A DNA stretch of 40,535 nt from NCBI GenBank assembly GCA_031281735.1, contig JAITEZ010000212.1:1-40535 (forward strand). The letters run 5' to 3'. The notes below the pieces were generated by a model that did no database searches, had not been told where the DNA came from, and worked only from the letters and a program-made list of their open reading frames with translations. A program made the position numbers and the translations under genes. Of the stretch, positions 1 to 40,535 are shown one piece after another; position 1 is the stretch's first letter, and each line of letters begins with the position of its first letter. This DNA is from Deltaproteobacteria bacterium. Lineage in GTDB: Bacteria > Desulfobacterota > Desulfarculia > Adiutricales > Adiutricaceae.

Positions 1-4
1 CCCC

Positions 5-1513
5 TCAGGAACCCTCCCCCGCCGTCCCGCCCGGGAGCGCCGTCCCGGGGCCGGGGACGAGCTCGGCCTCGGGGAAGGGGGCCGCGCCCGCGGGGGGAGC
101 GGGTTCCGGCTTGCCGCCCCGGAGCCTCTCCAGGGCGCCGCGGAGGTTGGCCTCGGAATCGATCAGGAAGAGCCCCACGGTCACCACCTCCTCCCCGGCC
201 TCGAGGCCGGCTAGCACCTGGGTGCGGTCCCGTGAGCTCCGCCCCACGGACACCCGCTTGGGCAGGAAGCTCCCGTCCGGGGCGCGGGTGATGACCCGCT
301 TGTCGTCCCCGCCCAGATCGACCAGGCTCTGGGTGGGGACGAGCACCGCCTCGGGCTCCGTGGCCCGGAGCCGCAGGCGCGCGGTCATGCCCGGTATGAG
401 GAGCCCCTCGGGGTTGGCCACCGCGAGCCTCACCGGCACCGCCCGGGTGGCGGGGTCGGCCCTGGGGAGCGTCTCCAGGCTGATGATCTCGAAGGCCCGG
501 TCGGGATAGGCTGGGAGCGTGAGCCGGGCGCGGCCCCTGGCGAGGTGGAGATCCTTCTCGGGGACCCAGGCCGTGACCCAGGCCGGATCCACCCCCTGGA
601 TCACCGCGAGGGTCATGCCCTTCTCGACGTTCATGCCGGGGTACACGTCCAGCGCCGTGACCACCCCCGAGACGGGGGACGAGATCGCAAGCTCCGTCTG
701 GACCCTGCCCGTCCGGTCCACCGCCGCGAGCATCTCCTCGGGCATCCCGGAGAGCCGCATCTTCTCGCGCACCCCCGAGACGAGGGAGCGCCCCGCCCCC
801 TGGGACTTGAGGAGCAGGTACTCGGACTGGTCCGAGGCCCAGGCGGGGACGGTCACGACCGCGATGGGCGCGCCCGCCTCCACGCGGTCGCCCACGGCCA
901 GCGGGGTGGCCTCGGACACGAAGCCGTCGGCCCTGGGCTGGAGCCTCGCCGTCATGTGGCTGTTGAATTCCACCTCCGCCGGGAAGTCCCGCGAGAAGGA
1001 GAGCCTGCCCAGCTCGGCGGGGACGGTCCTGACCCCGAGGTTCTGGAGCTGGACAGGATCTATGACGATCCCCCCCCCGGCGGACTCCTCCGCGTAGCGG
1101 GGGACGAGATCCATGTCCATGTAGGGGGACTTCCCCGGCCTGTCGAAGCGGTTGCCGGGGTACATGGGGTCATACCAGTAGAGCACCCGCCGTCCCGTCC
1201 CGTCCGTGTGCCCCCCCCCGCCCGTCCCGGCGGGGGCGGCGGCCGGGGGGGGGGAGGCGTCGCCGCCGCCGGCCGGGAGCGCCGGGGCGGCATGGGTCAG
1301 GTGACCCGCCTCCTGCTCCCGCCCCTCGGCCCCCCGGCTCGGGGGGAGGAGGGCGAGGGAGGCCAGGGCGAGCGCCGCTAGAGCCAGGAGGGAGGCCGGG
1401 GCCGTGGGCAAGGCGGGCAGCCCGGCGGCCAGGGGGCCCCGGGCGGGGCGGCGGCCGGCGGCGGGAGGGCCCGCCGCCGGCATGGGGGGCGGCGTCGTCG
1501 GTGTTGCCATCAT
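5..1513 (-). CDS. cusB: CusB/HlyD-type periplasmic adaptor of a Cu(I)/Ag(I) RND efflux pump
   Basis: Membrane-fusion subunit that would link an inner-membrane RND pump to the outer-membrane channel and hand over Cu(I)/Ag(I). The 502-residue product has a hydrophobic N-terminal segment at about 38-57. A heavy-metal-binding domain follows at about 110-141, recognisable by YWYDPMYPG and KSPYMDMDLVP, as found in CusB/SilB-type adaptors. Barrel-sandwich and beta-barrel regions cover about 170-450, and the C-terminus is Pro/Gly/Ala-rich. The start ATG overlaps the cusF stop (ATGA), so translation is probably coupled; a second ATG follows immediately. The stop lies at bases 5-7. No RND pump gene is visible, but cusA would be expected next on this strand, outside the window. 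Family assignment is secure; metal specificity is inferred from the binding domain and from the neighbouring cusF. Confidence 0.93.
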   Translation of the reverse strand: MMATPTTPPPMPAAGPPAAGRRPARGPLAAGLPALPTAPASLLALAALALASLALLPPSRGAEGREQEAGHLTHAAPALPAGGGDASPPPAAAPAGTGGGGHTDGTGRRVLYWYDPMYPGNRFDRPGKSPYMDMDLVPRYAEESAGGGIVIDPVQLQNLGVRTVPAELGRLSFSRDFPAEVEFNSHMTARLQPRADGFVSEATPLAVGDRVEAGAPIAVVTVPAWASDQSEYLLLKSQGAGRSLVSGVREKMRLSGMPEEMLAAVDRTGRVQTELAISSPVSGVVTALDVYPGMNVEKGMTLAVIQGVDPAWVTAWVPEKDLHLARGRARLTLPAYPDRAFEIISLETLPRADPATRAVPVRLAVANPEGLLIPGMTARLRLRATEPEAVLVPTQSLVDLGGDDKRVITRAPDGSFLPKRVSVGRSSRDRTQVLAGLEAGEEVVTVGLFLIDSEANLRGALERLRGGKPEPAPPAGAAPFPEAELVPGPGTALPGGTAGEGS

Positions 1514-1932
1514 TCGACCTCCAGATCCGCTATAGCGTAGGCGGCGTCGGGACCCGTCCCCGTGATCCTGAGGTCGAAGCGGATCTCGTCGCCCTCCCTC
1601 AGGCCCTCCAGGAGGGTCGGGTCCTCCACCGGGAAGCGCATGGTCATCCCTTCCCAGCGGAGGGCGGGGATGGCCTCGTGATCGAGCACCACGGCCGTGC
1701 CCGCGGCATCGATCTCCTTCACCACGCCGCGCGCCACCAGGACGGCGGCCGGGCCGGCGGGGGCGGCCGCGGCGGGCGGCCGGGCGGCGTCGCCGCGGCC
1801 ATGCCCGCCCCCGTGCCCGGCGTGCCCTTGCGCGAGAAGGGGCGCGGCAGGCAGGGAGGCCAGGAGGAGGGCCATGGCGAGTGACGGGATCAGGGCGGCG
1901 GCCGAGAGGGGCGAGGGGGTGTTCTTGGGCAT
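1510..1932 (-). CDS. cusF: CusF-like periplasmic Cu(I)/Ag(I)-binding protein
   Basis: Small periplasmic metallochaperone that delivers Cu(I)/Ag(I) to the CusB adaptor. The 140-residue product has a signal peptide at about 1-35, a His/Gly/Ala-rich linker (several HGG/GHG motifs at 37-46), then a compact beta-barrel domain at about 66-138. The CusF metal-site residues are all present: H85, W93, M96 and M98 within DHEAIPALRWEGMTMRF. The end EGLREGDEIRFDL is also typical of the family. It is placed between the outer-membrane factor and cusB and overlaps cusB by 4 bp. E. coli CusF is shorter; the extra length here is the His-rich linker, which may add weak metal-binding capacity (inference). Confidence 0.93.
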   Translation of the reverse strand: MPKNTPSPLSAAALIPSLAMALLLASLPAAPLLAQGHAGHGGGHGRGDAARPPAAAAPAGPAAVLVARGVVKEIDAAGTAVVLDHEAIPALRWEGMTMRFPVEDPTLLEGLREGDEIRFDLRITGTGPDAAYAIADLEVE

Positions 1933-2014
1933 TGTCGGTCTCCTGGGGGCAGCTGGGGCCCTCCTGCAGGGGTTGGAGCGGCGTGGCGGTCCGGATGCCG
2001 CCGGGGGGCGGGCC

Positions 2015-3514
2015 TCAGTCCGCGGCCTCGGGGGGAGGGATGCCGGGCCGCCTTTCCGCGGGTTCGCCGGGGGTCTTCCTCTCGTCCCCGGGGGGGCGGC
2101 CCGGGGCCGCCGGGATCCCTCCGGGGAGGCCGGCCGGATCGAGCCCGCCCCCCAGGGCCGCGTAGAGGCTGACGGAGTTCGAGAGCCAGGCCCTGCGGGC
2201 GTCCAGGTAGTCCATCTCGGCCTCGAAGACCGCCCGCTGGGCGTCCAGGACCTCCAGGTAGCTGGAGGCCCCGCCCAGGTAGCGGTTCTCGGCGAGCCGG
2301 AGCACCCGGCGCTGGGTGGCGAGGTACCTGCGGGAGGCGTCGAGCCTCCCCCTGATCCCCGCCCGGGCGGCGAGGGCGTCCGCGGCCTCCCGGAAGGCGG
2401 CCTGGATGGCCTTCTCGTAGGAGGCCACGGCCTTGTCGCGGCGGATCTCCGCGAGATCCAGGTTGGCGCGGTTGCGCCCCCCCGCGAACAGGGGGAGGGA
2501 GACGGCCGGGGTGAAGTTCCAGCGGTTCGAGGGTGGGGTGAAGAGCTCGCTCAGTTCCGCGCTCATGAAACCCAGGACCCCCGTGAGCGAGATGGAGGGG
2601 AAGAAGGCGGCCCGGGCCGCGCCTATGTCGTAGTGGGAGGCGCGGAGCATGTGCTCGGCCGCGAGCACGTCCGGCCTCGCGAGCAGGACGGAGGAGGGGA
2701 TCTCCCCCGCGAGGCCCGCGGGCTCCCAGGCGGAGAGGTCCAGCGGCTCCGGGAGGCCCGCGGGCGAGAGGTCGCCCGTCAGGAGGTTCAGGGAGTTCAG
2801 GGCCACGGCCTTGTCGGCCCGCATGGCGGCCACCCGCGCCTCCGCGAACTCCGTCTGGCCCCTGGCCTGCTCGAGCTCCAGGAGATCCGCCTGGCCCGCG
2901 ACGATCCTCCTCTCTATGAAGGCGAGGGAGTCCCGGTAGGAGGAGAGGGCCCTTTCCGAGGCCGTCTCCTTCTGGGCCGCGAGCCGCCAGGCGAGGTAGC
3001 TTTCCGCCACCTGCGAGACCAGGGCGATCCGGAAGGCCCGCCAGTCCTCCCCCGAGGCGAGGTACTCCTCGTAGGCGGCCCGGTCCATGTCCCGGAGCCT
3101 CCCGAAGAGATCGAGATCGAAGCCGGGGAGGCTCAGCTCGGCCGAGTAGCTCTCCGCGGTGCGTCTCCGGCGCCCCCCGGAGACCGTCTCCGAGGCCATG
3201 GCCTCGGCCCCGGGGAACCTTTCGGACCGGGCGAGGTCGGACTGCGCCCTCGCCTCCAGGAGGGTCAGGTAGCTTATCCTCAGGTCCCGGTTCCCGGCGA
3301 GGGCGGCGGCAACGAGGGCCCGGAGCCGGGGCTCGGGGTAGAAGACCCCGAGCCCCAGCCCGGCGGCCCCGGCCGCCGGGGCCCCGTCCTCCCCGCCCCC
3401 GGCGTCCCCGGGGGGGAGGGAGGACGGCACCGGCGCCGCAGGGCGGATGTAGTCAGGGGCCAGCGAGCAGCCCGGCAGGAGGAGGGACGCCGCCGCCAGG
3501 AGGAGGGCAGCCAT
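2015..3514 (-). CDS. Outer-membrane factor lipoprotein (NodT/CusC-type efflux channel)
   Basis: TolC-like outer-membrane channel of a tripartite efflux system, here probably the CusC role. From the ATG at 3514 it has 499 residues. A short hydrophobic N-terminus ends in a lipobox-like LLPGC (Cys16), followed by the CSLAPDY motif characteristic of NodT-family lipoproteins. Two repeated OEP domains with long helices follow; motifs include DLFGRLRDMDRAAYEEYLAS, RPDVLAAEHMLRASHYDIGAARAAFFPSISL and a C-terminal SYLEVLDAQR. Pro at the -2 lipobox position is unusual. An in-frame ATG at 3661 would add 49 mostly Pro/Ala/Arg residues; I prefer 3514 because it puts the signal at the N-terminus and has GGAGG upstream. 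The tail after about residue 455 is Pro-rich. Confidence 0.9.
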   Translation of the reverse strand: MAALLLAAASLLLPGCSLAPDYIRPAAPVPSSLPPGDAGGGEDGAPAAGAAGLGLGVFYPEPRLRALVAAALAGNRDLRISYLTLLEARAQSDLARSERFPGAEAMASETVSGGRRRRTAESYSAELSLPGFDLDLFGRLRDMDRAAYEEYLASGEDWRAFRIALVSQVAESYLAWRLAAQKETASERALSSYRDSLAFIERRIVAGQADLLELEQARGQTEFAEARVAAMRADKAVALNSLNLLTGDLSPAGLPEPLDLSAWEPAGLAGEIPSSVLLARPDVLAAEHMLRASHYDIGAARAAFFPSISLTGVLGFMSAELSELFTPPSNRWNFTPAVSLPLFAGGRNRANLDLAEIRRDKAVASYEKAIQAAFREAADALAARAGIRGRLDASRRYLATQRRVLRLAENRYLGGASSYLEVLDAQRAVFEAEMDYLDARRAWLSNSVSLYAALGGGLDPAGLPGGIPAAPGRPPGDERKTPGEPAERRPGIPPPEAAD

Positions 3515-4025
3515 GGCGGGGAGGGATCCTCCGGCCGGGGCGTCCGGGCAGGCCGGTGGGGGTGCGCCCGGCCTGCGGGCCGGGAGGCGCGGGGGGGCCG
3601 GGGTGCCGCAGGGGAGGGTGGCCTCTCCGGACGGGCGGCGGCGGAGGCTGGCGTTAGGCATGGCGGCGCCTTTGGGTGCGGGCGGGGCCGTCAGGCCCCG
3701 GGGCCCGGCGGGAGGATTCCGGGTGGCTTTCCGCGAGGGGCCCGGAGCATCGGTCGGCGCGGGGGCGGGCACGCCCGCCGCCCCGGCGGGAGTCCGCCGT
3801 GAGGGGCCGGGGCCGGGCCTCCGGGGATCGCCGCCGGGGGCCCTCAGCGGGGAGCGCCTGCGGCGGCCCGTGACGGGAGGGCGCCCGCGAGGCGGGGCTG
3901 GCCCCGCAGGGCCGCGGCCGCGGGGGGGCGCGGCCCGGGACGTGCGGAAACCCCTTCCGGACGCGCTGGGGGCACCACGGTCCCCGGGCGGAGAAGGTAA
4001 GCGGAAAGACGTGTGTGTGGGCGTT
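3515..4025. other. Gap inside the cus gene cluster
   Basis: About 510 bases of GC-rich sequence separate the His-rich protein gene from the outer-membrane factor. The minus strand stays open in the frame of the outer-membrane factor up to 4423, but the translation is low-complexity Pro/Arg/Ala and looks like a consequence of base composition. I see no promoter or terminator that I would defend here. Confidence 0.5.
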
Positions 4026-4523
4026 TCAGAGGAGGATGGGGCCGGAGGGACGGGGAGGACGGAAAAGGCTGCGCGCGGGGGGCACGGGGAGGGGGGGGTC
4101 GAGCAGGGGGAAAGGCGGGCCGCCCGCGAGGGCGGAGATTTGCGGGAACGGTGCGGGGACGGAGGCGGCGGGCGGCGGGGAGCAGCCCAGGAGGCCGCAG
4201 GGGGCGTGATCCGCCCCGGCGCCGTCCCCGGCGGCGGGCTGGGCGGGGGACGGGACGCTGGAGGACCCGTGATGTCCGGCATGGTGGTCGGCCGGTGCGG
4301 CAGCGCCGTGTCCGGCATGAACGGCCTGGCTCCCGTGGCCTGCATGGCTAACATGGCCGGGCGCGGCCGGAACGGGCGGCGGGGCGGCAGGAACCGCCGC
4401 GTCCCGGGGAGATGGGGCGGCATTGACGCAACAGAAGAGCGAGGCCCTCAGGGCGGCCAGGCCCCAGGACGGGGTGAGGAGGGTACACGCCAGCAGGGTT
4501 GTCACGAAAATGCTCTTCCGCAT
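4026..4523 (-). CDS. Small secreted His-rich protein, probable metal binder
   Basis: I do not recognise a named family. The 165-residue product begins with a basic, hydrophobic signal-like stretch (MRKSIFVTTLLACTLLTPSW) and a Cys pair at 31-32. A central segment (57-106) contains ten histidines in HAGHG and DHHAGHH type repeats. The C-terminus is Pro-rich and ends RPPRPSGPILL, somewhat like the tails of small DUF2946-type proteins found near copper genes. It is the first gene before the outer-membrane factor, CusF and CusB, so periplasmic binding or buffering of copper or silver is a reasonable inference. No clear ribosome-binding site precedes the ATG. The low-complexity composition keeps confidence moderate. 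Confidence 0.6.
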   Translation of the reverse strand: MRKSIFVTTLLACTLLTPSWGLAALRASLFCCVNAAPSPRDAAVPAAPPPVPAAPGHVSHAGHGSQAVHAGHGAAAPADHHAGHHGSSSVPSPAQPAAGDGAGADHAPCGLLGCSPPPAASVPAPFPQISALAGGPPFPLLDPPLPVPPARSLFRPPRPSGPILL

Positions 4524-4711
4524 GCCGGGAAACTAGCACAGGGCTCCGAAGGGTGTCAATGCGGTCGGCCGGAAGCCGCGGCCGCTGCCGCGGGCGGCCG
4601 CGGCCGGTCTCAAGAGCCTGTGCCGGCGGGCGTGGATGGCGCGCGGGGCAAGCGGGAACGGGCGCCCCGTCTCCAGGGGGGGGGCGAAGGCGGGATTGCC
4701 GGATAATACGC

Positions 4712-4815
4712 TTGTACGGACTGTTATGGATGGATCTTCTAGGATGGCACGGATCGTGCGATTGTACGGTATCGTGCTGGTTGCACGGATTATATGCATC
4801 TCATGGATTGTGCGG
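4712..4815. repeat. Degenerate TTGTACGG-type repeats, possible operator array
   Basis: Near-identical octamers occur at 4712-4719 (TTGTACGG), 4762-4769 (TTGTACGG), 4781-4788 (TTGCACGG) and 4808-4815 (TTGTGCGG), each lying in a loosely repeated unit of about 20-27 bases. An inverted repeat GCACG-GAT-CGTGC lies at 4748-4760. They sit between the divergent cus and cstA genes, where a regulator might bind. This does not match the classical CueR operator that I know. Confidence 0.4.
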
Positions 4816-4987
4816 CCTGTGCTATCATGCCGGGCCGTCGAGCCGGGCGGCGCGGCCGCCCGCCTGCGGGAGCCGGGTACGCCGCCCGGCCGCCCGTCGC
4901 GGCCCCGCCCCGGGGAGGCGGCGGGTGTCCGGAAAGGGCGGGACGCGTCCGCGGGGGATCCCGGTGAACCGTTGCACGGGGCATGCC

Positions 4988-5025
4988 AGGGCGGGCGCCC
5001 CCGAAGCCCTTGCCTCTTTTTTTTT
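4988..5025 (+). terminator. Weak rho-independent terminator candidate
   Basis: A short AGGGC/GCCCT stem (4988-4992 with 5006-5010) precedes a run of nine T at 5017-5025, the longest T-run in the GC-rich part of the window. The stem is only 5 bp and the loop is long. It would end a plus-strand transcript that starts in the repeat region above. Confidence 0.3.
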
Positions 5026-5407
5026 AGGCGATTAGGGCTTAAACTGGACGCCGAATCCGTTGCGCGTCACTAGGGACAAGGCCACCGGCGCCCCGGCCTT
5101 TCCGGAACGGGACGCCGGTCCGGGCCCGGGGGCGGATCCCCGGGCCCGGAAGGGACCCGTCCCTCCGGCAGATCGCCTCCCGACTCGGGGCGGCGCCCTT
5201 ACCGGGGGCCGGCGGCCCGCCGCCTGGGCGGCGCGGATCCCGTCCCGGTGCCGCTCGCGCCACCTGCCACGCCGGGCGCCCCGAAGGGGGGGCCGCCCGG
5301 CCCCCCCGCGGCCCCCGGAGCCCGCGCGAGCCCCGGGCGCCGTCCCCGTCCCCGCCTCCCGGGTTGAGGGATCCCGGCGCGGCGCGTGACCAGCCTATGG
5401 TGCACCA

Positions 5408-7252
5408 TTGCAGACCCTCAACGGGCTCAACGCCCTCACCCTGGCCTTCGTCGCCCTCTGCGCCTTCGCGATAGGGTACCGCTTCTACGGGCTCTGGCTA
5501 GCCAGGAAGGTCCTCCGCCTGGATCCGGCCCGCCTCACCCCAGCCTCCCTGCGGGAAGACGGGGTGGATTTCGTGAAGACGGACAAGAGGGTCCTCTTCG
5601 GGTTCCACTTCTCCAGCATCTCGGCCGCCGGCCCGCTCCTGGGGCCCGTCCTCGCGGTGCAGTTCGGGTACATGCCGGGCGCCCTGTGGATCATCGTCGG
5701 GTGCGTGGTGGCGGGGGCCGTACACGACATGGTGATACTCTTCGCCTCGGTGCGGCACCAGGCGCGGGGCATCGCCAACGTGGCCGAGGCCGAGATAGGC
5801 CGCTTCGCGGGCACGGCCGTCTTCCTGGCCGTGTTCTTCATCCTGGTGCTCACCCTCGCGGTCCTCTCCATCTCCGTCGTGAACGCCATGTGCGACTCCC
5901 CCTGGGGGATCTTCACGGTGGCGGCGACCATCCCGATCGCGATCCTCATGGGGATCCTTCTGAGGATCTTCGGGACGGGCGCGGTGATCCCGGTGTCCGC
6001 GATGGGGGTGGGCCTGCTCCTCGTCTGCATCCTGGTGGGGCCCTTCGTCGCTGACAACAGGGTCCTCTCCGGGATTTTCACCCTCAGGCGCGAGACCCTC
6101 CTGTGGATCATCCCGGCCTACGCCTGCATCGCCTCGTCGCTCCCCGTCTGGCTCCTCCTGAGCCCGCGGGACTACCTCTCCAGCTATCTCAAGATAGGCA
6201 CCGTGGCCATACTCGCCGTGTCGATCCTGATAGTCCGGCCCGAGCTCCAGATGGCGCCCGTGACGGAGTTCGTCTCGGGCGGCGGCCCCAACGTGCCGGG
6301 CCCCATCTTCCCGTTCCTCTTCATCACCATCGCCTGCGGGGCGCTCTCGGGCTTCCACGCCATCATCGGCACGGGCACCACCCCCAAGATGCTGGCGAGC
6401 GAGGAGCACATCCTCTTCGTGGGCTACGGGGCCATGCTCACCGAGGGCTTCGTGGCCGTGATGGCGCTCATCGCCGCCGGGATACTCATCCCGGCCGACT
6501 ACTTCGCCATCACCGCCTCGGCCGACAAGTTCGCGGCCCTGGGCATGGAGACCGTGGATCTCCCCGCCCTCTCCGCCGCCGTCCGCGAGCAGCTGGCCGG
6601 GCGCCCGGGGGGGGCGGTGACGCTCGCCGCGGGCATGTCCGCCATCTTCAGCTCCGTCCCCTACATGACGGGGCTGGTGTCCTACTGGTTCCACTTCTGC
6701 ATCATGTTCGAGGCGGTCTTCATCATCACCGCCATCGACACCGGCACCCGGGTGGGCCGCTTCTTCCTCCAGGAGGCCCTGGGGCGCTACGTGCCCAGGC
6801 TCTCCGACCGGAACTGGTGGCCGGGGATAGTCGTCACCTCCGTGGCCTTCACCTCGCTCTGGGCCTACCTGGTCATAACGGGCGACATCTTCACCATCTG
6901 GCCCCTCTTCGGCATGTGCAACCAGCTCCTCGCCTCCTGCGCCCTCATGCTCGGGACCAGCATGCTCTTGCGGCTCCGCCGCGGCCGCTACGCCCTGACC
7001 ACCGCCGTGCCGGGGATCCTCATGTCCGTGGTCTGCTTCTGGGCCGGGGCCATCCAGATCTTCGGGAGCTACATCCCCTCGGGCCAGTGGGTGCTGGCGG
7101 GCCTCGGGCTCTTCATCGTGGCCCTCATGTCGGTCGTCCTGGTCATGACCGTCCGCCGCTGGGTGGAGCTCCTCATGATCAAGTCCCCCACCGTCGACCA
7201 GTTCGGGGAGCCCGTCCTCGCCCTGGCCGGCGACAGCGATCTCCGTGCCTAG
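5408..7252 (+). CDS. cstA: CstA-family carbon-starvation / pyruvate-type transporter
   Basis: Polytopic inner-membrane transporter of the CstA/BtsT family; characterised members import pyruvate or peptides. The 614 residues are hydrophobic throughout. Family signatures include YRFYGLWLARKVL near the N-terminus, VLFGFHFSSISAAGPLLGPV, AGAVHDMVILFASVRH and SGFHAIIGTGTTPKMLASE. The start is TTG at 5408, because the ATG at 5397 is out of frame and no in-frame ATG gives a better N-terminus; no strong ribosome-binding site is visible. Its 3' end overlaps the downstream sensor-kinase start by 8 bp, implying translational coupling. The substrate cannot be read from sequence. Confidence 0.93.
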   Translation: MQTLNGLNALTLAFVALCAFAIGYRFYGLWLARKVLRLDPARLTPASLREDGVDFVKTDKRVLFGFHFSSISAAGPLLGPVLAVQFGYMPGALWIIVGCVVAGAVHDMVILFASVRHQARGIANVAEAEIGRFAGTAVFLAVFFILVLTLAVLSISVVNAMCDSPWGIFTVAATIPIAILMGILLRIFGTGAVIPVSAMGVGLLLVCILVGPFVADNRVLSGIFTLRRETLLWIIPAYACIASSLPVWLLLSPRDYLSSYLKIGTVAILAVSILIVRPELQMAPVTEFVSGGGPNVPGPIFPFLFITIACGALSGFHAIIGTGTTPKMLASEEHILFVGYGAMLTEGFVAVMALIAAGILIPADYFAITASADKFAALGMETVDLPALSAAVREQLAGRPGGAVTLAAGMSAIFSSVPYMTGLVSYWFHFCIMFEAVFIITAIDTGTRVGRFFLQEALGRYVPRLSDRNWWPGIVVTSVAFTSLWAYLVITGDIFTIWPLFGMCNQLLASCALMLGTSMLLRLRRGRYALTTAVPGILMSVVCFWAGAIQIFGSYIPSGQWVLAGLGLFIVALMSVVLVMTVRRWVELLMIKSPTVDQFGEPVLALAGDSDLRA

Positions 7253-10200
7253 GCCGGGGGAGGGCAGGGGCCGCCCCGCGCCGCCCCGCGGCGCGGGGGG
7301 CGGATCGCCCCGGCGCCCGGCCGCGACGAGGCGCGCCCTGGCCGCGGCGCTCCTCGTCGCGGCCGCGGCTGCCCTGCTCTCCTGCGAGCCCCGGACCCTC
7401 AACCAGCGGGACGAGGACATGGTGCTCTCCTACATCCGGGACTTCCGGAGGATACCGGGGGTCACCCAGGTCGAGATCAACGCCGTCGAGTCCTTCCAGG
7501 CCCAGGGGAGGATGTTCAGCTTCGGGACCCTGCGGAGCGCCGAGGCGTTCCAGGGGCAGTCGGGGAAGCCCGCGGGCTTCCTCATAGCCTTCTCGGGGTT
7601 CCTGACCGACATGTTCCGGCTGCAGTTCCAGCACGCCTTCTACGAGCGCGGCGAGCTCGGGCCGGCGCTCACCCAGGGCTGGCTGGACTTCGCGAGCGAG
7701 GTGGAGGCCGGGGACCCGGCCGTCTTCAACACCGCCCCCATCTACGAGAGGATAGTGAAGGTCTTCAAGGCCCGGGGCACGGGGGACCTGCGGGAGCTCT
7801 CGGCCAAGAGGGTCCCGCGCTTCGGCTTCATGAGGGGGTCGGGCATCCGGGAGAGGGTGCTCGCGGCGACGCCCTTCAGGGTGGAGGTGACGGAGATCGC
7901 CTCCTACCGGGAGGCCGCGTCCTCGCTCATGCTGGCGCAGCTGGACGCCTTCTTCGAGGAGTCGAGCGCCCTCTCCTTCTTCGACTCCTGGGACGGCATC
8001 GTGGCGGAGGACTACTTCCCCCCCATCGACCTGCCGCTCGTCTTCGCGACGGGGAGCCCGGAGCTCTCCCCCGTCATCAGCATCGTCCAGAAGTTCATCC
8101 TGGCCGGCGGGGACGAGTACCTCTCCCGGCTCTACGCCGAGTCCAGCCAGGAGAACCAGCGCTACCTCTTCGAGTCCGGGCTCCTGCGCTCCCAGCGGGC
8201 CTGGCTAAGGGACGTCAAGGAGTCGGGGAGGCCCATCCGCGTGGCGGCCGAGACCGACGACTACCCGGTGAGCTTCTACAACGAGCAGTCCGGCGAGTTC
8301 CAGGGCATCGCCCACGACGCCCTGGCCGAGGTCTCCCGGCTCACGGGACTCACCTTCGAGATAGCGAACCCCCCGGGGCTCCCGGTGGACGACCTGGAGC
8401 TCATGGTGCTCTCGGGCGAGGCGGAAATCCTCGCCACCTTCAACTACATGTACCAGGAGCAGCTGGGCCTCCTGCTCGCGCCGCGGCCGCACTCCTGGGA
8501 CCGCTTCGCGCTCCTCACCACCCTCGAGAGCCCGGAGATCAAGTTCGACCAGCTCTTCTACGGGACCGTGGGGCTGGTGCGCGGGGACCGGCGGAGCGAG
8601 CTCTTCCGCAAGTGGTTCCCCAACAGCCGCAACATCATCTGGTACCGCGGCCTGGGAAACGCCCTGGAGGCGCTGAAGCGCGGCGACATCATGTACGTGA
8701 TGGGCTCCACGAACCTCCTCCTGTCGCTCACCAACTACCGGGAGGATCCCAGCTTCAAGGCGGGGCTCATCTTCGAGTACAACGTCCCCTTCGGCTTCGC
8801 CTTCGGGACGCGGGACATGGAGCTCAGGGAGGTGGTGGGCAAGGCCGCGTCCATGGTGTCCATACCGCAGATTAACGAGCGGTGGAACTCGCGCATGTTC
8901 GACTACAACCGCAAGTTCCTGCGCGACACCCTGCCCTTCGTGGCGGTCTTCCTGGCGCTCCTGCTCGCGGTGGTGATGCGGCTCATCCACGAGAACCTCA
9001 AGAACCGCCGCCTGAACCGGGATCTCGAGAGGCTGGTGGACGAGCGCACCGCGAGGCTCCGTGAGGCCCAGGTGGATCTCGACCGGGAGCGCCAGCTCTT
9101 CAAGCGCATCCTCGACTCCTGCCCGCTGTGCTTCACGATCACCCTGGACGGCTTCGTGACCTTCCTCACCCCCTTCGCCGAGAGCTTCCTCGGGATGAAG
9201 GAGGGCGACAGCGTCTACCGCTGCTTCGCGGTCAAGGACGAGCTGGAGAGCGCTCTCGCCGACCTCTCCGCGGGCGAGAGCCTGAACTGGCGGCCCATTC
9301 GGGTCTACCGCATCGACGGGGCCGTGCGCGAGGTGCTGGTGAACGCCTTCACCTCCGACTACTACGGCCGGCCGGGGGTCATGACCTGGTTCACCGACGT
9401 CACCGAGCTGAGGGAGAACGCCCGCGACCTCGCCCTGGCCCGGGACATCGCCGAGGACTCTGCCAAGGCCAAGAGCGAGTTCCTGGCCAACATGTCCCAC
9501 GAGATCCGCACCCCCATGAACGCCATCGTGGGCCTGACGCAGCTCACCCTCCAGACCAGCCTCTCCGACGTCCAGAGGGACTACCTGGAGAAGACCTCGG
9601 CCGCCGCGAAGTCGCTGCTGGGCATCATCAACGACATCCTGGACTTCACGAAGATAGAGGCCGGCAAGCTCTCCATGGAGCGCATCGAGTTCCAGCTCGA
9701 GGAGGTCATCGACGCGGCCCTGACCGTCGCCCTCGTGCGCGCCAACGAGAAGGGCCTGGAGATCCTCCTCTCCATCGGCCCCGACACCCCCACCAGCCTC
9801 GAGGGGGACCCCCTGCGGCTCGGGCAGATCCTCAACAACCTCATGAGCAACGCGGTCAAGTTCACCGAGAGGGGCCGCGTGACCCTCTCCATCGACACCC
9901 TCCAGGAGAGCCACGGCCAGGCCATCCTGAAGTTCAGGATCGAGGACACGGGCATCGGGCTCTCGGAGGAGCAGATCCGCAAGCTCTTCACCGCCTTCAA
10001 CCAGGCCGACTCCTCGGTCACGCGCCGCTTCGGGGGCACGGGGCTGGGGCTCGCCATCTCCAAGCGCCTGGTGGAGATGATGGGCGGCAATATCTGGTGC
10101 GAGGGCGAGCCGGGCAGGGGGAGCACCTTCTTCTTCACCGCCATGTTCGGGATAACGGACCAGAGGCGGCGCTACGCCTCCTTCCAGGAGGACCTGAAGT

Positions 10201-11153
10201 CCCTCACCTGCCTCGCCGTGGACGACTACGAGCCCGCGCTCACGGCCATCCGCGACGAGCTGCGGTCCCTGGGGCTCAAGGTCGTCACGGCCTCCTCCGG
10301 CCCCGAGGCCCTCGGGCTCGTCGAGGGGGCCCTCGGGGGGGGCCAGGCCGACGGCGCGGGCAAGGCCGCGGGCGGTGCGCGGAAGCCCCCCATGCCGGAC
10401 GTGGTCATCCTGGACTGGCAGATGCCGGACTGGGACGGGCTGGAGACCGCCCGCCGCATCCGGGAGGCCGTGCCCGAGAAGATGCGCCCCGCCATGATCA
10501 TCGCCACCTCCCACGACCGGGAGGACATAGCCACGGAGGCCCGGGAGGCCGGCATCCGGGTGATCATCCCCAAGCCGGTGGTGGCCTCCTCCCTCGTGTC
10601 CGCCATCGGGGAGAGCCTGTCGCTCGCCCGCCGCGCCACCGTCAAGGCCAAGCGGCGGGCGTCCATGGACGCCTCCCAGGTGGCGCACCTCAAGGGCTCC
10701 CTCATCCTCCTCGCCGAGGACAACGAGGTGAACCAGCTCGTGGCGATGAAGCTCCTCAAGAACGCCGGCTTCGAGGTGGACATCGCCTCCAACGGCCGGG
10801 AGGCCTTCGACAAGGTCCAGTCCCGCGACTACGCCCTCGTCCTGATGGACATCCAGATGCCCGAGATGGACGGGCTCACCGCCACCCGGGCCATCAGGGC
10901 GCTCCCCGGCTACGAGAGCCTCCCCATCGTGGCCATGACCGCCCACGCCATGAGCGGGGACCGGGATCTCAGCATCGCCGCCGGCATGAACGACCACATC
11001 ACGAAGCCCATCAACCTGGACGCCCTGTTCGCCGCCCTGAACAAGTGGATCAAGATCCCGCCCCCTGACGCGGGGCCGGGGGGGGAGGGCGGCGTGCCCC
11101 CGGGCGGGGACGCCGCAGCGGCGGGCGTCACGGAGGCGGCGAAGAACGCCTGA
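7245..11153 (+). CDS. BvgS/EvgS-like hybrid sensor histidine kinase with tandem periplasmic binding domains
   Basis: Membrane sensor kinase, 1302 residues, starting with GTG at 7245 inside the end of cstA. Order: signal/anchor with an LLSC lipobox-like end (about 30-47); two periplasmic solute-binding (Venus-flytrap) regions at about 55-320 and 328-555; a transmembrane helix at about 561-582; a short coiled coil; a PAS-like region at about 625-735; HisKA with phospho-acceptor H752 in NMSHEIRTPMN; HATPase with LNNLMSNAVKFTE and GTGLGLAISK; receiver 1 with D1057 in VVILDWQMPDWDG; receiver 2 with D1202 in ALVLMDIQMPEMDG and KP later. No Hpt domain is present, so phosphate must pass to a separate Hpt protein or directly to a regulator. 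Coupling to cstA suggests that it senses the transported compound or a related one (inference). Confidence 0.92.
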   Translation: MPRPGEGRGRPAPPRGAGGGSPRRPAATRRALAAALLVAAAAALLSCEPRTLNQRDEDMVLSYIRDFRRIPGVTQVEINAVESFQAQGRMFSFGTLRSAEAFQGQSGKPAGFLIAFSGFLTDMFRLQFQHAFYERGELGPALTQGWLDFASEVEAGDPAVFNTAPIYERIVKVFKARGTGDLRELSAKRVPRFGFMRGSGIRERVLAATPFRVEVTEIASYREAASSLMLAQLDAFFEESSALSFFDSWDGIVAEDYFPPIDLPLVFATGSPELSPVISIVQKFILAGGDEYLSRLYAESSQENQRYLFESGLLRSQRAWLRDVKESGRPIRVAAETDDYPVSFYNEQSGEFQGIAHDALAEVSRLTGLTFEIANPPGLPVDDLELMVLSGEAEILATFNYMYQEQLGLLLAPRPHSWDRFALLTTLESPEIKFDQLFYGTVGLVRGDRRSELFRKWFPNSRNIIWYRGLGNALEALKRGDIMYVMGSTNLLLSLTNYREDPSFKAGLIFEYNVPFGFAFGTRDMELREVVGKAASMVSIPQINERWNSRMFDYNRKFLRDTLPFVAVFLALLLAVVMRLIHENLKNRRLNRDLERLVDERTARLREAQVDLDRERQLFKRILDSCPLCFTITLDGFVTFLTPFAESFLGMKEGDSVYRCFAVKDELESALADLSAGESLNWRPIRVYRIDGAVREVLVNAFTSDYYGRPGVMTWFTDVTELRENARDLALARDIAEDSAKAKSEFLANMSHEIRTPMNAIVGLTQLTLQTSLSDVQRDYLEKTSAAAKSLLGIINDILDFTKIEAGKLSMERIEFQLEEVIDAALTVALVRANEKGLEILLSIGPDTPTSLEGDPLRLGQILNNLMSNAVKFTERGRVTLSIDTLQESHGQAILKFRIEDTGIGLSEEQIRKLFTAFNQADSSVTRRFGGTGLGLAISKRLVEMMGGNIWCEGEPGRGSTFFFTAMFGITDQRRRYASFQEDLKSLTCLAVDDYEPALTAIRDELRSLGLKVVTASSGPEALGLVEGALGGGQADGAGKAAGGARKPPMPDVVILDWQMPDWDGLETARRIREAVPEKMRPAMIIATSHDREDIATEAREAGIRVIIPKPVVASSLVSAIGESLSLARRATVKAKRRASMDASQVAHLKGSLILLAEDNEVNQLVAMKLLKNAGFEVDIASNGREAFDKVQSRDYALVLMDIQMPEMDGLTATRAIRALPGYESLPIVAMTAHAMSGDRDLSIAAGMNDHITKPINLDALFAALNKWIKIPPPDAGPGGEGGVPPGGDAAAAGVTEAAKNA

Positions 11154-11751
11154 GGGCGTCGCGGGGGCGGCGGGGCACGCCTGAGGGCGGGGGCCCGTGC
11201 CTCCCGGGGGATGCGCCCCGCCCCGGCGGGAGGGGAGGGGCCCTGGCCGGAAGCGCGGCCTGCCGCCGCTCCCCGGCCCTCCGCCGGCCCCCGGACGGGC
11301 TCCCTTCCTCCTTCGCGGCTTCCGGCCGGGGATGCCCCCCGCCGCCGGGGAGGTATGCTCCCGTCCATGTCCTCCCGCCGGGGATCCTGCGGTCACCCGG
11401 AAGGGGCACGCCGGTTCCGGGGCGGAGGTGCTTCGCCCCTGGCCTTGGGGCGTCCCTCCCTGCCCTCCTGAGGGCATTCCCCCCCCTGGCCTGGTGTGGT
11501 CTGCGGGGGGCGCCTCAGGGACGTCGGAGCGGCCTGCGGCGGCCCGGGCATGCGGTCGCTGGCCGGTGTTGCCGTAATCCCGCCTGGCCGCCTCCTTGCC
11601 TCCCGGCCCTCCAGTCTTCCCCGGTTTTCCCGCCCGCTCCGCATCCCCCCGGGTTTTCCTCGCCGATCCCCGGAGCGACCCTTCCGCCTGACGGCAGACC
11701 GCCTGCGGTCACCCGCGGATCCGTCTCGCCGGCCGGGCGTGTCCTGTCATA

Positions 11752-11853
11752 TTTGACTTGTATATTAGTAAATATATATTTTTATATTTAAATAAATATT
11801 ACTATAAAATAAAATAAAATAAAAATAAAATAAAATTTAAATATATAAATATG
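11752..11853. repeat. AT island with TAAAA microsatellite
   Basis: About 100 bases that are almost entirely A/T inside very GC-rich DNA. It includes a run of six TAAAA/TAAAAA units at 11806-11836. Such DNA is easily melted and often curved. It resembles in composition the island at 24820-24986 but I see no long shared sequence. Confidence 0.8.
11754..11781 (+). promoter_or_regulatory. Candidate sigma-70 promoter at the edge of the AT island
   Basis: TTGACT at 11754-11759 is followed after 16 bases by TATATT at 11776-11781. Its orientation suits the HEAT-like/HD-GYP genes, and would give a leader of roughly 450 nt. In such AT-rich sequence, -10-like hexamers are common by chance, so this is tentative. 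Confidence 0.35.
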
Positions 11854-12058
11854 GTTAGTGAGTGAAACCTGAACGTTTCGCGGGAGTAATCGCGAACCGG
11901 CCGGGGAAGCCCGCCGGGGGACAGGCGAAACGCGCGCATCGGGGGCGCCCTTGCCGCGAATAGAAAAGGGTGGTAGATTTTATAAAACGGATACTTTTCC
12001 GCCATATACTCACCGCCCCTATTGTGACTGACTCAGCCGGGCCGATCCTCCGGGAACG

Positions 12059-12092
12059 CCTGCCCCGGCGGCGACCTCGCCGCCGGGGCAGG
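12059..12092. repeat. Perfect 16-bp inverted repeat (GC hairpin)
   Basis: Arms CCTGCCCCGGCGGCGA (12059-12074) and its exact reverse complement (12077-12092) are separated by only CC. No T-run follows, so it is not a standard intrinsic terminator. It lies in the probable 5' leader of the HEAT-like gene and could be a cruciform, a protein site or an RNA stem. Confidence 0.8.
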
Positions 12093-12183
12093 GTCGGGGA
12101 TCATGCCGTACCGCGGGCCCGCGCCGCCCTCCGGCGCCCCCCTCGGGCCGCGCGGTTCCGGCCCCGGCTTCACGGAAGGGAAA

Positions 12184-12209
12184 GCGACCGCGCGACCCCG
12201 CGCGGTCGC
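12184..12209. repeat. Perfect 11-bp inverted repeat just before the ribosome-binding site
   Basis: Arms GCGACCGCGCG (12184-12194) and CGCGCGGTCGC (12199-12209) flank the loop ACCC. The hairpin ends 15 bases before AAGGAGG (12225-12231), so in RNA it could influence translation of the HEAT-like gene. Confidence 0.75.
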
Positions 12210-12238
12210 GATAAAGCGCTGCCCAAGGAGGCGCGGAC

Positions 12239-14236
12239 TTGCCCATGGCCGCGGCCCAGGCGACCAAACGGGCGGCGGGGCCGCCGCCGCCCATCGCCCC
12301 GCCCCCCGCCCCCCCCGCCGCCGGGGCGGGGGCCCCGGCGTCCCCCGGCATCAACCCGGAGAAGGACATCGCGGACGAGGTGCGTTCCGGCCTCCAGCTC
12401 TTCGTGGTGGCGGTGAAGAACTGCGCCCTGTACCCCGAGAACAGCAAGATCCGGCGGGGCTCGCTCGACAAGCTGGAGGGGTGGTTCACGAGGTTCCTGG
12501 ACGAGCACGAGTCCCTGAAGCTCTTCGTGGATCTCGACAGCTTCCTCTTCCAGGGGATCCAGGTCTTCCAGGAGAAGCCCGGCGAGTCCGCCATGGTCTT
12601 CCCCTACTTCCGGGACGGGGTGCAGTGGATAGAGTTCATGGAGGGCATGGAGGCCGCCGAGCTCGAGACCCTCATCGAGAAGATGAACCGCTTCCGCATG
12701 CTCCGGGAGGAGGACGAGGACGACCTGGTGACCGCCCTCTGGGAGGCGGACCTCCAGAACATCAAGTACAAGACCGCCAACGAGTTCTGGGAGATAGACC
12801 CCATTACCGAGATAGCCTCCTTCAAGGTGGCGGTGGGCCAGGCCGCCGAGCCCCTGAAGGGGCTGGCCGACCTCAAGGCCGTTGCCCCGGCGGCCGGGAA
12901 ACGCTCGCCGGAGGCGAACCGCGGCCGAACCCTGGGGGCGCTCCTCAGCTGGATCAGGGACTCCGGCCGCAGGCGCGGCCAGGAGGCCCCGCTCTTCCCG
13001 CCGGACGGTGAGCTCGTCCCCCCGGACACGGGCCTGGGCGGGAGCGAGGGCCAGGGCGAGAGCCAGGACGAGGAGAGCCTGGACGGTCACCTGCGGAACC
13101 AGCCCTGGGCCGTAACCCCCCAGGAGAAGGCCCAGATGGAGCGGCTCCTCTCGGACGAGTCCCGCAAATCCCATCTGGGCCTGGGGATAGACCTCACCCT
13201 GGCCCTCCTGCACCAGTACCGGGACGCCGACAGCCAGGGGACGATCATGAAGTTCCTGGCCGAGATGGTGAAGTTCGCCTTCGCCAGGGGGGACTTCGGC
13301 GCGCCGATCCTCATCCTCGGGAAGCTCGAGGGCCTCATCCGGTCCGCCGCGCCCGAGCTCGACTCCATCCGGGCCGAGTTCCCCCGCTGGCTCGCCACCG
13401 AGCCCGTGATGGAGGGGCTGGCCGCCCTGGAGCCCGCGGGCGAGAGGCCGGCGGAGGACGCGGTGGCCTTCCACCGCTTCCTCACGGTGCTCCCGGCGGA
13501 CGCCCACCGCCTCCTCGGCGAGACCGCCGCCAAGTGCCGGGACGAGACGGTCAGGAGCCAGCTCCTGGGGGCGGTGGCCGACCGCGCCGCCAGCGGGGGC
13601 CACGAGCTGGGGCTCCACCTGAACACCGTGCTCTCCCCGCAGGATCTCTCCGCCCTGGTGGGCATGCTCAGGAACCGCGAGATCAGGGGCCTGACCGAGT
13701 TCCTGACCGCCATCTCCCGCCACGTCCAGAGGCCGGTGCGGGAGGTGGCCTCCCGCATCCTCCTGGAGCGCAACACCGATCTCATCGCCAGCGTCCCTCA
13801 CCTCCTGGCCGAGCCCGACCCGGCACTCGCCCGGCAGATCTACTGGCAGCTGGGCCAGCGCCGGAGCCCCGTGGTCGAGAAGGCCATCCTGACCTTCCTC
13901 TCCCAGACCCTCGAGCTCGGCGTGACCCGCTCCCACGAGCTTCTCCTCATGAGCTACCGCACCCTGGGCCTGGCCTGCGCCACCAGGCGGGCCGCCGACT
14001 TCGCCTCCGACGTGCTCCTGCGCAAGGACGTGAAGGCCCTCTTCGGCATCTCGGGGGATCTCGAGCGCGTCCACCGGGCGGGGGCGGCGCTCGCCCTCCA
14101 TTTCATCCCCGCTTCCTTCGGGGCCGAAGACGCCCTCGCCCGGGCCTCCCGGAGCGTCTTCAGGAGCCTCCGGGCCGCCTGCGTCCAGGCGGCGGCGGAG
14201 GCGGAGGTCTACAGGGCCATGCTCAGGAGGGCCTGA
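12239..14236 (+). CDS. Large helical HEAT-like repeat protein paired with an HD-GYP protein
   Basis: No enzymatic motif is seen. The 665-residue product has a Pro/Ala linker (1-40), an N-terminal domain at about 50-153, an acidic linker at about 255-290, then helical repeats resembling HEAT units to the end (for example ISRHVQRPVREVASRILLER and RSPVVEKAILTFLSQTL). The N-terminal domain resembles the N-terminal domain of the next protein: both have a VVK helix, an Asn-containing helix, a FxLxxxxFxxxxxxV strand pair and a YFRxGVxxxxF-like segment. No signal peptide, so it is probably cytoplasmic. AAGGAGG at 12225-12231 is 7 bases from the TTG at 12239; the in-frame ATG at 12245 is an alternative start. 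It may serve as a scaffold or regulator for its HD-GYP partner (inference). Confidence 0.8.
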   Translation: MPMAAAQATKRAAGPPPPIAPPPAPPAAGAGAPASPGINPEKDIADEVRSGLQLFVVAVKNCALYPENSKIRRGSLDKLEGWFTRFLDEHESLKLFVDLDSFLFQGIQVFQEKPGESAMVFPYFRDGVQWIEFMEGMEAAELETLIEKMNRFRMLREEDEDDLVTALWEADLQNIKYKTANEFWEIDPITEIASFKVAVGQAAEPLKGLADLKAVAPAAGKRSPEANRGRTLGALLSWIRDSGRRRGQEAPLFPPDGELVPPDTGLGGSEGQGESQDEESLDGHLRNQPWAVTPQEKAQMERLLSDESRKSHLGLGIDLTLALLHQYRDADSQGTIMKFLAEMVKFAFARGDFGAPILILGKLEGLIRSAAPELDSIRAEFPRWLATEPVMEGLAALEPAGERPAEDAVAFHRFLTVLPADAHRLLGETAAKCRDETVRSQLLGAVADRAASGGHELGLHLNTVLSPQDLSALVGMLRNREIRGLTEFLTAISRHVQRPVREVASRILLERNTDLIASVPHLLAEPDPALARQIYWQLGQRRSPVVEKAILTFLSQTLELGVTRSHELLLMSYRTLGLACATRRAADFASDVLLRKDVKALFGISGDLERVHRAGAALALHFIPASFGAEDALARASRSVFRSLRAACVQAAAEAEVYRAMLRRA

Positions 14237-14384
14237 GGGGCCTGGCGTGGTGCCGCGCGGGGTCCGGGCCTGGACGGCCGGCCTCGGGCCGGGCCGGACG
14301 GCGGCGGCCGCGGAGCCCGGACGGGGGGCGCGCGGGCGGAGGCATCCGGGACGGCGGGGGGGCAGGCCGGGAGGACGGGAGGAC

Positions 14385-15935
14385 ATGCAGATGCAGTTAC
14401 AGACACCGGCGGGGAGGGAGGATGCCCCGGATCATGCCAAGCCCTCCAGGAAGGAGAAGGGGCCCTCCCATGGGGAGCAGCTCCTCCACTGCATGTTCAG
14501 GCTCCTCCAGGTGGTGAAAATCCACCAGGCCAACAACAAGCTCTTCTCGGACAACGTCTCCAACTTCCGGGACATCCTGATGGAGATCTGGGTGGAGAGC
14601 CCGGTGGCGGCCTTCGCCCTCTACCGGGGCCGCTTCTACCTCAACGACGAGAGGATAGTCTACACCCCCACCATGTGGGCCACCTCGGCCAAGATGATGG
14701 AGTACTTCAGCCAGAGGGGCCTGAACGGCCTGAAGTTCTTCCAGACCGAGAAGCTCTCCGACCAGGACATAGTCGGCTTCATGGATCTCTTCAACCGGGC
14801 CACCCGTAACGAGGATCCGGCCGACTGGCTCAAGAGGAACGCCTCCCAGGACTACCCCTGGGTCACCTTCACCCTGGATGATGATCAGGGGCTCCAGGCC
14901 GACTCGGGGGAGGCGGACGACTCCGGGGGGGTCGGGCGGACCTCCGTGCTGCGGGCCGCGCCCAACGCGAACGTTTCCTACGTGGCCCGCCAGACCTATT
15001 CCCAGACCCTCACGGCCCTGCGGGCCCTGGTGACCCGCCTGAGCGCCGGGAAGCCCGCCGGCATCCAGAAGTCCAAGAGGGCGGTCCAGGAGCTCATAGA
15101 CCTCCAGATGGAGGACGAGGCGGTGTTCCAGTCCCTCTCCACCATCCGGGACTCCGCGGACCAGCTCTACACGCACTCGGTGAACGTCACGATCCTCGTC
15201 CTCGGCATGGGCCACCGGCTGGGGCTATCCCGCGGCGTGCTCGAGCATCTCGGGCTCTGCGGGCTGTTCCACGACCTCGGGAAGATCGGCGAGGACGACG
15301 TCCTCAACAGCACCGAGCGCATCCAGGGCGGGCACGCGGCGGCCAGGCTGCAGAGCCACTCCCTCAAGAGCGTCATGAACATCATCCGCCTGAACGCCTC
15401 CCACACGCTGAAGCACCTGATCCTGGGGCCCGCGGGCGAGCACCACATGGGCGTGGACCGCTCCGGATACCCCAAGGTCGGGGACGAGGGGGCCCCCCTG
15501 AGCCTCTACGGGCGGATGATCGCCGTGGCCGACCAGTACACGGCCCTCACCTCCCCCAGGCCCTGGCGGCCCGAGCCCTTCAGCCCCCACGAGGCCCTCC
15601 TGAAGCTCATGGAGCAGGCCGGCCGCCAGCTCGACCCGGTGGTGCTCAAGGTCTTCGTGAACCTCCTGGGGCCGTGGCCCCCGGGGAGCGTCCTCATCCT
15701 GGACACCCACGAGGTGGCCATATCCCGCTACACCCCAGCCTCCACCCAGTCGCTCCCCCAGGCCAGGCTGGTGGAGATGGAGCCCGCGAGCGGGATCTTC
15801 ATCGGGGGGGACATGATAGAGCTCTCCGAGATCGACACCTCCACGGGGGCGTTCAAGAGGAACATCCTGAGCTCCATCCACCCCTCCACTCTCAACATCC
15901 AGCCGGTGGATTACCTGCTGGACATCGGGAGGTGA
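14385..15935 (+). CDS. HD-GYP-type phosphohydrolase-like protein with variant motif
   Basis: HD-GYP proteins commonly hydrolyse cyclic di-GMP. The 516-residue product starts at ATG 14385 behind GGGAGG. It has an N-terminal domain at about 37-141 resembling that of the preceding protein, then an HD-GYP domain at about 245-440. Visible motifs are HSVNVTILVLG, HD at H296-D297 in LFHDLGKIGEDD, LQSHSLKSV, H353-H354 followed by GYP at 361-363, and AVADQYTALTSPRPWR. The usual HHE is HHM here (Met355), and the usual DG before xGYP is DR, so the family signature is incomplete. Most other metal-ligand positions are kept, so activity is possible but not assured. No transmembrane or receiver domain is present. 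Confidence 0.87.
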   Translation: MQMQLQTPAGREDAPDHAKPSRKEKGPSHGEQLLHCMFRLLQVVKIHQANNKLFSDNVSNFRDILMEIWVESPVAAFALYRGRFYLNDERIVYTPTMWATSAKMMEYFSQRGLNGLKFFQTEKLSDQDIVGFMDLFNRATRNEDPADWLKRNASQDYPWVTFTLDDDQGLQADSGEADDSGGVGRTSVLRAAPNANVSYVARQTYSQTLTALRALVTRLSAGKPAGIQKSKRAVQELIDLQMEDEAVFQSLSTIRDSADQLYTHSVNVTILVLGMGHRLGLSRGVLEHLGLCGLFHDLGKIGEDDVLNSTERIQGGHAAARLQSHSLKSVMNIIRLNASHTLKHLILGPAGEHHMGVDRSGYPKVGDEGAPLSLYGRMIAVADQYTALTSPRPWRPEPFSPHEALLKLMEQAGRQLDPVVLKVFVNLLGPWPPGSVLILDTHEVAISRYTPASTQSLPQARLVEMEPASGIFIGGDMIELSEIDTSTGAFKRNILSSIHPSTLNIQPVDYLLDIGR

Positions 15936-15941
15936 GCGGGA

Positions 15942-15968
15942 GGGGGGCCTCAGGAGAAGGCGCCCCCC
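15942..15968 (+). terminator. GC hairpin after the HD-GYP gene
   Basis: GGGGGGC (15942-15948) pairs with GCCCCCC (15962-15968), six bases after the stop codon. No T-run follows, so efficient intrinsic termination is uncertain. Confidence 0.35.
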
Positions 15969-16134
15969 CGCGGGAGGCGGACGCCAGGCAGGCCTGGGGA
16001 CGCTTTCCCGCGGAGCGGGTGGCCGCCGGGCGCCTCAGGAGCGGGCCCCGCCCGCGCCGGGCCTTCGGGCAGCACAGGACAACGAAGGGATCGGCTCCCT
16101 GCCGGGAAGACTGGGGATGCCGCAGGCCTTCGTG

Positions 16135-16174
16135 TCTGCATGGCAGGGGCATGGCATCTGCATGGCAAGGGCAT
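16135..16174. repeat. Direct repeat of 18 bases, period 22
   Basis: TCTGCATGGCAGGGGCAT (16135-16152) recurs at 16157-16174 with one change (A for G in the middle). A further GGCATG follows at 16181-16186. Only two units are clear, so this is not a CRISPR array. Confidence 0.6.
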
Positions 16175-17147
16175 CGCGTAGGCATGTCGCCGGGAAGGGC
16201 GTCGCCGACACGCCGGCCGTCCCCCCCAAGGGGTTCCGTCCGCTGCGGGCAGTCTCGCCGGCCTCCCCGGCGGTCCGGGAACAACCGGGACGATCCCGCC
16301 CGGCAGCCCCGCGTTTCCGTAACCGGCCCGCCCCGGGGACAGACCTTCGCGGAGATCCCGGGGGGTGGAGGAGTGCGCCTGCCCGGGGGAACGGGGTAGG
16401 CGTTGAGCCCGCCCGCGGGGCGGGCGTTTCCTGTCTCCCTTGCGGCGGAAGCGCCGGGGCGCCGGGCGGAGGCGGCTGAGCGGCCCCGGAAGGCCTGCCG
16501 CGCGCCGCCCGCCGGTGGTTCAGTCGCGGGGGGGTGGCCGGTAGGCGGGAACGGCCGGGGGGGGGCTATCCGGGCGCGCGCCCGGAATCCGCGGCGGGCG
16601 CCGGGACGTGCCCAGGGTGCGCCGTCACTCGGCTTGCGGTGGCCGGCCAGCGGCTTTCCTCCTGGCTGATCGCGTGACGACCGGAAGACCTTGGAGCCGA
16701 TCCCCCCATGGCTGTCAGGTTTGAGGTTCGGCCCTTCCACTGCCTCCGCTTGGCAAAGCCGTGAGCCGCAGGCGGTCGCCTGGGGTCAGAGGGGACTTGA
16801 CCAATCCCCTGCAAGGGAAGAGACCGGCTGCCGAGACAGCCGTCCACGGGAGGCCCGTCCCGGCGACGCGGCCGTTTTCTGTGGGGGGAGAGCCGCACCG
16901 CTGCCGCGCCCTCCACTCCCGCCTGGCGCGCCCTCCCGCCGGGCGGGTGCGCCTCGCCGGCGGGGATGCGGGGATGCCTAGACGGCGCACGGGCCGGAAG
17001 GGATGCCCCGCAGTTGCGCTGAAGGAGGAAGGGCCATGCCCCGGCCGGGACCGGCGCGAGGCCTGACGCGGATCCCGCGCGGGTGGCAGGCGCGCCAGGC
17101 GCGGGCTGGGATCGTGGCGGGGACCGGAACAGGCGGGAGGGGCCCGT

Positions 17148-18431
17148 TCAGCCGTCGTCGTCGCACATGAGGTTGAGGCGGTAGGCCTTGGCCCCGATGT
17201 CGCGCCTGTAATGCGATCCCTTGAAGCTGATGTCCCCGCAGGCGAGGTAGGCCTTCGACAGGGCCTCCTTGAGGTTCCTGCCCGTGGCGGTGACCCCCAG
17301 GACCCTGCCGCCGTTGGTGACGGGGAGGCTTTCGGGGGAACGGCCCACTCCGGCCTCGAAGACCACCGTGTCGGGGCGGGCGTTGGCCGCGTCGAGGCCC
17401 GTGATGGGGTCGCCCCGGCGATAGGGGCCGGGGTATCCCTCGGCGCTGAAGACAACGCAGGCGGCGGTCCCCGGCGAGATCCTGATCGTCCTGCCGGCCA
17501 GGTCCCCCGTCGCTGCGGCCATCAGGATCTCCGCGAGGTCGGACTCGATCAGGGGCATGAGCGCCTGCGTCTCGGGATCGCCGAACCGGGCGTTGAACTC
17601 AAGGAGCTTGGCCCCGGAGAGGGACACCATGAGGCCTGCGTAGAGGAGGCCGCAGAAGGGGGATCCCTCGACCGCGAGGCCGTTCACGGCGGGGATCATG
17701 ATGTCCCGCATCACGTGGTCCCGGAGGGCGGGCGTCATCATGGGGGCGGGGGCGTAGGCCCCCATGCCTCCCGTGTTGGGCCCCCGGTCGTCGTCGTAGA
17801 CGGCCTTGTGATCCTGGGCGGAGGGGAGGGGGAGGATCGTCTTGCCGTCCGTGATGCCGAAGAACGAGATCTCCTCCCCCGTCAGGAAGCTCTCGATGAT
17901 GACGCTCTTCCCCGCGCCGGTGGAGGCCAGCGAGGAGAGGGCGTTGAGGGCGGCGGAGAGCTTGCCGCAGATGACGACGCCCTTGCCCGCCGCGAGCCCG
18001 TCGGCCTTCAGTACGACCGGGAAGGAGGAGTGCCGCAGAAAGTCCTGGGCCTCCTCCACGTCGTAGAAGACGGCATAGCTGGCCGTGGGGAGGTTGTGGC
18101 GGATCATGAAGTCCTTGGCGAAGACCTTGGACCCCTCTATCCTCGCCGCGCTCTTGGAGGGGCCGAAGACCGGGAAGCCCTCGGCTCTCAGGATGTCGGC
18201 CAGGCCCAGCACCAGGGGGAGTTCCGGCCCTATGAGGACCAGATCCGGCCTGATCTCGGCGGCCAGGGCTTTCAGCGCCTCCAGGTCGTCGGCCTGCACG
18301 GGCCTCGTCTCCCCCAGGGCGGCCAGGGCGGGGCTCCCGGGCGCCGACACGATCCGGTTCTCAGGGTTCTTCGCGAGCTTCCAGGCCAGGGCGTGTTCCC
18401 TGCCGCCGGAGCCGATGAGAAGGATTTTCAT
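17148..18431 (-). CDS. purD: Phosphoribosylamine-glycine ligase (GARS)
   Basis: Second enzyme of de novo purine synthesis: joins 5-phosphoribosylamine and glycine with ATP to give GAR, in the cytosol. The 427-residue length is typical of bacterial PurD. N-terminal signature MKILLIGSGGREHALAWKL, then an ATP-grasp domain with FPVVLKADGLAAGKGVVI and the family motif DDDRGPNTGGMGAYAPAP. LEFNARFGDPETQALMPLI holds metal and ATP ligands, and the C-terminal domain includes GGRVLGVTATG. The ATG at 18431 places the nucleotide-binding loop right at the N-terminus, as usual. It stands alone with no purH or purL beside it. AT-richer sequence upstream (about 18620-18720) includes TAAAAT-like -10 candidates on the minus strand. 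Confidence 0.97.
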   Translation of the reverse strand: MKILLIGSGGREHALAWKLAKNPENRIVSAPGSPALAALGETRPVQADDLEALKALAAEIRPDLVLIGPELPLVLGLADILRAEGFPVFGPSKSAARIEGSKVFAKDFMIRHNLPTASYAVFYDVEEAQDFLRHSSFPVVLKADGLAAGKGVVICGKLSAALNALSSLASTGAGKSVIIESFLTGEEISFFGITDGKTILPLPSAQDHKAVYDDDRGPNTGGMGAYAPAPMMTPALRDHVMRDIMIPAVNGLAVEGSPFCGLLYAGLMVSLSGAKLLEFNARFGDPETQALMPLIESDLAEILMAAATGDLAGRTIRISPGTAACVVFSAEGYPGPYRRGDPITGLDAANARPDTVVFEAGVGRSPESLPVTNGGRVLGVTATGRNLKEALSKAYLACGDISFKGSHYRRDIGAKAYRLNLMCDDDG

Positions 18432-19673
18432 ACGCTGATGACCTGGAGTGTCCTTGGCGGACGCCTGGCACCGGGGGGAGTGGCGCCGGGTGCTAGGCGG
18501 GCCTCTTGCCTTAGCGGACAGGGGAAGGAAGGAGTCGCGGACGGTTTTGGGGAACGATACGGGCCGGAGGAAGGGAGGCTCCAGGAGGCGCCGCGCCAGC
18601 AGCTTACGGTATGCTCGTCATTAAGCTATATGGATTTTAGACCTTTTGCACGGTTTTTGAAAGGGGAGAGAGTATGCTGCTATTTCGTTAATTAGACGCG
18701 GTCGCAAGGTTTGAAAGGCGGCTGGGTGATGAAGTCAGTATCGGGCTAGGGATTGCATCAGTTCACGGCAGCAGGTGATTCGGAGTACCGGAGGGGAAGA
18801 GGGTAGACGCGAGGCAGTCTAAAGGGATACAGAATCCCTGTATATGCGATCTGTGATGACTATTTAATATTTTTTATTTTCCTTAAAATATAAACATGCT
18901 AAAAAAACTTGCATTGCCAGGATACGGCAGGATGAGCCCCCATGCGTCTCGATGAGCATCTTTCAGAATCAACCATCCACCGTGTCTGGGCGGACACCCT
19001 CCAGCGGCTTGCCCGGCAGGAAGGACTGGCTGTCCCGTCATGGAAAGTCTCGGTAGGTGAGAGCCAGAAACGCGAGCCTGCGGCCGGAGGCAGCGGGCCA
19101 GCGGCCGGAGTCAGCGAGCTTGAGGCCAGGCTGGCCGTCCCGGCCCCGGACCCGTCCAACCCGGGGATCCCCCATCCCAGGAGTTCCTCAGGAAGTGCCG
19201 GGCCGGGATCACGGGGGGGCAGGACAGCCGCCTGCGGCTCGGGCAGGGCGCCCAGCCGGGGCGCAGGGCCTTTCTGAGATCCCCTTTCAGCCAAGGGGAC
19301 TGCGAGACCGGGTACGTCAACAGCGGCCAGACGCGCCGGTGCCCCGGCCGCGGCGCCGGGCTGGCCCTGGATACAGGCGGGATGAACGCCCCGTGGCCCG
19401 GAAGGACGTCCATTGAGTTTCCCCCCGGGCGGCGAGGGGGGCCATCCAGGAGGCGCGGGGCTGCCGGTGTCCCTGCCGCGGCAGGATTCACATGTCCGGG
19501 AAGCCCCCAGGCGGGTTCTGGGTAGGGCTCCTGTCCGCCGTCCTGGCCGCGTGGCCGGTCACCCTCGGCGTGACCCGCAGCCAGGCGCCGGGACATCCCG
19601 TCGCCCTGCCCGGGCTACCGGCGCACCGGTCAGCCTCGGGTGCCCCGACATGATCCTGAAAGCAGGCGATGCC

Positions 19674-20165
19674 ATGAGAACCCTCCGGCAGGAGCGTCTC
19701 CGCGACCTGGCGCGCCGCACCCCCGTGCATGCCGGCGAGACCGGCCGCAGTTTCAGCGGCAGGCGCCCCTGCGCCAGGAGCCTCGGGACGGTGGGGACGC
19801 GCGTCTGCGTCACCGGGACGCGCTCCCTGGAGACCCTGCGCAAGGCGCCGGGCGGCGGCTGGGAAGGCTTCATGAGCCGCGGCTTCCGCACGGCGTGCCG
19901 CGGCTTCCGCACGGCGTGCCGCGGCTTCGCCAAGGGCAGCCCGGGCGTGACATTGCGGTTCCGCCTGGCGCAGTTCCGGAGGGATTCCCGGCGCCGCGCG
20001 GACATGCTGGCGGACGGGGCGGTCCGCAGGCACGGCGAGGCCGGGGTGAGGCCGGCCCGGGAGATCGTCCGCAGGTACGAACGGCTCCGTGAGCTCCCGG
20101 AGGGAGGGGACGGGGAGCCGGCGTCGCGGCTCCGGGCTAGGCCCGCCCGGCTCAGGGGGAGCTGA
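19674..20165 (+). pseudogene. Possible decayed gene of basic protein, function unknown
   Basis: From the ATG at 19674 the frame runs 163 codons to TGA. The product is Arg-rich with no recognised domain; its end (LADGAVRRHGEAGVRPAREIV) looks more protein-like than its start. It contains 2.5 copies of a 21-bp repeat. It could be a fragment of a phage gene or merely an open frame favoured by composition. Confidence 0.2.
19876..19928. repeat. 21-bp tandem repeat, 2.5 copies
   Basis: GCCGCGGCTTCCGCACGGCGT occurs at 19876-19896 and 19897-19917, and its first 11 bases again at 19918-19928. In the plus frame it encodes a repeated RGFRTAC heptapeptide. Confidence 0.9.
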
Positions 20166-21529
20166 CGGGGCACGCCCCGGATGCCCGGTGGCGATCGCCG
20201 CGAGGTCCAGGGAGTGGGGCCGGTACCGCTTCACGTTCCTTGCCAGCCCGGATATCTTCCCCGCGAACAGCTACGCCGGGATCGGGCCCTGGGGCGGCCC
20301 CGTCGCCTCCAGGGAGATAGCCGCGGGAAGCAGGGCGTAAGCGGGATCCGGCACCCAGAGACCTCCTGGTCCTTCCTGTGGACGCTCCTCCTCGGGGCCA
20401 TAGACGGGTTGAAGCGGCTCAGGGAGGCCCTGACGGCCGCAACCAGGGGGGAGGCCCCGCCGTCCCTCGTGAACACGGGACAGCCGGTCGCGGACGGATC
20501 CGCCAGGGCGGCGCGGCGCGTGAGGAGTGAAGGCAGGGAAGAAAGAGAGTCCGCCCTGGCGGCATGGGGGCTGGAAAGCCGATGGAAGGCGGAATGGCGT
20601 GGAGGGCGCCGGCCGGCAGGCCGGCCCGGGAAGGGCTGGCAGGCGGAGTCTACCCCCAGGGATCCAGCCCCGGCGGGACGGGCAGGGGGAGTGGTTCCTC
20701 TGCTCCCCTTCCCAAGGGTGGTGCGGTGGGGGGCCGGCCCGAAAGCCGCTCCCGCGAGGAAATATCGGATCGGGGGGGATGGCGCCCAGGATGCCCGTCC
20801 CTCCTGGCCGGGCCGGGACGGCCCCGGCCCGCGAGCCCGCCAGTAGAGACGGTTGCCGCCGGGTGGCGCCCCGTGATCCCGGCCCGGCAGGGAGGGGCGG
20901 GAACTCCGCGCCCCCTGTGCGGTGCCGCGGGCCCGGACGCGTCCCAGGGGCGGGGGGGGGAGGACGCGTCCGGAGACCGGCCCTGAGGCGGCTCCGGCAC
21001 TTCAGGGCGCGTTCCACGGGGAAGGCCGCGGCCCGCCCTTCACGAGGCCACAGGGCCGAGGGGATTCCGGGGCCCGACCCGACGGGTCTGATCGCCGAAC
21101 CGGGGCCAGCAGGGTCATGCCCGCCCCCGGACGGGGAAGTGCGCCTCGAGGGCTCCCCCGGCGCCGGGGCGGACGCTCTCGGCGGGACGGCGCCGGCGCG
21201 TCCCGCCCCGGCCCTGGACAGGCACGGTCTTCCGGCAAGGGACAGGCCCTGCCGGCCGCCGGGGGGAATCCCAGCCCCCTGGGAGGCCGCGGCATGGCCA
21301 GAGCCCGCGTCCCCGGGCCCAGGCAACGGGATCAGCGCCAGAGGCAGCCTTAATGCTAGGCGACGTGCCAGGCGTCTTGAGAATCGTTCTATTGCACATG
21401 GCCTCTGCCAGCGGCCTTGTTGCAATCTAGCGTGAACGGATACTACAAGGTAGAAGTAATACGAGTGTCATGGCTGTGGGGATTTCGGATCGCCTCAGTG
21501 GTGGGGTATTATAATTTTCATACTGGACC

Positions 21530-21558
21530 TTGACATACTAGCCATACATCATTATTGT
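21530..21558 (+). promoter_or_regulatory. Candidate sigma-70 promoter upstream of the capsid gene
   Basis: TTGACA (21530-21535), 17-base spacer, TATTGT (21553-21558). A TATAAT also occurs at 21510-21515. It lies about 1 kb before the capsid start, with no intact gene between them, so its target is uncertain. Confidence 0.45.
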
Positions 21559-21561
21559 AGT

Positions 21562-21840
21562 TCATGTCTTGCCTCGTCGAGAAAGGGTGAGCCACGGGAA
21601 ATTATCTGTTTTACACGCTCGGCTTAGGGCACTGAAGTATGTAAATAGCGGCGGGATCCGCTGCGGTATCGAGGCATGAGGTTTCAGCGGGCCCTGACGG
21701 CCGCTGACGTCCGGGTGCGTACACGACACACCCACGAACGTCATGGTCGACAGGACGGCCGCCACGGGCGGACAGAAAAGACCCGTAAGGCAGACGTCGG
21801 CTTGAAGAACGTCTTCATCCCCTGCTAAGGGGTCTGACAT
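21562..21840 (-). CDS. Small hypothetical open frame, doubtful
   Basis: A 92-codon frame with a less GC-biased composition than its surroundings and a mixed, protein-like sequence (VLQADVCLTGLFCPPVAAVL near its N-terminus). No family is recognised and no good ribosome-binding site precedes the ATG. It overlaps the downstream side of the candidate promoter at 21530. It may be a small gene, a fragment of an older one, or chance. Confidence 0.22.
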   Translation of the reverse strand: MSDPLAGDEDVLQADVCLTGLFCPPVAAVLSTMTFVGVSCTHPDVSGRQGPLKPHASIPQRIPPLFTYFSALSRACKTDNFPWLTLSRRGKT

Positions 21841-22568
21841 GACGATCAGGAGCGAGGAATGCGCCGCCCGTGGCCTCCGCCGAGGGGGCGCGGGACCGCG
21901 TGGGGCATCGTCAGGCGATCGGGGATTGCAAGCGCCGGGGGAGAGGCAGTCAACAACTAAAGGTTACGACGGGTAAGAGCCTCGCTGACGAGGCCCCAAG
22001 GATGGGGGGGATTGATGGCCTGTCTCATTTGTAGAAAGCCGTCCGGCGGGGTTCCGCCGCTGCCCGATGCGGTTCGGCCGCCCTCCATAGCCCCGCGTTT
22101 AGCGACTCGGTCGCCGCAGGTGCCGCCGGGCCGCTGTCGCGCGCGGGCTGGCTGGAGGCCCGTGGCGGGGGCGGGGGGATGGATAGCTGGATACCGGCCG
22201 GGATGCCCGAGTCGGCGAGGCTCATGCCGGATCATGCCTCCGGGCACACCGAGGCCCCCATGACCGCTGGCGCGGACAAGGCCTGCAGGCGGATCATGGG
22301 CAAGGGTGCAGGATGTCCGTTCCGGCTCCGGCGTCAGCATGCCCAGGGTTTATCTGGCCGGGAGGTTCCTGCGGGGAGACGAATCCCGAGCATAACCCCG
22401 GCCTCATCCTGGCCGTTCATGGGCAAAGCCCCGGCGGCCACTGCCACCGGAGACGTCCCCGAGCCGCACCTGGAACTGGTGCGCACCGGGAATTTCTCCA
22501 GCTCGAATAACGATAGAGACGCGAGGCGCAGGCGGGAAAGCACGCGCCGGTCGCGAGAGGATTTGAAG

Positions 22569-23528
22569 ATGACGTTTGAGATTAAGCACAGGGCAGGCAT
22601 GGGCGGTCTTTTCGACACCCCGCTTGCCCGGCCCGACTATCACGACAAGATCATGGCTATGGTCTATGAGAGGGACTTCCTCCGCTATATCACCTACTCC
22701 GGGATCTCGGAGCGCGTCACGCACTGCGGCCAGAATGTGCATCTCATCAAGGGCCCGGAGATCGGAGATTGGTGTACCTGCCAGTTTAACCTGCAGAATG
22801 AGAACAGCTCGGCCACCGCCACCGCTGCCTCGCTCCCGATCTGCCACGCCGCCTACCAGTCGCTCAAGTATGATGCGCTCGCCACCCGCTACTTGTGCGA
22901 GCACTGGGAGTTGGTTGAGAGGAAGTTCCTGGAGTACCGCTACGAGGAATACTTGGACTTCCAGCATGAGTGGGTCTTCACCTCCATGGTGGCTCAGGTG
23001 TCCCAGCACAACCAGGGTGCCCGTGCGGGAAGGCACCGCAACCTGGACCTCGGCTCCGTGGGGGCCCCGCGCCGCATCACCCGCTCCACCCTGCCGGTGG
23101 AGCTCTCGAAGATGAGGCAGGTGCTCGAGGATAACCGCCCCTCCGTGCCGGGCGAATTTTTCTTGCTCGTGCCCTCGATGATATACACCGTGCTGATGAA
23201 GTCGTACTTCGGCAACACGGCCTGGGGCGGCGGCTCGGGCATCAGCAGAGCCGTGGACGGCGCGTGGCCGAGGCAGCTCTGGGGCTTCAACGTCATCGAG
23301 ACCAACCGCCTGCTCAGTACCCAGGATTCCGGGCAGGTCTGCTACTACGTCCTGGCGGGGCACCGGGACGCCTTCGCCTACGCCTCCGGCATCGTCCTGT
23401 CCCGCTTGGTGCCGGACACTCACTCCTTCTCCACCTTGTTCCAGATGCTAGCCGCCTGGGGCGGGGTCATGCTCCACCCGGATCACCTCGTGATGGGCTA
23501 CTGGCACTTTGACCCGATCTCGCGGTAA
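22569..23528 (+). CDS. Phage major capsid protein, HK97-fold (P22/T7-like)
   Basis: Structural protein that would form the icosahedral head shell. From the ATG at 22569 (GAGAGG 9 bases upstream) it has 319 residues, a normal length for this class. Family-type features sit in the right order: an N-terminal strand region; a spine-helix region around HAAYQSLKYDALATRYLCEH; the motif MRQVLEDNRPSVPGEFFLLV, matching the usual 'L-D-x-N-x-V-P-x-x-G-R-x-x-V-x-P'; then WGFNVIETNRLL; and the C-terminal AGHRDAFAYASGI typical of P22/T7-like shells. The frame is open for 130 further codons upstream, but that part is not convincing protein. No portal, terminase, protease or tail gene was recognised nearby. 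Codon use is less GC-extreme than in the neighbouring housekeeping genes. Confidence 0.85.
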   Translation: MTFEIKHRAGMGGLFDTPLARPDYHDKIMAMVYERDFLRYITYSGISERVTHCGQNVHLIKGPEIGDWCTCQFNLQNENSSATATAASLPICHAAYQSLKYDALATRYLCEHWELVERKFLEYRYEEYLDFQHEWVFTSMVAQVSQHNQGARAGRHRNLDLGSVGAPRRITRSTLPVELSKMRQVLEDNRPSVPGEFFLLVPSMIYTVLMKSYFGNTAWGGGSGISRAVDGAWPRQLWGFNVIETNRLLSTQDSGQVCYYVLAGHRDAFAYASGIVLSRLVPDTHSFSTLFQMLAAWGGVMLHPDHLVMGYWHFDPISR

Positions 23529-23541
23529 GGAGGCAGGAGAC

Positions 23542-23655
23542 ATGGCAGACGCCATTATCTACAAAGGCGTCACGGCACCCGTCAGCTACGGCTCCCGGAC
23601 GAACAGGGCGCCCGTCCTGTGCGGGCCCCCCCGGGGCGCCGGGCCTAGCCCTTAA
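23542..23655 (+). CDS. Truncated small gene translationally coupled to the capsid gene
   Basis: AAGGAGG at 23527-23533 overlaps the capsid stop and sits 8 bases before an ATG, the best ribosome-binding site in this tract. The 37-residue product starts MADAIIYKGVTAPVSYGSRT and then becomes Pro/Gly-rich before TAA. It looks like the first 20-odd residues of a former phage structural gene whose remainder has been lost or replaced. Confidence 0.45.
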   Translation: MADAIIYKGVTAPVSYGSRTNRAPVLCGPPRGAGPSP

Positions 23656-24280
23656 GCCCTCCCTTCGACGCCCGTCGCGGGGCCGGGACGGGGGGCAAGT
23701 CCACCTTGGGGCCGGGTACCAGCCCGTGCCCGGCCTCCTGGGCTGGGCGGCGCATCAGACTGCGCACGACCAACCCGGCCGTGGGGTCTTGATACGGAAG
23801 AGCATCGTCCCCTGCTTGTATATGGGCGGTAAGCCTCGGCGTGACCATGCGGGACGCGGGCACGGTCGGTCTGTGCCGCTGCGACCGCCGCGCGGCGGCG
23901 CGGCGGGGATTCGGAGTATCCTGCGTCCCCTCGGCTACGCCGAGCCTCGAGACGCGAGCCAGGGGTGACCTGTGCCCCTGGCCGGCGTCCTCGTCCGCCG
24001 CGGTCTGGCTGACGTGGGCCGGGGGCTCCGTGACGGGCCAGGTCTAGGGTACGGTCGGCCCCGCGAACGGGGCGGTCGCCGCCGCGGCCAACTTGGAGGC
24101 CTCCTGCGATGTCATAACGGTCTGCGTTAAGACAGCGCCCGTGAAACCGGCTAGCTGCCGGACGAGGCCCGCGCGAGTCTCCTGGGCGGTACGCCCCTGC
24201 TTGGTAAAAAACGGGATGACTCCCGCCGCCCCCGCCGGCTCCGGCGCGATTAAGCGGGGCAGCCGGCTCGAGCGCGGACG
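23645..24280 (-). pseudogene. Possible decayed minus-strand gene with in-frame amber stop
   Basis: On the minus strand one frame is open from 24280 to 23645 (212 codons), except for a single TAG at 24044-24046. The first part is protein-like: LPRLIAPEPAGAAGVIPFFT followed by an amphipathic stretch with LTQTVMTSQEASKLAAAAT. The latter part includes RMVTPRLTAHIQAGDDALPY. No family is recognised. Orientation is opposite to the capsid gene. A non-coding explanation is possible. Confidence 0.25.
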
Positions 24281-25263
24281 TCAAGGGACTTCTGGCGGGG
24301 GCCGTGGCGGAACACGGCGCGGTTAGGCCCGGGAACCCGCAGGTGACGGAAGCGGCTGTCCCGCGCCCGTGTTGGATACCGTGGGGCAGGCTGCATGCCC
24401 GGGGGAGGGTGAACGCCAAGAAGAGGCTAGGAGCGTTCAGAGGAGCCGCCGGCGGGGAGTGCGGCGTCCTTGCGCTGGTCAGTCTTTCGGGCGGGCCGTG
24501 TCCCTGGTGTGGCATGGACGGGATCCAGAGGTGAGCGCTCAAGAGGCCTTGGCCTGCCGCCTTCTGTATCCCGGGGTGATGGAGACCAAGGGCGGGATTC
24601 GGCGCCTTCCGGCTGTCTGGCGGCGACGTCAGGGAGATCCGTCATGATCGTCCCCCGTCCCGGCCTGGTTCGGTCGCGTCTCCTGCCCCCGGAGTCGGAA
24701 ATGGCGGCGCGAACGCCTGTTATCTCATTATCCCTCTATCTCTTCCCTGCCTTTCATTCCGTCTCATCATATGTGAGGCCCGTCACAAGTCACTATGCTC
24801 ATGGATATTGATTGTATGGTTAATGTTAATCAATATATTTTATTTTTATTTGTAAAAGATAAATATTTATATATTTTATAAAATATAATAAATATTATTT
24901 TTTAAAAAAAATAAATATATAAAGAAATATAATATATATATTAAATATAAATTATTATAATTAAAATATAATAACTTTATTATTTGATGGTATCCCTCAG
25001 GAAACGTTTGAAAACCGCCTTATGAGATACACAAGATTTGTTTGGAGAATCATGATAAAGACTCCTTGTGCTTCCAGGATGAGAAATGCGGGGCGGCCTT
25101 ACCAAATCAGGGTCGGCGCGTGATCAACCCGGTCATGGCATCAGTCACCCCCCCGCACCCTCTCTCGGCCCGGGGCGGGGCCGCCGTGGCCACCTTCCCA
25201 GGGCTGGGGCCTGTCTTGCGGACATCGACCTGAGGCCTCAGGGCATTCCCCTTCCTCGCCTTG
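23656..25263. other. Degraded tract, right part, with AT island
   Basis: Apart from the minus-strand remnant above, this stretch holds no recognisable gene. Composition changes sharply from GC-rich to almost pure A/T at 24820-24986 and back by 25080. A 14-bp palindrome CCTGAGGCCTCAGG lies at 25229-25242. No clear attachment-site repeat pairing with the left AT-rich patch was found by eye. Confidence 0.45.
24820..24986. repeat. AT island of about 165 bases
   Basis: Over 24832-24985 I count only about four G or C bases, in a window that is otherwise very GC-rich. It contains many TAAATA/TATATA-like words and A-tracts. It marks the right side of the degraded tract next to the alaS 3' end. Confidence 0.85.
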
Positions 25264-25293
25264 CCCCCTCCTCCCTTGCCTCAGGGAGGGGGG
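25264..25293 (-). terminator. Terminator-like hairpin after alaS
   Basis: CCCCCTCCTCCCT (25264-25276) pairs with AGGGAGGGGGG (25283-25293) with a bulge and a 6-base loop, starting two bases after the alaS stop on the minus strand. No T-run follows. Confidence 0.4.
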
Positions 25294-25295
25294 TC

Positions 25296-28019
<2,724 letters not shown>

Positions 28020-28620
28020 AATGTTTCTGTGTTGGAGGCGGTCGGCCCGCCGGGGTCTGCCGGGCCGGGGGCGTGTCCTCCCTACCTGGTGGGGGGGCTG
28101 TCCGGCGGCAGGGGGAAGTGGCGCCCCGATGGGCATGGGGCGGGGCGACCGGGATGCGGCCTCCCGCGGGAGCCGGGGGACGCTGAGGTTTGCGGGGCGG
28201 CGGCCGGTGCGGCAGGGGGCGGGGCTCCGCACTCCCGGGGAAACGGAAGGAGGCGCGGCGGACTGCGGCGCGGGCGGCCGGAAGCCTGCGGCGCGGACGG
28301 CCGGGATCCGCCGGAACCGAAACAGCAATTATAAAGGAAGCAGGGGCTTCTTGAAAGCCGGGCCAGGATGCAGATGCCCGGGCGCCGCGCGGAAGCCCGG
28401 CAGGCCGGCCTGGGTCTCGGCCCGCCTCCCCCGCCGGGGAGGGCGCCTTCCAGCAGTCCGCCGATGGGGCCCAGAAAGTGGCGGCGGGCGGAGAGGGGAA
28501 CCGCCGCCGTACGCGCCGTGCGGGGGAAGGCGATCCTGCGGCGCTGGGCCATCCTGCCCCGCGGGAGCACTGAGGTTAACGGGAGTGCTTGCTGGATCGG
28601 GAGAAAGGCGGAATTGCCGC

Positions 28621-28649
28621 TTGACAAGCGGGAAATCATCCAGTATATT
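28621..28649 (+). promoter_or_regulatory. Strong sigma-70-like promoter
   Basis: Consensus TTGACA (28621-28626), 17-base spacer, TATATT (28644-28649; 5 of 6 to TATAAT). It points toward the ABC transporter operon at 29488 with no intact gene in between. Confidence 0.7.
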
Positions 28650-28653
28650 CAAT

Positions 28654-28667
28654 TACTAATTTTAGTA
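28654..28667. promoter_or_regulatory. Palindrome at the expected transcription start, possible operator
   Basis: TACTAATTTTAGTA is an inverted repeat (TACTAA/TTAGTA with TT between) beginning five bases after the -10 box, a position where a repressor would block initiation. It does not match the NikR, Fur or other operators I know. Confidence 0.4.
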
Positions 28668-29487
28668 GACAGCATCCTGGCAAAAAGACGGCCGGTCACG
28701 AAACGCGCCGGAGAACATCTCTTCGGCGAAGAGACCGGAGGGGTGTGCCGTTTCATCGTCCGCGCGGCCGTGACGGGTTGTCATTTCCTCCCGTGAAACT
28801 TCCGGCAGCGCCAGGTTCGCCCTGTCCAGTTTCCGCGTTTTCCGGTGCCGTCCGCGCAGGGGGTTGCTTTCGCAGCCGCGATGAACGGCACATGGCTATT
28901 GGCACGATCTTCTTTGTGCTCTTTCTCGGCGTTACCATCAACCCTGATCCCGGGGGTTTCCCCTGTCCCGCCCGGTTCCCCTCCCGCCCTAGCCGACTCA
29001 CTCCACCTTTCGCCCTCTTCATCCGCCTGAACCTCGTCCGCCGCCGCAGGCGGCGGGAAACCGCGCAGACATACCGCCTGCCCACGCCCGCGCCCCGAAG
29101 GGCCGCGGGATCGTCCCGTCCGTACGCCGGGGCCCGGCCATGCCCCGGTGCAGGCAGGCACTCGCCCCTCACGCCGCCGGTGTCCGGAAGGCCTTCCAGC
29201 GCGGGGCGTCCGGCCGCCCGGCAGGGCGCACCCGGACGGCGGCCGTCCTCCCCTGCGGCGACGGTCTCACGCCGCGGGATCGCGGAGGCGGGAACGGGAT
29301 CGCCGTTGGGCGCCCCGGCCCGGCTGTGCCCGGAAGCGCCGCGGGGCGGTGCGCCCCCCGCGGGCCGCCTCGGCATGGCGGCGTGTCCGAACCGGGAAGC
29401 CGCCCGGGGAGGCCGCGCGGGCCCTTACCGCCGGTCGGCCCCGGCCGGCCGGTGCCGGCAGCCCTTCCGCTGTAACCAAGTACCCCT

Positions 29488-30429
29488 ATGGCAAGATTCA
29501 TCATCAACAGGGCGCTCCAGACCCTGCCCATGCTCCTGCTGGTGGCCATCCTGGCCTTCGCCCTGAGCAACGCCTCCTCGGGGGACGTGGCCGAGATCAC
29601 CCTCCGGACCCAGGGCATAGAGGTCACCCCGTCGATCCTGGCCGCCACCAGGGAGGCGATGGGCCTGAACAGGCCCCTGCACGTCCAGTTCTGGAACTGG
29701 CTGCGGAAGGCCGCCCGCCTGGACTTCGGGATCTCCTACCAGAGCCGCAAGCCGGTGAGCGACGAGATCGCCCTGCGGTTCCCGGCCACCCTCAGGCTGT
29801 CCCTGGCGGCGACCCTGCTCTCGCTCATCTATTCCGTCCCCATAGCCGTGCTGGCGGCCCGCTACAAGGACTCCGCCCTCGACCAGGCCGTCCGGGTGGC
29901 CACCACCGGCGGGGTGGTCATACCGGACTTCTGGCTGGGGCTGATGCTCCTGTACCTCTTCGGGGTCTACCTCAAGATCGTGCCGGTGATAACGGGAAGC
30001 GAGAACCGCTACATACTGCTGCCCGCCTTCACCCTGAGCGTCACCTACGGGTCGACCTACATCCGCATCCTGAGGGCCAACCTCATAGAACTCAAGAGCG
30101 CGGGGTTCATCAGGGCCGCCCGGGCCAGGGGCCTGGGCGAGACCGCGGCCCTGGTCCGACACGGCCTCCGCAACGCCGTGCTCCCCCTGGCCACCCTCCT
30201 GGGCATCAACTTCGGCCGGCTCCTCGGCGGGCAGATCGCCTGTGAGACCGTCTTCTCCTGGAACGGCATCGGCAAGTTCGCGATAGAGAGCATCCGGCTC
30301 AAGGACCTGCCGGTCATCCAGGCCTACCTGCTGGTGGTGGCCCTGACCTACATCGCGATCAACCTGATCCTGGACGTGATCTACATGTTCATCGACCCCA
30401 AGATTAGGGTCGGGAGGGAGACGTCATGA
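29488..30429 (+). CDS. Peptide/nickel-type ABC transporter permease (DppB/NikB family)
   Basis: First inner-membrane permease of an importer. 313 residues: an N-terminal transmembrane helix starting MARFIINRALQTLPMLLLV, then about five more helices. NRPLHVQFWNWLRKAARLDFG and the EAA-loop region SAGFIRAARARGLGETAALVRHGLRNAVLP are typical of DppB/NikB. It overlaps the next gene by 4 bp (ATGA). No Shine-Dalgarno is evident before the ATG. Family membership is certain; the substrate (peptide, Ni or chelate) is not. Confidence 0.92.
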   Translation: MARFIINRALQTLPMLLLVAILAFALSNASSGDVAEITLRTQGIEVTPSILAATREAMGLNRPLHVQFWNWLRKAARLDFGISYQSRKPVSDEIALRFPATLRLSLAATLLSLIYSVPIAVLAARYKDSALDQAVRVATTGGVVIPDFWLGLMLLYLFGVYLKIVPVITGSENRYILLPAFTLSVTYGSTYIRILRANLIELKSAGFIRAARARGLGETAALVRHGLRNAVLPLATLLGINFGRLLGGQIACETVFSWNGIGKFAIESIRLKDLPVIQAYLLVVALTYIAINLILDVIYMFIDPKIRVGRETS

Positions 30430-32156
30430 TCAGGCTCATCGCCATGAGGGTCATGAGGCGCAAGTCCGCCGTGGTGGGCATGGCCCTGATAGCCTTCCTG
30501 GTCCTGGTCGGCGTCTTCGCCGGGCAGCTGGCCCCGCACGATCCGCTGGGCGTGGACGTGACCAGGAAGCTCCTGCCCTCCTCCTGGGAGTACCCGATGG
30601 GGACGGACCAGCTGGGCCGCTGCATCCTGTCCCGGATCATCGTCGGCATCAGGACATGCCTCGGCACGGGCCTGCTGGTGACCGTGGCGATCATGATCCT
30701 GGGAGTCCCCGTGGGGATCATCTCCGGCTACGTCGGCGGGGCCGTGGACACCTTCCTCATGCGGATGGCGGACATAGCCACCACCCTGCCCTCGAACATA
30801 CTGGCCCTGGCCCTGGTTGGCATCTACGGGCCGAGCCTGAGCCTGCTCGTCGTGGTCTTCATCTGCCTGTGGTGGGCCCCCTTCGCCAGGCTCGTGCGCA
30901 GCATGGTCATCAAGATCAAGGAGTTCGACTTCGTGCTGGCGGCCCAGGCCGCCGGCTGCCCGAGGCGGACGGTCGTCCTCAGGCACATCACCCCCAACGT
31001 GCTGTCGCCCATCATCGTGTACGCCACCCTGAGGGTGGCGGCGGTCATCGCACACGTGGCGGGCTTCTCCTTCATAGGCCTGGGGTCCCAGCCGCCCACC
31101 CCCGACTGGGGGGTCATGATCAACGACGGCCGTCAGTTCATCACCAGCAAGCCGATGCTCCTGTTCTGGCCGGGTATGGCCATCATGCTGAGCGTGCTGG
31201 CCTTCAACCTCTTCGGCGAGGGCCTTGGGGAGGCACTGACGCCCGACCCGGAGGACATGGCCAAGGTCAAGGAGGGCGAGGTGCCCGGGAAGGATGCGGC
31301 GGCCGCGGGCGGGGGCAGCGCGGCCGGGGGGCCTGGGGAGGGCCGGGAGGCACTCCCGCTCGCCGGGGCCCCGGACGCCAGGCTGCAGGTGAGGGATCTT
31401 CGGGTCAGCTTCCAGTCCGGCGGCAGGGATCTCAAGATCCTGTGCGGGGTGAACCTCGACGCCCGGCCGGGACGGATCACCGCCATCGTGGGGGGCTCGG
31501 GGAGCGGCAAGTCTGTCCTGACGCAGGCCGTGACCGGGCTCATCGACCCTCCCGGCCGGATCGACGGCGGCCGGATCCTCCTCGACGGTGAGGATCTCCT
31601 GGCCATGGGCAGGAAGGCCTTCCGGAGGCGCTGCGGGCGCAGGGTGGCCATGATCTTCCAGGATCCCGCCGGCTCGATGAACCCGGTGATGAAGGTCAGG
31701 AAGCACCTGCTCGAGGCCGCCAGCGTGCCCCGGCGCGGCCGGGCGGCGGCCATGGAGCGGTTCCGGGAGGTGCTGCGGCGGGTGGGGTTCAAGGATCCGG
31801 ACAAGGCGCTGGAGAGCTACCCGTTCGAGCTCAGCGGCGGCATGTGCCAGAGGATCATGGTGGCCATGGGCCTGGTCGCCGACAGCCGGCTCCTGATCGC
31901 CGACGAGCCGACCTCCAACCTCGACCTGACCACCCAGGCGGCCATCCTCCAGGAGCTGGTCCGGGTGAAGGGCCAGGGCCTGGCCGTGATCCTCATCACC
32001 CACGACCTGGGCGTGGTGGCCCAGACGGCGGACGACGTCTACATCCTCTACGAAGGGAGGATCGTTGAGAGCGGCCCTGTCGAGCGGGTGCTCCTCAGCC
32101 CCGCCCACCCGTACACCCGCAACCTCATGGCCTCGGTGGCCGCGGAGGCGGCGTGA
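30426..32156 (+). CDS. Fused ABC permease and ATPase (DppC-DppD / NikC-NikD type)
   Basis: One 576-residue polypeptide carries the second permease (about 1-275, with YPMGTDQLGRCILSRIIVG and the EAA loop EFDFVLAAQAAGCPRRTVVL) and an ATP-binding subunit (about 318-576), joined by an Ala/Gly-rich linker at about 280-315. ATPase motifs: Walker A GGSGSGKS with K362, Q-loop in VAMIFQDPAGSMNPV, signature LSGGMCQR, Walker B LLIADEPTSNLD and switch His in LITHD. Such fusions are known in this transporter family. The C-terminal HPYTRNLMASV is the usual DppD/OppD end; the cysteine-rich extension often seen after it is absent. Confidence 0.93.
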   Translation: MIRLIAMRVMRRKSAVVGMALIAFLVLVGVFAGQLAPHDPLGVDVTRKLLPSSWEYPMGTDQLGRCILSRIIVGIRTCLGTGLLVTVAIMILGVPVGIISGYVGGAVDTFLMRMADIATTLPSNILALALVGIYGPSLSLLVVVFICLWWAPFARLVRSMVIKIKEFDFVLAAQAAGCPRRTVVLRHITPNVLSPIIVYATLRVAAVIAHVAGFSFIGLGSQPPTPDWGVMINDGRQFITSKPMLLFWPGMAIMLSVLAFNLFGEGLGEALTPDPEDMAKVKEGEVPGKDAAAAGGGSAAGGPGEGREALPLAGAPDARLQVRDLRVSFQSGGRDLKILCGVNLDARPGRITAIVGGSGSGKSVLTQAVTGLIDPPGRIDGGRILLDGEDLLAMGRKAFRRRCGRRVAMIFQDPAGSMNPVMKVRKHLLEAASVPRRGRAAAMERFREVLRRVGFKDPDKALESYPFELSGGMCQRIMVAMGLVADSRLLIADEPTSNLDLTTQAAILQELVRVKGQGLAVILITHDLGVVAQTADDVYILYEGRIVESGPVERVLLSPAHPYTRNLMASVAAEAA

Positions 32157-32187
32157 ACCGCGGCGGCGGGGAAGGCGGGGGGGCGGC

Positions 32188-33195
32188 ATGAACCGCGGGG
32201 ACAACATAGCGGAGGTCGAGAACCTCCACAAGACTTTCGACCGGAAGCGCAGTGACAGGACCTACGCGGTCTACGACCTGACGCTCGCCGTCCGCCGGGG
32301 GGAGATCCTGGGCCTGGTCGGCGAGTCCGGCTGCGGCAAGAGCACCCTGGGCAAGCTCATGCTGAGGCTGGACACCCCCACCAGGGGACGGATCTTCTTC
32401 GACGGCCGGGACATCTCCAGGCTCGGCTACTCCTCGCTGCGCCCCATACGGCACCGCATGCAGATGGTCTTCCAGGAGGCCTCCACCGCCTTCAACCCCT
32501 ACTACACGGTGAGGAGATCTGTCGGCGAGCCCCTCGGCAACTTCCGGCGGGGGATGCCGGAGCGGGAGCTGCTGGAACTGGTAGTAACGCAGCTCGAGCG
32601 CGTCGGCCTCGGGGCGGAGCACCTGGGCCGCTATCCCGGGGAGCTCAGCGGCGGCCAGCTCCAGCGCGTGGGCCTGGCCAGGGCCCTGATCGTGGAGCCG
32701 GACTTCCTCGTCTGCGACGAGTCGGTCTCCAGCATCGACCACGCCGTCAAGAACGCCATCCTGGATCTGCTGGCCGGCCTCCGGCGCGAGAAGGGATCGA
32801 GCTACCTGTTCATCTCTCACGATCTGGCGGCCGTCAGGCGCATCTGCGACCGGGTGGCCGTGATGTACCTGGGCAACCTCGTCGAGCTGATGCCGCGGGC
32901 GGGGATCCGTCCCGGGCACCCCTACACGGCGGCGCTCACCGCCGCCACCCTGAGCCCCGACCCCCGGCGGCGGGGCAGGCGCAAGGTGCTCTTCAAGGAG
33001 GGCGAGGAGCTGCGGCTGAACTCGAGCGGTTGCGTCTTCCAGAACCGGTGCCTCCTGGCCGCGGGGCGCTGCGCGGCTGAGCGGCCGCTCCTGGACGACA
33101 GGGGCGGCGGCCACCTTGTGGCATGCCACCTCCCGGACATCTCGGCCCTGGAGGCCCCGGATCCGGCGGACGGGGGGCCGGAGCCGGATTGCTGA
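32188..33195 (+). CDS. ABC transporter ATP-binding protein (DppF/NikE/OppF type)
   Basis: Second ATPase of the importer. From ATG 32188 it has 335 residues: Walker A GESGCGKS with K51, Q-loop [10 protein letters not shown], signature [17 protein letters not shown], Walker [14 protein letters not shown], switch His in FISHDLAAV. The C-terminal region has the Cys pattern of oligopeptide ATPases (GCVFQNRC then C and C-H), which may hold an Fe-S cluster or metal. D-loop SSID and E after Walker B are intact, so it should be active. The gene lies 31 bases after the fusion gene. An in-frame extension upstream to 32065 overlaps that gene and lacks family similarity. Confidence 0.93.
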
Positions 33196-33337
33196 ACAGG
33201 GGCGGCCGGCGCCCTGCCGGGCTGGCCCGGCAGGGGACCGGTGCCGCCCGCCGCCCGCCTGGGTGGCGGGGACAGCCTGCAGGCGAGGGCCTGCGCAACG
33301 GGGGGGCCGGGATCCGGCCTCCCTACCACGAGGAGCT

Positions 33338-35059
33338 ATGAAGATGGCACTGTCCAAAAACGGATCGGCCCCGGGCGGGGGCGCCGCCCCGGCGCCCCTG
33401 TTGCGCCTGGGGCTTCTGGCGGCGCTCCTGGCGCTCCTGGGCGCCTGCGGCGGCGGGGAGACCTCCCCCCCGGCGGCGGGCCAGGCGGGGGACGGCGGGG
33501 GAGGCGGGCCGGCCGGGCAGGCCGCGGCCGGCGGTGAGAAGGAGCTAGTCGTGGCCGTCGTCCGCGACGGGGCCCTGGACGAGATGGACGCGGCTTCCTA
33601 CAACGGGCCGCTCTTCCTCTTCAAGATGATCTACGAGGGCCTGGTCGAGGACGGGGGCGGCGGGAAGATCATCCCGGTCCTGGCCGAGAGCTGGGACATC
33701 TCCGGGGACGGCCGGACCTACACCTTCCACCTGAGGGACGGTGTGAAGTTCTCCGACGGGACGCCCTTCAACGCCGAGGCGGTGATCTTCAACCTCAAGC
33801 GCTGGGTCGGCGACGAGATGTTCTCGTCCCTCTCTTCCTACGAGATCGAGGACATGCAGGCCGTCGATCCCCTGACGGTCAGGGTGACGTTCAAGCGGGG
33901 CGACTACTCGCTCCTGATCGAGCAGAGCTACCCGCGGCCGGTGAGGTTCCTCTCGCCCGCCTCCGTCGAGCAGGATCCCGGCAACCCCAAGGGGCGCTTC
34001 ACCGGGCCGGTCGGGACGGGGCCCTGGATGGTGGAGACCTACGTGAAGGAGGAGGGGTACACGCTGGTGCCCAATCCCCACTACTGGGGCGAGAGGCCGA
34101 AGATCGACCGCCTGCGCTTCAAGGTCGTCTCCGATGCCCAGGCCAGGGTCATGGCCCTCCGGAGCGGGGAGGTCGACATCATCGGCGGGGAACTGGTGGG
34201 CAAGATCCCCATCGAGAGCATCCCCGAGCTCATGGCCGACCCAGAGTTCGAGGTCCACACCAAGGACACCCTGTGCTCGCACCTGCTCGCCTTCAACAAC
34301 GACGCGGGGAAGTTCGGCGACAGGAGGTTGCGCCTGGCCGTCAGCCTCGCCATCGACAAGAAGGCCATCACAGAGAGCCTGTTCGACGGCATCGGCGAGG
34401 TGGCCGACGGGCTGTTCCAGAGGGGCGTCCCCTACGCCACGCCCCAGAACAACCACGGCTACCCGGGCGACCCGGAGAGGGCCAGGGCCCTACTGGACGA
34501 GCTCGGCTACGTCGACGCCGACGGGGACGGCGTGCGCGAGCGGGGCGGCGAGAGGCTCGAGCTGAACTTCACCCTGTCGGCCGCGGAGTTCCCCGAGTGG
34601 AAGCCGCTGGGCGAGTTCATCCAGTCCCAGCTCTCCCAGGTCGGCATCAAGGTTAACCTCAACATCCTCGACCGCAACGGCTACCTGGAGACGACCCAGC
34701 GCAGCCGGAAGTTCGACATCGCGCTGATCCGCACCCCAAACGACTCCTGGATGCCCCACAGCGCGCTGCCGGAGCTGTTCCAGCCCTATCCCGACCCGGG
34801 CCGCCCGGCCAGGCTCTGGACGGACCCGGCCATCATGGAGATGGTCAGGACGACCCTGGCAACCATTGATCCAGACGAGCGGCAGAGGAACTACGACAAG
34901 CTGCTGGGCTTCATCAGCGACACGGTCATCGCCGTGCCGGTCTACTTCCCGATCGCCTCGATGGCGGTCAACCCCCGGCGGGTGAGGAATTTCGTGATGG
35001 GCGTCAACAACTTCGCGCCGGTCGAGTGGTCGCTCCTGGAGGTGTCGGCAGATGACTGA
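33338..35059 (+). CDS. Periplasmic substrate-binding lipoprotein (SBP family 5)
   Basis: Extracytoplasmic receptor that delivers substrate to the permeases. 573 residues from ATG 33338 (GAGGAG just upstream). Lipoprotein signal with lipobox LLGAC (Cys37), a Gly/Ala/Pro linker at 38-65, then a family-5 fold with LAESWDISGDGRTYTFHLRD, GVKFSDGTPFNAEAVIFNL, FTGPVGTGPWMVETYV and NPHYWGERPKIDRLRFKVVS. DppA/NikA/OppA-type proteins share these motifs. It is placed after the ATPase genes and overlaps the methyltransferase by 8 bp. The ligand cannot be assigned from these motifs. Confidence 0.93.
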   Translation: MKMALSKNGSAPGGGAAPAPLLRLGLLAALLALLGACGGGETSPPAAGQAGDGGGGGPAGQAAAGGEKELVVAVVRDGALDEMDAASYNGPLFLFKMIYEGLVEDGGGGKIIPVLAESWDISGDGRTYTFHLRDGVKFSDGTPFNAEAVIFNLKRWVGDEMFSSLSSYEIEDMQAVDPLTVRVTFKRGDYSLLIEQSYPRPVRFLSPASVEQDPGNPKGRFTGPVGTGPWMVETYVKEEGYTLVPNPHYWGERPKIDRLRFKVVSDAQARVMALRSGEVDIIGGELVGKIPIESIPELMADPEFEVHTKDTLCSHLLAFNNDAGKFGDRRLRLAVSLAIDKKAITESLFDGIGEVADGLFQRGVPYATPQNNHGYPGDPERARALLDELGYVDADGDGVRERGGERLELNFTLSAAEFPEWKPLGEFIQSQLSQVGIKVNLNILDRNGYLETTQRSRKFDIALIRTPNDSWMPHSALPELFQPYPDPGRPARLWTDPAIMEMVRTTLATIDPDERQRNYDKLLGFISDTVIAVPVYFPIASMAVNPRRVRNFVMGVNNFAPVEWSLLEVSADD

Positions 35060-35804
35060 TATAAGTAGCAAGCTGGTGGAGAACTGGACGGAGAGCTCCC
35101 CCAGGTACAGCTCCCTGGTCAGGGAGGAGCTCGCCGGGTGGAAGCGCGAGGCGTGGCTGGGGCTGATCGCCGAGAACGCCGGGGGGGGGCCGCCGCTCGA
35201 CGTCCTCGACGTGGGCACGGGCCCGGGCTTCTTCGCCATCATTCTGGCCGGGGCAGGCCACAGGGTCAGGGCCGTCGACTGCACTGAGGCCATGGTGGGC
35301 GAGGCCAGGCGCAACATCGCCGAGGCGGGCCTGGAGGTCGAGGCCGCGATGGCGGACTCCGCCGAGCTGCCTTTCGGGGACGGGACCTTCGATCTCATCG
35401 TCAGCCGCAACGTGGCCTGGACGCTCGTCGACGCGGAGAAGGCCTACCGGGAGTGGCACAGGGTCCTGCGGCCCGGGGGCCGGGCGATGATCTTCGACGC
35501 CAACTGGAACCTGGATCTGTTCCGCGACGACTACCGGGAGGCACACGAGCGGGATCTGGCCGAGTACCGGCTCCGCTACCCCGGAAAGGAGGTCACCGTC
35601 TTCACGCAGCAGATGATCGACTTTCGCAAGGGCATGCCCCAGTGCTCGCGCCTCCGGCCCCAGTGGGACGTCGGGGCCCTGATCGGGGCCGGGTTCGCCA
35701 CGGTCTACCTGGACACCGACGTGGGCCCGCGCGTCTACGACGAGTCCGAGCTCCTCCTCTACCGCACCTTCCCTATGTTCATGCTGGCCGCCGGCAGGCG
35801 GTGA
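35052..35804 (+). CDS. Class I SAM-dependent methyltransferase in the ABC operon
   Basis: 250 residues with the Rossmann-type methyltransferase core: motif I DVLDVGTGPGFFAIILA, acidic motif II RAVDCTEAMV, post-I motif ADSAELPFGDGTFDLIVSRN, and HRVLRPGGRAMIFDANWN, as in Methyltransf_11 proteins acting on small molecules. The start overlaps the binding-protein stop by 8 bp, so it is the last gene of the transport operon. No transmembrane segment or signal is present, so it acts in the cytosol. Its substrate is unknown; methylation of the imported ligand or of a metallophore precursor is an inference from position only. Confidence 0.88.
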   Translation: MTDISSKLVENWTESSPRYSSLVREELAGWKREAWLGLIAENAGGGPPLDVLDVGTGPGFFAIILAGAGHRVRAVDCTEAMVGEARRNIAEAGLEVEAAMADSAELPFGDGTFDLIVSRNVAWTLVDAEKAYREWHRVLRPGGRAMIFDANWNLDLFRDDYREAHERDLAEYRLRYPGKEVTVFTQQMIDFRKGMPQCSRLRPQWDVGALIGAGFATVYLDTDVGPRVYDESELLLYRTFPMFMLAAGRR

Positions 35805-35846
35805 GGCCCGCCGCGCCCAGCGCCACGCCGTAGTCCATGTCACAAC

Positions 35847-35884
35847 CCCCGCCGGCCCGCGATGCATGGGTCGGCGGGGTCTTT
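35847..35884 (+). terminator. Rho-independent terminator of the ABC operon
   Basis: A 12-bp stem (35847-35858 with 35868-35879, one G-T wobble) with a 9-base loop is followed by TCTTT. It lies 43 bases after the methyltransferase stop. This is the most convincing intrinsic terminator in the window. The rest of the 337-base gap to 36141 is GC-rich and holds no gene. Confidence 0.75.
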
Positions 35885-36141
35885 AGCATCCGCCCCGCGC
35901 TCGTCCGGGAAGGCGGGCGCGTGTCCAGGCGGCGGCGGGGGGGAAGGCGCCCCCGCCCGGGGGCGGCGCCGGGCGGAGGGCACGCCGATCAGGGGTTTCT
36001 CAGCCGAGCCGCGGGCATCGGCCGAGGGCCTGCGGACGGGCGTCCCCTGAGGCGAGATCTTGTGCCGCGCCCGATCCCTGGTAGGCGGCGGCAGTGGGCA
36101 GGTGGCGCGGGATCTCTTCAGGGAGGACGATGCGGAGCCGT

Positions 36142-37086
36142 TCAGCGGCTTGGCCGCAGGAGGGCTGTGCCTGGACGGGAGCAACGCGCGGCGCCGATCC
36201 TGATCACGCTACTGTCCCCGACCTCCAGGCGCTCAGCCGCCAGGGCCACGTATTCGGGATTGAGCTCGATTCCCACGTACAGCCTGTTTTCGTCACGGCA
36301 CACGACTCCCACCGTCCCCGACCCGAAGAACGGATCGAGGACGTAATCCCCCGGCTCCGTCGACGCTAGTATGCAGGGACGGACCAGCTCCTGCGGGAAG
36401 ACCGCGAAGTGGGCGCCGGCGAACGGCCTGGTGTTCACCTGCCATACCGAACGGAGGTTGCGCATGCCACCCCCGTCCGCCGGCTCGCGGGCGGCCCGCC
36501 AGTCGTAGTAGTACTTTTCCGATTTTGTGAACATGAAGAGGAACTCGTGCGACCGGGCGGGGCGGTCCTTGACGCTCTCGGGCATGGCGTTGGGCTTGTA
36601 CCACACGACATCGCTGCGGAGGTACCAGCCGTCGGCCTGCAGGGCGAAAGCCAGCCGCCACGGGATGCCGAGCAGATCCTTCGGCTTGAAGCCCTCGGGC
36701 GTGTCTGGGCGGACGCCCATCGCCCGCGCCGGGTTCTTCCTGTCAGGGGCGCGGTAGCCGCGGTTGCCGCTGGTGTAGCCGTCCCCTATGTTCAGCCAGA
36801 GGGTGCCGTCGCCGGCCAGCACGCGCCGCGCCTCGGCGAAGACGGAGACGAGCCGGCGCAGGAACCGCGTCATCGTGGATTCTAGGCCGATCTGCTCCGC
36901 GATGCCGTAGTCTCGCAATCCCCAATAGGGCGGGGATGTCACCACGCACCGCGCGAACCCGGCCGGCAGGCGGCGGAGCACGGTCAGGGCGTCGCCCTCG
37001 AACAGGGTCGAGCCGTGCAGGGCGGGCGTTTCCGGGCGGCGCGCCCGCTCCGTGCCGTCCGGCGCGGGGATGTCGGCTTTAGGCAT
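36142..37086 (-). CDS. Site-specific DNA methyltransferase (N4-cytosine/N6-adenine, SPPY type), apparently solitary
   Basis: Transfers methyl from SAM to an exocyclic amino group in DNA. 314 residues, with catalytic motif TSPPYWGLRDYG (S51-Y54) ahead of the SAM-binding motif DPFFGSGTVG (251-260), the beta-class order. SPPY is usual for m4C enzymes but also found in m6A enzymes. Other conserved parts: GDGTLWLNIGDGY, DVVWYKPNAMPESVKDRP, RSHEFLFMFTKS. The ATG at 37086 lies upstream of a typical N-terminal EGDALTVLRRLP. No restriction enzyme is recognised on either side, so it may be an orphan or phage-derived enzyme. The recognition sequence cannot be deduced. Confidence 0.9.
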   Translation of the reverse strand: MPKADIPAPDGTERARRPETPALHGSTLFEGDALTVLRRLPAGFARCVVTSPPYWGLRDYGIAEQIGLESTMTRFLRRLVSVFAEARRVLAGDGTLWLNIGDGYTSGNRGYRAPDRKNPARAMGVRPDTPEGFKPKDLLGIPWRLAFALQADGWYLRSDVVWYKPNAMPESVKDRPARSHEFLFMFTKSEKYYYDWRAAREPADGGGMRNLRSVWQVNTRPFAGAHFAVFPQELVRPCILASTEPGDYVLDPFFGSGTVGVVCRDENRLYVGIELNPEYVALAAERLEVGDSSVIRIGAARCSRPGTALLRPSR

Positions 37087-37876
37087 GGCTGTCCTGCCGT
37101 CCTCCCCGGCCTGGGAGGGGGGCTTCTGTCAGTTTCCGTGGCTGTGCCGGTACCGGTGTCATGAGTTGCGGGGCCGCGGGCGCCGTCCCGGCCCCGTCGC
37201 CTTCGGATCCGCGCCGTCCGGGCCGCGTTTTGGGCCGCCCGTTCGCGGCCCCCGGCCGGGCCCGTCCCGAGCCGCAGGCGGCGGCCGTCCCTGATTCCCG
37301 CCGAGGGCTCACCGGCGGGCACGGCCCGGACGTTTTCGCCGTCCCCTCCTGCGGCGGTCGCTGCCAGGCGTTCCGGATCAAACGCGCCGAGCGCCTTCCG
37401 GCTGTCAGGAGGATCCGCGGGCCGGATCCCCTCCATGCCGCGGGCATGTGCCGCTCCGTTGCAACCCCCCCGCCGGGTCCGGGACGTGCGGACGCCGAGG
37501 AAGGGCCGGGGCCTGCCCGCAGGCGGGGGTACCGCGTTTACCCAGGTGCCCTCGCCGGCGCCGGCGTCCCTCCTGCGCATGGCTTGCCGTCATCATCTGC
37601 TGGAGTCCGGGCCAGCCCAGCCCGGTTAACGGGCTGGCACGGGGCCCCAGGCGGGGGGCACGGCCAGGGCCCGGCCGCGGGGGTGCGCGCGTTGGCATGT
37701 CATCACGGGGGCAGAGCCGGGGGCGGGGAAGGATCGCCTTTCACGGCGGCGGGTTGCGGGACAGATTCTCGGACGCGGCGGGCAGGGGCTCTGAGTTTCG
37801 GCAACGGGGCCCTCCCGGCACCGGGCGGACGGGATCCCCCCGCGGCGTCAATATTGCCCCCTGCCCTGCGGGGGCG
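37087..37876. other. Gene-free region between recA and the DNA methyltransferase
   Basis: About 790 GC-rich bases with no believable gene. It contains a hairpin CCAGCCCG-GTTAA-CGGGCTGG at 37617-37637, without a T-run, and the recA hairpin listed next. No restriction-endonuclease-like frame was found here. Confidence 0.45.
37856..37875 (-). terminator. Hairpin directly after recA
   Basis: GCCCCC (37856-37861) pairs with GGGGGC (37870-37875), one base beyond the recA stop on the minus strand, followed in that direction by AATATTG. Stem 6 bp, loop 8; a plausible but weak terminator. Confidence 0.4.
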
Positions 37877-39262
37877 TCACTTGCCCCGGGATCCCCTTGC
37901 CCCCCTGGCTGAGGCCGCGCGGGGGGAGGCGGTCTGGGAGGCCTCCGCGTCCGCCGGGTCGACGCCCGCCGCAGGGAACTCCGGGGCGAGGCCGGCCGGG
38001 TCGAGGCCGGCCGGGTCCGGCCCCAGATCGTCCGAGTCGGCCTCGGGGCCCAGGACGTCGGAGATGCCCTCGGGATCCAGATCGTCGGGAGGCAGGTCGG
38101 GCGGGAGCCCCTCGATCCCCTCCTCGGGATCGTCCTCCGGGAGCTGCTGCGGCGGGCCGTCCAGGCGCATCTCGGCCTCGGCCTCCGCCACCTTCTCGGG
38201 GATGAGGCCGTAGGCGCCGCGCAGGCGCTCCTCGATGGTCGCGGCCACCTCGGGGTGGGATTTCAGGAAGGCCCGGCAGTTCTCCTTGCCGTTGCCCATC
38301 CTCTCGCCCTCGAAGGAATACCAGGAGCCGCTCTTCTCGACGATTTCCATGGCCACCCCCAGGTCAAGGAGCTCGCCCTCCCGGCTGATGCCCTTGCCGA
38401 AGAGGATCTCGAAGACGGCCTCCCGGAAGGGGGGCGCCATCTTGTTCTTGACCACCTTGACCTTGGCCTCGTTGCCGATCCTGATGTCGTCGGCCCCCTT
38501 GACGGGGGCGCCGCGGCGGATCTCGATGCGCATGGTGGCGAAGAACTTCAGGGCGATGCCGCCGGTCGTGACCTCGGGGTTCCCGTAGGCCATGGGGCCT
38601 ATCTTCATGCGCAGCTGGTTGATGAAGATGATCGAGCACATGGAGCGGTGGATGGAGCTCGTGAGCTTCCTCAGGGCCTGGCTCATCAGCCTCGCCTGGA
38701 GCCCAACGTGGGAGTCGCCCATGTCCCCCTGGATCTCGGCCTCGGGGACCAGGGCCGCCACGGAGTCCACCACGATGAGGTCCACCGCCCCGCTCCGGAC
38801 CAGGATCTCGGCTATGTCCAGGGCCTGCTCGCCGTGGTCGGGCTGGCTGATGAGCAACTCGTCGGTGTTGACCCCGAGGCGCCTCGCGTAGCTGACGTCC
38901 AGGGCGTGCTCCGCGTCCACGAAGGCCGCGACGCCGTTCTGGCCCTGGGCGTTCTTGGCCCTCTGGGCCTCGGCCACTATGTGGAGCGCGAGCGTGGTCT
39001 TCCCGCTGGACTCGGGGCCGTAGACCTCGATGATGCGCCCCCGGGGGATGCCGCCGATGCCGAGGGCCGCGTCGAGCGAGAGCGAGCCCGTCGAGATGAC
39101 GGGGACGGCGACCTGGTCCTCCGAGCCGAGCTTCATGATGGAGCCCTTCCCGAAGGCCTTCTCTATCTGGGAGAGGGCGTCGGATAGGGCCTTGGCCCTC
39201 GCCGAGTCGGTGGAGGGCTTGTCCTCTTTCGTCTTCTTGATCTTGGTGTCGGCCTTGGCCAT
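37877..39262 (-). CDS. recA: Recombinase RecA with extended acidic C-terminal tail
   Basis: ATP-dependent strand-exchange protein and coprotease for LexA in the SOS response. From ATG 39262 (GAGGA 6 bases upstream) it has 461 residues; E. coli RecA has 353. The core is standard: Walker [10 protein letters not shown] (82-90), [28 protein letters not shown] with the L1 loop, the [13 protein letters not shown] and NPEVTTGG L2 region, and [17 protein letters not shown]. After about residue 355 a tail of about 105 residues is rich in Asp/Glu/Pro/Gly and carries a LDPAG repeat encoded by a direct DNA repeat. It ends in a short Arg/Ser/Gly basic patch. The upstream in-frame extension to 39778 is low complexity and not needed. 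Confidence 0.97.
37988..38017. repeat. 15-bp direct repeat inside recA tail
   Basis: GAGGCCGGCCGGGTC occurs twice in tandem (37988-38002 and 38003-38017) and encodes the doubled DPAGL in the acidic tail of RecA. It suggests growth of the tail by slippage. Confidence 0.8.
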
Positions 39263-40535
39263 TAAGGATCCTCGCGGGGGGGTGCAGGCCCCCTTTCGGG
39301 AAGCGGGAGCGCGTCCGGGACGCGGCCCCGGGGATGCCGGAAGCCCCCCGCCGTCCCGGGGCCGGGCGTCGCGGGGGCTGGCTGCGGCGCGGGGCCGGGC
39401 GGGGTGGCGGGACTGGGGGGAGGGGAGCCCGGCGCGCGCGTCCGGGAAGCGGACGGCTGCGGGGGGAGGCGCGGCGGGGGGCTTGATCCCCGGGCCGGGG
39501 CCGGAAGGGGCCGCGGGAGAAGAGCGGGGCCGGCGGACGCGGGAGAGGCGCACGGTCGGCAGGAGGGCGCTTGCCGGCCTCCGGGGCTCCGGAGGCAGCG
39601 GCGTGTCCGGGGGGCCTGCCGCTCCGGACGGGGAGGGACGCAAGGGGTTGAAGAAAGCGCAACAGGCAGCCACAGTTAGGCGCATGATACTACATGCTTG
39701 ACATAGTAACAATTCCTTTCTGGGGCACCGAGGGAGCCGGGCGGCCGATTTCCCCGCCCCCCTCCGCTGCCGGATCATACTGCGCGCCGGGTGGGTCGTT
39801 CCGGACCCTTGAGGATCATCTCAGTCTCGGTTCAGGTCAGGCGGCCGGGCAGGCGAGGGTGAGGGAGACGGCTGGGATGAGGCTGCAGGCTGGGAAGTGC
39901 ATCATGGCCAGATTCAGCATGGTGAAGCTGGAGGCCAGTCCAGGGACAATGGCAGGGAAGATGAGAGTGAGGCTGATGTACGGGTCAAGATACAAAGGAT
40001 GCTCAGCTCAGAGAGGGGTTGACGGTCGGGCAAGGGAATGGTTGCCGGGCAGGTCGGGGCGTGGGCGGCGGCCGGGCCAGGGGAAGGCGGGCGGTCATGC
40101 CGGGGAGAGCGGTATGGCGGCTCAGGGTGAGGCCGGCGGCCAGGGCTGGGGAAGGAAGCGGGCCGGGCAGGGTGAGGACGACGGCAGTGTCTGGGGGGAG
40201 CGATCCGGCAGGCAGGAGTGAGTTCCATGGACGGGCCTGGGAGAAGCAATAGGGCTGGGAAGGTTGACGGCCTCCCCGCCCTGAGGGACGGGGATTCCCT
40301 CCGGATACAGGGCCCTGCGCCCCAGCCCCCGGAGCCGTTCTCCGGAGGCTCCTGCGGGGGGCCCCGGGCGCCCCTCCCCCGCAGGCGTTGGCGGCCCGCC
40401 CGGCCGCCAGGACGCCGGGCGCCGGGCGCCGGCCGGACCGGCGTGGCCCCCCCGCAACCGAGCCCCGGACGCCGGGGACCGGCCTGGGAGGGCCGGTTCC
40501 CGGCGTCCGCGCGCGGGGCACGTCCGGCCGGCATG
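39263..40535. other. recA leader and gene-free right end of the window
   Basis: 39263-39683 is a GC-rich leader of recA. From 39713 to the end no convincing gene is seen. On the minus strand one short frame ending at 39837 reads like a hydrophobic protein tail (PYISLTLIFPAIVPGLASSF and onward), and another frame ending at 40003 is Pro/Leu-rich. They could be decayed pieces of a membrane protein, but purine-biased simple sequence (GGGTGAGG-like words on the plus strand) explains them equally well. Confidence 0.4.
39684..39712 (-). promoter_or_regulatory. Candidate recA promoter with internal dyad
   Basis: On the minus strand TTGTTA (39712-39707), 17-base spacer, TATCAT (39689-39684). The dyad TACTA-N11-TAGTA at 39688-39708 spans the spacer and could be a LexA-type operator, though it does not match the E. 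coli or Bacillus SOS box. The start would lie about 415 bases before the recA ATG. Confidence 0.5.

Follow-up and report, generated by a model that had tools for sequence, protein, structure and literature searches.

Cryptic prophages with retained genes, as described in PMC8987985, are immobilised elements that are kept under purifying selection after co-option. The locus analysed in this study resembles them in being a defective prophage in which one gene has outlasted the rest, but differs from them in that the retained gene is structural, stands without partners, and has neither demonstrated vertical conservation nor a known function. A second described system is that of the encapsulins, which, according to PMC8346489, share the HK97 fold, self-assemble and load dedicated cargo. 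The locus is like them in having an HK97-type capsid protein outside a complete phage, whereas its sequence and its best fold matches are those of phage capsids and a cargo gene is absent. The closest relatives are temperate, podovirus-type phages of about 65 kb, whose capsids are 39-53% identical to the one studied here over the full length and whose gene order (scaffold-like gene, capsid, gene2) is identical. In comparison with these phages, the locus keeps 1.9 kb only, with a broken scaffold-like gene and a broken gene2, and lacks terminase, portal, tail and integrase. The window, that is, the whole stretch of DNA analysed, is a complete contig (JAITEZ010000212.1, C337; 40,535 nt) of a genome of 418 contigs and 3.96 Mb with an estimated completeness of 86%. 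The genome belongs to the Adiutricaceae, a family described from termite guts (PMC9137090), and its host is presumed to be a termite-gut bacterium.

The capsid gene and its source phages

The major capsid protein gene occupies 22569-23528 on the forward strand, running from ATG to TAA without internal stops and encoding 319 aa of the HK97-fold podovirus type. A Shine-Dalgarno-like GAGAGGA, read from the sequence, lies at 22555-22561 (+), 7 nt 5' of the ATG; no convincing promoter and no partner gene were identified for the capsid gene. The protein matches PHROG 267 'major head protein' (E=1.2e-9), a Pfam search of it gave no match, and the sequences closest to it are all phage capsids, the best homologue from an intact phage being that of G002, a genome of the same genus (52-53% identity over the length, E=2.7e-107). 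Structure prediction from a shallow alignment reached a mean pLDDT of 57.8, which is sufficient for the fold class only, and in this low-confidence model the elements follow one another as in an HK97-type capsid. Phage capsids rank first when the model is compared with a viral structure library (best E=1.8e-13), and the top matches in the PDB include the T7-like phages HRP29, P-SCSP1u and Kp7 (best E=6e-3), with encapsulins among the low-ranking fold matches (E 0.3-0.9). The original prediction of a real phage capsid gene with a normal length and a good start is thus borne out, and the profile and structure comparisons that it had proposed point to a phage major head protein and do not favour an encapsulin.

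Intact phages of the source family are present in three related genomes, two of the same genus (G002 and G005) and one of the same family (G023), and in one of these the phage is integrated. The integrated prophage of G023 (JAISRZ010000085.1, contig C153; loci L098-L101, L008 and L009) is roughly 66 kb long, carries terminase, portal, scaffold-like gene, capsid, gene2, internal virion protein and integrase, and is flanked by host-type genes (Sel1-repeat-like and transporter-like). Its capsid is 45% identical to that of the window, and its order of scaffold-like gene, capsid and gene2 is the same as in the other intact phages, including the contigs of G002 (JAIRZX010000631.1) and G005. More distant full-length relatives were found in G016 and G013. 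Full-length relatives also occur on IMG/VR contigs, three of which are about 65 kb long (65.3-65.4 kb), and on contigs of Pelistega, of Paraburkholderia and of a Methanocorpusculum bin. The INPHARED phage collection yielded no match to the window capsid.

The interval between purD and alaS

The capsid gene is flanked by the host genes purD on the left (17148-18431, -; 79% identical in G001) and alaS on the right (25296-28019, -; 80-81% identical in G001), both gene calls with products recognised from sequence. Between them, a codon-usage gene caller accepted the capsid as the sole credible gene, aside from two weak short calls in a dispersed repeat, leaving 4.1 kb of non-coding DNA to the left and 1.77 kb to the right. 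Broken parts of the same phage adjoin the capsid on both sides, on the same strand and in the same order as in the phage family. The scaffold-like gene relic at 22155-22548 (+) corresponds to the C-terminal ~128 codons of its homologue and contains at least three frameshifts; its frameshift-aware alignment scores are 81 against the G002 protein (shuffled maximum 49) and 100 against the G005 protein (shuffled maximum 43). The relic of gene2, the gene after the capsid in the phage family, lies at 23542-24032 (+) and contains at least nine frameshifts over 171 codons, with its start and first ~30 codons in frame and its last ~60 codons missing (score 182, shuffled maximum 49). In addition, blastn against the G002 phage (L007) was colinear over window positions 22469-23815 at 67% identity. 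No further phage relic scored above shuffled sequences in the window outside 22155-24032, and phage-protein matches elsewhere in the window were dismissed as GC-rich and low in complexity.

Since the capsid and the broken scaffold-like gene and gene2 stand in phage order, 22155-24032 is what remains of the head module of a temperate podovirus-type phage, ~1.9 kb long and truncated within a gene at both ends. Because the broken neighbours are colinear with the same phage, the proposal that the whole piece was a recent insertion is unsupported, and a later replacement of the capsid alone is possible. No terminase, portal, protease or cargo gene was recognised in the window, in agreement with the original prediction, and the terminase, portal and internal virion protein of the phage family are absent from the rest of this 86%-complete genome as well. 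No integrase was found in the window and no excision gene was recognised near the capsid, so that of the genes taken to indicate a functional prophage (terminase, portal, internal virion protein and integrase) the element has none.

The gene had been described as solitary and as lying in a tract decayed on both sides. It is indeed the only intact gene between purD and alaS, and the DNA on either side is non-coding; however, phage relics adjoin it directly, and most of the left tract is not phage DNA but a decayed dispersed repeat (18758-21450). Copies of this repeat (2.5-2.7 kb) were found at 16 fetched places in the source genome, G000 (L061-L076), at 60-84% identity, with a common right end (..ACAATcgagCGTGAACGG) and a variable left end, whereas five other genomes of the same genus gave no comparable long match. 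Substitutions between the copies show no three-base periodicity and indels are mostly single-base, indicating that the copies are dead or non-coding, and the indels amount to 0.11-0.14 per substitution. No convincing coding frame was found in the consensus of the copies. A derivation from IS66 was rejected, as the repeat had no Pfam match and did not convincingly match the DNA of the genome's IS66 relics. The repeat looks like the product of a burst of a dead, end-truncated mobile element.

Decayed IS66-type transposase genes occur in the same genome at L096 and L097, and a second repeat at window positions 40263-40530 recurs in other contigs (L061 5456-5752 and L073 2349-2528) with 74-79% identity. 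An AT-rich intergenic stretch at 24830-24985 has related AT-rich stretches elsewhere in the genome. The coding density of the window is about 64%, and the source genome is full of dead DNA. Near recA, the window also encodes a DNA methyltransferase-like gene (36142-37086, -) with a poor host codon score, which is possibly a recent acquisition.

Capsid preservation in the window and in related genomes

Compared with the G002 phage, the capsid gene has no frameshift in 957 nt, whereas gene2 has nine frameshifts and six further indels in ~490 nt, several single-base gaps in its first 273 nt being visible by plain blastn. When amino-acid changes were polarised by G023, the window and G002 sides had 39 and 32 changes in the capsid, without a significant excess on the window side, against 31 and 13 in gene2 (chi2 7.4). 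GC at codon position 2 shifts from 0.411 in G002 to 0.433 in the window for the capsid and from 0.457 to 0.669 for gene2; codon-position GC structure is retained in the capsid and lost in gene2. The window capsid has lost 7 of 43 phage-invariant residues, which leave-one-out tests place within the range for G002 and G023, and it is evolving at a live-phage rate. A codon branch model gave an omega of 0.50 for the window capsid branch, with omega = 1 not rejected and a fit made unreliable by saturated synonymous sites; the corresponding dN/dS fit for gene2 hit its bounds and was void.

Capsid matches were present in 5 of 37 genomes, as intact phages in G002 and G023 and as relics in G000, G016 and G013 (two places). 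Terminase was found in the three genomes with an intact phage and as one broken relic in G016, portal in three genomes and internal virion protein in two, giving a relic tally in the host family of four for the capsid, one for terminase and none for portal or internal virion protein. Capsid relics are therefore over-represented relative to other phage genes, in small numbers that include the pre-selected window case. The idea of conserved capsid retention across the family was dropped on account of that count and pre-selection and the erosion of the G016 and G013 copies. The relics of G016 (L010) and G013 (L011 and L012) belong to the same family and are isolated in their genomes, as is the window capsid, but they lie at different loci and evolve about four times faster than a live copy. 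Their frames are open while changing ~3.5-4x faster than the G023 copy (polarised changes 75 versus 22 and 72 versus 19), and they have lost 16-17 of the 43 phage-invariant residues. Judged by these rates and losses, G016 and G013 seem to hold dying genes whose frames are still open, whereas the window copy resembles a live one. In G016 (L010 8902-10641), the isolated capsid gene is open but fast-eroding, gene2 is retained and also open, and the scaffold gene is broken; in G013, the isolated frame at L011 1077-1988 is open but eroding fast, and L012 holds half a capsid only.

Placement was compared in the same set. Among five other genomes of the same genus, a capsid match occurred only in G002, within its phage. 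The locus is spanned by a contig in only one relative, G001, where purD and alaS keep their order and no gene of this phage, nor a complete prophage, was found in the 7.2 kb between them. The conserved solitary placement that would have favoured a host role is therefore not supported. As for the expectation that relatives might carry a full prophage here, complete prophages do exist, but in the one case that can be checked, G023, the prophage sits at another locus.

Explanations for the intact capsid gene

One explanation is chance survival: the prophage decays step by step in the usual way, and the capsid is by accident the frame that breaks last. The abundance of dead DNA in this genome, the open yet eroding capsid relics of G016 and G013, and the choice of the case on account of its intact frame are all in keeping with it. 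However, neutral decay calibrated at ~0.13 indels per substitution (from the dead repeats) and at the ~0.2 additional substitutions per site of gene2 gives a joint probability of no stop and no indel in the capsid of ~3e-13 at the neutral time of gene2 and 5e-4 at one quarter of it, values whose exact size depends on the alignment of the broken gene2. At the 5% level, the intact frame allows the capsid a neutral time of at most ~0.02 substitutions per site. Together with the lack of a significant excess of amino-acid change, this makes chance survival rather improbable, and an intact frame under decay calibrated on the neighbours is very unlikely. The contrast noted in the original prediction stands and preservation beyond chance is supported, and the contrast of the capsid with its wrecked direct neighbours needs selection or replacement. 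In the replacement scenario, recombination with an infecting relative put a fresh copy over about 22550-23630 of a relic that was dead by then, so that the gene would owe its intact frame to its youth and not to any use. The genus has live relatives in circulation, the capsid resembles a live-phage copy, third positions have diverged less in the capsid (0.392) than in gene2 (0.519), and the well-kept patch extends ~100 nt beyond the capsid stop, taking in ~30 codons at the start of gene2 and stopping at its first frameshift, an overrun that fits a recombination tract as well as chance. On the other hand, fourfold-site divergence from G002 is the same in the capsid (0.459, n=85) and in gene2 (0.479, n=48), giving no sign of a later arrival of the capsid, although this is weak evidence because these sites are near saturation at this GC. 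Moreover, no phage nearer than 53% identity was found, and the recombination arms would be only ~67% identical. Such a replacement is doubtful on balance, while being a more serious contender than chance survival.

The functions envisaged by the original prediction, namely a domesticated compartment, a satellite particle and a defence trigger, are less probable. Phage origin and the setting of a dying prophage held up, whereas the compartment and satellite proposals found no positive evidence. An encapsulin-like compartment made from a co-opted capsid would be consistent with an HK97-type capsid lacking packaging genes and with the low-ranking encapsulin matches, but podovirus capsids are the best fold matches, the nearest sequences are all phage capsids, no cargo gene adjoins the capsid from purD to alaS, and the placement is not conserved; encapsulin identity was rejected on the missing cargo gene and the phage-type relatives, and the compartment reading is highly improbable. 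Slightly less probable still is a capsid that serves a satellite or gene-transfer particle, with the remaining genes of the particle located elsewhere. Nothing specific speaks for it beyond the 86% completeness of the MAG, which could hide other parts, while terminase, portal and internal virion protein of the family were not found elsewhere in the genome, no integrase or excision gene was recognised nearby, and the element has no packaging or mobility gene. A role as an immunity decoy, or as the trigger of a defence protein that senses capsids, would draw on the same evidence for selection as the retention of the gene, but no defence gene was recognised among the gene calls of the window and a constant trigger would be toxic, leaving this very improbable, though less so than a compartment.

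Retention of the capsid under selection after its neighbours broke is the best reading, held with modest confidence. The preference over replacement is only moderate because of the saturated fourfold sites, the overrun of the patch and a branch model that does not reject omega = 1, and its evidence base is one genome and one locus, with no relative carrying a conserved solitary capsid. Also counting against co-option are the missing partner gene, the lack of phage genes in the purD-alaS gap of G001, and the erosion of the capsid relics in G016 and G013. The fuller account, in which a head-module relic was left in the purD-alaS gap and its capsid was kept for interference, is offered tentatively and as somewhat short of an even bet. 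Most of the prophage would have been lost, leaving the ~1.9 kb piece, after which small insertions and deletions would have broken the scaffold-like gene and gene2, while loss of the capsid would have been selected against during most of the time since. If the gene is expressed, its most plausible use without scaffold, portal and terminase may be interference with an infecting relative of the same phage family, whose members occur in the same genus as the host; free capsid subunits might co-assemble with the relative or titrate its scaffold. Capsid-derived restriction factors are known from animal endogenous viruses, and the lone phage capsid could, by analogy, act in a comparable way. That such a lone capsid poisons the head assembly of circulating related phages, so that the capsid survives preferentially among the relics of the host family, is a broader proposition and an improbable one.

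Overall, the locus is a prophage relic of a known kind, formed mostly by ordinary prophage decay, and the contrast between the capsid and its neighbours suggests that the shell gene was protected or replaced after those neighbours had died. The broken flanking genes provide an internal neutral clock, so that the genomes of a few strains would suffice to test the question. The locus would be one more prophage relic if its capsid frame simply breaks later than the others; if the host has instead kept the gene for its own use, it would be an example, rare in bacteria, of a phage shell gene that has become a host gene by itself.
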